From the NCBI GenBank assembly GCA_017474045.1, contig JAFUHX010000060.1, positions 1-45,257 of the forward strand: a stretch of DNA of 45,257 bases. The letters are read 5' to 3'. The translations under genes and the position numbers were made by a program. The number at the start of each line of letters is the position of its first letter. Within the stretch, counting starts at the first letter, position 1. Below are positions 1-45,257 of the stretch, one piece after another. Source of the DNA: Clostridia bacterium (GTDB taxonomy: Bacteria; Bacillota; Clostridia; Oscillospirales; Acutalibacteraceae). The notes below the pieces were generated by a model. The model was given only the letters and a program-made list of their open reading frames with translations, searched no databases and had not been told where the DNA came from.

Positions 1-1
1 C

Positions 2-79
2 CATTTCTACAACAACGAAAGAATTCAACTAAAAACAAAACTGACTCCGATGGAATTTCGAAGTCAGTATGTTGCTTAA
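2..79 (+). CDS. IS3-family transposase (OrfB), C-terminal end only
   Basis: The first bases translate without interruption to HFYNNERIQLKTKLTPMEF followed by RSQYVA and a TAA stop at 77-79. This matches the conserved C-terminus of the DDE integrase-type OrfB of IS3 elements (IS150-like group), where a Y-N-x-x-R segment precedes a K-L-x-P-x-E-F/Y-R motif. OrfB catalyses strand cutting and transfer for the element. Only about 25 residues lie inside the window, so the catalytic residues cannot be judged. The call is supported by a terminal inverted repeat 37 bp further on. Whether the element is intact depends on sequence to the left. Confidence 0.85.
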   Translation, partial: HFYNNERIQLKTKLTPMEFRSQYVA

Positions 80-115
80 AATTTAATTTTATCTACCATA
101 AAGGTCTTTTTTGTG

Positions 116-141
116 CTGTCCGTACAATTTGGGGCAGTTCA
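116..141 (+). repeat. Right terminal inverted repeat of the IS3-type element
   Basis: This 26-bp stretch reads inward from its end as TGAACTGCCCCAAATTGTAC then GGACAG. It is typical of IS150-group ends, with a terminal TG and a GGACAG block. It follows the transposase stop by 36 bp, the expected spacing. The host junction should be at about 141/142. The left end lies outside the window, so no target-site duplication can be checked. Confidence 0.7.
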
Positions 142-275
142 ATTATTCCGCCGACTTTTTTCATATTTCTGGCCAGGAGATTCTGATCAGCCGAAAATTG
201 ATGTAAGCTGTTCAAAAATCATCTTACTTTAAGCTGTGGTTACAGAATTGATGATGAGCCATTTATGACAATTAC

Positions 276-608
276 ATGTCAGAAGAAGCTTTCGAAAATC
301 TCAAAGCAAGTATGCCGGAGCTAGCTCGCAAAAGCTACGGTGAAGGCAGTGGCTCTGAACTTGAAGTACGAAGAGATAAAAATAAAAATCCTAAATATCC
401 ACCCAAAATGGCATTTTTCGGATCTTCCAGCAGATTTATTTACACACTTGTTCATGAAAAAATGAAGGATGAAAACTTTGTGTTTGAACTTCAGTTGCCA
501 ACAAAAGTCGGCGGCACAGCAAACCTTGGATTTGTAAAACTTCAGTTTAACAGCCACCGGATACTGATTCCGATGGCTGTTTCAGCTTATTTAACTTTGA
601 CGCCCTGA
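276..608 (+). pseudogene. Unrecognised ORF beside the IS end, probably a truncated gene fragment
   Basis: This encodes 110 residues with an acidic N-terminus, a G-S-G-S-E-L segment (about 23-28), P-P-K-M-A-F-F-G-S-S-S-R (42-53) and F-E-L-Q-L-P-T-K-V-G-G-T-A-N-L (69-83). I do not recognise the family for certain; the layout faintly recalls the N-terminal part of some restriction-nuclease-like proteins. No Shine-Dalgarno precedes the ATG, and an in-frame TGA lies 19 bp upstream. The last 20 residues are encoded by the hairpin at 551-579, and the ORF overlaps the end of the convergent LRR gene by 22 bp. So the C-terminus is unlikely to be native. The most likely reading is a decayed fragment left beside the IS insertion. 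Confidence 0.3.
551..579. terminator. Hairpin at the end of the LRR/FN3 gene
   Basis: CAGCCA (551-556) pairs with TGGCTG (574-579), and CGGA (558-561) pairs with TCCG (569-572), with one mismatch between the stems. It lies 8 bp past the stop of the leftward LRR gene. The T-tract is weak on both strands (TTAAAC leftward, TTTCAGCTT rightward). Confidence 0.4.
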
Positions 609-3600
609 ACAGCACTGTAACTGCCGTAGATTTTTTTACCGTTAACAGTCTTATATGCTCTGACCTTGAAGTAGTAAGTCTTCTTACTTGTAAGCTTATT
701 CTTTGTAGCTTTTATTACATTTGCCTTGGTTGTTGCTATCTTCTTGTAACCGCTTTCCTTCTTCGATGAGCCGTAAACCTCATAACCTGTTTCCCCTGCA
801 ATATTTGTCCACGATACATTTGCAACACCTTTCTTGGTTGATGTTACCTTCAATGTGGGTATTGCAAGTTTGGTTGTAACTTTAACAAGAGACGAAACCT
901 TACCGTAATAAGTCTTCTTTCCAGGTTTATTATAGGCTTTGACTGCAAATTGATATTCGGTAGCAGGGTTGAGCTTTTTAACGGTATAGGATGTTTTTGT
1001 TGTTTTTCCCAGAGAAGTGTACTTCTCGGTTTTTGTATTATATGAGAACACTTCATAACCGGTTATGTTGCTTACCTTTTTCCATGAAAGCTTAACGGTT
1101 TGTGTATAAACCTTGGCTTTTACATTCTTAACCTGACCGGGAGTATATGACACCTTTGAGGTTGTGACAGTAAAAGTTTTAAACTTCGGGGCAAGAACTT
1201 TCTTTTCGCCGTCAAGAACGTAAGCTCTCACTGCAAAAGTGTACTTCGTATTTGCTTTCAGGTTTTTCACAGTATAAGTAAGCTTTGATGTGTCTGTAAG
1301 CTTTTTCCATTTACCGGATACTTTTTGGAATACCCTATAACCCGAAGCACCGGCAACTTTATTCCAATTGAGAGTCACGGATGAGCTTGTTTTGGTTGCG
1401 GTAATTTTTGCGGTTGCGGTCAACTTGGGAAGCGGAGAGTTAGTTGTAACCTTAACTGTTGATGATGCTGAACTCCAGAGCGTATTACCGTTCAACTTCT
1501 TATACGCTCTCAGGCGGAATTTATAAGTTGTACCCGCCTTGAGATTTCCTACTGTGTAGGTTACAGTATCCGGTTTGGTAATTGTGGCAATTCTTGACCA
1601 TGAGCCTGACTTATACTGATACACCGTGCATCCGCTTACTCCCGGCACCTTATTCCAATTGAGTCTGATTGTATCTGTTGACTTTGAGGTTGAGGTTATT
1701 TTAGGCGTTGTCGGCTTTGTTGTTGCATCAAACACAGCATATTCTGTAGACCAGAGAACAAAGGCACCTTTACTTATATAAGTCTTTACGGCAAAACTGT
1801 ATTTTGTACCGTTGTCAAGCCCTGTGATCTTATAAGTATTTGCCTGAAGTGTTTTCAAGGATTTCCAATTCTCATCCTTTTTAATGTAAACTCTGTATCC
1901 GCCTGCTCCGCTGACCTCTGACCATTTAAGAGTAACGCTGTCGGAAGTAATCTGTGAAGCCTCTATTTTCTTGGGTGGATTTAACATCTCGGGGCGGTAT
2001 CCGTAATAAACAACAACTGTTTCAAGGCCGATATTTTTATTCTGTGTAATAAATGTGTTCCAGTTTTCTTCTGTTCCGCTATAAAGAACAATCTCAATAT
2101 TATCACATTCCATAAATGCCCATTCAGAAACATCGGAAAGTGAAGGATGTAAATAAACAGTTTTAAGTGCCGAACAATACTCAAAAGCACCTAAACCGAC
2201 ATGTTTCACATTAGCTTTTAATTCAAGGGTTGTAATCGACCTGCAGGACATAAATGCACTGTCTTCAATTGTTTCAAGCGAATCCGGCAACTCTAAATTC
2301 TTAATATTACAAGCCTGAAATGCACCTTCGCCTATTTCAACAAGTGTCGACGGGAATGTTACCGTTTCAATCTCTCCACGGTGGGAAAAAGCATATTCAC
2401 ATATACGAGTTACACCCTCCGGAATTACAAGATTACTTTTCAAAGGCTCACCTGCGATATACATATTATCAGCAAAATAGTTGGGGTTGGTTGCCTGGGC
2501 TTCACAAAGAGGAAGAAACGCTATAGCAAGATAAGCAGGTAGATCATTTACATAAAAGTCAACCACAGCGGTAGATTTGTAGAACACATTTTTCAACATT
2601 CTCTTTATGCCGGAGTTGAATGTAACCTTCGCAAGCTTGCCACAGTATGAAAAAGCGTAATTTTTTATTTCCATAACTGCCGGTTTACCCACATCGTCAC
2701 CCACAGTAAGTGCTGTAAGAGAGCCACAGGAAGCAAAAGCATACTCATCTATAAGCTTCACTGTTGAAGGTATAACAACACCGATAAGTCCTGTTTTATA
2801 AAAAGCATTTTTACCTATTTCCTCAATACCGCTATAGAAAACAACCTCTTTCAGATTGCTGTGTTTATAAAAAGCCCTGTTCTCAATTCTCTTCACCCCG
2901 TAACCGAAGGTGATTTTCTCCAATGAACTACAGTTAAGTGATGCTGCAGTTATTACAGCCACCGGTTCGGCTTTTTCGGTAAGACTTCCTACCACAGCTT
3001 CTTTAAGCGAACTACCACTGAAAGCTCCGCTACCTATTGAGGTTGTTGCGGGAATTGTTATCTTTTTAAGAGTTTTGCAGTTCTCAAAGGCACCAGACGG
3101 AATTAACTTCACACTTTCGGGTATAACAAGTGTTTCAACCGGGCTTCCGCCTATATTAAGCGTAGCTCCGTAACCCATCGGATTACTATAGCCGGTATAA
3201 TCATCTGATTCAAAAGTTACATTAAACCAATCTTCAATAGTTTTGGCTTGTATCTGCATCTGAGAGCTTTTATTAAAAGCTGCTTCACCCATCTTCAAAG
3301 GCTTGCCTGAAAGAATGAGATTTTTAATACCTGCATAACCGTAAAATGCCATTGGCTTGATTTGAGAAACAGACTCAGGTATTTCGAGATCTGTAAGAGG
3401 CTTTCCGTCAATATACAAAACTGCTCCGTTAAAAAGAGGATTAGAACTGCCTGTAGCAAATTCGATCGAAAGCCAGCTTTCAATTGAAGGAGCATATACA
3501 CTTTCTATAGATGGGCAGCCTGAAAATGCATCCTGACCAATGCTTGTGATCTTATCGTTCACAGTTACAGTTTTTATGATTTTACAATCCTTAAAAGCAT

Positions 3601-5542
3601 TGGCAGGTATTTCAGTAATACTATCATCCAAAACCAGGTTTTCTACACTTGAACCGTTTATGTACAGATTTTCTGCAACTGTCATAGGATTTGATCCACT
3701 GTCTGCAAATTTAATACCGAACCATGTATCAAAGCTGTCAATATAAACATCCTTCAGGTTGTTACAACCCGAAAACGCACCTTTAGCAATACTTGTAATC
3801 TTACCGTGAAGAGTTACAGTTTTTAAACTTTTACAATTCTTAAAAGCATAAGCAGGTATTTCAGTAACACTTCCATCCAGAACAATATCTTCCGGAACCG
3901 AACCGTTTATATACAGATTTTCTGCAACTGTCATGGGATTTGATGCACCGTCTGCAAATTTAATTCCGAGCCATGTATCAAGGCTGTCAGCATAAACATT
4001 CTTCAGATTGTCACAACCTGAAAAACAATTATTACCTATTGATATTCCGCCATGATTGAACGTTACACTTTCAAGTTTATCGTAATTGCTGAACGTACCT
4101 GAAGAAATATCAGTTACACCTTCAGGAACAACTAAATTTACAAGGGGTTCTCCATTAATGTATATCGTATCGAGATTACAGCTTTCTTTTACTGCACTGA
4201 CTCTGATAAACGTTTCTATATCAGGCACATAAACCTCTTTGATATTAGTACAGTTTATAAAGGATCCAAGATCCGCACTCGTTACACCACTGTGAAATGT
4301 TACGCTTTCAATTGTTTTAATGTTGTATAATCCGTAAACGGGAATTCTTGTTACAGATTCAGGTATAACCAGATCAACCAACAGTTCACCTGCAACATAA
4401 AGATTTTGAGCATGATGCATCGGATTGGCATAATAGGTTGCCTTTCCATTGCTTGTGTATATATTGTCACATATTTTCAGCCAGGTTTCCAGACTGTCAA
4501 CATAAACATTTTCAATGCCTGTTCCGTAAAATGCATTATCTCCGATATGTTCAATTCCCGAATGAAGTGTTATGCTGTTCAAAGCATCGTAATAAGCAAA
4601 AGCCTTTTTGCTTATTCTTGTACAGGTTGAGGGAAAAACATAATCACCCGTTACAGGTTCTCCATCTATATACAAACATTTTTCATACTGTAAAGGACCA
4701 CTTTTATGTTCAAAATTCATCCAGGTTTCAAAGGAATCCACATAAAAAGCTTCAAACTTATTATAAGGTAAAATCCAATTATAACCGAATTCCTTTATCG
4801 GTGTTGTAAAAGTTATACTTTTAACATGTAAGTCTGCGAATGCCCTGTTGGGTATGATGTCAATGCCTTCAGGAAGAACTATATCAACTGGTTTTTCATT
4901 GTTAATATATATTTCAGCATACATAGGTATATCTATGTTACAAATTCTGAACCAGGTTTCTATATCAGGCACATAAATTTTTTCAACGCAACCAAGACTG
5001 AAAGCGACATCTGATACAGATTGAATACTTTCAGAAAAAGTAACACTTTTAAAACCCTTCAGTCCAAAAACATAGTGATCTATTACTGTTACGCTATCAG
5101 GAACAACAACATCAGTAACAGCTTTTCCGTCAACATACAAGGTAGCACCAGAAATACAACTTGATGAATTGCCCCGCAATTTAATATTAAGCCATGTTTC
5201 AAGACTGTCTACATAAATCTGTTTAAAGTCATCCATTTTGTTTATATTTTCCAATACCTTTATTGTTTTAGGTAAAGTTATCGCCGTAACGCTACGGCCT
5301 ATAGTCGCAGCATAAGTTTCCATATTCAATGAAGTTACCGGATATCCGCCCAGAGTTTCAGGAATAACAATATGTTTTTTTCCGGTGCTGTCAACTCTTC
5401 GGATTATCGCTTCTCCATCAACAACCTTATAAAAAAAGTCGCCTTCCCAAGTTGCTGTGTCTGCAGCAGATGAGTTAACACTTAAAACAAATAACGTAAT
5501 AAGCAACAAAAAGGCTGCAATAAATATCCTGTTTTTTCTCAT
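587..5542 (-). CDS. Giant secreted BspA-type LRR protein with C-terminal FN3 repeats
   Basis: The protein has 1651 residues, counted from the ATG at 5542, which has GGAGGAG 8 bp upstream; an earlier in-frame start has no such site. Residues 1-26 form a signal peptide (MRKNR, hydrophobic core, SSAADT). Residues about 30-1180 are LRR_5/BspA-type repeats built on I-P-x-x-V-T-x-I-x-x-x-A-F and L-K-x-V-x-x. They are interrupted about ten times by an insert with a [VY]-x-S-[LIF]-[ED]-[TS]-W core followed by L-Y-[IV]-[ND]-G. Residues about 1186-1651 are five FN3 domains, each with a W-x-K-V-x-G-x-x-G-Y core and a Y-x-F-x-V-R-A-Y strand. BspA-like LRR proteins are usually surface adhesins or interaction proteins. 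There is no LPXTG or transmembrane anchor at the C-terminus. The gene lies 19 bp behind the sensor kinase, so co-transcription is likely. Confidence 0.85.
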   Translation of the reverse strand: MRKNRIFIAAFLLLITLFVLSVNSSAADTATWEGDFFYKVVDGEAIIRRVDSTGKKHIVIPETLGGYPVTSLNMETYAATIGRSVTAITLPKTIKVLENINKMDDFKQIYVDSLETWLNIKLRGNSSSCISGATLYVDGKAVTDVVVPDSVTVIDHYVFGLKGFKSVTFSESIQSVSDVAFSLGCVEKIYVPDIETWFRICNIDIPMYAEIYINNEKPVDIVLPEGIDIIPNRAFADLHVKSITFTTPIKEFGYNWILPYNKFEAFYVDSFETWMNFEHKSGPLQYEKCLYIDGEPVTGDYVFPSTCTRISKKAFAYYDALNSITLHSGIEHIGDNAFYGTGIENVYVDSLETWLKICDNIYTSNGKATYYANPMHHAQNLYVAGELLVDLVIPESVTRIPVYGLYNIKTIESVTFHSGVTSADLGSFINCTNIKEVYVPDIETFIRVSAVKESCNLDTIYINGEPLVNLVVPEGVTDISSGTFSNYDKLESVTFNHGGISIGNNCFSGCDNLKNVYADSLDTWLGIKFADGASNPMTVAENLYINGSVPEDIVLDGSVTEIPAYAFKNCKSLKTVTLHGKITSIAKGAFSGCNNLKDVYIDSFDTWFGIKFADSGSNPMTVAENLYINGSSVENLVLDDSITEIPANAFKDCKIIKTVTVNDKITSIGQDAFSGCPSIESVYAPSIESWLSIEFATGSSNPLFNGAVLYIDGKPLTDLEIPESVSQIKPMAFYGYAGIKNLILSGKPLKMGEAAFNKSSQMQIQAKTIEDWFNVTFESDDYTGYSNPMGYGATLNIGGSPVETLVIPESVKLIPSGAFENCKTLKKITIPATTSIGSGAFSGSSLKEAVVGSLTEKAEPVAVITAASLNCSSLEKITFGYGVKRIENRAFYKHSNLKEVVFYSGIEEIGKNAFYKTGLIGVVIPSTVKLIDEYAFASCGSLTALTVGDDVGKPAVMEIKNYAFSYCGKLAKVTFNSGIKRMLKNVFYKSTAVVDFYVNDLPAYLAIAFLPLCEAQATNPNYFADNMYIAGEPLKSNLVIPEGVTRICEYAFSHRGEIETVTFPSTLVEIGEGAFQACNIKNLELPDSLETIEDSAFMSCRSITTLELKANVKHVGLGAFEYCSALKTVYLHPSLSDVSEWAFMECDNIEIVLYSGTEENWNTFITQNKNIGLETVVVYYGYRPEMLNPPKKIEASQITSDSVTLKWSEVSGAGGYRVYIKKDENWKSLKTLQANTYKITGLDNGTKYSFAVKTYISKGAFVLWSTEYAVFDATTKPTTPKITSTSKSTDTIRLNWNKVPGVSGCTVYQYKSGSWSRIATITKPDTVTYTVGNLKAGTTYKFRLRAYKKLNGNTLWSSASSTVKVTTNSPLPKLTATAKITATKTSSSVTLNWNKVAGASGYRVFQKVSGKWKKLTDTSKLTYTVKNLKANTKYTFAVRAYVLDGEKKVLAPKFKTFTVTTSKVSYTPGQVKNVKAKVYTQTVKLSWKKVSNITGYEVFSYNTKTEKYTSLGKTTKTSYTVKKLNPATEYQFAVKAYNKPGKKTYYGKVSSLVKVTTKLAIPTLKVTSTKKGVANVSWTNIAGETGYEVYGSSKKESGYKKIATTKANVIKATKNKLTSKKTYYFKVRAYKTVNGKKIYGSYSAVQGVKVK

Positions 5543-5561
5543 AATTTTCTCCTCCTTCACA

Positions 5562-6866
5562 TCAATGTTTATTATTCGGCAACATTGCCACCGATATAAA
5601 TTCACCGTCAGCATAATGGCTCTTCATTGTACCACCATAGCTTTCAGTAGTTTTTGTGATGTTTTTAATTCCGTATCCGTGTAAGCCTGACGGATCATTT
5701 TTGGTGCTCACAAGCTCATTATTACTGTTGAAAGGATTTTCACGGCAGGTGTTTATAACCTTGAAAAATACAAAGGACTCCTTTTGCCAGATTTCAACCT
5801 TTATCTTCTTTTCATCGTTATCGGAAAGCTTCATACAAGCTTCAATAGCATTGTCAATCTGATTTGCAAGAACCGCACAAATGTCAACCGAAGATATATA
5901 AAGTTCGGAAGAAAGCACTACCCTGTGGAAAAATTCTATATTATGCCTTTTTGCCTGTACAATTTTACAGTTGATAATAGAATCAATTACAGCGTTTCCG
6001 CAAAGCGAATACTGAGCCTGATCGTAAGATGCCTGCAAAAGCTCGTCAATATACAGCTTTGCTTTTTCATCCTTTTCAAGCATTCCTCTTAATGTTAAAA
6101 GGTGATTTTTAAAATCGTGAACCTGCTGACGGATTGTACTATGAGAAGCTTCAAGCTGATGAAAATTCTTTTCCATAATTGAATTAGTTGTCGCCATAAG
6201 TTCAGCCTCACGCTTTTCCTTTTCGTATCCGGTTTTCACAGTAACGGCAAAAACAGTTGCGATAAGTGACACAACTATAAAAAGAATTGAAAAGAACGAA
6301 GTCATCTGCATCATAGCAACGTAATCACTGATTATAATTCCTGCAAAACTGTACATTATTGAGTATGCACCGATAGAAATTGCCAGAATTAAGCCCAGAT
6401 ATTTTCTGCCGAGTTCAGAGAAAAACGGATAAAGCTTCCACATCAAACTAAAGATAAGGATTTTTACAATTTCGTTAGCTACAAGAAATACAGCATAGTA
6501 AGAATCCTGTATATCAAACCGTTCTGCTATAAACTCGTAGCCGTATGTAAGTACATAATTTAGTGCATGAAGGAAAAACCAGGTTGTTGCAATAGATGCA
6601 CTTCGCAAAAGCATACTGCCCTTTGAAACTGCAAAATTAACAGCAAAGGAAAAACCAACCGCAATAGCAAGCATCAGAACCACAGGAACTCCAAGACTGC
6701 TGACACAGGTCATCAGTAAAGTATAAACACATCCAAAAACTGCAACCAAAGCAAAGTGCCTGATTTTTTTGTATTTTTTACCGCACATACTACCTGACAC
6801 TGTAAACACAATAAAGCCTTCAGCAAAAACAGTTAACAGTCCAATGATTTTATAGAACGTTTCCAT
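5562..6866 (-). CDS. GHKL-family sensor histidine kinase (AgrC/VirS type)
   Basis: The protein has 434 residues from the ATG at 6866 (GGGGTGA upstream). A TTG at 6893 would overlap the regulator gene. Residues 1-210 hold about six hydrophobic segments, typical of peptide-sensing kinases. The cytoplasmic part has a Q-Q-V-H250-D-F-K-N-H-L phospho-acceptor box. It also has the ATPase N-box N335-x-x-D-N-A-I-E-A and a G-box G-Y-G-I-K-N-I near the C-terminus. The family autophosphorylates and passes phosphate to a LytTR regulator. The regulator gene is immediately upstream, its stop 14 bp before this start. No agrB/agrD-like peptide gene is seen nearby, so the ligand is unknown. Downstream is the LRR/FN3 surface gene, a candidate output. 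Confidence 0.88.
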   Translation of the reverse strand: METFYKIIGLLTVFAEGFIVFTVSGSMCGKKYKKIRHFALVAVFGCVYTLLMTCVSSLGVPVVLMLAIAVGFSFAVNFAVSKGSMLLRSASIATTWFFLHALNYVLTYGYEFIAERFDIQDSYYAVFLVANEIVKILIFSLMWKLYPFFSELGRKYLGLILAISIGAYSIMYSFAGIIISDYVAMMQMTSFFSILFIVVSLIATVFAVTVKTGYEKEKREAELMATTNSIMEKNFHQLEASHSTIRQQVHDFKNHLLTLRGMLEKDEKAKLYIDELLQASYDQAQYSLCGNAVIDSIINCKIVQAKRHNIEFFHRVVLSSELYISSVDICAVLANQIDNAIEACMKLSDNDEKKIKVEIWQKESFVFFKVINTCRENPFNSNNELVSTKNDPSGLHGYGIKNITKTTESYGGTMKSHYADGEFISVAMLPNNKH

Positions 6867-6880
6867 TTCATCACCCCGAT

Positions 6881-7594
6881 TTATAAACCCCAATACTCAA
6901 GTAAAAATTTTTTAACATCATGAAGGCATCTTCGACTTATTTGCAAAACCTTACCGTTTTTCATTTTCAACTCATAGCCCGAAAGCTGAGAAATATAATC
7001 CACATTAACAAAACAACCACGGTCAATAAACAAAAATCTGTTATCGTCGATAGCATTATAAAATTCTGTTATACCTCTGTTGTCAGTTAACTCACCCTGA
7101 GAGTCAGTTGCAATCACAAGCTGCCTTGAAATTCGGCTTACACAAATTATGTCACTGTAACTCACACGCCAGTATTCGCTGTATCGTCGTATTATTATCG
7201 TCTTTTCATCGTTTTTTTCAACCTGGTACAACGCACTGTCAAGAGCTTCCTCCAGCTCCCGTTCTATATTCATCTTAAGTATATATCTGAGAGCTCTTGA
7301 CTTGTAACCCATTGTTGCCATACTTTCCACAGATGTCAGAAATATAATAACCGCTGTATCGGTATATTTTCTTATCTCTTCGGCAAGTTCAAATCCGTTC
7401 ATACCGGGCATCGAAACATCAAGAATATAAATATCAGCAAGCTTGTTATCCAAAAGCTCATAAGAAAGAAGTTCCGGCTTTACAAACGTAATAACCTCAA
7501 AGTCGATGTGCCTTTTAAGTTCAAATTTTTCAAGCTCTCTTTTCAGCACTTCAACATCCTGTTTACTGTCATCGCAAATGTTTATACGTATCAT
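6881..7594 (-). CDS. LytTR-family response regulator (AgrA type)
   Basis: The protein has 237 residues. Residues 1-120 form a receiver domain: acidic pair D8-D9, phospho-acceptor D59 in I-L-D-V-S-M-P-G-M-N-G, a Thr in I-I-F-L-T-S and a Lys in L-R-Y-I-L-K. Residues about 135-235 form a LytTR DNA-binding domain (I-I-I-R-R-Y-S-E-Y-W, F-L-F-I-D-R-G-C-F-V-N-V-D-Y-I, I-S-R-R-C). LytTR proteins bind pairs of direct repeats about two helical turns apart. Such a pair, together with a promoter, lies directly upstream (see 7641-7708), so autoregulation is likely. It is the first gene of a run with the sensor kinase and the LRR protein. Confidence 0.92.
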   Translation of the reverse strand: MIRINICDDSKQDVEVLKRELEKFELKRHIDFEVITFVKPELLSYELLDNKLADIYILDVSMPGMNGFELAEEIRKYTDTAVIIFLTSVESMATMGYKSRALRYILKMNIERELEEALDSALYQVEKNDEKTIIIRRYSEYWRVSYSDIICVSRISRQLVIATDSQGELTDNRGITEFYNAIDDNRFLFIDRGCFVNVDYISQLSGYELKMKNGKVLQISRRCLHDVKKFLLEYWGL

Positions 7595-7640
7595 TAAAAC
7601 AACCCCAAAAAGAGTATTAAATAAGTTATTCTACGATTGT

Positions 7641-7669
7641 ATAATAACACAGTACACAGCATATTTCAA
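7641..7669 (-). promoter_or_regulatory. SigA-type promoter of the two-component/LRR operon
   Basis: Leftward TTGAAA (7664-7669), a 17-bp spacer, then TATTAT (7641-7646). Start of transcription is expected near 7634, about 40 bp before the regulator's ATG. The direct repeat at 7675-7708 ends 5 bp upstream of the -35 box, a good position for an activator. Confidence 0.7.
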
Positions 7670-7674
7670 TTCTT

Positions 7675-7708
7675 TGTCTTTTCGGTAGATATACTATGTC
7701 TTTTCGGT
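7675..7708 (-). promoter_or_regulatory. Tandem ACCGAAAAGACA direct repeat, probable LytTR operator
   Basis: Two perfect copies of ACCGAAAAGACA (leftward strand) lie at 7697-7708 and 7675-7686, exactly 22 bp apart start to start. LytTR regulators (AgrA, ComE, VirR) are known to bind pairs of roughly 9-12-bp direct repeats separated by about two helical turns. The pair abuts the -35 of the operon encoding a LytTR regulator. I saw no third copy elsewhere in the window. Binding is inferred. Confidence 0.65.
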
Positions 7709-7760
7709 TAAAATTAAAATAAAAAACTGTGATTTTGTAACACCGACATCACTCAAGATA

Positions 7761-7820
7761 CTACTCACAACCCTCCTGAAAAGTTAAAGTTTTAGTTGCC
7801 GTCATCTTCAATTTCTTCAT
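7761..7820 (-). pseudogene. Possible decayed N-terminus of a tyrosine recombinase
   Basis: A leftward ATG at 7820 reads MKKLKMTATKTLTFQEGCE then TAG. Continuing through that stop gives Y-L-E, then TGA, then Cys. The pattern T-F-x-E-G-C-E-x-Y-L-E-x-C resembles the start of the SAM-like N-terminal domain of phage-type integrases. No recognisable recombinase sequence follows. This could equally be a chance 19-codon ORF; the resemblance is from memory only. Confidence 0.25.
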
Positions 7821-7850
7821 CAAAAATCCCTCACATTCACATAAAAAAAG

Positions 7851-7892
7851 ATAGACACATCATCTGAGAAAACTCAAAAATGATGTGTCTAT
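7851..7892 (-). terminator. Rho-independent terminator of the Fe-S/GGGtGRT operon
   Basis: ATAGACACATCAT (7851-7863) pairs perfectly over 13 bp with 7880-7892, with a 16-nt loop. Reading leftward the stem is followed by CTTTTTTTAT. It lies 88 bp beyond the GGGtGRT gene's stop. A shorter T-run on the other side means it may also work rightward. Confidence 0.8.
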
Positions 7893-7980
7893 GTTTTTAA
7901 TGTTTAATTTTCACGTGATGAGATTTTTTAAAGAACTTCAGTAGTCTTAAAAAGTCTCACAAAGCCTTGTAAATCAAGGA

Positions 7981-8979
7981 TTATTTTGAAGCCTCTTCAA
8001 TAGCAACTGCACAAGCAACAGTCATACCAACCATGGGGTTGTTACCTGCGCCGATAAGGCCCATCATTTCAACGTGTGCGGGAACTGAAGAAGAACCTGC
8101 AAACTGAGCGTCGGAGTGCATACGGCCCATTGTGTCGGTCATACCGTAGGAAGCAGGACCGGCTGCCATGTTATCGGGATGAAGAGTACGGCCGGTACCG
8201 CCGCCGGAAGCAACTGAGAAGTAGCTTACGCCGTTTTCAACGCACCACTTCTTATATGTTCCTGCAACAGGATGCTGGAATCTGGTGGGGTTGGTTGAGT
8301 TACCGGTGATTGAAACGCCAACATTTTCAAGCTTCATAATAGCAACGCCTTCGGGAACGTTGTCTGAACCGTAGCAACGAACCTTTGCTCTGTCGCCGGT
8401 TGAATATGCTGTTTCGTTAACAACCTTAACGGTTTCTGAATAGGGATCAAACTCAGTCTGAACATAGGTGAAGCCGTTGATTCTTGAAATAATCATTGCG
8501 GCGTCTTTTCCAAGACCGTTAAGAATAACGCGAAGGGGTTCTGTTCTGACCTTGTTTGCGTTAAGAGCAATTTTAATTGCGCCTTCAGCAGCAGCAAAGC
8601 TTTCGTGACCTGCAAGGAAGCAGAAGCATTTTGTTTCTTCTGAAAGAAGCATTTTGCCAAGATTGCCGTGGCCAAGACCAACCTGACGGTTGTCAGCAAC
8701 TGAGCCGGGAATACAGAAAGCCTGAAGACCTTCGCCGATTGCAGCAGCAGCGTCAGCAGCCTTTACGCAACCCTTTTTGATTGCAATAGCGCAACCTACT
8801 GTGTAGGCCCACTTTGCGTTTTCAAAAGCGATGGGCTGAGTTTCTTCAACAATTTTATAGGGGTCGATGCCTTTTGCAGCACAGATATCTTTACATTCTT
8901 CAACAGAAGAAATTCCGTAGTTGTTAAGAACTGCAAGAATTTTGTCAATTCTTCTCTCATAGTTTTCAAATAAAGCCAT
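7981..8979 (-). CDS. GGGtGRT protein (uncharacterised glycine-rich family)
   Basis: The protein has 332 residues and starts MALFENYERR. AAGGAGG lies 9 bp before the ATG. The signature G-G-G-T-G-R-T spans residues 259-265, followed by L-H-P-D-N. A second conserved-looking stretch is G-L-I-G-A-G-N-N-P-M-V-G near the C-terminus. The family is named after this motif and has no established biochemical role. It is typically paired with an Fe-S scaffold-like gene, as here (14 bp upstream, same strand). The protein is cytoplasmic by appearance, with no signal peptide or membrane segment. A role linked to metal or Fe-S handling is inferred only from the gene pair. Confidence 0.85.
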   Translation of the reverse strand: MALFENYERRIDKILAVLNNYGISSVEECKDICAAKGIDPYKIVEETQPIAFENAKWAYTVGCAIAIKKGCVKAADAAAAIGEGLQAFCIPGSVADNRQVGLGHGNLGKMLLSEETKCFCFLAGHESFAAAEGAIKIALNANKVRTEPLRVILNGLGKDAAMIISRINGFTYVQTEFDPYSETVKVVNETAYSTGDRAKVRCYGSDNVPEGVAIMKLENVGVSITGNSTNPTRFQHPVAGTYKKWCVENGVSYFSVASGGGTGRTLHPDNMAAGPASYGMTDTMGRMHSDAQFAGSSSVPAHVEMMGLIGAGNNPMVGMTVACAVAIEEASK

Positions 8980-8993
8980 TGTCCTTTACCTCC

Positions 8994-9686
8994 TTATTCC
9001 TTACGAGGATCGATGTACTTAGCGGCGTCAGCAAATCTGCCGTAGGTACCCTTAGCTTTTTCCCAAGCTGTGTTGGGGTCGTCGCCCTTTTTGATGAAGT
9101 CTGTCATCTTTCCGAGAGCTACGAATTCATAACCGATAACCTGGTCGTCTGCGTCAAGAGCCATTCTTGTAACATAGCCTTCAGCCATTTCAAGATAGCG
9201 AACGCCCTTGAGGTTAGTTCCATACATGGTTCCAACCTGTGAACGAAGGCCTTTTCCAAGGTCTTCAAGACCTGCGCCGACTGAAAGACCGTCTTCTGAG
9301 AAAGCAGACTGGCTGCGGCCATAAACGATCTGAAGGAAGAGCTCTCTCATAGCTGTGTTAATAGCGTCACAAACAAGGTCTGTGTTGAGAGCTTCGAGGA
9401 TGGTTTTGCCGGGAAGAATTTCACTTGCCATTGCGGCTGAGTGAGTCATACCTGAGCAACCGATTGTTTCAACAAGGGCTTCTTCAATAATACCGTTTTT
9501 AACGTTTAAAGAGAGCTTGCAAGCACCCTGCTGAGGAGCACACCAGCCAACACCGTGGGTGAAAGCTGAAATGTCTTTAACTTCATAAGCCTTGACCCAT
9601 TTTCCTTCTTCGGGAATGGGGGCGGGGCCGTGGTTAGGTCCTTTTTTGACCATGCACATCTGCTGAACTTCATGTGAATAATTCAT
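8994..9686 (-). CDS. Fe-S cluster assembly scaffold-like protein (partner of GGGtGRT)
   Basis: The protein has 230 residues from the ATG at 9686, with GGAG 9-10 bp upstream; a TTG at 9695 sits too close to that site. Residues about 70-105 contain I-G-C-S-G-M-T-H-S-A-A-M-A-S-E-I-L-P-G-K-T, which resembles the NifU/IscU core around one ligand Cys (here G-C-S). Other cysteines are in G-W-C-A-P-Q-Q-G-A-C-K and D-L-V-C-D. The full IscU three-Cys arrangement is not obvious, so scaffold function is family inference. It heads a two-gene operon with GGGtGRT and has its own promoter (9754-9782) and a structured leader. Confidence 0.75.
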   Translation of the reverse strand: MNYSHEVQQMCMVKKGPNHGPAPIPEEGKWVKAYEVKDISAFTHGVGWCAPQQGACKLSLNVKNGIIEEALVETIGCSGMTHSAAMASEILPGKTILEALNTDLVCDAINTAMRELFLQIVYGRSQSAFSEDGLSVGAGLEDLGKGLRSQVGTMYGTNLKGVRYLEMAEGYVTRMALDADDQVIGYEFVALGKMTDFIKKGDDPNTAWEKAKGTYGRFADAAKYIDPRKE

Positions 9687-9718
9687 TGGAATCAATCTCC
9701 TTTCGGAATTTTATATTA

Positions 9719-9748
9719 TTGGTTGACCTTTCGGCCATTTTTAACCAA
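9719..9748 (-). promoter_or_regulatory. Structured 5' leader of the Fe-S/GGGtGRT operon
   Basis: The leader, beginning close to the predicted transcription start, folds as TTGGTT pairing with AACCAA around an inner GGCC-GAAA-GGTC hairpin. The inner hairpin closes a GNRA-type tetraloop with one G-U pair. It could stabilise the mRNA 5' end or act as a small regulatory element. No known riboswitch class is recognised. Confidence 0.4.
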
Positions 9749-9753
9749 CATCT

Positions 9754-9782
9754 ATGATATCAAATAAATGCGCTTCTTTCAA
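9754..9782 (-). promoter_or_regulatory. Promoter of the Fe-S/GGGtGRT operon
   Basis: Leftward TTGAAA (9777-9782), a 17-bp spacer and TATCAT (9754-9759). The predicted start near 9747 gives a leader of about 60 nt. Confidence 0.65.
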
Positions 9783-9859
9783 GATGAAAATTGCAGTTTT
9801 TGAGAAAAAATAATCATATTAAAAAGAAAAAATTCATTAATTTTGCCAATGTATGCCTT

Positions 9860-11164
9860 TTAATAGGTCAAAGCAAAAGATTCTTTGACTAAATAGTTTA
9901 CCTTAGCTGAAAATTTTACCTGAGCAACATGGCAAGACGCATTTAGAGAAACGGGACTTTCAATAACGATTTTTTCGGTTTTTCCCTTTGAACTTAGGCG
10001 GATTTTTATTGTTGCGCCCTGATAGAGCTGTTCATAGGTGTCAATAACAAGGGGTTTGACCTTGATTTTTTTAATGGATTTTGTTTTGATTACCTGAGCA
10101 TTGTTTGAAAGCGAGGTTGTTTTCTTTCCGTTATATGAAACAGTGTCGCTTTTCAGCTTAACTGTCAGTCTGAAGTCGCCGTCTTCAAGCTTTTTTAAAG
10201 AATAGGACTCAATGTTTCCTCCTTTTAAGGAAGAAGTCTTTCCAAAGGGATATAAAATATCGTTGGCGCTATTATTTTTTGTGTTTTCAGTTATTTTATG
10301 TGTGTTTTTCACTTCGCCGTTATAGAGACTTGCAAGATTTTTAACCGTTCTGAAAAGAGCCTGATATGAACAGCTTTCAGCTTCTGCCGAGAGAGTTTTG
10401 GTGTGTGAAATCGAAATGTTTTTTTGTCCTTTTGCTTCGTTGACGGCATTGTTATATATGCTCGCAGCCTGAGCTTTTGTTGTTGGATATTTTCCGCAGG
10501 AGGTTATTTCTGTGTGAATATCTGAAAAATCAGAATATAAACGCTTTTTGTTTGAAAAAATATAGCTTCTGATTTTAAAGTTATATACTCTTCCTTTTTT
10601 TAGCCCTGATATATCAAAGCTCGGATTTTTGCTCTCTCCGATTTTAATGAATTTTTCTTCCTTTTTATCATAGCCAAAAATTTCATAGCCCTCTGCCTTT
10701 TTAAATTCTGACCAATAAAGCGAAATTGTGTTTTCAGAAACCTCAGATGTTTTAACGGTTTTAATTTTTGGCGGAGTTGTCATTGCTGAAACAGCCTTGC
10801 TCTCTTCTGAAGAAGCTCCTTGAAGCTTTGAAACAACCGTTGCAGAATAAAGCGTTGCGCTTGAAAGTGAGGTGAACTTAACCGAATTTTTTTTGGTGGT
10901 TTTTGTTTTAACAGTTTTTCCGCTTTTAGTGTTTCTGAGAATAACTGTATATTCTTCTGCGCTTGAAACCGGAGACCACTTAACGCTCAGAGAGGTTGCT
11001 TTGGCGTTATAAATACTCAGGTTTTCCGGTGCGCTGATATATATAACAAGCGAGCTGTTTTCCGAAGTCGGCTCTGGAAGGGGAGAACTGCTTAAAGCAG
11101 AAGAATAAAACACAGTCTGAAAAGAAAAAACAAAACAAAGAAGAAAAAGAAGACCACTTTTCAT
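9860..11164 (-). CDS. Secreted FN3 protein with the shared C-terminal domain
   Basis: The protein has 434 residues from the ATG at 11164 (AAGGTGGTGA upstream). A signal peptide (MKSGLLFLLCFVFSF) is followed by two FN3 domains, about 45-135 and 137-230; the second has Y-W-S-E-F-K-K-A-E-G-Y-E-I-F-G. The C-terminal 200 residues begin I-Y-N-N-A-V-N-E-A-K and match no domain I know. They resemble the C-termini of three other proteins in this window (24091-25104, 25208-27415, 27476-29680). There is no wall anchor. It is divergent from nadE with its own promoter. Its role is unknown; surface binding is inferred from FN3. Confidence 0.75.
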   Translation of the reverse strand: MKSGLLFLLCFVFSFQTVFYSSALSSSPLPEPTSENSSLVIYISAPENLSIYNAKATSLSVKWSPVSSAEEYTVILRNTKSGKTVKTKTTKKNSVKFTSLSSATLYSATVVSKLQGASSEESKAVSAMTTPPKIKTVKTSEVSENTISLYWSEFKKAEGYEIFGYDKKEEKFIKIGESKNPSFDISGLKKGRVYNFKIRSYIFSNKKRLYSDFSDIHTEITSCGKYPTTKAQAASIYNNAVNEAKGQKNISISHTKTLSAEAESCSYQALFRTVKNLASLYNGEVKNTHKITENTKNNSANDILYPFGKTSSLKGGNIESYSLKKLEDGDFRLTVKLKSDTVSYNGKKTTSLSNNAQVIKTKSIKKIKVKPLVIDTYEQLYQGATIKIRLSSKGKTEKIVIESPVSLNASCHVAQVKFSAKVNYLVKESFALTY

Positions 11165-11230
11165 AAAGCTCACCACCTTCGTTAATTTGTTGAAGCCCAA
11201 ATGCTGTTTGATTTAAAACAATACGAATTA

Positions 11231-11259
11231 AATATACTATAAAATTAAACATCTGTCAA
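11231..11259 (-). promoter_or_regulatory. Promoter of the FN3 gene at 9860-11164
   Basis: Leftward TTGACA (11254-11259), a 17-bp spacer and TATATT (11231-11236), about 60 bp before the start codon. It stands back to back with the nadE promoter, with 17 bp between the two -35 boxes. Confidence 0.7.
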
Positions 11260-11276
11260 ATAAAGCGGCTTTTCTC

Positions 11277-11305
11277 TTGATAATTTTAAAAGGAAAAGAT
11301 ATAAT
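11277..11305 (+). promoter_or_regulatory. Promoter of nadE
   Basis: TTGATA (11277-11282), a 17-bp spacer and TATAAT (11300-11305). The start is expected near 11312, about 60 bp ahead of the nadE ATG. Confidence 0.75.
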
Positions 11306-11371
11306 TATAATGTTAAGAAAAAAGAAAGGAGCGAAGCGTTTCGTTTTTCAAGGCGAAATGCAGTTAAGGCT

Positions 11372-13324
11372 ATGTTTGATTTTGTTTCTGCTGCTCTTGC
11401 CGTTCCTGCGGTTTCAGTTGCAAATGTTAAGTTTAACACGGAAGAAATTATTAAAAAGATTGATGAAGCTGCCGGGTCAAAAGCTGATTTTGTTGTTTTT
11501 CCTGAGCTGTGTGTAACAGGCTATTCCTGCGCAGATCTTTTTTTACAAAATGCACTTCTCGACGGCGCAATTTCGGGAATTGAAAAAATTGCTGCTGTCA
11601 GTCAAAAAGTCAAAAAGATTATTATTGTGGGCGCACCGCTGAGAATAAGCGGCCAGCTTTATAACTGCGCTGTTGTTATTTTTAATGGCGAGATTAAGGG
11701 AATCGTTGCAAAAACCTATATTCCCGATTATGCCGACACTTCAGAAAAACGTTATTTCAGCTCTGCAAGTGACCTTGAGAAAAAAGAATATTGCCCGAAA
11801 GCTCTGGGCTTTATGTGGCAAGACAGCTTTATTCCGGTGGGTAATGACCTCGTTTTTGTTCTGAGAGGCGGCTTGAGATTTGGCGTTGAAATTTGTGAAG
11901 ATATGTTTGCTCCTGTTTCTCAGGGTACTCTTCTCTCTCTTGGCGGAGCTCAGGTGATTTTCAACATTGCGGCTAACATTGCCTGCGCCGGAAAAAGAGA
12001 GGCTCTTATGGCCACTGTTGCTCAGCAGTCGCTTAAAAATATCTGTTCATATTATTATGTCAGCGCCGGCTGCAGCGAATCCACAACCGATGTTGTTTTT
12101 TCAGGCTGTTGCCTTGCTGCAGAAGAGGGAAGAATAACCGCCAAAAGCGAAGAACTTCTTTCAGATAACCAAATTATTTATGCTGATTCCGATGTCGGAA
12201 AAATCAAACACATCAGACTGAAAAACAAAACCTTTAAAGATAGTTTTGCACTGATTGCCAAAAATTATCCCGTGAGAGAAATTTTTATCAGCGGAACTGA
12301 TCTTTTTAAAAGCGAGGGAGAAAACTATAAAATTGAGGCTTTGCCCTTTATTCCCTCAGAAAAAGAAAAAAGAGTTGAATTTTGCTCTGAGGTTTTTGAA
12401 ATTCAGACTGCAGGTCTTCTCAAACGTCTTAAAACAACAAACACAAAGGCTGTTTTAGGTGTTTCAGGCGGTCTTGATTCAACCCTTGCTCTTTTGGTTT
12501 GTGCCTACGCCATGAAAAAAAGCGGTAGGCCTTTAAGTGATGTTGTCGGAATTACTCTTCCTTGCTTTGGAACATCAGACAGAACCTATAATAATGCCCA
12601 TGAGCTTATGAAAACTCTTGGAATTACTTCAGAAGAAATTAATATAAAAGCTGCCGTTTTAAAGCATTTTGAAGATATCGGTCATGAAGCTGATTGCTAT
12701 GACCTGACCTTTGAAAATTCTCAGGCAAGAGAAAGAACTCAGGTTCTGATGGATTACGCCGGAATGTGTTCGGGTCTTGTTGTGGGAACCGGTGACCTCA
12801 GTGAGCTTATGCTTGGTTGGTGTACCTATAACGCTGACCACATGAGCATGTATTCAGTTAACGGCTCAATACCAAAAACGCTTATTCGCTGGATAATTGA
12901 AAGCGTTATTGAAAAAAACATTTTCCCCGAAAGTGAAGCGGTGCTTCGTGATATTATGGATACTCCCATAAGTCCCGAGCTTCTTCCGCCTGACGCCATG
13001 GGTAAGATTTCTCAGGAAACAGAAAGCCTTGTGGGACCCTATGCACTTCATGATTTCTTTATTTACTATACCTTAAGCTATGGGTTCTCTCCTGATAAAA
13101 TATATTTTCTTGCGAAAAAGGCTTTTGAGGGAAGGTTTGACAGCGAAACCATTCTCAAATGGCTCAAGATTTTCTACAGACGCTTTCTCACTCAGCAGTT
13201 TAAGAGAAGCTGTTCACCGGACGGCGTGAAGGCAACAGCCTTCAGCGTTTCACCGAGAGGCGACCTGAAGCTTCCTTCCGATGCTTCTTTTGCGCTTTGG
13301 CTGGAAATGGCAGAAAACCTTTAA
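11372..13324 (+). CDS. nadE: Glutamine-dependent NAD+ synthetase
   Basis: The protein has 650 residues, the usual length for the two-domain enzyme. It makes NAD+ from nicotinic acid adenine dinucleotide, ATP and glutamine-derived ammonia in the cytoplasm. Residues 1-275 are a nitrilase-type glutaminase with the Glu-Lys-Cys triad E45 (F-P-E-L), K114 (A-K-T-Y-I-P) and C175 (G-V-E-I-C-E-D). Residues about 335-650 are the synthetase with the ATP-pyrophosphatase loop S-G-G-L-D-S at 365-370. The start MFDFVSAALAVP matches where family members begin, though its AAGG is only 2-3 nt from the ATG and a better GGAG lies about 41 nt upstream. It has its own promoter and a hairpin terminator. Confidence 0.96.
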   Translation: MFDFVSAALAVPAVSVANVKFNTEEIIKKIDEAAGSKADFVVFPELCVTGYSCADLFLQNALLDGAISGIEKIAAVSQKVKKIIIVGAPLRISGQLYNCAVVIFNGEIKGIVAKTYIPDYADTSEKRYFSSASDLEKKEYCPKALGFMWQDSFIPVGNDLVFVLRGGLRFGVEICEDMFAPVSQGTLLSLGGAQVIFNIAANIACAGKREALMATVAQQSLKNICSYYYVSAGCSESTTDVVFSGCCLAAEEGRITAKSEELLSDNQIIYADSDVGKIKHIRLKNKTFKDSFALIAKNYPVREIFISGTDLFKSEGENYKIEALPFIPSEKEKRVEFCSEVFEIQTAGLLKRLKTTNTKAVLGVSGGLDSTLALLVCAYAMKKSGRPLSDVVGITLPCFGTSDRTYNNAHELMKTLGITSEEINIKAAVLKHFEDIGHEADCYDLTFENSQARERTQVLMDYAGMCSGLVVGTGDLSELMLGWCTYNADHMSMYSVNGSIPKTLIRWIIESVIEKNIFPESEAVLRDIMDTPISPELLPPDAMGKISQETESLVGPYALHDFFIYYTLSYGFSPDKIYFLAKKAFEGRFDSETILKWLKIFYRRFLTQQFKRSCSPDGVKATAFSVSPRGDLKLPSDASFALWLEMAENL

Positions 13325-13347
13325 AAAGAAATAATTGACCCTTAAAA

Positions 13348-13382
13348 AAGGAGCTGTAAAAGTTAAATTTTTATAGCTCCTT
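13348..13382 (+). terminator. nadE terminator (family A hairpin)
   Basis: AAGGAGCTGTAAAA pairs with TTTTATAGCTCCTT, with one mismatch, 23 bp beyond the nadE stop. It is a member of the recurring GGAGCTGTAAAA hairpin family also found at 14609-14639 and 25153-25185. Confidence 0.75.
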
Positions 13383-13516
13383 AAATATTAAAATTAAATC
13401 GATAATGATATATCAATAAATAAATACCGATATGCATTATTTACATTTGATAATTGAAAAAAAATATATAAAATAAATATTAAAGTTTTTATCTTATTAA
13501 GATTGGAAGTATTGAT

Positions 13517-14464
13517 ATGGCTAAAATTACAATTATCGGAACAGGCAGCGTTGGCTCAACAATTGCCTATACTTTAACAGTTATGGGTCTTGCAAGCAAA
13601 ATTGTAATGATCGACATCAACAACAAAAAAGCTTCCGGTGAGGCTCTTGATATTCAGCAAGGAACTCCTTTCTGCTCTTCATGCACAGTTTACGCCGGAA
13701 CTTATGAAGATGCTGACGATTCAGACATCGTTATTATCACTTCAGGCTCAGCCCGAAAGCCAGGTCAGACCCGTCTTGACCTGGCGCAGATTAACGTTAA
13801 CATTCTCAAAAGCATTATTCCGGAAATAACAAAATATGCTCCTGAGGCAACATATATCATCGTCAGCAATCCCGTTGACATTCTGACCTATGTTTTCTGC
13901 AAGTATTCAAACATTCCTCAGGAAAGAATTATCGGCTCAGGAACAATTCTTGACACAGCCAGAGTCAGAGCGCATCTTTCAGAAATCTACAGCATTAACC
14001 AAAGAAATATTCACGCTTATGTTATGGGCGAACACGGCGACAGCTCCTTTGTTCCCTGGTCACTTGCCAATATTTCAAATGTTCCCATTGAAGACTATAG
14101 CTCTTCTGTTGTTCGCGCTGACGGAAAAACCTTTCCTGACCTTGATTTTGATGAATGTGAAAGATTTGTTCGCGAATCAGGCGCAAGAGTTATTGAAAAC
14201 AAAGGCGCAACTTATTACGCAGTTGCTGTTTCTGTCTGCCATATCTGCCGAAGCCTTATGAGTGGAATTGACACTCCTTTAACAGTTTCAACCATGCTTA
14301 ATGGTGAATATGGAATTGAAGACGTTTGCCTCAGCCTTCTTAATGTTGTGGGAAGGCATGGAACCACCAGCAAACTTCTTCTTCCTTTGTCAGACAAGGA
14401 GCTTATCAAGCTGAGAAAAAGTGCCGATTGTTTGAAAGAGGTTATAAAGGAATTAGATTTATAA
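13517..14464 (+). CDS. L-lactate dehydrogenase-type enzyme (LDH/MDH superfamily)
   Basis: The protein has 315 residues. Its N-terminal Rossmann motif is G-T-G-S-V-G-S (8-14), with D33 expected to bind the NAD ribose. The catalytic pair is H173 (G-E-H-G-D-S) and D146 (G-T-I-L-D-T-A-R149). The backbone, including G-E-H-G-D-S and R-N-I-H-A-Y, is LDH-like, so pyruvate/lactate conversion is the default call. However, the specificity position equivalent to LDH Gln102 is Arg (R80 in S-A-R-K-P-G-Q-T-R), which is diagnostic of malate dehydrogenase in engineered LDH. Substrate is therefore uncertain. GGAAG lies about 8 bp upstream of the ATG. It is monocistronic and convergent with proS. Confidence 0.85.
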   Translation: MAKITIIGTGSVGSTIAYTLTVMGLASKIVMIDINNKKASGEALDIQQGTPFCSSCTVYAGTYEDADDSDIVIITSGSARKPGQTRLDLAQINVNILKSIIPEITKYAPEATYIIVSNPVDILTYVFCKYSNIPQERIIGSGTILDTARVRAHLSEIYSINQRNIHAYVMGEHGDSSFVPWSLANISNVPIEDYSSSVVRADGKTFPDLDFDECERFVRESGARVIENKGATYYAVAVSVCHICRSLMSGIDTPLTVSTMLNGEYGIEDVCLSLLNVVGRHGTTSKLLLPLSDKELIKLRKSADCLKEVIKELDL

Positions 14465-14509
14465 TCTCCCTTGAAGATAAAAAACGCTTTGTAAAACAAG
14501 ACAAATAAA

Positions 14510-14540
14510 GGGTTTCTTTCGGTAAATCAAAAGAAACCCC
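14510..14540 (+). terminator. ldh terminator (family B hairpin)
   Basis: GGGTTTCTTT (14510-14519) pairs with AAAGAAACCC (14530-14539). The surrounding 60 bp are nearly identical to those at 23594-23666, after the acyl carrier protein gene. Confidence 0.7.
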
Positions 14541-14608
14541 TTAAAACTATAAAAATCACTAAAAGCAGACGAAGTTCATTTTCAAAAATTTTCCCAGACA
14601 TTAAAAAT

Positions 14609-14639
14609 GGAGCTGTAAAAACTCAGTTTTTACAGCTCC
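14609..14639 (-). terminator. proS terminator (family A hairpin, bidirectional)
   Basis: A perfect 15-bp stem, GGAGCTGTAAAAACT with its complement, around a 1-nt centre. Reading leftward it is followed by ATTTTTAATG, and rightward by TTGTTTGTTTT. It can therefore end both proS and ldh transcripts. Confidence 0.8.
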
Positions 14640-14654
14640 TTGTTTGTTTTAATA

Positions 14655-16103
14655 TTAATAAGCTTTGCCCCAATAAACCATGTGTTTTGCCGGCTTTCCG
14701 CAGCAAACGCAGGTTTCAGAAAGATTTTCCTGATCAAAGGGGATGCAACGTGAACCAACACCGGTTAATTCCTTAACCTTGTCTTCACATTCCTCTTCAC
14801 CGCACCACATGGCTTTAACAAAGCCGTCGCCTTTTTCTTCAAGAATAGCTTTAATTTCATCCATAGATGTGCAGGAATAGGTTCTTCTTTCTCTGTTTTC
14901 AAGAGCCTTGTTATAAAGAGCGCTGTTAACCTCTTCAAGCTTCTGAGAAATTGTTTCTGAAAGATTTTCAAGTGAAACAACAGTTTTTTCGTTGTTGTGG
15001 CGTGTTACGATTACACATTGATTGTTTTCAATATCGCGGGGACCAAGCTCAATTCTGATGGGAACACCCTTCATTTCATATTCAGCAAACTTCCAACCGG
15101 CTGAGTTATTTGAATCGTCAAGCTTAACTCTGATTCCGGCAGATTTAAGACCTGAAGCAACCTCAGCGCTCTTTTCAAGAACACCTTCCTTGTGCGCTGC
15201 GATTGGAACAATAACAGCCTGAATGGGAGCAACTGCAGGAGGAAGAACAAGGCCGTTATCGTCGCCGTGAGTCATAATAATTGCACCGATAAGGCGGGTT
15301 GTTACGCCCCATGAGGTCTGGTGGGGATATTCAAGCTTGTTTTCTTTGCTCTGATATTGAATACCGAAGGCTTTGGCAAAACCGTCGCCGAAATAATGAG
15401 AGGTTCCTGCCTGAAGAGCCTTACCGTCATGCATTAAAGCTTCGATAGCATAGGTTGAAACAGCGCCGGCAAATTTATCGCTTTCGGTCTTCTTGCCTTT
15501 AATAACAGGCATTGCAAGATATTTTTCACAGAAGGTTGCATAAACATTAAGCATTTTTTCTGTTTCAATAACTGCTTCTTCTGCTGTTGCATGAATTGTG
15601 TGACCTTCCTGCCACAAAAATTCGCGGCTGCGAAGGAAGGGTCTTGTTGTTTTTTCCCAACGAACAACGCTTACCCATTGGTTATAAAGCTTGGGAAGGT
15701 CTCTGTGGGAGTGAATAATGTTTGCATAGTGCTCACAGAAAAGAGTTTCTGAGGTGGGGCGAACGCAAAGCCTTTCTTCAAGCTTTTCGCTTCCGCCGTG
15801 TGTTACCCACGCAACCTCTGGAGCAAAGCCTTCAACATGGTCCTTTTCTTTCTGAAGAAGGCTTTCGGGAATAAACATGGGCATGCAAACATTTTCGTGG
15901 CCTGTTTCTTTAAACATTCCGTCGAGAATTCTTTGCATGTTTTCCCAGATAGCGTAGCCATAGGGGCGAATGACCATGCAGCCCTTTACGCTGGTGTATT
16001 CAATAAGTTCAGCTTTTTTAACGATATCGGTGTACCACTTGGCAAAATCTTCTTCCATTGAAGTGATATCTTCAACCATTTTTTTCTGCTGTGCCATAAA
16101 CAT
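14655..16103 (-). CDS. proS: Prolyl-tRNA synthetase, archaeal/eukaryotic-like type
   Basis: The protein has 482 residues, the length of the short ProS lacking the bacterial editing insert. It charges tRNA-Pro with proline. Class II motifs are visible: R-P-T-S-E-T (motif 2 region, T-S-E-T), [14 protein letters not shown], and the C-terminal zinc-type domain ending C-V-C-C-G-K-P-A-K. Two in-frame ATGs (16103 and 16097) follow one AAAGGA site. The second, giving MAQQKKM, has the better 8-nt spacing. It is the second gene of a two-gene run, 44 bp behind ileS. Confidence 0.96.
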
Positions 16104-16147
16104 TTTCCTTTCTGATAGGTTTCCTTAGATTTCCGCAGAGAAGGCGT

Positions 16148-19100
16148 TTAAGCCTTCTTTACGGAAATAGTTACGCTGCTGTCTGCAACGTCGCAAGTTT
16201 TTGTAAGGTCGGCTTCAATTTCGCCGCCGAGAATAATGTCGTCTGCAAGAAGCTCGTTAGCCATGTGAGCTTTGTTTTCAGCAAGAGTTGACATAACATA
16301 TTCGCTGCTGCTGTTAATTGCCATAACAACTCTTTGTTCAACCTCATAGCCTGCTTCTTTACGAATAAGCTGACATTGACGGATTGTGTCTCTGACAGTT
16401 CCTTCTTTAATAAGAGCTTCAGTCAGAACGGTGTCAAGAGCAACAACTGTTTTATTCTGACATTCAGCTGAAACAATTCCCTCTTTGGTTTTAGACATAA
16501 GAGTGAAGATTGAGCAGTCATAAGCCTCCTCAAAGCCCTTAACAAGAATTGCCTCGCCGGCTTTGGCTTTTTCGGTGTATGAGGCCATTTCTTCACTTGT
16601 TGCGCTTTCAAGAGCCTGCTTCATTTTGTTAACATTCTGCTTGAGAACTGCACCGGCTGCTCTGAAATTAACAGCGAGATAGCTGTCTTCAAGAACAGAA
16701 GAATCGGTAACATGAACCATTTCTTTGATGTTGAGTTCATCAAGAATGTTTTTCTCAAAAATTTTGATTTTTGAGAATTCCTCTTCGCTGCATGAAACAA
16801 AAAGCTTTGAAAGGGGCTGACGGACTTTGATCTGGTTTTCGTTACGAAGTCTCATGGCAACGGCAATGATGTCTCTTGCGTCAGCTGTCTGACTGAGAAT
16901 GCCGTCATCTTCAAAACCTTCAATAACCTCAGGCCAATCGCTGAGATGAACTGAAAGCTCACTTGAGGGAAGAACCCTTCTTGTAAGGTTTTGCCAAATG
17001 TTTTCAGTCATGAAGGGGATGATGGGAGCCATTACCTTAACGCAGGCGTTAATTGCGTTAAAGAGAGTCCAATAAGCAATCATCTTGTCGCTTTCGTCGC
17101 CTGTTTTCCAGAAACGGCGGCGGTTTGTTCTGATGTACCAGTTAGTAATATCGTCAACAAAAACTTCAAACTCTTTAACTACGTTATAGGCCTTGTAGTC
17201 ATCCATCTGAGCTGTTGCTTTTCTGATGAATTCATTTGTTCTGATAAGGAGCCACTTATCTGTAACAGTCATGGCGTTTTTATCAGGTGTATAGCCCTCA
17301 AAGTTGGGCTTGTCGATTTTTGCATAGGTTTCAAAGAATGTGTATGCATTCCAGAAAGAAAGGAGCTTTCTTCTGGCTTCGTCACCAAGGTTAAAGCCGA
17401 AACGAACGTCGTTGGCAACAGGAGCGCCGGCATAGAGATAGCGAACAGTATCTGCGCCGATTATTTCTGCTGCTTCATCAAAGCGGATCATGAAGCCTGT
17501 TTTTGAGAATTTCTGTCCGTTTTCCTGAATAACGCTTGAGTGGCAAAGAACTCTCTGATAGGGAGCTCTGTCTTCAAGAACAGTACTCATAAAGAGCATT
17601 GAATAGAACCAGAGACGAACCTGCTCACGCATTTCAACAATCCATTCAGCAGGATAATTCTTTCTCCATTCTTCTTTATCAATGAAATATCCGGTGGTTG
17701 AGAAGGGAACAATACCTGCGTCTAACCAAACGTCACCAACGTCGGTAATACGCTTAACAGCCTTGTTACACTTAGGACACTTGATTTCAACCTCGTCGAT
17801 CCATGGTCTGTGAAGCTCGGGAAGAGAATCAACCTTGGCAGGATCAACAGCAAGCTCCTTGAGCTCTTCAAGTGAGCCGACAACATGAACGTTTCCGCAT
17901 TCTTCGCAAACATAGAAGGGAAGGGGCATTCCGTAATAGCGCTTACGAGAAATATTCCAGTTGCCCATGTTGTTGAGCCAGTCAATCATTCGTTTTCCGT
18001 TTGATTCAGGCTCCCATTTAACGCTCATTGCGTTTTTGATAAGACGGGGTTTAAGCTCTTCTGTTGTAATGAACCAGGAGGGAACAAGACGATAGATAAG
18101 CTCTTCTTTACATCTCCAGCAAACAGGGTAGCTGTGTTCATGGGGCTTAACAAGATAAAGCTTGTTTCTTGTTTTAAGCTCTTCAAAAACTTCGTCAGCA
18201 ATAGTTTTGCTGTTCTTTCCTGAGAAGAAGCCGAAGCCCTTGAGGAAAATTCCCATATCGTCAACAGGCATGATTTCGGGAAGACCCAATCTCTTGCCTA
18301 ATTCGTTGTCTTCTGCACCGCAACCGGGAGCGATATGAACAACGCCGGTTCCTTCTTCAGCGTCAACATCTTCCCAGGCAACGATTTTGTGTTCAAAGCC
18401 CTGCTGAGCTTCGAGCTCGGGGAAGCAGGTTTCATATTTAAGGCCAACAAGCTCTTCGCCCTTAAACATTCTGAGAACCTCTTGCTTGTCGTCACCTAAA
18501 TATTTAATTGCGTTTTTAGCAAGAATAAGAGTTTGCTCATCTGAAGCAACCTTAACTTCAACATAGTCAATTTCAGGGTTAACAGCAAGAGCCACGTTTG
18601 AAGAAAGAGTCCAGGGAGTTGTTGTCCAAACAATGATTTTGCTGTTTAAGGTTTCAACAGGGAGCTTGAAGAAAACAGAGTTATGAGTAACGGTTTTATA
18701 AGAGCCGGTCATTTCATGCTCTGAAAGAGAGGTTCCGCAACGGGGACACCAGGGCATTGGCTTATATTCTCTTTTAATCCAACCGTTCTGGTCGCAGGTT
18801 TTGAGGAAATGCCAGATGCTTGTGATGTTAAGGTCGGTGTTGGTGAAATATGAATTATCCCATTGCATCCACTGACCGAGGCGCTTGGACTGTTCAGTAA
18901 TAACGCCTGAATATTGCTTTACACGGTCAACGCATTTCTTGGTGAATTTATCAATACCGTAATCTTCGATATCTTTCTTAGACTCAAAGCCGAGATCTTT
19001 TTCAACGCCAACCTCAACCCAGAGACCCTGAGAGTCGAAACCATTCTGACAACGGCAGTCATAGCCTCTCATGTATTTATATCTGATGAATGTGTCTTTC

Positions 19101-19288
19101 AGAGTTCTTCCCCAGGCGTGATGAATACCCATGGGGTTGTTGGCTGTAATGGGACCGTCAATAAAGCGAAATCTCTCTTTGCCTTCGTTTTTAGCCTTTC
19201 TTTTGTTATAGCAGTCGTTTTCATCCCAGAAACTCATAATGTCGTGTTCCATCTGGATAAAGCTGTTGCTTTTTTGTTGCTCTGCCAT
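16148..19288 (-). CDS. ileS: Isoleucyl-tRNA synthetase-like class I ligase (divergent type)
   Basis: The protein has 1046 residues and covers the usual IleS length. It contains the Rossmann core, the editing insert (W-T-T-T-P-W-T-L at the CP1 entry), the anticodon-binding helices and C-terminal Cys pairs (C-P-R-C, C-E-E-C, C-P-K-C). The KMSKS loop reads K-F-S-K-T. The HIGH motif reads G54-I-H-H57 within N-N-P-M-G-I-H-H-A-W-G-R-T, so its first His is Gly. The same N-P-M-G-x-H-H-A-W-G form is known from a distinct group of class I ligases annotated as IleS, so it is not an isolated error. GGAGG lies 9 nt before the ATG. It has its own promoter and no T-box leader. Confidence 0.85.
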   Translation of the reverse strand: MAEQQKSNSFIQMEHDIMSFWDENDCYNKRKAKNEGKERFRFIDGPITANNPMGIHHAWGRTLKDTFIRYKYMRGYDCRCQNGFDSQGLWVEVGVEKDLGFESKKDIEDYGIDKFTKKCVDRVKQYSGVITEQSKRLGQWMQWDNSYFTNTDLNITSIWHFLKTCDQNGWIKREYKPMPWCPRCGTSLSEHEMTGSYKTVTHNSVFFKLPVETLNSKIIVWTTTPWTLSSNVALAVNPEIDYVEVKVASDEQTLILAKNAIKYLGDDKQEVLRMFKGEELVGLKYETCFPELEAQQGFEHKIVAWEDVDAEEGTGVVHIAPGCGAEDNELGKRLGLPEIMPVDDMGIFLKGFGFFSGKNSKTIADEVFEELKTRNKLYLVKPHEHSYPVCWRCKEELIYRLVPSWFITTEELKPRLIKNAMSVKWEPESNGKRMIDWLNNMGNWNISRKRYYGMPLPFYVCEECGNVHVVGSLEELKELAVDPAKVDSLPELHRPWIDEVEIKCPKCNKAVKRITDVGDVWLDAGIVPFSTTGYFIDKEEWRKNYPAEWIVEMREQVRLWFYSMLFMSTVLEDRAPYQRVLCHSSVIQENGQKFSKTGFMIRFDEAAEIIGADTVRYLYAGAPVANDVRFGFNLGDEARRKLLSFWNAYTFFETYAKIDKPNFEGYTPDKNAMTVTDKWLLIRTNEFIRKATAQMDDYKAYNVVKEFEVFVDDITNWYIRTNRRRFWKTGDESDKMIAYWTLFNAINACVKVMAPIIPFMTENIWQNLTRRVLPSSELSVHLSDWPEVIEGFEDDGILSQTADARDIIAVAMRLRNENQIKVRQPLSKLFVSCSEEEFSKIKIFEKNILDELNIKEMVHVTDSSVLEDSYLAVNFRAAGAVLKQNVNKMKQALESATSEEMASYTEKAKAGEAILVKGFEEAYDCSIFTLMSKTKEGIVSAECQNKTVVALDTVLTEALIKEGTVRDTIRQCQLIRKEAGYEVEQRVVMAINSSSEYVMSTLAENKAHMANELLADDIILGGEIEADLTKTCDVADSSVTISVKKA

Positions 19289-19582
19289 TTTTTATTCCTC
19301 CGTAAAAATAAGTGTTTAATAAGTTAAATCTGAATATTAACCAAAATATCCAAATATAAATATACTGATAAATTATACAATAAACCAAAGGCAAATGCAA
19401 GAATATGAGGCTAAAATATTTCAGAATATTTGATTTTATAAACTATTGGCTAAAAGCAATAAAATATATTTCAAAACAAGACAAAATTTATATATATTTC
19501 ATTATAAAATTCTAATTGAGAATTAAAAATGCTTTATGTTGTGACATAATTAAGCATAAAACAAAGGAAAGGTGGAATTATT
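19289..19582. other. 294-bp A/T-rich divergent intergenic region, ileS / ceramidase-like gene
   Basis: It holds the ileS promoter on the left and an imperfect dyad (ATGCTT...AAGCAT enclosing ATGT...ACAT) at 19529-19557 on the right. Within the dyad, TGACATAAT (19543-19550 region) could be an extended -10 for the rightward gene. Nothing else is recognisable; no T-box, tRNA or small ORF is supported. Confidence 0.4.
19372..19400 (-). promoter_or_regulatory. Promoter of ileS-proS
   Basis: Leftward TTGCAT (19395-19400), a 17-bp spacer and TATAAT (19372-19377). The predicted start near 19365 leaves a leader of about 77 nt, too short for a T-box. Confidence 0.7.
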
Positions 19583-21301
19583 ATGAAGAAAAAATTTTTA
19601 TCCGTCGTTCTTGTAATGATATTGCTTCTGAGCTCAGTGGTAACACCTGCTTATGCTGCTGATGAGGGCCGCTTTTTTGAAAATCTTGCCCTTAAGGCAA
19701 TTTCAACCGTTATGAACGGTCTGACAGGAGCTTTGAACAGCGTTTTAAAAGAGGGCGAAAACTTTGTTGAAAACGAAAGCTTTCTTCTTGAAGATTTCTA
19801 TTGCGGAACAGAGCCTCTTCTCTCTGAAAAGGCTGAAGGCGCAAGGTGGTCTCTCGGATATGACTACACATCTTTAATTCCCGAAAATATGGAAGATTAT
19901 AAGCTTTATTTAGGCGGCTTTATTGCTCTTGAAAACGGCTTTATCAACAAGGTTAAGGGCGTTTATGACGATATGGCAGTCAGAACTGTTGCTCTTTCTG
20001 ACGGAAGCGGAAGAGGCGTCAGCGTTTTTGCAACGGTTGACAGCATTGGACTGACTAACAGAGACATCAGAACAATAAGAAGTCTTCTTGCAGATCTTGT
20101 GGCTGAAAAAAACATTAACAGCATTAATATTTTTTCAACCCATACTCACTCAGCAATTGATACTCAGGGCTTATGGACTCAGAACTATTTAAAAATACCC
20201 GTTAATATCGCTTCAAGCTTTACTGATAAGGTTGAAAAGCTTTCAGGAACAGACGAAAATTACATGAGATTTCTTTTTGAAAGAGTCAGCGAAAGCATTG
20301 AAAAGGCTGTTTCTTCAATGAAGACCGGAGAGATGACCTTTGCTCAGAAGGATATTGGAGAAGAATATTTTAAAAACAAAAACCGCGACAGCGCCACGGC
20401 TTTGATGACAGACCTTTCAAGATTTTGTTTTGTTCCTGACGATAATTCAACTCCCACCATAATGGCAAATATGTCTGCCCACGCTGATGTTGCCGGTCTT
20501 CCCGTGAACAACGACGACAAAGCCGGAAATTATATTTCGGGCGACTATATTTATTATATTGGCGAAACTCTCAACCAAGCCGGTTATAACTTTATGTTTT
20601 TTAACGGCGCAGTCTGTGGAATTTATATCGGAAGAGAGCCTTCTGCTGACGGAATGGAGCCGGAAGAAAGAATTGAAATTTGCCAAAGATACGGAAGAGA
20701 AATCGGAAAAATGCTTCTTTCACTATCAAAAACAGAAGAAGAAATCAGAAACGATCCGTTCTTAAGTGAAACCGGAGACAGCGCTGAAGAAATGGAAAAT
20801 GAAGAATATACTCTTTGGTATGAAAACTGGAAGGCAGAGGAAGAAAAGGTTGTTGAACCTCTTCTTAATGTAAATATTAAATCAATAAGAATTCCTATTA
20901 CAAATCATGTTATAAAAATCGCAGCAAAGCTTGGTCTTATTAACCACACTGTTATAAAGGAAAACGAAAAATATTTTGTTTCAACAGAAATTGGAACAGT
21001 CCAGCTTGGAAATATCAAAGCCGTTCTGATGCCCGGCGAAATCTGTCAGGATCTGGTCTGCGGCGGAAATTCATTGACGGCTGAGGGCTCATATTCAGGA
21101 GAAAGCTTTGAGGGCAAAACGGTTTATGAAATTTTCGGCGAAGACGTTTTGGTCTTCGGACTTGCAAATGATACTTTGGGCTATGTTGTTCCCGATAATG
21201 ACTATGTTCTCGGCTTAACCTTAGGTCACTATCATGAGCTTCTTTCTCCGGGAAAAAGCACCGCTTCAGCTCTTATGGCTGAATATGAAAAATTAGCGTA
21301 A
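19583..21301 (+). CDS. Secreted neutral/alkaline ceramidase-like hydrolase
   Basis: The protein has 572 residues, with a signal peptide ending T-P-A-Y-A-A-D at about residue 26. The core resembles the neutral/alkaline non-lysosomal ceramidase N-terminal domain: T-H187-T-H189-S followed by an Asp, and S-A-H300-A-D-V. These are likely zinc ligands. Later come I-S-G-D-Y and the G-Y-V-V-P-D-N-D-Y segment. Family members cleave the N-acyl bond of ceramides; the bacterial branch is diverse, so the substrate here is unknown. The C-terminal ceramidase domain seems reduced. AAAGGAAAGGTGG lies before the ATG. A GNAT gene follows 43 bp later. Confidence 0.7.
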   Translation: MKKKFLSVVLVMILLLSSVVTPAYAADEGRFFENLALKAISTVMNGLTGALNSVLKEGENFVENESFLLEDFYCGTEPLLSEKAEGARWSLGYDYTSLIPENMEDYKLYLGGFIALENGFINKVKGVYDDMAVRTVALSDGSGRGVSVFATVDSIGLTNRDIRTIRSLLADLVAEKNINSINIFSTHTHSAIDTQGLWTQNYLKIPVNIASSFTDKVEKLSGTDENYMRFLFERVSESIEKAVSSMKTGEMTFAQKDIGEEYFKNKNRDSATALMTDLSRFCFVPDDNSTPTIMANMSAHADVAGLPVNNDDKAGNYISGDYIYYIGETLNQAGYNFMFFNGAVCGIYIGREPSADGMEPEERIEICQRYGREIGKMLLSLSKTEEEIRNDPFLSETGDSAEEMENEEYTLWYENWKAEEEKVVEPLLNVNIKSIRIPITNHVIKIAAKLGLINHTVIKENEKYFVSTEIGTVQLGNIKAVLMPGEICQDLVCGGNSLTAEGSYSGESFEGKTVYEIFGEDVLVFGLANDTLGYVVPDNDYVLGLTLGHYHELLSPGKSTASALMAEYEKLA

Positions 21302-21344
21302 AGCATAAATCTTAAGAAAGGGAAGGCAATTTTGCCTGAAAGCT

Positions 21345-21782
21345 ATGAAAATTCAACTTGTTAAAAACGAAGCAATGCTTGCCGGCTGTCTTGAGGTCAG
21401 ACGCAAGGTTTTTATTGATGAAAAAAAGGTTCCCGAATCAATCGAGATTGACGGGAACGATTCTCTTGAAGCTGAATGTGAACATTTTCTTGTAACAGAC
21501 CATGGAAAGCCCATTGGTGCTTTCAGGTGTGTTATGGAAAAAGAAGACACAGTTAAGCTTGAGCGTTTCTGTATTGTTGAGGCATACAGAGGAAGAAATG
21601 TGGGAACGGAAATGAGTCGCTTCGTTGAAAATTACTACCGTGAAAAAGGGGTTTCATATATGGTTGCCAACGCTAAATTTGAAACCTACAAATTCTATGA
21701 AAAAAACGGATTCCAAGCCATTTCTGAGGTTTTTATTGAAGCTGACACACCCCACATTAAAATAAGAAAAAAGCTTATTTAA
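21345..21782 (+). CDS. GNAT-family N-acetyltransferase
   Basis: The protein has 145 residues, one GNAT domain. L-E-R-F-C-I-V leads into the acetyl-CoA loop Y-R-G-R-N-V-G-T-E-M (about 84-93), and Y-K-F-Y-E-K-N-G-F is the typical last helix. The N-terminus (R-R-K-V-F-I-D-E-K-K-V-P) fits the YjcF/ElaA-like subgroup, whose acceptors are largely unknown. The Shine-Dalgarno-like AAAGGG lies 24 nt from the ATG, with a GGCAATTTTGCC palindrome between them (see findings). It is probably co-transcribed with the ceramidase-like gene and ends at a strong hairpin. Confidence 0.85.
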   Translation: MKIQLVKNEAMLAGCLEVRRKVFIDEKKVPESIEIDGNDSLEAECEHFLVTDHGKPIGAFRCVMEKEDTVKLERFCIVEAYRGRNVGTEMSRFVENYYREKGVSYMVANAKFETYKFYEKNGFQAISEVFIEADTPHIKIRKKLI

Positions 21783-21834
21783 CAAATAGATATCGGGCTG
21801 TAAAAAAGTTCAGACAAAATAAAGCTGAAATGAC

Positions 21835-21874
21835 AAAGGGTTTCTATAGATTGAAAAATCTGTAGAAACCCTTT
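21835..21874 (+). terminator. Terminator after the GNAT gene
   Basis: AAAGGGTTTCTA (21835-21846) pairs perfectly with 21863-21874, extended by AGATT/AATCT inside. It is followed by TTAACATTTTT. The outer stem matches the family B hairpins. The convergent gene at 21910 may also use it. Confidence 0.75.
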
Positions 21875-21909
21875 TAACATTTTTAAAGCTAAAGCCTTCA
21901 AAAAACACT

Positions 21910-22428
21910 TTAACCGTAGCCCTGATCTTTAATCTCCCAGGAAGAAGACTGATTTTCCCTGACGAGAATAACATTGTAGTCTTCGAAATATCCTGCAGAA
22001 TAAGCAGCGTGGGACTTATAAACATTATAGCTGCAAAGAAGAACAAGACAGTTCTTTTCTCCGTATTCTTCTGAATATTGAAAGCTGTTTCTGATTTTGT
22101 CGCAGACCTTTTCATCATATTCAACGGAAGAAAGGCTGACATAAATATCTCTGTTCATAAAGTTTTCTTTAACAACTTCAGCCGCAGCTATAATGTCTTC
22201 TTCAGAATAAACACAGCTTTTGCTGCAGCGAACAGAGGGCTTGATTGAGCGTATTCTCAGGTTTCTTGCCTTAAGAAGAAAGCTGCCTTCGCTTTGTGTT
22301 TGGGAAGAAACAGGTTGATTTTTCAAGCCAAACAAATCACTGGCCGAGGCGATAATAAGGGCAAAGACAAATAAAACAATAATAATCTTTCCGCTTTGAG
22401 ACATAAAATCCTTCTTTTTACTATCCAT
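21910..22428 (-). CDS. Small membrane-anchored protein behind spoIIR, function unknown
   Basis: The protein has 172 residues. A cytoplasmic MDSKKKDF start is followed by one transmembrane segment (about 13-32, I-I-I-V-L-F-V-F-A-L-I-I), and the rest would be outside. The outer part has Y-S-E-E-D-I-I-A-A-A-E-V-V and ends S-S-W-E-I-K-D-Q-G-Y-G. That helix-first, W-x-I-x-D-x-G-end pattern recalls DUF4829-like small alpha/beta domains, but I cannot confirm it. AAAGGAGG lies 8 nt before the ATG. It follows spoIIR by 61 bp on the same strand, so a link to sporulation is possible. Confidence 0.6.
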   Translation of the reverse strand: MDSKKKDFMSQSGKIIIVLFVFALIIASASDLFGLKNQPVSSQTQSEGSFLLKARNLRIRSIKPSVRCSKSCVYSEEDIIAAAEVVKENFMNRDIYVSLSSVEYDEKVCDKIRNSFQYSEEYGEKNCLVLLCSYNVYKSHAAYSAGYFEDYNVILVRENQSSSWEIKDQGYG

Positions 22429-22489
22429 ATTTCTTTCCTCCTTTGTTTTATATTATACCGATATATTCAACAGATTTCATAAGAATATA

Positions 22490-23107
22490 TTAAGATTTGG
22501 TTTTATTTTTAAGCTTTTCTTTCATAAGCTGAAATTTTTCAACAAACCAGAATCGGATTTCATATTTTGGTTTTGAATTAATAATTTTCAGCTCGTCTTC
22601 AGATAATATATCGGAAAAGGTTGTTTCTTTTTGTGCGGCAGGAATACACAGAGAGGGAAACATTACGCACCACCAGTTTTTTCCTTCCGCAGAGCCGATG
22701 AGAATTCTCAAAGCATCATAGCTACCCGCAGGAAGAGTAAAATTATCATAGGTTTTTGTCGGGAAAAAGCAGTTTTCAATCAACACATCAACATTATAAG
22801 AATAGCCTTTTTCTTTGATAGCTTTTTCTGCTGTTTTCTTTAGAAGCGAAAGGTTTTCCTCAGCTGTTTTTTCAGCTTGATTTTTCGTTTGGCAGTCTGC
22901 CTTCAGCTTTTGAAACTCAGAAAGAATTCTGTCTCTGACATAGAGCTTCAGCTCCTGATCTTCTTTGCTGTTTGAATTGGCAACAACATGAAGACGAAAA
23001 ACATTTTCTCTGATTGAAACGCAGTCTTTTTCAAAGCTTATAAGACTAAGCGCGATTGTTAAACAAAAAGATATCAATAAAGATATTTCAAAAATATGCT
23101 TTTTCAT
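22490..23107 (-). CDS. spoIIR: Stage II sporulation protein R
   Basis: The protein has 205 residues with an N-terminal signal or membrane segment (about 5-24). The family hallmarks are clear: F-R-L-H-V-V-A-N-S-N-S-K-E-D-Q at about 42-56, V-R-D-R-I-L, and G-K-N-W-W-C-V-M-F-P-S-L-C. In Bacillus, SpoIIR is made in the forespore under SigF, is exported, and triggers SpoIIGA to process pro-SigE in the mother cell. The upstream Shine-Dalgarno is GAGGTGA. No SigF site could be identified with confidence. It is divergent from an acyl carrier protein gene. Confidence 0.93.
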   Translation of the reverse strand: MKKHIFEISLLISFCLTIALSLISFEKDCVSIRENVFRLHVVANSNSKEDQELKLYVRDRILSEFQKLKADCQTKNQAEKTAEENLSLLKKTAEKAIKEKGYSYNVDVLIENCFFPTKTYDNFTLPAGSYDALRILIGSAEGKNWWCVMFPSLCIPAAQKETTFSDILSEDELKIINSKPKYEIRFWFVEKFQLMKEKLKNKTKS

Positions 23108-23219
23108 AATATGCAGTCACCTCTGTTGCTTAGATTATTGGCTTCTTAAAGTGACTGTATTCAGAAGAAGAAAATCAAAAAAATATTTTAAGATAAAAGA
23201 TAAAAATTTTTCATTACTA

Positions 23220-23249
23220 TTGACAAATATGTGTCTATAATAATATCAT
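23220..23249 (+). promoter_or_regulatory. Promoter of the acyl carrier protein gene at 23323
   Basis: TTGACA (23220-23225), an 18-bp spacer and TATCAT (23244-23249). The consensus -35 makes this credible. The leader is about 65 nt. Confidence 0.55.
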
Positions 23250-23322
23250 ATCATTAAGGCGAGAGCTCAGCTTTTGCCAAAATAAATTACCGTAGGCTAT
23301 TGAAGAAAAAGGAGTGATAGAT

Positions 23323-23550
23323 GTGGATACTTTTGAAAAAGTAAGAAGTACTGTCAGCCACCTGCTTGAAATCGGAGAAGACGGAATTTATAGTGAAACG
23401 TCTTTTGACGAAATCGGCGCAGACAGCATTGATCTTGTTGACCTTGCTGTTGAATTGGAGGAAGAATTTTCCATTTCAATTCCTGATGAAGAATTTGAAA
23501 ACATTAAAACCGTTGGAGATCTTGTTGAATTAATAGACTCTTTGGTTTAA
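23323..23550 (+). CDS. Stand-alone acyl carrier protein
   Basis: The protein has 75 residues when started at the GTG at 23323, 8 nt after AAAGGAG. A GTG at 23314 overlaps that site and is less likely. The phosphopantetheine attachment motif is G-A-D-S-I-D-L-V-D-L, with the Ser in D-S-I. The C-terminus (F-S-I-S-I-P-D-E-E-F) is typical of type II ACPs. It is monocistronic, not beside fab genes, and differs clearly from the second ACP at 37620-37856. It may therefore serve a special acyl pathway, or be the fatty-acid ACP of a dispersed set. Confidence 0.9.
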   Translation: MDTFEKVRSTVSHLLEIGEDGIYSETSFDEIGADSIDLVDLAVELEEEFSISIPDEEFENIKTVGDLVELIDSLV

Positions 23551-23606
23551 GGAAGTTTAATAAAACGGTCTGTGAAAAAGTGAAGATCGAATAAAACAAT
23601 ACAAAT

Positions 23607-23649
23607 AAAGGGTTTCTTTTGGTAAATTAAAAACCGAAAGAAGCCCTTT
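23607..23649 (+). terminator. Acyl carrier protein terminator (family B hairpin)
   Basis: AAAGGGTTTCTTTTGGT pairs with ACCGAAAGAAGCCCTTT, with two mismatches or wobbles, 57 bp past the stop. Flanking bases match the copy after ldh. Confidence 0.75.
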
Positions 23650-23741
23650 AAAACTATAGAAAAAACAAAAATGGAGTTTTTTATGCTGTTAACATCATTA
23701 AGATTTTTTTCGACGCTTAATCAAGAAGAATATAAAAAATC

Positions 23742-23768
23742 AGAGGTAACATTCACCGCGTTACCTCT
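23742..23768 (-). terminator. Terminator of the small membrane gene at 23794
   Basis: AGAGGTAAC (23742-23750) pairs with GTTACCTCT (23760-23768). T-runs lie on both sides (GATTTTTTATA leftward, TTTTTGTCTTTT rightward). Confidence 0.7.
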
Positions 23769-23793
23769 TTTTTGTCTTTTAATATTCAGGGTC

Positions 23794-23985
23794 TTATGCT
23801 GTTGTTGTTTCTGAAACGAAGTCAGCGTCGAAGCATGAGCAGGAAACATAGTTTTCTCTGTTGTCAGCGTCTTTTGCGTTTTTCTTTTCAATAAGCTTTG
23901 TTACAGCAACATAAACACCTGCGATAGCAGCTGAAACAGCAGCGATAATAGCGAGAACTTTAAGAACTTTTTTGAATGTATCCAT
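23794..23985 (-). CDS. Small single-pass membrane protein with a Cys-Ser-Cys tail
   Basis: The protein has 63 residues. MDTFKKVLK is followed by a transmembrane segment (about 9-33, alanine/isoleucine-rich), then K-L-I-E-K-K-N-A-K and a short tail with V-S-C-S-C-F-D-A-D. TGGAGGAA lies 8 nt before the ATG, and a consensus promoter precedes it. It is therefore a real, probably well-expressed small gene. I do not recognise a named family. The paired cysteines could bind metal or form disulfides, but nothing shows which. Confidence 0.75.
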   Translation of the reverse strand: MDTFKKVLKVLAIIAAVSAAIAGVYVAVTKLIEKKNAKDADNRENYVSCSCFDADFVSETTTA

Positions 23986-24004
23986 TAGAATTTCCTCCAG
24001 TCGT

Positions 24005-24066
24005 GGTTGTTTTCAACCTGTTTTTTCAGTTGAATTAATTATACACATCAAATCTCCATAAGTCAA
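24005..24066 (-). promoter_or_regulatory. Promoter and leader hairpin of the small membrane gene
   Basis: Leftward TTGACT (24061-24066), a 17-bp spacer and TATAAT (24038-24043). In the leader, GGTTG (24005-24009) pairs with CAACC (24014-24018) across a 4-nt loop, just upstream of the ribosome-binding site. Confidence 0.75.
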
Positions 24067-24090
24067 TAAAAAACCGATTAATTTTTGATG

Positions 24091-25104
24091 TTAATATGAA
24101 AATTTATATGTGCTGTAAAAATCGCCGTGCATTTTAAGTGAGCCGGGAATAAATGTCATCTTTCCGCTGCCCGAACCTTCGGGAACATCATAGGAATGAG
24201 TCATCTGAGTGAGCCTTCCGTTTTTGTCAATTGTTGCTTCAATAACACCCTTATCATAAACAACCGTCATTTCAGTAACGGCAATGCTTGAAGAAAGGCC
24301 GATTGTTGAAATGTCAATGATATTCATTGCGGTTGAATAAGCCGGAGCAGGAGCAGTAAGGGTCTGAGTCTGCTTTCCGAAGGTGAGTCTGACTGTATAA
24401 GAGCCATTTGAGCCCTCTGTTGCTTTGGCTGAAGTAACAAGGGATTCATCAAGGGAAACAGCGGCGTCAACAGGCGGAATTACCTGATTGGGAGTTTTTC
24501 CCGTTGCTGAATCAAGGGAGCCTGAGAAATTATAGGTATTAACTTCCTCACCGGAGTTGTTCTGAATATATTTGTCAACCATGTCTTTAGCCATGTCGAG
24601 TGAGGTTCCCGAACCCATCTGAATGTTGTCTAGCAAAATTCCCAGCTTGATTGATTTTGTAACGGTAAAGGTGGGAGTGTTTTTTGCTTTGTTAGCGGCT
24701 GAAACATAAGCGGCGATTATTTCTTTTTTTGATTTCGGAACATTTGATTTTTTTGTTGTTGTTTTAGCTTCCTCAGCTTTTCTTGAGGCTTCCTTTGAAG
24801 CTTCAATAGACTCTTCTTCAGCAATTTGCCATGCAGGCTTGCCAACAACAACCTCGGTTGTAACGTTATTTCCGTCCATTGAAAGAAGGGGAGCTGTCGG
24901 TTCTTCAATCTGAGGGGCTGTTGTTGTGTTGAACTGAAAAGCCGGTGTTGTTCCGGTTTCAATAACAAAGTTGAAGGTTGCAGCTGTTGTGTTTTTTGCG
25001 TCCTGCGCTTTTTTTACTTTAACGGCTGTAACTGTGCTCAAACAGAAAACCCAAAGACCAACAACAAAAATAATAATCATTTGAATGAGTTTTTTCTGAT
25101 TCAT
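24091..25104 (-). CDS. Membrane-anchored extracellular protein with the shared C-terminal domain
   Basis: The protein has 337 residues. One N-terminal transmembrane segment (about 8-28) is followed by a Thr/Glu/Ala/Lys-rich linker (30-125). Then comes a domain of about 205 residues starting I-I-A-A-Y-V-S-A-A-N-K-A-K. Its core strands include V-I-E-A-T-I-D-K-N-G-R-L-T-Q-M-T, and it ends D-F-Y-S-T-Y-K-F-S-Y. This domain recurs at the C-termini of 9860-11164, 25208-27415 and 27476-29680. Here it has no FN3 repeats, so it is the simplest member. The ATG is 23-24 nt from the nearest Shine-Dalgarno, with a perfect palindrome between them. Function unknown. Confidence 0.75.
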   Translation of the reverse strand: MNQKKLIQMIIIFVVGLWVFCLSTVTAVKVKKAQDAKNTTAATFNFVIETGTTPAFQFNTTTAPQIEEPTAPLLSMDGNNVTTEVVVGKPAWQIAEEESIEASKEASRKAEEAKTTTKKSNVPKSKKEIIAAYVSAANKAKNTPTFTVTKSIKLGILLDNIQMGSGTSLDMAKDMVDKYIQNNSGEEVNTYNFSGSLDSATGKTPNQVIPPVDAAVSLDESLVTSAKATEGSNGSYTVRLTFGKQTQTLTAPAPAYSTAMNIIDISTIGLSSSIAVTEMTVVYDKGVIEATIDKNGRLTQMTHSYDVPEGSGSGKMTFIPGSLKMHGDFYSTYKFSY

Positions 25105-25152
25105 AAAAAGCTTTGCAGATTAATCTGCACCTTTCTTGAGTTAAGTTAAAAC

Positions 25153-25185
25153 GGAGCTGTAAAAAACTCAGTTTTTTACAGCTCC
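25153..25185. terminator. Family A hairpin between the 25208 and 24091 genes
   Basis: GGAGCTGTAAAAAACT pairs perfectly with its complement (25170-25185) around one base. It lies 23 bp beyond the leftward gene ending at 25208. It is nearly identical to the hairpin at 14609-14639. Confidence 0.75.
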
Positions 25186-25207
25186 TTGTTTTTAGTGAAA
25201 ATACCCT

Positions 25208-27415
25208 TTATTCACTTATTGCTTCTCTTGAGAATTTATAAGATGTGGTGTAAGAGCCTGTGGTGTTGATTCCAAGCTGGAAGCCCTTGCCGTCTGAAGT
25301 TCCGGTAAGACCTGCATAAAGGGTGAAGGGTGAATAGATATAAAGGTCATCAAGAGTTCCGTCTGCGTTAACGGTTGCTTCAATTGTTGATTCACCCATA
25401 ACCATTTTCATTGTGGTTTCGCTGTCGGTTGAAATGGTTGTGTTACCCTGAGTGAGACCGTCGTGAACGGGAGTTCCGCCGCCTGTGTTGCTGATTGTTT
25501 CCTGAACAACATTAAACAAAACAGTGCAGCTTCCGTCTTCGTTAACAGTATAGGTTATATTAGAAACCTTCTTGTCGATGTTTTCAATTTCTTCAGCTTT
25601 ATAAAGATATGCCTCAGCGTTTGTGGGAGCGATATGCTGGTTGAGAGTTGTGAGGGTGTTATAGCCCGTTTCGGGGTTAACTTCCCAGCATTGACCGTAT
25701 TCAAAGGTCTTTTTTGAATCAATTGTTTCAGACATTTCTGTTGAAATATCGCTTGTGTCAATATCTTCTCCGCCAACAGAAGCAAGGAACTTCATAAGGC
25801 TTTCAATGTCATCGAATTCATGGTCAATAAGACCCCATTTAAGAGCAATGTTGTCAATGTTTGTGTAGATTTTGTTGTTGTAGTCAACTGTAACCTTGGT
25901 TTGCTCTTTCTTTGAAGCGTTAATTGCGTTAACAGCCATAAGAATATAGTCTGTTTTTGCCTGCTTGCTGAGACCTGCAACAACTGCGTCGCTCTTAGCG
26001 CCGTATGCCTTGCTGCCGTTTTCGCTGTGATAAGCGGCAACAGCAAATTTATAGTCTTTGTTAAGGCTGAGATTTGAAACGGTTACTTCTGTGTCAGCAA
26101 GGGTCTTATAGGTTTTCCATGAAGAAGCAGTTGATTCTGCATAGTAAACGGTGTAACCTGCGGCTGCGGGAGTTTCTTTCCATGAAAGAGTTACTCTTTG
26201 TGAGCTTGCTTTTGCAGCGGTAACAACGCTTGTTACCTTGAGACCTTCAACCTGAGCGCAGAGAGTGGTAACATCTTTTGAAGCGTAAGAAGAAACATAG
26301 CTTCCTTTATATGCAGAAACTCTGAACTTATAGGTTGTTCCTGCTGAAAGCTCTTTAACGGTGAGGGAGGTTTCAGCTGTTTCGGCAATCTGAGTCCATG
26401 CTCCGTCAATATATTGCTCAACGCGGTAGCCTTCGCCGTTTGAAGAAGCGGTCCATGAAAGCTTCAAAGATTCGGCTTTGATTGAGCTTGCCTTGAAGCT
26501 TGTGGGAGCATAAACCTGAGGTGTTACTGAAAGAGTTGAAGAAGCGGCTGATTTATAGCTGCCCTTATAAGCAAGAACTCTGAATTTATAGGTTTTGTTG
26601 GGAGTGAGCTTTGAAACTGTTAAAGAAACAGTTTTGTTTGACTTGATGGTTTTAATGGTTGACCACTTTTTGCTCTTATATTGCTGAACATAATAGCCTG
26701 AAGCGGTTGAAACCTTTGACCATGAAAGCTTTGCGCTTGTAACATCAACTGTTGCTTTGAGATTTGTTACTGCGGGAACTGCGGGCTTAACTGTAACAGA
26801 GCTTGAAGCTGTTCCGGCATATTTCTTTTTGCTGACTGTTCTGTAAGCTACAACGCGGAATTTATAGGAAGAGCCAAGCTTGAGACCTGTTAAGCTATAT
26901 GAATTTTTGGTAACGGTCTTGATGGTCTTCCACTTTTTGCTCTTATATTGCTGAACGTAGTAGCCTGAAGCGCCTGAAACCTTTGACCAGCTTAATTTTG
27001 CGCTTGTTGTGTTAACTGATGAAACCTTGAGGCCGGTAACTTTGGCAACTGAGGGTTTAACAGAAACTGTTGAGCTGTAGCTTCCGAAACTGTTTTTTCT
27101 TCCCAAAAAATTTGTTTTATAGGCGCGAACGCGGTATTTATAGGTTGTTCCTGTTTTAAGACCGGTGATTTTGAGTGAGTTTGTTTTAACTGTTGCGTTA
27201 ACAGAAACCCACTTTTTGCCTGAAAGTCTTTCAACTTCATAGCCCTTTGCGCCTGAAACCTTAGCCCAGGTGAGTGTTACGCTGCTGTATGTAACATCTT
27301 TTGCTTTCAAAGACTTAACTTTGCCGAGGCTTGCTGCAAAAGCAGGAACAGCACCGGAGCAAATAAGACCGAGAGCGAAAATTAATGTTACGAGAATTTT
27401 TGAAATTCTTTTCAT
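25208..27415 (-). CDS. Secreted five-FN3 protein with the shared C-terminal domain
   Basis: The protein has 735 residues from the ATG at 27415, 8 nt after AGGAGG; upstream in-frame starts lack a site. A signal peptide ends A-V-P-A-F-A-A-S. Five FN3 domains fill about 30-495, with cores such as W-S-K-V-S-G-A-S-G-Y. Domains 2 and 3 share Y-Y-V-Q-Q-Y-K-S-K-K-W almost exactly, a recent duplication. Residues about 500-735 form the shared domain, including S-T-I-E-A-T-V-N-A-D-G-T-L and ending S-Y-T-T-S-Y-K-F-S. There is no wall anchor. It lies 60 bp behind the LRR/Ig/FN3 gene and is probably co-transcribed with it. Adhesive or scaffold function is inferred. Confidence 0.8.
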   Translation of the reverse strand: MKRISKILVTLIFALGLICSGAVPAFAASLGKVKSLKAKDVTYSSVTLTWAKVSGAKGYEVERLSGKKWVSVNATVKTNSLKITGLKTGTTYKYRVRAYKTNFLGRKNSFGSYSSTVSVKPSVAKVTGLKVSSVNTTSAKLSWSKVSGASGYYVQQYKSKKWKTIKTVTKNSYSLTGLKLGSSYKFRVVAYRTVSKKKYAGTASSSVTVKPAVPAVTNLKATVDVTSAKLSWSKVSTASGYYVQQYKSKKWSTIKTIKSNKTVSLTVSKLTPNKTYKFRVLAYKGSYKSAASSTLSVTPQVYAPTSFKASSIKAESLKLSWTASSNGEGYRVEQYIDGAWTQIAETAETSLTVKELSAGTTYKFRVSAYKGSYVSSYASKDVTTLCAQVEGLKVTSVVTAAKASSQRVTLSWKETPAAAGYTVYYAESTASSWKTYKTLADTEVTVSNLSLNKDYKFAVAAYHSENGSKAYGAKSDAVVAGLSKQAKTDYILMAVNAINASKKEQTKVTVDYNNKIYTNIDNIALKWGLIDHEFDDIESLMKFLASVGGEDIDTSDISTEMSETIDSKKTFEYGQCWEVNPETGYNTLTTLNQHIAPTNAEAYLYKAEEIENIDKKVSNITYTVNEDGSCTVLFNVVQETISNTGGGTPVHDGLTQGNTTISTDSETTMKMVMGESTIEATVNADGTLDDLYIYSPFTLYAGLTGTSDGKGFQLGINTTGSYTTSYKFSREAISE

Positions 27416-27475
27416 AAATCGTTCCTCCTGAAATAAAAATTTATAAATCATTATCGGTTTTGGTGCCGACAAGTT

Positions 27476-29680
27476 TTACCATGCAAAAACATAGAGATAT
27501 GAATAGCTTCCCGAGAAAACAACATCTTCGCCGTCAACGGTTATAATGGCATTGAAATCAACTGAAACTTCAAGAAGATCAAGAAGACCGTTGTTGACCT
27601 TGGTTAAATCGAGAACCTTGGTGGTGTAAGAAACACCCTGAAGTGAATAGCCGCCGTTTTCACAAATTGAAACAAAATCAACCGACGGAGTGAAGTGGCA
27701 GGCTGTTTTGTCTTTCATTTCAAAGCTGAGGTCAAAGCCTGAGCCGTTGAGAGAGTAGTCTGCACTTTCCGCAACAATGTTTTCCGAAGAGAATGCGAGG
27801 CTTTTCTTTTCCGGTGAAATAACTTCTGCGAGGCTGAGTCCATTCTGGTTAACACCGTCAGAGAAGGTGTAATATTTTTTGCCGGTTGCCAGAGAGGCTT
27901 CAATTTCGTCACAGATTAAAGCGGTTTTTTCTGAGCTGATATTTGCAGTAACCTTAGCTGACTGAGGGGTTACAAAAAGAGAATAACCGTTTTTAACAAG
28001 TGAGGTTTTTTCAAGGGCAGTTGAAAAATAGTTAACTGCTTCTGTGTTGTTTGTGGGAAGAGCCTTGGTTTTAACGGTGTAGTCAGAAGAATAATCGCTG
28101 AAGAAGGTTTTTGAAAAATGCACGCCGACAGCTCTTATTCTGAAGGTGTAGGAAGCTCCGTTTTCAAGGTCATCAAAAAGATAAGATGTTGCGCTTCCTG
28201 ATGAAATCTTAACGGTTTTAAAGTCTGAACCGGTTTTGCAATAGGCTATTTCATAGCCGTGAGCACCGTTAAGCTTGTTCCATGAAAGAAGAATACTCTT
28301 TGCCGTAATGTCATCATCGGTGGTTTTCAGACCGGTGGGAACAGAAGGCTTGGTTGCGGTGTAGTTAGGTTCGCTGTGGGTGGGGCAAAGATATTTTTTG
28401 CCCGAATATTTCAGAAACGCCTTAACAACAAAGCGATATTGAGTATTGGGGGAAAGGTCTGAAACGGTGTAGCTCAATCCGGTGGTGCTTCCGACAAAAG
28501 AAAGAGCCTTTGAAGAGTCGTTATAGCGATAAATCTCATAGCCTGAAGCGTTAGAAGCCTTAGCCCATGAAATCGAAACGCTGTCAGTAGTGCTTGAAAC
28601 AAATTTCGGTGTTGAAACAACGCCGGGTTTGAGAACGCTGAAACTGAAGGTCTTTGATGTGGGGCTATAGATGTTTTCTTTTCCCACTTTAACATAGGCT
28701 TTAATTTTGAACTTCGTTGTGCTTCCCAATTCAAGAGAAGAGAAAGTGAGGGCTGTTTTTGAAGTGTTTGTTCTGGCCCACTTCTTTGTTTTTACGTTGT
28801 ATTTATAAACTGCATATTTTGTTGCGCCCTCAGAAGCGGTCCATGAAAGCTTGAAGGAGGTTGCTTTAACCTTGCTCTGAGTAATTTTTTCAATCATTGC
28901 CGGTGTAACGGTAACGGTTGTTTTAACTGTCTTCTTTGTTCCGTCTGTGGCGGTGGCTGAAATTACGCAGGTTCCGCATTTTTTCGGTGTTATAACACCT
29001 TTTGAAGAAACCGTTGCAATTTTTGAATCAGAGGTTTTAAATTTCAGCTTGCTGTTATAAACCACCGACGGCTTAACAGTTACGCTCATTTTAGCCTTTG
29101 AACCTAAAGCCACACTTAAAGTTTTGGCTGTTTTTAAAGAGGTAATTTCCATGTAGCCATATTTCAGGTCGCTCTGAGACTTAACAAAGGTTTCAGCCTT
29201 GCTTCCTTTATAGACATAAACGGTAACATTTTTGCATCCTCTGAAAACATTATCGCCGAAGGATTTTGCGTTTTCTTTAATAACAACGGTTTTAAGGTTG
29301 GTGCAATACCAGAAAACAGCATCTTTCAATGTAGTAAGCTGTTCGGGGAGAACAACCTTTTTTAAAGAAGTACATTCATTAAAAGCGGCTTCACCGATTT
29401 TTTTAACTGTGTCGGGAATGGTAACGCTTTTCATGCTTTTCTTTTGCCAGAAGGCGTAGTCGGCAATGGCAGTAACCTTCTTTTTGTTAATTTTGGTCGG
29501 AATTTTAACACTTGAGTCGTTGCCTGTGTATTCAAGAAGGGTAGCAGACGATTTTCCAACGCTGAAAACAAAATCGCCCGATGTAACCTTTTCGGCGGCA
29601 GAAGCGCTCAGACTGAAAAGGCATAGAAAACTACACAGAACAAAAATAATTCCGAGAACTCTCAAATTAGTCTTTTTCAT
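27476..29680 (-). CDS. Secreted LRR-BIG2-FN3 protein with the shared C-terminal domain
   Basis: The protein has 734 residues from the ATG at 29680, 8 nt after GGAGG. A signal peptide (1-29, ending A-S-A-A-E) is followed by BspA-type LRRs (about 35-170: V-T-I-P-D-T-V-K-K-I-G-E-A-A-F). Next is a BIG2-like bacterial Ig domain (about 180-260: S-K-I-A-T-V-S-S-K-G-V-I-T-P). Three FN3 domains follow (about 262-545). The final 185 residues are a divergent copy of the shared domain, ending S-Y-S-Y-L-Y-V-F-A-W. The order LRR, Ig, FN3 suggests an extended surface protein. It has its own promoter at 29712-29740 and heads a pair with the five-FN3 gene. Confidence 0.8.
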   Translation of the reverse strand: MKKTNLRVLGIIFVLCSFLCLFSLSASAAEKVTSGDFVFSVGKSSATLLEYTGNDSSVKIPTKINKKKVTAIADYAFWQKKSMKSVTIPDTVKKIGEAAFNECTSLKKVVLPEQLTTLKDAVFWYCTNLKTVVIKENAKSFGDNVFRGCKNVTVYVYKGSKAETFVKSQSDLKYGYMEITSLKTAKTLSVALGSKAKMSVTVKPSVVYNSKLKFKTSDSKIATVSSKGVITPKKCGTCVISATATDGTKKTVKTTVTVTPAMIEKITQSKVKATSFKLSWTASEGATKYAVYKYNVKTKKWARTNTSKTALTFSSLELGSTTKFKIKAYVKVGKENIYSPTSKTFSFSVLKPGVVSTPKFVSSTTDSVSISWAKASNASGYEIYRYNDSSKALSFVGSTTGLSYTVSDLSPNTQYRFVVKAFLKYSGKKYLCPTHSEPNYTATKPSVPTGLKTTDDDITAKSILLSWNKLNGAHGYEIAYCKTGSDFKTVKISSGSATSYLFDDLENGASYTFRIRAVGVHFSKTFFSDYSSDYTVKTKALPTNNTEAVNYFSTALEKTSLVKNGYSLFVTPQSAKVTANISSEKTALICDEIEASLATGKKYYTFSDGVNQNGLSLAEVISPEKKSLAFSSENIVAESADYSLNGSGFDLSFEMKDKTACHFTPSVDFVSICENGGYSLQGVSYTTKVLDLTKVNNGLLDLLEVSVDFNAIITVDGEDVVFSGSYSYLYVFAW

Positions 29681-29711
29681 ACGACAGTCCTCCAATATAT
29701 AGTTCGGTAAC

Positions 29712-29740
29712 ATAATAACACTTTTCAACAGAAAAAACAA
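29712..29740 (-). promoter_or_regulatory. Promoter of the two surface-protein genes (27476, 25208)
   Basis: Leftward TTGTTT (29735-29740), a 17-bp spacer and TATTAT (29712-29717), about 32 bp before the start codon. Confidence 0.55.
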
Positions 29741-29844
29741 GGTTATTCGGCGAATTTCAAGAAAAACGAAGAGATTAATTTTTTTGCAAAATTGTTGTAA
29801 TAATTCAAAGAGTCGTTTATTTTCTGCTTTATAAAAAAGAAAAA

Positions 29845-29866
29845 GAGACGAGTGTTACCTCATCTC
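29845..29866 (-). terminator. rpsT terminator
   Basis: Leftward GAGATGAG pairs with CTCGTCTC (one T-G wobble) over a 6-nt loop, followed by TTTTTCTTTTTT. It lies 22 bp past the rpsT stop. Confidence 0.85.
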
Positions 29867-29887
29867 AAAAAGCTTTTTGAAATTGAA

Positions 29888-30145
29888 TTATTTTGAAGCG
29901 AGCTTAAGAGTAAGAGCTGACTTCTTTCTTGCGGCATTGTTCTTATGAAGAAGACCCTTTGCTGCAGCTTGGTCAATCTTCTTAATTGCAGCCTTAACAG
30001 CAGCTTCTTTGTCGTCAGCGTTGTTTTCGATAGCGGCGTTAGCCTTTTTGATTGCTGTTTTGAGGGCAGAGTTTGCTGACTTATTACGAGCCTGCTTTGT
30101 TGCGTTAACAAGAACACGCTTCTTAGCTGATTTAATGTTTGCCAT
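29888..30145 (-). CDS. rpsT: 30S ribosomal protein S20
   Basis: The protein has 85 residues, the normal size. It starts MANIKSAKKRVLVN and is rich in Ala and Lys, with the conserved K-G-L-L-H-K-N-N-A-A-R-K-K-S near the C-terminus. S20 binds 16S rRNA early in 30S assembly. AAGGAGG precedes the ATG. It is divergent from gpr; rpsT next to gpr and spoIIP is a widely conserved Firmicutes arrangement. Confidence 0.97.
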   Translation of the reverse strand: MANIKSAKKRVLVNATKQARNKSANSALKTAIKKANAAIENNADDKEAAVKAAIKKIDQAAAKGLLHKNNAARKKSALTLKLASK

Positions 30146-30179
30146 GAGAATTACACCTCCTTAAAGTTTTCGTCGATAT

Positions 30180-30208
30180 ATAATATCACCTTTCAAAAAA
30201 AATTGCAA
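30180..30208 (-). promoter_or_regulatory. rpsT promoter
   Basis: Leftward TTGCAA (30203-30208), a 17-bp spacer that begins with eight T, and TATTAT (30180-30185). Confidence 0.7.
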
Positions 30209-30289
30209 GTAATTTTTTTAACTTTAAACATACTTTTTATAATTTTGCCAACAATATTGATATATTAAATCGATGTTTTGGGGGAAAAG

Positions 30290-31177
30290 ATGAATTTCAG
30301 AACAGATTTGGCGCTTGAAAAGAAGGAATTTCTGAAGGAAACTTCGGCTGAGGGAATAACCAGCGAAGAAAAAGAAGAAGAAGGAATTAAAATTTCAACA
30401 ATTGAAATTTTAAATGAAAAAGGCGAAAAACTTCTTGAAAAGAAAAAGGGAAAATATATAACTATTGATGCGGGCAGTCTTTTAAGCTATCCTGAAAATG
30501 CAGAAAAAATAATTTCCGTTCTTTCAAAAGAAATTTCAAAGCTTCTTCCAAAAGAGGGAAGTGTTCTTGTTGTGGGTCTGGGGAATGAGAGCATTACTCC
30601 TGACGCGTTGGGACCTGAATGTGTTTCGCTTGTTCTTGCAACAAGACATATTAAAGGAGAGCTGGCTGAAAAAACAGGGCTTTCATCTCTTCGTTCCGTG
30701 GGAGCCATTGCACCGGGGGTCCTTGGAAAAACAGGAATTGAAACGGTCGAAATAATTTCTGCTCTTTCAAAAGAACTAAGACCTGCCGCGATTATTACTG
30801 TGGATGCCTTGGCTTCAAGAAGGCTTTCAAGGCTTGGAACCACAGTTCAGCTAACAGACAGCGGAATATCTCCCGGCTCGGGGGTAGGCAATTCCCGTCC
30901 TGCCATTGACAGAGATACTTTGGGCGTTCCCGTTATAGCAATCGGAATTCCCACAGTTGTTGATGCGGGAACAATGGCTTTTGATATTGCAGAAAAATAT
31001 CTTGGAGAAGCTGCTTTGAAGCCTGAGGATTTTCAAAACGGCGAAAATCTCATGATGGTAACACCGAAGGAAATTGATCTTGTTATTGAAAGGGCAGCAA
31101 TGATAGTTGCAATGAGCATAAACTGTTGTTTGCAACCGACTCTGACTCTTGAAGAAATTTTAAAAATTGTTTGCTGA
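30290..31177 (+). CDS. gpr: GPR germination endopeptidase
   Basis: The protein has 295 residues from the ATG at 30290 (GGGGG upstream). The start MNFRTDLALE matches the family, where an N-terminal propeptide is removed during activation. Conserved blocks include V-V-G-L-G-N-E-S-I-T-P-D-A-L-G-P (about 95-110), V-G-A-I-A-P-G-V-L-G-K-T-G, and D-S-G-I-S-P-G-S-G-V-G-N-S-R. GPR degrades small acid-soluble spore proteins at germination and is made in the forespore under SigG in Bacillus. No convincing SigG site was found. It is followed by spoIIP, 63 bp on. Confidence 0.95.
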   Translation: MNFRTDLALEKKEFLKETSAEGITSEEKEEEGIKISTIEILNEKGEKLLEKKKGKYITIDAGSLLSYPENAEKIISVLSKEISKLLPKEGSVLVVGLGNESITPDALGPECVSLVLATRHIKGELAEKTGLSSLRSVGAIAPGVLGKTGIETVEIISALSKELRPAAIITVDALASRRLSRLGTTVQLTDSGISPGSGVGNSRPAIDRDTLGVPVIAIGIPTVVDAGTMAFDIAEKYLGEAALKPEDFQNGENLMMVTPKEIDLVIERAAMIVAMSINCCLQPTLTLEEILKIVC

Positions 31178-31240
31178 GGGCTTGTCATTATCTCTTGAAG
31201 AGCGTCATAAAATATTATGAATACTTTCAGGAGGAAGGCA

Positions 31241-32383
31241 ATGAAAAACAAGGTTTTAAGAATTGCACTTAATATTTTTTCTGTGACGGCGGTTGTAGCT
31301 GTTGTTATTTTGTTTCGTTCATTTTTTTCAGATCTGACGGTTAAAATAATTATGAAAAGCGCAGAATGGTTTCTCCCTTGTGAAGCAGTTTTGAATTATG
31401 AAGCTTCAAAAGAAGAAAAAACCACCGAAAAAGAAGAAGAAACTACCGAAGACATCAAAGAAACAACCATAGCCGAAACAACGGAAAAGGCTGTTTCAGC
31501 TCTTTTGGAAAATTCTTTTTATGAAATACCTGAAGATATTCAGAAATTGATTTCCCGGGCAAAAAAGAATTCTTCAAAGGATAAAAAAGACGGAGCTATT
31601 TTTGAAAAGCAATATAAAAATGAAGGAGTTACTGATAAATTTGGTGTTGTTAAGGTTAAAAACACAAACAAAACAAAAATAAGCGTTGAAAATCTTCTTG
31701 AAAAAAAGGCAGATTTGAGCGTTGACAAAGAAAAGCCGTCTGTTCTGATTTTTCATACCCACACAACAGAAAGCTATCAGATTTTAGACAGAGATTTCTA
31801 TGCTGTCGGTCATCTGACAAGAAGTAACGATTCTTCAAAAAACATGGTCAGAGTGGGAGAAGCCATTGTTGAAGAGCTTGAAAAAGCAGGATTTAATGTT
31901 ATTCACGACAAAACAGTTTATGACACGAAATACAGCGGTGCTTATGAGCGCTCAAGAACTGCTGTAATTGAATATCTGAAAAAATACCCGACTATTCAGG
32001 TGGTGCTGGATATTCACCGCGATGCCATTGAAGAAGCCAACGGAACGAAAATCAAGCCCGTGGCAAAAATCAACGGAAAAAAAGCGGCGCAGGTAATGAT
32101 AATCAGCGGCTGTCAGGAGGAAGGAAACGGAATTGAAGATTTTCCGGACTGGAAGGAAAACCTTGTTTTTGCCCTTCAGCTTCAAAAATCAATGGAAGAA
32201 AATTTTTCTTCTTTAACAAGGCCGCTGTTTTTTTGCCCACGAAGATACAATATGCATCTTACTCATTGTTCGCTTCTTCTTGAAGTGGGCAGCGATTCAA
32301 ACACATTGGAGGAGGCAGTTTTTTCAGGCAGCTGCATAGGAAAATCTCTTGCTTTGCTTATGGAAAAATACACAGAGAAATGA
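31241..32383 (+). CDS. spoIIP: Stage II sporulation protein P (peptidoglycan amidase/endopeptidase)
   Basis: The protein has 380 residues from the ATG at 31241, just after AGGAGG. One transmembrane segment (about 8-27) is followed by a Glu/Thr/Lys-rich linker (55-90), then the amidase domain. That domain has I-F-H172-T-H174-T-T-E177-S, D-I-H-R-D-A and L-L-E-V-G-S, the zinc and catalytic positions of the SpoIIP family. With SpoIID and SpoIIM it degrades septal peptidoglycan and drives forespore engulfment. It lies downstream of gpr as in Bacillus and overlaps the next gene by 4 bp. Confidence 0.95.
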   Translation: MKNKVLRIALNIFSVTAVVAVVILFRSFFSDLTVKIIMKSAEWFLPCEAVLNYEASKEEKTTEKEEETTEDIKETTIAETTEKAVSALLENSFYEIPEDIQKLISRAKKNSSKDKKDGAIFEKQYKNEGVTDKFGVVKVKNTNKTKISVENLLEKKADLSVDKEKPSVLIFHTHTTESYQILDRDFYAVGHLTRSNDSSKNMVRVGEAIVEELEKAGFNVIHDKTVYDTKYSGAYERSRTAVIEYLKKYPTIQVVLDIHRDAIEEANGTKIKPVAKINGKKAAQVMIISGCQEEGNGIEDFPDWKENLVFALQLQKSMEENFSSLTRPLFFCPRRYNMHLTHCSLLLEVGSDSNTLEEAVFSGSCIGKSLALLMEKYTEK

Positions 32384-32667
32384 AAAACGAAATAAAAAGA
32401 GTGTTAAACAAGTTTATTATTGTTTTTATGGCGGTGGCTGTTCTGACCTCAGTAATTGCAGGAAAAATCAGAATTGAAGAGAAGGGTGAAGAAATAATTT
32501 CAGGGGAGAAAACCGAGAGCTTTTTTTATCCTGAAAAAATCGGAAAAATAAAACTTGAAGAAAAAGAAAAAATCCTTATCAGAAAAGCGGCTTCCTTCAC
32601 ACCTATGGCGCCGTTTTATTACGCCGCAGAGGCGCTTTATTCAATAATTTATACTGATTCACAATAA
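32380..32667 (+). CDS. Small membrane protein translationally coupled to spoIIP
   Basis: The protein has 95 residues. Its ATG overlaps the spoIIP stop as ATGA, a sign of translational coupling. A transmembrane segment (about 10-29) is followed by a charged, outside part and an aromatic tail (F-Y-Y-A-A-E-A-L-Y-S-I-I-Y). I do not recognise the family. In many Firmicutes the gene after spoIIP is lepA; that is not the case here. The tight coupling suggests a role alongside SpoIIP in engulfment, by context only. Confidence 0.7.
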   Translation: MKNEIKRVLNKFIIVFMAVAVLTSVIAGKIRIEEKGEEIISGEKTESFFYPEKIGKIKLEEKEKILIRKAASFTPMAPFYYAAEALYSIIYTDSQ

Positions 32668-32686
32668 CATTTAAAACAAAAAAAGC

Positions 32687-32717
32687 CGCCAAGGAGCTCA
32701 TAGAGAGCGCCTTGGCG
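32687..32717. terminator. Terminator between spoIIP operon and GH3 gene (convergent)
   Basis: CGCCAAGG (32687-32694) pairs with CCTTGGCG (32710-32717), extended inside by GCTC/GAGC with a bulge. ACCTTTTAATTTTT follows rightward, and GGCTTTTTTTG leftward. Confidence 0.85.
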
Positions 32718-32729
32718 ACCTTTTAATTT

Positions 32730-34442
32730 TTAGTTGAAATATTCGTCTTTGCTTCCGTCTTTAATGTGTGAGAAGAAGAATTCCTCTCTTTCGGGTGTGT
32801 TGATTACGATAACGGGCTTAATCTGGTTGAGAACACGGCCTTCAGCAACAATTGTCTGCTTATAGTCATCATAAGCGTGGTCTTCAAGCTGATAAACCTT
32901 GGGCATATGAATCATACCCCATGATCTGTATTTCTCATATTTTTCGTTACATTCGCTGAACATTTCGTCAACATATTTTTCAACTTCTTCTCTCTTTGAA
33001 ATAAGAGCATCTGAAGCACACTCACCAAACATAACATAGTGAGGCTTTTCACTCTTAGCGTCTGAATAGAAGCTATAGCCCTTGAAGTCGATTCCGAATT
33101 TCTGTTCAACCTTTTCAGCAACATAGTCGAGCATATCGGTTGTTGTTTTTTCGTTGGCAAGGTTAAGACCCATGTTTGCTCTGAAAAGGAACTCAATTTT
33201 GGGTGAGTTGTTATACATTCCGGTAACTTCAACAATGTCAAGAATTCTGTATCTGTAAAGACCTGAGAAGTTGGTTACGATGATTTCATATCTCTTGCCG
33301 ACTTCAACCTCGCCGATGGTGAGAGGTCTTGTTCCTTCGGGAGCATCAACAGGAAGGAATTCATAAACAAGGCTTCTGGGAAGAAGAACATAGTCTGTTG
33401 CGTTAAGCTCAACGGGCATTGCCATAAAGCCTTCTGAAGCGGCGTAGCCCATGTTATGCATGGGAAGGTCGCCAACATATCTTCTGAGTTTTTCAACATA
33501 AGCTGAAAGAGTTGAGCCGATCATGCCGTAGCCCCAGCAAAGCTTGGGCCAAAGGCGTTTTGCAATGGGTTCTTCGGTTTCAAAGCCCTTCTGGAACTCA
33601 GCGCGAAGCTCTGCAGCACGCTTGGGATCGGGCTTGATTTTCTTGAGCATCTGGGCTCTGAGCTTTGCAGGACATTCGATGGAGGGATCAATAGTACCTT
33701 TTTCAATGTCGTTGCAAAGAAGCTCCCAGTTGTTTTCCATGTATTCAAACATGGTTGTTAAAAGGGTGATAACCATTGAACCGAGATAGGTTACTTCACG
33801 GTTTCTTAAAGCAAAAATGCACTGGAAATATGAAGTGTTGGTATGGTCCTGATCTTCGGGATAGAGAATTTCAAGAGGAGTAGTTACAAAATATTTAAGA
33901 ATGGGAGTGAGATAGGTGAAGGGAACCTGACCGGCACCGTTAGACATCATTCCGTTTTTGAGTCTGTGGCCGTTGAGAGAGATAAGAAGCGGACCCATCT
34001 GCTTGGGAAGCTTTTTATACATTCCTCTTTCCTTAAACCATTTTGCTGCACAAGCAGGAGTTGCCGCAAAGCCCATGCACTGCATGTTCCAAACGTCTCT
34101 GATTGTTTTGGGCTGAATTTTAGGCTTTCCAACGCTGCCTGAAGAGGCTGTGTAGCGAATAACCTTTGATGAGGTTATAATGTTTTTTTCGTCGTTTTCG
34201 AGCATTCTGTCGATAAGGGGAAGATAGTCTTCAAAGGTTGAAAGGGGAACCTTATCCTGAAACTCTTTGATTGAATGAATGTTTGCAAAGTCATATTTTT
34301 TGCCGAGTTCGCAATCTTGGTTTTTCTTCATGATTTTCTGAAGAGTAGCTTCCTGAGTGGCAACTGCATTTTCTGTAAAGTGTTCAAAGCCTTTAAAAAC
34401 AAGGTTGCCGAGAAAAACGCCATAGTCGGTGAAAAATGCCAT
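32730..34442 (-). CDS. GH3-family acyl-adenylating/amido synthetase
   Basis: The protein has 570 residues, the full length of the GH3 auxin-responsive promoter family. Known plant members adenylate carboxylic acids (jasmonate, IAA, benzoates) and join them to amino acids. Bacterial members are mostly uncharacterised. The ATP-binding loop Y-T-A-S-S-G-S-V-G-K-P-K is at 97-108. Further motifs are M-G-Y-A-A-S-E-G, Y-R-Y-R-I-L-D-I-V (the Y-R-x-G-D equivalent) and N-L-A-N-E-K-T-T. No signal peptide is seen, so it is cytoplasmic. AGGAGGA lies before the ATG. An ACP and a condensation-domain gene lie about 3 kb upstream on the same strand, which suggests amide-forming chemistry. Confidence 0.88.
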   Translation of the reverse strand: MAFFTDYGVFLGNLVFKGFEHFTENAVATQEATLQKIMKKNQDCELGKKYDFANIHSIKEFQDKVPLSTFEDYLPLIDRMLENDEKNIITSSKVIRYTASSGSVGKPKIQPKTIRDVWNMQCMGFAATPACAAKWFKERGMYKKLPKQMGPLLISLNGHRLKNGMMSNGAGQVPFTYLTPILKYFVTTPLEILYPEDQDHTNTSYFQCIFALRNREVTYLGSMVITLLTTMFEYMENNWELLCNDIEKGTIDPSIECPAKLRAQMLKKIKPDPKRAAELRAEFQKGFETEEPIAKRLWPKLCWGYGMIGSTLSAYVEKLRRYVGDLPMHNMGYAASEGFMAMPVELNATDYVLLPRSLVYEFLPVDAPEGTRPLTIGEVEVGKRYEIIVTNFSGLYRYRILDIVEVTGMYNNSPKIEFLFRANMGLNLANEKTTTDMLDYVAEKVEQKFGIDFKGYSFYSDAKSEKPHYVMFGECASDALISKREEVEKYVDEMFSECNEKYEKYRSWGMIHMPKVYQLEDHAYDDYKQTIVAEGRVLNQIKPVIVINTPEREEFFFSHIKDGSKDEYFN

Positions 34443-34627
34443 TTGAAAAATCCTCCTGTTTAATACATTTATATCAGTTCACGAAAGGAACTATATATTA
34501 TCCAGAAAATTATAATATAAACCTTGTGAGCTATATTTCTATAAAAGAAAATAAAACAAAAATTGAACAAATTTTAAATAAATCAAGAAAAATTTAAAAT
34601 ATTTTTTATTATATTGAAAACACAATT

Positions 34628-34651
34628 CCCTGTGTGAAAAAACACACAGGG
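34628..34651 (-). terminator. Terminator of the LCAT-like/FN3 gene
   Basis: CCCTGTGTG (34628-34636) pairs perfectly with CACACAGGG (34643-34651) over a 6-nt A-rich loop, 8 bp past the gene's stop. Confidence 0.75.
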
Positions 34652-34658
34652 AAAAATC

Positions 34659-37388
34659 TTATTTGGTTTTAACCGAATAAACCTTTGAATAGTCGGAATA
34701 AATCTTTCTGCCGTCTAAGGATTTGTAGGCCCTGATTTTGAAATAATAGGTCTTTTTGGCTTTCAGTCCCGTAGCTGTAAAGGTGAGCTTATCGGTTGTT
34801 TTGAGCTTGCTGAATCCGGAGGTTTTATTGGTTGAAACAAAGATTTCATAAGCTGCAGCGCCATAGACCTTGCCCCATGAAAGAGTTGCTTTTTTCTTCC
34901 CTGCGCTTGTTTCAATGTCGCTTACCTTTGAAGGCTTTGTTGCGGTTTTGATTTTTGAGAATGAACCGTAAACAACTCCGTCTTCAAGCTTTTTGTAGCC
35001 TCTTACTTTAAAGAAATAGGTCTGACCGGGAGTTAAGCCGGTAACAAGAAATTCATTTGTTTTAACGCTTCCTAATTTAATATAGTTTCCGTTTGAGGTG
35101 GTTGACATATAAACCTGGTAGCCGGTGGCTCCGCTGAGCTTATTCCATTTAACTCTTATTCTTGTGGTTGACCTTGAAAAAGAAAGAGTGGGCTTAGCGG
35201 GGGCTGAAAAAGCAGAAACTGTTACCGATTTGCCGTAATAATTTACACCGTCAAGCTTTTTATATGCCTTTACTCTGAAATAATAGGTTTTGCCCGGAGT
35301 AACAGATGTATATTTGAAAGATTTTTCTTTAGTAGAGCCGATTTTTTTATAGCCGGAGCTCTTTTTTGAAGAAACATAAACAATATAACCCGTCGCTCCC
35401 GTTACCTTCGACCATGAAAGATTGATATAGCCGCTTTTTGAGGTTGCGCTGACTGTGGGTGAACCGGGCTCGGTTGTGGTGGTTACCTTGGAATAATTTT
35501 TGCTTGTGTAGTCAATACCTGAAGCGTTTTTATAAGCCTTGACACAGAAAACATAGGTGGTTCCTGAAGCAAGCTTTTTAGCCTTGAATGAGGTTTCAGC
35601 AGTTGTTCCCAAAAGGGTATATTGACCGGTTTTTGTGTTGTAGCTATAAATTTTATAGCCCTGAGAGTTGCTGACAGGGTTCCACTTGATTGTTGCCGCT
35701 GAGGAGCTTGTTGAAACCGTTACGCCGCTGACATCTTGCGGAACAATATCAAACTTAAGAACTGTTGAGGGATAGTTTGAATAATTACCTCTGAAGGTGA
35801 TTGTTACATCATAGGAGCCGATATTTTTTCTTCCGCTTTCATAAGTAACGCGGTAGTCCGTTCCTGATTTTAAAACAGTTCCGTTGGCAATTTTAACACT
35901 GACAGAGGGAGATTTAACCTTTCCGTCATAAGAATATGAGGTCTGAGAAAGAGTTGCAAGATATGCCGTTGAGGTTAAAGAAACAGGCGAAAGGGTATTG
36001 ATTTTTTTGTTATACTGAAGAAACTGAGGATAATCCTTGCTTGAGTTAATAGTGAATTTCGTTTTGGAACGGAAAATTTTCATCATAAAGTCATTAACGC
36101 AGGTGGGCCATACGGTGTGGGCTGCGTCTTTGATGAACCATGTTGTTTCAGGGAAAAGGCAGGTTGAAGCGTCAATGATATTATCCGGTGAAATATAAGC
36201 TTCAAGGCCGCAGTCTTTAACGCTCTGAACATAGGAAGAGGGGAGTGTTTCGCCAAAGTCGGCGGCGATTGAGCCGAAGCACATTGAGTTGAGCTCAACG
36301 GTGTCGTCAGACTGAAGGTTGCTGTTTTTATAAATGGGAGCCATTTCAAAATTATATTTTCCGATAACAACAACATTGAGACCTTCGTCGCTGAGTTTTT
36401 TCAGCGTTGAAGGAAGATTAACCTGAACGTTATAGTGATAATCGTCTGCTTTTTCAATAAGTTTTTGATATTTTGCTGAATTAGCGCCGAAAACAAAGCT
36501 TTTGGCTTCTTCAAATGATTGGTCGTTAACCATTGACCAATAACCGGGGAAGGTTGCGTAGGTAGCCAGAAGAAGACGGGGAAGGAAGTTGTTGACAGCG
36601 TCGTTGATGTTGCTTTCAATAACAGAAGAAATAAGTGAAGAAGAATTCATAATGTCTGAAAGAATTTTAATCGCGTCAGCGAACTCTGTTTCTGAAGCTG
36701 TTGTTGAGGCATATCTTTTAAGGGCTGCGGGGTCAAGATAAATGTTTCCGGTGAAAAAGGCGCTGACAGGAAGAATTCCGTTGCACGAGCCGGCATACAA
36801 AATGCAGGTATCAACCTTTTCTCCGCCATAAATTGTCAGATAAGAAGCGGCAACGTTGGTTCCGTAGCAGCGAGACATAATCTGAACCTTTGATTTTCCT
36901 GTTGCTTTCAAAACAGCATTTATGTATTCATCAAGCTGTTTTGCGCTGACTGCAGGGTCAACACGCCAGTCATAAAGAAAAACATAGTCATAAAGAGCGA
37001 AGCCGCTTTTTTTAACTTTAGGTGCCGTTGATTTTTTGTGATATGAGCCGTTGGAAATTTCGCCGTTTTCATCTAAAAGAATTTTTTCAAAAACGGGAGC
37101 AATTGCTTTGTAAAGCGTGTTGCCCAAGGGCGCCCAGTTATCCGTTAAAACACCGGTGGCGGCGTCGGCAACAATGGCGCTCATATTATCTGAAATTGCT
37201 TCGGCAACAGAGCTTTTAAGCGGAAAAATTTCAACTCCGTTTTTGTCATAGAGGTTGTTGCCCTTTCCATAGATGAAAATTATGGGAAGGTCTTTTTCTC
37301 CGGCGGCCATTGTGGTGGGAACATAAAGTCCCAAACAGAGAATAATAGCCATAACCAAAGCAATGAAACGTTTTATAATGCTTTTCAT
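34659..37388 (-). CDS. Secreted LCAT-like alpha/beta hydrolase with Cys nucleophile, Ig-like domain and four FN3 repeats
   Basis: The protein has 909 residues, with a signal peptide ending T-T-M-A-A-G at about 29. Residues about 33-435 resemble lecithin:cholesterol acyltransferase/lipase-type hydrolases: D-Y-V-F-L-Y-D-W-R, the nucleophile elbow M-S-R-C174-Y-G, I-I-D-A-S-T and A-A-H424. In lipases the elbow is S-H-S-M-G, so Ser is replaced by Cys here. Residues about 465-545 form an MBG-like Ig domain (Y-S-Y-D-G-K-V and G-R-K-N-I-G-S-Y-D-V-T). Four FN3 repeats run to the C-terminus. No anchor is seen. A strong GGAGGAA lies before the ATG. The gene is flanked by terminators, so it is expressed alone. 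Confidence 0.78.
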   Translation of the reverse strand: MKSIIKRFIALVMAIILCLGLYVPTTMAAGEKDLPIIFIYGKGNNLYDKNGVEIFPLKSSVAEAISDNMSAIVADAATGVLTDNWAPLGNTLYKAIAPVFEKILLDENGEISNGSYHKKSTAPKVKKSGFALYDYVFLYDWRVDPAVSAKQLDEYINAVLKATGKSKVQIMSRCYGTNVAASYLTIYGGEKVDTCILYAGSCNGILPVSAFFTGNIYLDPAALKRYASTTASETEFADAIKILSDIMNSSSLISSVIESNINDAVNNFLPRLLLATYATFPGYWSMVNDQSFEEAKSFVFGANSAKYQKLIEKADDYHYNVQVNLPSTLKKLSDEGLNVVVIGKYNFEMAPIYKNSNLQSDDTVELNSMCFGSIAADFGETLPSSYVQSVKDCGLEAYISPDNIIDASTCLFPETTWFIKDAAHTVWPTCVNDFMMKIFRSKTKFTINSSKDYPQFLQYNKKINTLSPVSLTSTAYLATLSQTSYSYDGKVKSPSVSVKIANGTVLKSGTDYRVTYESGRKNIGSYDVTITFRGNYSNYPSTVLKFDIVPQDVSGVTVSTSSSAATIKWNPVSNSQGYKIYSYNTKTGQYTLLGTTAETSFKAKKLASGTTYVFCVKAYKNASGIDYTSKNYSKVTTTTEPGSPTVSATSKSGYINLSWSKVTGATGYIVYVSSKKSSGYKKIGSTKEKSFKYTSVTPGKTYYFRVKAYKKLDGVNYYGKSVTVSAFSAPAKPTLSFSRSTTRIRVKWNKLSGATGYQVYMSTTSNGNYIKLGSVKTNEFLVTGLTPGQTYFFKVRGYKKLEDGVVYGSFSKIKTATKPSKVSDIETSAGKKKATLSWGKVYGAAAYEIFVSTNKTSGFSKLKTTDKLTFTATGLKAKKTYYFKIRAYKSLDGRKIYSDYSKVYSVKTK

Positions 37389-37570
37389 ATATTATTCCTC
37401 CTTAATAAACAAAATCACTCTATTTATATTAAACCATTATCAAGTTTAGCATAGATAAGCTTTAAATTCAATAAATCAAATTAATTATGGAAAAGAATTT
37501 ACATATCTGTTACAAAATTTTAATTCTTTCACACTTAATGAAAAAACAAAGCTTCGTTTCTTAAATTAAA

Positions 37571-37600
37571 AGCAGGGCGAACATCAGCGTTCGCCCTGCT
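37571..37600 (-). terminator. Terminator of the condensation-domain/ACP pair
   Basis: AGCAGGGCGAAC (37571-37582) pairs perfectly over 12 bp with 37589-37600, over a 6-nt loop. Leftward it is followed by TTTTAATTTAAG. It lies 19 bp past the ACP stop. Confidence 0.9.
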
Positions 37601-37619
37601 AAAGATTTTTTCAGAAAAA

Positions 37620-37856
37620 TCAGTCAGCGTATTTTTCAATAATTGCAATTGCGTCTGCAACTGTTTCAAGACCGAGAGCCTCACGGTCGGGAATTTCAAC
37701 ATCAAATTCATCTTCGATAGCTACAGCGAGGTTAACAAGCTCAAGAGAGTTGAGACCAAGCTCTGTTCTGATGTTTGTGTTAACTGTAATCTGATCTTCA
37801 GCAAGTGAAGTGTATTCGCAAATAACCTTTGCAATTCTTTCAAGTGTTGTTGCCAT
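37620..37856 (-). CDS. Stand-alone acyl/peptidyl carrier protein
   Basis: The protein has 78 residues. The attachment motif is L-G-L-N-S-L-E-L-V-N-L, with Ser as the phosphopantetheine site, and E-F-D-V-E-I-P-D-R-E-A follows. L-G-x-N/D-S-L-x-x-V is common to fatty-acid ACPs and to discrete carriers of secondary pathways. It lies 37 bp behind the condensation-domain gene on the same strand and shares its terminator. So it is most likely the partner that presents an acyl or aminoacyl group to that enzyme. The ribosome-binding site is AAGGAG. Confidence 0.92.
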   Translation of the reverse strand: MATTLERIAKVICEYTSLAEDQITVNTNIRTELGLNSLELVNLAVAIEDEFDVEIPDREALGLETVADAIAIIEKYAD

Positions 37857-37893
37857 TTTAAAAATCTCCTTATTTTTATGTTTAATAAATTAT

Positions 37894-39297
37894 TTATGAA
37901 ATACTGTTGAGAAGCTCGCCGATGGTCATTTCGGGGTTGTCAATACCGGCAAGAATAACCTTGACGGTGTTTTCGTGAAGAGCTTCAATATGCTCGGGAG
38001 TTGAAAGCTTGACTCTATACATATAATACATATTGATTCCCATGTCGGTTGTGTCGGGAACTGTTATTGTATAAAGAGGAGTGAAATATCTTCCTAAGTT
38101 ATATGTTTTGAAGTCAACTGTGAAAGGAAGATCTGCCATAAGATTAACAGGAAGAGGTATCCATGAATACATCATGCAGGCAGGACCCTGAATGAGATTA
38201 TAGTCATAAATATCTCTTGAAAGGTCTCTTGCTGTAATATAAGGATAGGTTGCGTGGCGATAGAGAGCTGTTCTGACAGAAACCATTTCATTAAGAGCCT
38301 GAGCGAAGGTATAGTCTTCGGGGATGATGGTTCTGATCTGAAGAGGCTGGGCAAGGCAACCACTCATATTCTTTTCTTTCTTTGTTGCTCTTTTTGAGCA
38401 AATTGTCATCATAAACACGTCGTTGATGCGGCTGTTGATTGAAGAGCAATGAGTTCGAAGGCCAAGCTGGAAAATGCTTTCGGGAGCAATTTTCTTTTCA
38501 AGGCAATATTCAAAAATTTTCTTTGCATCGTCGGGATTGATGTGTTTAACAATGGTTTCGCATTTATCATAAATGGGGTTATATGCGGCAGGAACGCGAA
38601 GGTTGGGGTTCTTTTTCTTTTTTCTGTAGGCTTCAAGAAAAGCAGGACCGTGAACAGCAGCATAGTAGGGTTCGCCGCCCTTGAGGAAATATTCTTTATA
38701 CCATTTTTCGTGTTTTGCCATTTTTTTCTTGTCAGAAATTCTGGCAAGCTCTTCTTTAACATATTCTTCATAGCTGTCAAGAGGAGCAGGCATTTCTTTT
38801 CCTTGTGAAAGAGCCCTATACACTCTGAGAAGATCGAAATAAACGCCAACAATTCCCATTGCGTCAACAACCATGTGGCTGAAGTTTGTATAGATTCCGC
38901 AGCCTACACCCTCTGTTTTGAAGAAATAGATTCTGTAGGTTTCGTCTTTTAAAAAGAGAACGGGCTTCTGAGCGTCGGCGTTAAAAAAGGCTTCTTGCTC
39001 TTCTTTTGAAGAAAAATACTTAACCGGAACCTGATAGCTGATTTCAGGAACAAAATATTGCATAATCTTTTTGTCAACAGTAACAAATTTGTTGCGAAGG
39101 CTGTCGTTTCTCTGAAGCTCAATGTCGAAGGCTTTCTGAAGAAGCTCAAAGTCAACATCTTTGCTGATAGTGAACGAAGTGGGAATTTGAACGAGCTGCT
39201 TGTGGAAGCTGTATTTTACCATGAGATACATGGTTTGCTGAGAAGGAATAATGTCATACAGCTGATAAGGTGGAAGTTCCTTTTTCTTTTTGAACAT
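37894..39297 (-). CDS. Stand-alone condensation-domain acyltransferase (NRPS C / PapA / WES-DGAT superfamily)
   Basis: The protein has 467 residues from the ATG at 39297; a TTG is directly before it. The motif F-S140-H141-M-V-V-D145-A is the H-H-x-x-x-D-G active site of the condensation superfamily. The second His and the Asp are kept, the first His is Ser and the Gly is Ala. The usual L-R-N-K-F early segment (about 67-71) is present. These enzymes join a carrier-bound acyl or aminoacyl group to an amine or alcohol. The adjacent discrete carrier protein is the likely donor. A lysine-rich N-terminus (MFKKKKEL) and no signal peptide suggest a cytoplasmic protein. It has its own promoter at 39362-39390. 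The product is unknown. Confidence 0.8.
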   Translation of the reverse strand: MFKKKKELPPYQLYDIIPSQQTMYLMVKYSFHKQLVQIPTSFTISKDVDFELLQKAFDIELQRNDSLRNKFVTVDKKIMQYFVPEISYQVPVKYFSSKEEQEAFFNADAQKPVLFLKDETYRIYFFKTEGVGCGIYTNFSHMVVDAMGIVGVYFDLLRVYRALSQGKEMPAPLDSYEEYVKEELARISDKKKMAKHEKWYKEYFLKGGEPYYAAVHGPAFLEAYRKKKKNPNLRVPAAYNPIYDKCETIVKHINPDDAKKIFEYCLEKKIAPESIFQLGLRTHCSSINSRINDVFMMTICSKRATKKEKNMSGCLAQPLQIRTIIPEDYTFAQALNEMVSVRTALYRHATYPYITARDLSRDIYDYNLIQGPACMMYSWIPLPVNLMADLPFTVDFKTYNLGRYFTPLYTITVPDTTDMGINMYYMYRVKLSTPEHIEALHENTVKVILAGIDNPEMTIGELLNSIS

Positions 39298-39361
39298 CAA
39301 ATCAACTTCTTTCTGAAAAAATTACAGTGTGTTTGAATTTTGATAAATCAACATACATCTA

Positions 39362-39390
39362 ATCTTATCATAATTTGAAAATTAAGTCAA
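39362..39390 (-). promoter_or_regulatory. Promoter of the condensation-domain/ACP operon
   Basis: Leftward TTGACT (39385-39390), a 17-bp spacer and TAAGAT (39362-39367). A TTGAT-AA-ATCAA palindrome (39340-39351) lies at about +4 to +15, a possible operator. Confidence 0.65.
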
Positions 39391-39522
39391 CATAATTGAT
39401 TTTGGTTTTTAAAATGGCGATTTAAATTTTATTAAATATTTATTAAAAAGCAAAATGTTCATAAAATGTTTAATTTAAGTTTTTTTATCTTTCCTCTTTC
39501 TTCATGTTTTTGTTTTTATAAC

Positions 39523-39550
39523 TTGTAAAATCTCACTTTTGTGTTATTAT
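39523..39550 (+). promoter_or_regulatory. Promoter of trmB and possibly the FHA-FtsW-PBP run
   Basis: TTGTAA (39523-39528), a 16-bp spacer and TATTAT (39545-39550); an overlapping TATAAT lies 5 bp on. No other promoter is evident before the FHA gene. Confidence 0.5.
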
Positions 39551-39595
39551 ATAATGGTGTTTTATCAGAAATAAAAATTCAGAGGTATAAAATTT

Positions 39596-40264
39596 ATGAG
39601 AATGAGAAGAAAGAAAAATCTTGACACAAGAATTGAAAACTGCAACGACTATATAATTGAGTTTGAAGAAGAAAAAATTGAATACGGAAAAGAGCCCAAG
39701 AAGCATCTTCTTGATTTAGAAGAGCTTTTTGAAAATAAGAACCCTCTTCACATGGAAATAGGCTGCGGAAAGGGTCAGTTTACCATGGAGATTGCCAAGC
39801 GCAACCCCGAGGTTAACTATATTGCCGTTGAAATCAATAAAAACGTTGTTGTTCAGGCTTGTGAAAAAGCCAAAAGAGAAGGGCTTAAAAATCTGAAATT
39901 TCTTATTCTCGGGGCAGAAAAGCTGGGTCTTTATATTCCTGAAAATTCAGTTGAAAGAATATATCTTAATTTCTCCTGTCCGTTTCCTAAGAAACGCTAT
40001 GCAAAACACCGCCTGACTCACGAAAACTTTCTTGAAATATATAAAAAGCTTATGATAAACGGAGCTTCTATTCATCAGAAAACCGATAATATGCATTTTT
40101 TTGAGTTTTCAATCGGTGAATTTTCAAAGGCAGGCTTTGTTATTTCAAATGTTTCTCTCGACCTTCATAATAGTGATTTTGAGGGAAATATCATAACAGA
40201 ATATGAAAAGCGCTTCAGCGATCTGGGTCAGCCGATTTACAGACTTGAGGCAACTAAAAAATAA
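39596..40264 (+). CDS. trmB: tRNA (guanine-N7)-methyltransferase
   Basis: The protein has 222 residues. It methylates G46 of tRNA using S-adenosylmethionine. The SAM site is E-I-G-C-G-K-G-Q-F (54-62). Q-K-T-D-N and the late T-E-Y-E motif are typical TrmB positions. The family motif N-F-S-D-P-W-P-K reads N-F-S-C128-P-F-P-K here, so the Asp proposed as catalytic in characterised TrmB enzymes is Cys. The remainder (K-K-R-Y-A-K-H-R-L-T) is conserved, so I keep the TrmB call. It is followed by the FHA gene 36 bp on. Confidence 0.93.
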   Translation: MRMRRKKNLDTRIENCNDYIIEFEEEKIEYGKEPKKHLLDLEELFENKNPLHMEIGCGKGQFTMEIAKRNPEVNYIAVEINKNVVVQACEKAKREGLKNLKFLILGAEKLGLYIPENSVERIYLNFSCPFPKKRYAKHRLTHENFLEIYKKLMINGASIHQKTDNMHFFEFSIGEFSKAGFVISNVSLDLHNSDFEGNIITEYEKRFSDLGQPIYRLEATKK

Positions 40265-40300
40265 GCAGTTTCTCATTTAAAAACAGAAAGGAAAGCCTTT

Positions 40301-41464
40301 ATGGGAATTTTTATCAGAATTGTTGTGGCAATTTCAAGATATCTTCTTCCTTTAATTGCTGTAATAATTTTAACAAAATGCGTTTTGTCATTGGTGCTTG
40401 GCCACCCGGAAGAAAAAACCTATGGCTATATTATTGATATGAGCGATGGAAAAAGCTATCCTCTCAATATGTGGGAAACCTCTTTGGGAAGAAGCAATTC
40501 CTGCGATATCAGCGTTGGCTACAACACGGTTTCAAGGCTCCACGCCGTAATCAGCCGAAGAATTGACGGTTGGTATATTTATGACCTTCTTTCAAAGGCC
40601 GGGATTTATGTTAACGGCAAAAAAATTGAAAAAAAGGCAACAATTCATAATGGTGATATTTTGACTCTGGGGCTTGTTCAATATAGATTTGTTGTTGCAG
40701 ATGACCCTGTTGTCCGTGTTGGCAAAAAGCGCTCAAAAAGAAAGAGGGTTCAACCTGATTTCAGAGGAAGAGAAGAATACAAAGAGCCTTATGATGAATA
40801 TTTTGCCGATCCCTTTGCTCAGGGAACAGGATATTCTTCTTTTGCAGGGCAATACGGTGCCGGGCAATATTCTCAGCAAAACAGTAATCAGAATAATCCC
40901 AAAACTAAAGCTGAAGAAGCCTTTTCGGCAGGGAAACAATATGCTTCGGAAAAAAATCAGCGGACTGAAAATACATATTACACTCCAAACAACGAAGCTT
41001 ATAACGCTCCTTATTCAGACGAAGGCTTCTCTGAGAAACCAAATCAGGAAAGCGTGTTCGGAGCCAAGGCGGAAAGCGAAACAGAAAAAGCCGGCTCTCA
41101 AAACAGCTTTGAGTTTGAAGCCCCGAACAAAAACGAGGTTGAAAAACAGCGCCGAAATATTATTTCAAGAGCTGTTCTCACCAATCCCGATACCAACGAA
41201 AACTTTGCTCTCAGCGGCGAATTTGTTACTATCGGAAGAGCCAGAAGCAACGAAATTGTTCTTTCTTCTCCCTCTGTTTCGCGCCGTCACGCAAACATTG
41301 TTCTTTATGAAGACGGTTGGGCAATTGAAGACGCAGGCTCAGCGGCGGGAACATATCTCAACGGCGAAAAAATCAGCTCACCCCAGCTTCTTTTTGACGG
41401 AGATATTATTGCGCTGGCAGATGAAAGACTTTATTACACAGTAAAACAAACACCTTATATTTAA
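40301..41464 (+). CDS. Membrane-anchored protein with two FHA domains
   Basis: The protein has 387 residues. A transmembrane segment (about 9-33) is followed by a first FHA domain (about 45-132: L-G-R-S-N-S-C-D-I, S-R-L-H-A, Y-V-N-G-K-K). Next is a disordered Gln/Asn/Glu-rich linker (about 140-290) and a second FHA domain (about 300-385: I-G-R-A-R-S-N-E-I, S-R-R-H-A-N, Y-L-N-G-E-K). FHA domains bind phosphothreonine. The gene is 15 bp ahead of a FtsW/RodA gene and then a transpeptidase, like the mycobacterial fhaAB-rodA-pbpA group controlled by Ser/Thr kinases. It probably recruits phosphorylated partners to the cell-wall machinery. The kinase is not in this window. Confidence 0.85.
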   Translation: MGIFIRIVVAISRYLLPLIAVIILTKCVLSLVLGHPEEKTYGYIIDMSDGKSYPLNMWETSLGRSNSCDISVGYNTVSRLHAVISRRIDGWYIYDLLSKAGIYVNGKKIEKKATIHNGDILTLGLVQYRFVVADDPVVRVGKKRSKRKRVQPDFRGREEYKEPYDEYFADPFAQGTGYSSFAGQYGAGQYSQQNSNQNNPKTKAEEAFSAGKQYASEKNQRTENTYYTPNNEAYNAPYSDEGFSEKPNQESVFGAKAESETEKAGSQNSFEFEAPNKNEVEKQRRNIISRAVLTNPDTNENFALSGEFVTIGRARSNEIVLSSPSVSRRHANIVLYEDGWAIEDAGSAAGTYLNGEKISSPQLLFDGDIIALADERLYYTVKQTPYI

Positions 41465-41479
41465 AAGGAGGCGACTAAT

Positions 41480-42763
41480 ATGGCTGAAAAAAAGTTTGGT
41501 CTGAGAAACAGGCTGAGAAAAAAATATAACCATGTCGGGCGCGGTTTCATTCTTCTTCTTTTAACGGTGTTTCAGTTCTTTTCAACCTTACCCGTAATTT
41601 TTTCCGACGGAACCGTTCATTTTTCTGTATGGGGAATGTTTATTGCCTATAATGTTTTTGAGTGGGTCTATGTTATAGTGATGCATAACATTTTTAAGAA
41701 GGTGAATTTTGAGCTTGAGTTTATTGCCTTCTTCCTTTGCGGAATAGGAATGACCATTATAACCAGTATCGACAAATCTTTTCTTAAAACACAGCTTCTT
41801 GCCGTTGTTCTGGGCGTTATTGTTTATGATATTCTTCTTTGGTTTTTGCAGGATGTTAAAAGAGTAATGGCGGTGAGAATTCCTCTGGCGGTTTTTTCAA
41901 TTTTGTTTTTCGGCGCCTGCTTTGTTTATATCTATTTTGTTTCAGGTCCGAAAAACGGAGCGTATAACTGGCTTAAAATTCCCGGCTTGCCTTCTGTTCA
42001 GCCTTCAGAGCTTGTTAAAATAGCCTTTGTTTTTGTGGGCGCGGCGAGTCTTGATAAAATTTTAACCACCAAAAATAACTATGTTTATATTTGCTATGCC
42101 CTTATTTGTATCGGAATTCCCGTTCTTATGAGAGATCTGGGAACAGCCCTCATTTTCTTTTTTACCTTCGTAATTATTGCTTTCATGCGCTCAGGTGATG
42201 TCCGTTCAATTCTCTTCATCTGCGCTATTGCGGCAGCGGCGGCAATTGTTGTCATTTTTATCAAGCCCTATGTTGCCAATCGCTTTGCCGGTTGGGGTCA
42301 CGTTTGGGAAAACATTGATAATTCCAAAGGCTATCAGCAGGTCAGAACGCTGATTTATTGTGTCAGCGGAGGCCTTTTCGGCTTAGGTGTTGGTCAGGGA
42401 AAGCTTCGCGGTGTTTTTGCTTCTGAAAACGACCTGATTTTCGGCGTAGTATGCGAAGAGCTTGGAATGATTATTGCTTTCTTTATTGTAATCTGCTTCG
42501 CCATTATTGCAATTTATGCTGTTTCAAACTCAAAAAGTGCGCCTTCAACCTTTTATTCGATAGCAGCGTGTTCGGCAGCGGCAATGCTTCTTTTTCAGAC
42601 AAGTCTTAATATTTTCGGAATTACCGACCTTCTTCCTCTGACAGGTGTAACCCTTCCCTTTGTCAGTCAGGGTGGTTCAAGTATAGTTTGCTCATGGGCT
42701 CTTTTCGCCTTTATAAAAGCGGCGGATGTCAGAGCATATCCGAAGGTTTTCAAAAATAATTAA
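41480..42763 (+). CDS. FtsW/RodA/SpoVE-family peptidoglycan polymerase
   Basis: The protein has 427 residues and about ten membrane segments. SEDS-family motifs are clear: Q-P-S-E-L-V-K-I (about 173-180), R-D-L-G-T-A-L, the extracellular A-S-E-N-D-L-I-F-G-V-V-C-E-E-L-G carrying the catalytic Asp region, and L-P-L-T-G-V-T-L-P-F-V-S-Q-G-G-S-S. It polymerises lipid II glycan strands with a partner class B penicillin-binding protein. That partner is very probably the next gene, 14 bp on. FtsW, RodA and SpoVE cannot be told apart here. The long N-terminal part before the core is typical of the actinobacterial and clostridial RodA type. AAAAGGAGG precedes the ATG. Confidence 0.92.
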   Translation: MAEKKFGLRNRLRKKYNHVGRGFILLLLTVFQFFSTLPVIFSDGTVHFSVWGMFIAYNVFEWVYVIVMHNIFKKVNFELEFIAFFLCGIGMTIITSIDKSFLKTQLLAVVLGVIVYDILLWFLQDVKRVMAVRIPLAVFSILFFGACFVYIYFVSGPKNGAYNWLKIPGLPSVQPSELVKIAFVFVGAASLDKILTTKNNYVYICYALICIGIPVLMRDLGTALIFFFTFVIIAFMRSGDVRSILFICAIAAAAAIVVIFIKPYVANRFAGWGHVWENIDNSKGYQQVRTLIYCVSGGLFGLGVGQGKLRGVFASENDLIFGVVCEELGMIIAFFIVICFAIIAIYAVSNSKSAPSTFYSIAACSAAAMLLFQTSLNIFGITDLLPLTGVTLPFVSQGGSSIVCSWALFAFIKAADVRAYPKVFKNN

Positions 42764-42777
42764 GAGGCGGTGATAAA

Positions 42778-44160
42778 ATGAAAAGTACGACAAAAAGAGC
42801 TTATGTGATTTTTGCGCTGATTGCCGCTTTTTTTGCGGGTCTGGGAATAATGATGTATAATTTCTATACCCACGGAGGCGAATGGGCGGCTCACAGAATC
42901 AATACTCATATTTATGTTAACCGTCAGCTGACAGTTGCGGGAAGTATTTCAGACCGCGACGGAAAAAAGCTTGTTTCAAGCGAAAACGAAAAATGCGTTT
43001 TCAGCTCAGATTATTATACAAGGCTTTCCACACTTCATGTGGTGGGCGACTCTCAGGGCTATATCCCCACGGGAATTCAGCTTCTCTATCGTCCTGAACT
43101 TATCGGCTATAATTTCATCAACGGTGTTTATGACGCCGTTGTTTCAGAAGATTCCGTAGATGTGGGTCTGACAATAGACAGCGAGGTTTCCAAGGTGGCA
43201 TACAGCGCAATGAAGGGCAACAAAGGAACGATTTGTTGCTATAACTATAAAACCGGTGCAGTTGTCTGCATGGTTTCTGCGCCCACTTATGACCCCCACA
43301 ATAAGCCCGGAGATATTAATACTGACACCTCGGGAAAATATGACGGAATATATCTTAACCGTTTTATTTCAGGTGTTTTCACACCCGGCTCAACCTTTAA
43401 GGTGGTAACGGCAATCTGCGCCATTGAAAACATTGAAGGTCTGAACGACAGAACCTTTAAATGCAGCGGAAAATATAAAGCCTCAGGCGGCTATGTAATC
43501 TGCAACAATAAATCAGGTCACGGAAAGCTCAGCTTTGAAAAAGCGCTCAATGTTTCCTGCAACTGTGTTTTTGCTCAGCTTGCCGATGAATTGGGAAATA
43601 AAAAAATGATGCAGACCGTTGATAAGCTCGGCTTTAATAACAGCGTTGAGGTTTCAAGAGCAAAAACCGCAAAAAGCTATTTTGATTTAAGCGACTCAAC
43701 TGACCTTGACAGAGGCTGGGCGGGAATAGGGCAATACACAACCCTTGTTAACCCCTGCCAGATGCTCATGCTTGCCGGTGCCATTGCCAACGGCGGTGAG
43801 GGAATTATTCCTTATGTTGTGGAGTCCTCTTCTGAAATAATTTCTGAGGCAGGGCAGATCAACAGAAATATGAAGCTGAGCGCTGAAACAGCCGCAAAGG
43901 TTAAAAAGCTTCTTCGCTCAAACGTTAAAAACTATTATGGCGACAGCAAGTTTCCCGATTTAAAGATGTGCGGAAAAACCGGCTCGGCTGAGGTGGAGGG
44001 CGAAAGAAGCCACGCCTGGTTCTTCGGCTTTTCTCAAAGAGAAGATTTTCCCTATGCTGTTGTTGTCTGTCTTGAAAACGGCGGAACGGGCTATTACGAT
44101 GCCATTCCCGCAGCCAACAAAGTTATGCAGGCTGTTTTGAGAGAAGAAATCAAAAAATAA
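42778..44160 (+). CDS. Penicillin-binding transpeptidase (PbpA-like class B PBP)
   Basis: The protein has 460 residues, short for a class B PBP. It has an N-terminal membrane anchor (about 8-28) and a reduced pedestal region, like mycobacterial PbpA. The catalytic motifs are S205-T-F-K208 (in T-P-G-S-T-F-K-V-V), S260-C-N262 and K400-T-G. It cross-links peptidoglycan outside the membrane as partner of the adjacent FtsW/RodA protein. AGGCGGTG precedes the ATG. It is the last gene of the FHA-FtsW-PBP run. There is no PASTA domain. Confidence 0.93.
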   Translation: MKSTTKRAYVIFALIAAFFAGLGIMMYNFYTHGGEWAAHRINTHIYVNRQLTVAGSISDRDGKKLVSSENEKCVFSSDYYTRLSTLHVVGDSQGYIPTGIQLLYRPELIGYNFINGVYDAVVSEDSVDVGLTIDSEVSKVAYSAMKGNKGTICCYNYKTGAVVCMVSAPTYDPHNKPGDINTDTSGKYDGIYLNRFISGVFTPGSTFKVVTAICAIENIEGLNDRTFKCSGKYKASGGYVICNNKSGHGKLSFEKALNVSCNCVFAQLADELGNKKMMQTVDKLGFNNSVEVSRAKTAKSYFDLSDSTDLDRGWAGIGQYTTLVNPCQMLMLAGAIANGGEGIIPYVVESSSEIISEAGQINRNMKLSAETAAKVKKLLRSNVKNYYGDSKFPDLKMCGKTGSAEVEGERSHAWFFGFSQREDFPYAVVVCLENGGTGYYDAIPAANKVMQAVLREEIKK

Positions 44161-44185
44161 TAGTTATAAAACCAAAAATTTGATA

Positions 44186-44214
44186 TTGACAAGGGATAAT
44201 ATGTTTTTTAGAAT
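44186..44214 (+). promoter_or_regulatory. Promoter of the SDR gene
   Basis: TTGACA (44186-44191), a 17-bp spacer and TAGAAT (44209-44214), about 38 bp before the start codon. Confidence 0.75.
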
Positions 44215-44252
44215 ATAAATGGTTTTCTCAAATAAATGAAAGGATGATTTCT

Positions 44253-45104
44253 ATGTTTAACCATGAAAATATTAAAGGCAGAGTTGCTGTTGTAACCGGT
44301 GGCGGCGGAGTTCTCTGCGGAGAATTTGCCAAAGCTTTGGCAAAGCAGGGCGCTAAGGTTGCTGTTCTTGACCTTAATGAAGCTGCGGCTCAGAAGGTTG
44401 CTGACGAAATTAACGCTGAGGGCGGAATTGCCATTGCAGTGGGCTGCAATGTTCTTGAAACTGAGAGTATGCAGAAAGCAAGAGATATAATTGCCGAAAA
44501 ATTGGGAACTTGCGATATTCTTCTCAACGGCGCAGGTGGCAACAACCCCAAAGGAACAACCACCAAAGAAACTCTTGAAAAAATTGACCTTATTGAAAAA
44601 AACGACGACATCAAAACCTTCTTTGACCTTGATCCTCAGGGGATTTCTTTTGTTTTCAACCTTAACTTCCTTGGAACTCTTATTCCTACTCAGGTTTTTG
44701 CAAGAGACATGGCTCAGAAAGAAAACACCTGCATTATTATGGTAACTTCAATGAATGCCTATCGTCCTTTGACCAAAATTCCTGCTTATTCAGCTGCTAA
44801 AGCGGCGGTTCAGAACTTTACTCAGTTTATGGCTGTTCACTTTGCTGAAGTTGGAATTCGTGTTAACGCTATTGCTCCCGGTTTCTTTTCAACCAATCAG
44901 AACAAGGCTCTTCTCTGGAATGAAGACGGAACCCCCACAGCAAGAACAGGAAAAATTCTTGCCGCAACACCCATGAAGCGTTTCGGTGAGCCAAAGGAGC
45001 TTGAAGGCGCACTTCTTTTCCTTTGTGATGAGGAATACTCCGGCTTCATAACCGGAACCACCATTGCTGTTGACGGTGGATTTAATGCTTATTCAGGCGT
45101 ATAA
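44253..45104 (+). CDS. SDR-family oxidoreductase, probably D-mannonate oxidoreductase
   Basis: The protein has 283 residues from the ATG at 44253, 9 nt after AAAGG; an ATG at 44244 overlaps that site. The NAD(P) motif is T-G-G-G-G-V-L-C-G. The catalytic set is S (V-T-S-M-N-A), Y and K (Y-S-A-A-K). F-F-D-L-D-P-Q-G-I-S-F-V-F-N-L-N-F-L-G-T and N-N-P-K-G-T-T are characteristic of the UxuB/YjmF-like SDR group, which reduces fructuronate to mannonate in uronate breakdown. No other hexuronate gene is in the window, so substrate is inferred from family. It is monocistronic, with its own promoter and terminator. Confidence 0.82.
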   Translation: MFNHENIKGRVAVVTGGGGVLCGEFAKALAKQGAKVAVLDLNEAAAQKVADEINAEGGIAIAVGCNVLETESMQKARDIIAEKLGTCDILLNGAGGNNPKGTTTKETLEKIDLIEKNDDIKTFFDLDPQGISFVFNLNFLGTLIPTQVFARDMAQKENTCIIMVTSMNAYRPLTKIPAYSAAKAAVQNFTQFMAVHFAEVGIRVNAIAPGFFSTNQNKALLWNEDGTPTARTGKILAATPMKRFGEPKELEGALLFLCDEEYSGFITGTTIAVDGGFNAYSGV

Positions 45105-45118
45105 ATAAAAAAACAGAA

Positions 45119-45152
45119 GGGGATGTAAAAAAACTCGTTTTTTTACATCCCC
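45119..45152 (+). terminator. SDR gene terminator
   Basis: GGGGATGTAAAAAAAC pairs perfectly with its complement (45137-45152), followed by TTTTT. It is built like the family A hairpins (G-rich base, TGTAAAAA then ACTC). Confidence 0.9.
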
Positions 45153-45195
45153 TTTTTAGGGGCTAGGAAAAAATGCGCAGAATGAACAAACCGAG

Positions 45196-45224
45196 CCAAA
45201 ATAAAGCGTTCAGCTTTATTTTGG
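45196..45224. repeat. Perfect 12-bp inverted repeat near the window end
   Basis: CCAAAATAAAGC (45196-45207) pairs with 45213-45224 around GTTCA. There is no T-run after it, and it is separate from the SDR terminator. It may be part of an intergenic repeat or an upstream element of the next gene. The last 30 bases hold nothing else recognisable. Confidence 0.5.
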
Positions 45225-45257
45225 TTTACCCGACGGCGTACAAAGGTACTCCGAGGG

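Follow-up and report, generated by a model that had tools for sequence, protein, structure and literature searches.

A predicted autoregulatory LytTR box pair in a clostridial AgrC/AgrA-like operon with BspA-type LRR/FN3 proteins as probable output

Results and Discussion

Genes and promoter elements at the locus

The DNA analyzed here (the window) is a 45,257-nucleotide stretch from a Clostridia bacterium of the Acutalibacteraceae (contig JAFUHX010000060.1), which carries a cluster of three genes on its minus strand. The first gene (6881-7594) encodes a 237-residue response regulator whose receiver domain (Response_reg, 5.5e-13) and LytTR DNA-binding domain (5.1e-11) both score above the curated Pfam cut-offs, and in which D8, D9, D59, and K107 are invariant in an alignment of seven sequences. 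It is followed after 14 bp by a gene (5562-6866) for a 434-residue GHKL sensor kinase (HATPase_c_5, 9.6e-24) and then, after 19 bp, by a gene (587-5542) for a 1651-residue protein, the presumed output, in which the LRR_5 repeats characteristic of BspA-type LRR surface proteins (1.1e-135) are combined with fn3 domains (1.9e-35), both above cut-off. These Pfam matches confirm the gene content given by an earlier, sequence-only reading of this DNA. The N-terminus of the LRR/FN3 protein is hydrophobic by eye, and the protein is probably secreted. The kinase appears weakly AgrC-like along its full length, its match to the AgrC model NF046015 (E 9.1e-12, 44.9 bits) lying far under the cut-off of 500; likewise, the AgrA model NF046049 gives E 1.5e-8 and 34.5 bits against a cut-off of 400. 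The window contains one more LRR_5 gene (29222-29473, in a 792-aa open frame, 754 aa from the first start codon), which has no boxes of the kind described below.

On the minus strand, the regulator gene is preceded by the arrangement ACCGAAAAGACA-TAGTATATCT-ACCGAAAAGACA-AAGAA-TTGAAA-17 nt-TATTAT, with the regulator start 46 nt further on. The distal and proximal copies of the 12-mer occupy 7697-7708 and 7675-7686, respectively; they are 22 bp apart from start to start and are the only two copies in the window, both on the minus strand. The proximal copy ends 5 nt before the −35 element TTGAAA (7664-7669), lies 28 nt 5′ of the −10 element TATTAT (7641-7646), which has a TG upstream, and is separated by 80 bp from the start of the regulator gene. 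The repeat and promoter are thus as the sequence-only reading had described them.

Taken alone, the repeat is only mildly improbable and its statistics are weak. Two direct repeats of an exact 12-mer at a distance of 15-30 bp are present in the window, the other one (8622/8645) being intragenic, and at least one such repeat occurred in 20 of 200 first-order Markov copies of the window, or in 3 of 200 when the spacing was confined to 20-23 bp. Single copies with up to two mismatches are not enriched in the window (8 versus 6.48 expected), and the 2.51-Mb genome has the pair (spacer of 8-12) at this one place. A promoter scan of positions 300-8100 proves little: the promoter described here, with 10 of 12 consensus matches, was listed first, and it is one of six such sites among 32 promoter-like sites, against 22.8 (sd 5.0) expected.

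The classical LytTR consensus has a GTT core. The window boxes depart from it with a GAAA core, which speaks against their assignment to LytTR, whereas the agr-type relatives introduced below carry GTT; the boxes of G003, G218, and G043 have this GTT core and read ACCGTTTGAACA/ACCGTTGAGACA and similar. Separately, the motif LQISRRC is found close to where the LytTR domain ends in the window and in one relative, G211; it possibly co-varies with the GAAA core, and with two sequences we make no claim.

Conservation of the box pair in LRR-type relatives

Regulator orthologs (E < 1e-80) were found in 6 of the 34 genomes of the genus, including the window's own genome (G000). In four of these, hereafter the LRR-type genomes (G000, G211, G213, and G216, each split into 70 to 170 contigs; relatives that have a name are assemblies from metagenomes), the order regulator, kinase, LRR/FN3 gene is kept, the LRR gene of G216 running off its contig. 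The regulators of G211, G216, and G213 are 76%, 59%, and 55% identical to that of the window.

In all four LRR-type genomes, paired repeats lie before the regulator, just 5′ of the −35 element, in the layout of LytTR sites. Despite different DNA further upstream, G211 has ACCGAAAAGACA-10 nt-ACCAAAAGGACA, 5 nt before TTGAAT-17-TATTAT, so that the distal 12-mer and the −10 element are identical to those of the window at equivalent places. G216 and G213 carry the variants ACCATTCAGACA/ACCATACAGACA and GCCTTTCGGACG/ACCAAACAGACA, respectively, both with a period of 21 bp, and the shared design of the pairs is ACC-N4-RGACA, twice. In 15 chosen regions, 9 pairs scored at least 14 of 16, versus 1.2 expected from mononucleotide shuffles. 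Moreover, a −10-like hexamer follows at 28-31 nt in all 17 boxes or pairs examined; these sites were hand-chosen (L035 and L072 were left out), and the hexamer was called as the best one with A at position 2 and T at position 6 within 20-39 nt past the box, ties being resolved toward 28, which favors clustering.

It is because the repeat is kept in relatives that we regard it as more than chance. Although 3 of 200 simulated windows have a repeat at 20-23 bp, conservation in four genomes and recurrence at the unlinked genes described below leave a coincidental origin hardly credible. By the same token, the autoregulation that had been predicted from the window gains support, as a LytTR-type box pair on the operon's own promoter is kept in all four LRR-type genomes.

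The surroundings of the cassette differ between relatives. A GGGtGRT gene is whole upstream of the regulator in the window, and its last codons alone precede the regulator in G213 and G216, as if the cassette had moved with, or into, the 3′ end of this gene. Between the GGGtGRT gene and the regulator, the window (7740-7850) has a short degraded frame that by eye resembles the start of an integrase.

Comparison with known LytTR binding sites

In the LytTR Regulatory Systems of Streptococcus mutans, 9-bp repeats lie 11-13 bp apart and 4-11 bp before the −35 element (PMC6193735). The HdrR site, for which autoactivation was demonstrated by gel shift and reporters, reads ACCTCTTAG-12 bp-ACCACTTAA and ends 8 bp before −35 (PMC6193735). 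Expressed in the same terms, the window site consists of 9-bp cores ACCGAAAAG-13 bp-ACCGAAAAG, also 8 bp before −35. In Clostridioides difficile, changes of G-51 and G-72, one in each repeat of the RgaR site, cut reporter expression about 5-fold (PMC10602386); the corresponding G's of the window fall at about −49 and −71, assuming a start 7 nt past the −10 element. In addition, the VirR boxes of Clostridium perfringens act on one helix face (PMC2838878), and AgrA sites are direct repeats upstream of the promoter, at P2 and P3 (PMC4227749). The sequence-only reading had noted that LytTR proteins bind direct repeats at about this spacing, and the HdrR and RgaR sites fit the window geometry.

This geometry bears on the sign of the regulation. 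The regulator might bind its boxes and repress its own operon, the promoter being on by default and a signal lifting or strengthening the repression. Indeed, the promoter, at 10 of 12 consensus positions with 17-nt spacing, is close enough to consensus that it may work without the regulator. Against repression, the boxes lie entirely upstream of −35 and 28-31 nt from the −10 element (17 sites), a layout which is that of the activator sites of S. mutans and C. difficile, and several sister sites precede what by eye are poor −35 sequences. We consider negative autoregulation unlikely. Because the geometry matches known LytTR sites and the −10 distance is held at 28-31 nt, we infer an activator site with positive feedback.

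Genome scans for further targets

Six genomes were scanned for pairs of ACC-N4-RGACA with a period of 22 or 21 bp and up to two mismatches, with the reversed pattern as control and with an ORF minimum of 100 or 70 aa, depending on the match, when matches were placed. In total, 59 matches were found (21 at 22 bp and 38 at 21 bp), versus 23 in the control (14 and 9). G216 and G003 clearly exceed the control, G213 less clearly, and most matches outside G216 fall within ORFs.

The sequence-only reading had proposed such a scan for finding other targets. Applied to the genome of the window itself, it revealed no second target: of six matches (control 4), one is the operon's own pair, four are within ORFs (on contigs C58 and C75 and on the near-identical C28 and C94), and one, a doubtful site with a single mismatch (C24:389), overlaps small ORFs near genes that by eye are mobilization-like. 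This genome has nine LRR_5 genes, and for the eight outside the operon no pair scores above 5 in the 350 nt that precede the first in-frame start codon, a measure in which a misjudged start codon could hide a site. On the same scale, seven pairs score 28-36 and two behind-kinase LRR promoters score 22 and 15, a contrast that is partly built in, the weights having been trained on those same boxes. G211 has nine matches (control 4), namely the regulator, an ABC-transporter gene, and seven within ORFs, and none of its nine further LRR_5 genes outside the operon has a box pair. Since no LRR_5 gene outside the operon carries a pair in these two genomes, the link to the LRR gene there rests on the gaps of 19 bp (window) and 17 bp (G211) behind the kinase.

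The scan did find other candidate targets in the remaining LRR-type genomes. All ten matches of G216 have a period of 21 bp (control 0); a period of 22 bp gave no match (control 2). Five are intragenic, and the other five, which include all four with at most one mismatch, precede the regulator, the behind-kinase LRR gene, two unlinked genes for LRR/FN3 proteins of 850 and 758 aa, and an FN3 gene (767 aa) that starts 488 nt from its box pair. G213 has 11 matches at 21 bp (control 3) and one at 22 bp (control 4). These fall at the regulator, an unlinked 934-aa LRR/FN3 gene, an ABC-transporter gene, a doubtful site outside any ORF (C56), another doubtful one in a 114-aa ORF directly before a 296-aa gene (C61), and seven other ORFs. 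In each of the four LRR-type genomes, which have 9 (G000), 10 (G211), 14 (G213), and 17 (G216) LRR_5 genes, most of these genes lack boxes; 3 of 17 have them in G216 (one of the 17 having no upstream DNA) and 2 of 14 in G213 (one of them a single strong box).

Turning to the agr-type genomes, 13 of the 15 matches of G003 (control 1) were read: a divergent pair, C11:40603, a repeated sequence twice outside ORFs, and nine within ORFs. G218 has seven matches (control 5): a divergent pair, two at C223, three in ORFs, and one outside (C172). Further box pairs in G218 (L124:1726-1900) and G003 (L126:7480-7636, minus strand) precede a stretch sharing GATAGYTTCAACACCCTTCATA, with no obvious gene.

The ABC-transporter genes were set aside as targets of this regulator. 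The window's genome has three LytTR genes, and those on C14 and C79 do not match the regulator at 1e-15. The one on C79 is followed by a DUF3021 membrane protein gene, lies behind an ABC transporter, and has its own pair, ACCGATGAGATGC/ACCGATTAAATAA (L041:7966-8000). Similar pairs precede the ABC-transporter genes of G211 and G213 (L123, L132), that of G213 having as its homolog in G000 an operon with a LytTR gene of its own; they were not counted because the C79 LytTR gene has its own pair before an ABC-transporter operon.

The view of LRR/FN3 proteins as the output is strengthened by a gene order kept in four genomes and by boxes directly before LRR genes in two. The proposal of one giant LRR/FN3 protein as main output fits the window's genome and G211, according to the scans, but not G216 and G213, where pairs also precede other LRR/FN3 genes. 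These results also speak against the repeats being sites for another factor or integrase arm sites left by a mobile element. Fragments resembling mobile genes do lie just upstream of the operon in the window and in G211 (by eye), but the repeats stay with the regulator promoter while the flanks change and recur at unlinked LRR/FN3 genes with the −10 distance kept, which makes such an origin very improbable.

How transcription reaches the LRR gene is a further question. The boxes might govern the regulator and kinase only, with the LRR gene expressed mainly from its own promoter and its neighborhood incidental. Read-through is not universal, as the behind-kinase LRR genes of G216 and G213 have box-bearing promoters of their own (with a box pair and a single strong box, respectively), and promoter-like sequence is present in the window inside the kinase gene, with 9 of 12 matches, and inside the regulator gene (at 7221), with 10 of 12. 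On the other side stand the gaps of 19 and 17 bp and the boxes found in front of LRR genes in relatives; we give this explanation little weight, about as much as autorepression. Co-transcription of the LRR gene with the regulator and kinase genes, predicted from the 19-bp gap, is the preferred reading for the window.

AgrB behind the kinase in agr-type relatives

AgrB (PF04647) was not found in G000, G211, G213, or G216, genomes that are 94-97% complete, which leaves a small residual doubt, and it is present in both agr-type genomes, G003 and G218. Across the genus, 4 of 34 genomes have AgrB matches, three of them above cut-off. No AgrD was seen beside the operon among ORFs of at least 60 aa, and a scan for small ORFs that covered the neighborhood of agrB in six relatives, as well as the window's kinase-LRR gap, gave no convincing candidate. 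In G003 and G218, a gene for a small protein (without Pfam match in L032) is followed by regulator, kinase, and AgrB genes.

Searches with the regulator yielded matches in 23 of 200 genomes of the family (at 1e-20) and in 4 of 394 of the order (at 1e-50), as well as 18 loci among GTDB contigs, 12 of which have at least 39% identity, eight of these being, by length, the same contigs as in the G-numbered genomes. Gene order was read around 17 loci, the remaining family matches outside them all having at most 31% identity. An LRR gene follows the kinase in the window, L058, L060, and L061; AgrB does so in L032, L059, L035, L064, L067, and L072 (by Pfam) and in L036, L038, and L039 (by eye); neither is found there in L033, L034, L037, and L070. 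Hence, the earlier statement that no pheromone genes are linked holds locally, with AgrB not found anywhere in the window's genome, but does not extend to the operon's relatives, most of which have AgrB directly behind the kinase.

Since AgrB follows the kinase even at 30-40% regulator identity, its presence there is probably the older state, and the LRR gene would have replaced agrB rather than the reverse, a history in which the output probably changed and the pheromone-making protein was lost. A box pair starts at the kinase stop codon, before agrB, in L064 and L067, and G216 has the same arrangement before its LRR gene, the box ACCATTCAGACA being letter-identical in L064 and G216. The LRR gene thus appears to occupy the agrB slot behind a similar switch. 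In the tree, the four LRR-type regulators are not united and two changes are needed, so an origin of the LRR type in a single clade, by one swap event, though conceivable, is not supported.

Several further features of these loci are recorded here. Between the kinase and the next gene (agrB or LRR), four loci have a strong hairpin with the −10 element of the internal promoter in its loop. In L064 (10090-10160, z −6.0) and L072 (10090-10168, z −5.4), the 3′ arm covers the ribosome site of the next gene; in L060 (560-645, minus strand, z −4.3), this arm ends just before that site; and in L067 (4145-4230, z −7.7), the next gene starts about 145 nt on. For G213 (z −0.9) and likewise for the window gap (z −1.8), the predicted fold is weak. 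Possibly, the hairpin is an insulation device, by which read-through RNA would fold and be silenced and RNA from the internal start would escape.

G003 and G218 both have two divergent box pairs. Divergent from the agr-like operon lies a putative box-driven transcript without a clear ORF (L032:7560-7720, minus strand; L059:11250-11390, plus strand), whose first part is kept between G003 and G218 and has no Rfam match at gathering score; it is a candidate regulatory RNA of the RNAIII/SpoZ type. Four agr-like operons are headed by genes for related proteins of 165-173 aa (L032:7917-8414, L064:7483-8004, L067:1537-2058, and L072:7486-8001), all without Pfam match and, for L032 and L064, without NCBIfam match. 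In G043 (L034:9307-9339), the pair faces away from the regulator, toward a divergent gene for a dockerin-M23 peptidase, possibly another swapped output.

A probable agr-like cassette with an LRR/FN3 gene in the agrB slot

Both the type of binding site and the type of circuit are already known. Like agr of Staphylococcus aureus (AgrBDCA), the window operon combines a LytTR regulator and a weakly AgrC-like GHKL kinase behind upstream direct-repeat boxes, and relatives in its genus have AgrB and divergent box-bearing promoters, reminiscent of AgrA P2/P3. Unlike agr, it has no AgrB found, no AgrD seen, an LRR/FN3 gene in the AgrB slot, and proteins far under the cut-offs of the AgrA and AgrC models. 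VirSR of C. perfringens and RgaSR of C. difficile are likewise clostridial AgrC/AgrA-like systems with paired boxes upstream of −35 (PMC2838878, PMC10602386). Their genomes encode agrB1D1 elsewhere and their known targets are toxins, small RNAs, or agrB1D1, whereas no AgrB was found in the window's genome and the boxes precede LRR/FN3 genes. HdrRM and BrsRM of S. mutans share the repeat geometry and autoregulation (PMC6193735) but consist of a LytTR protein and its membrane inhibitor, where the window has a receiver domain and a GHKL kinase; for that reason, assignment to the LytTR Regulatory Systems (kinase-less LytTR protein plus membrane inhibitor) was rejected. Among the literature matches listed, we found no LytTR two-component operon dedicated to BspA-type LRR proteins and, including PMC7586716 as far as available, no AgrB-less AgrC/AgrA-like pair serving BspA-type LRR/FN3 proteins; subscription papers were mostly outside this scope, which is therefore no proof of absence.

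The repeats are very probably an autoregulatory LytTR box pair, as predicted from their sequence, with LRR/FN3 proteins as output. The best reading of the operon is that of an AgrC/AgrA-like system without AgrB that drives BspA-type surface proteins; it looks like a quorum-sensing switch with a changed output. In the model that we hold with considerable confidence, a box pair for the operon's own regulator would mediate signal-driven activation, positive feedback, and read-through to the LRR/FN3 gene, in a variant of an agr-like cassette with the LRR gene in the agrB slot. The AgrC-like GHKL kinase would receive a signal and phosphorylate the regulator, two molecules of which would bind the two boxes just upstream of −35 and activate the promoter. 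Activation would raise the levels of both regulator and kinase, hence the positive feedback, and transcription would read on through the 19-bp gap into the gene for the 1651-aa LRR/FN3 protein.

Because no AgrB was found, a cyclic peptide made by the cell itself is an improbable signal for the kinase; candidates are a peptide from another species, a compound of host or plant origin, and a ligand of the LRR protein. An extension of this last idea, which we think doubtful and slightly less probable than autorepression, is that the LRR/FN3 protein took over the role of the pheromone, the displayed protein or its ligand being sensed by the AgrC-like kinase. If true, a quorum sensor for a diffusible peptide would have become a positive-feedback switch that controls surface adhesion and responds to contact or to a substrate.

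To our knowledge, little is known about when BspA-type LRR proteins are made in gut Clostridia. Three of the five genus records with names are from ruminant rectum. For BspA-type LRR genes, which are numerous in these genomes, the present analysis provides a concrete regulator, a predicted binding site, and a candidate target list. Finally, a quorum-sensing cassette seems to be caught here in two states: behind similar boxes, the same slot holds either AgrB or an LRR gene. This offers a way to study how a pheromone circuit is gained and lost.
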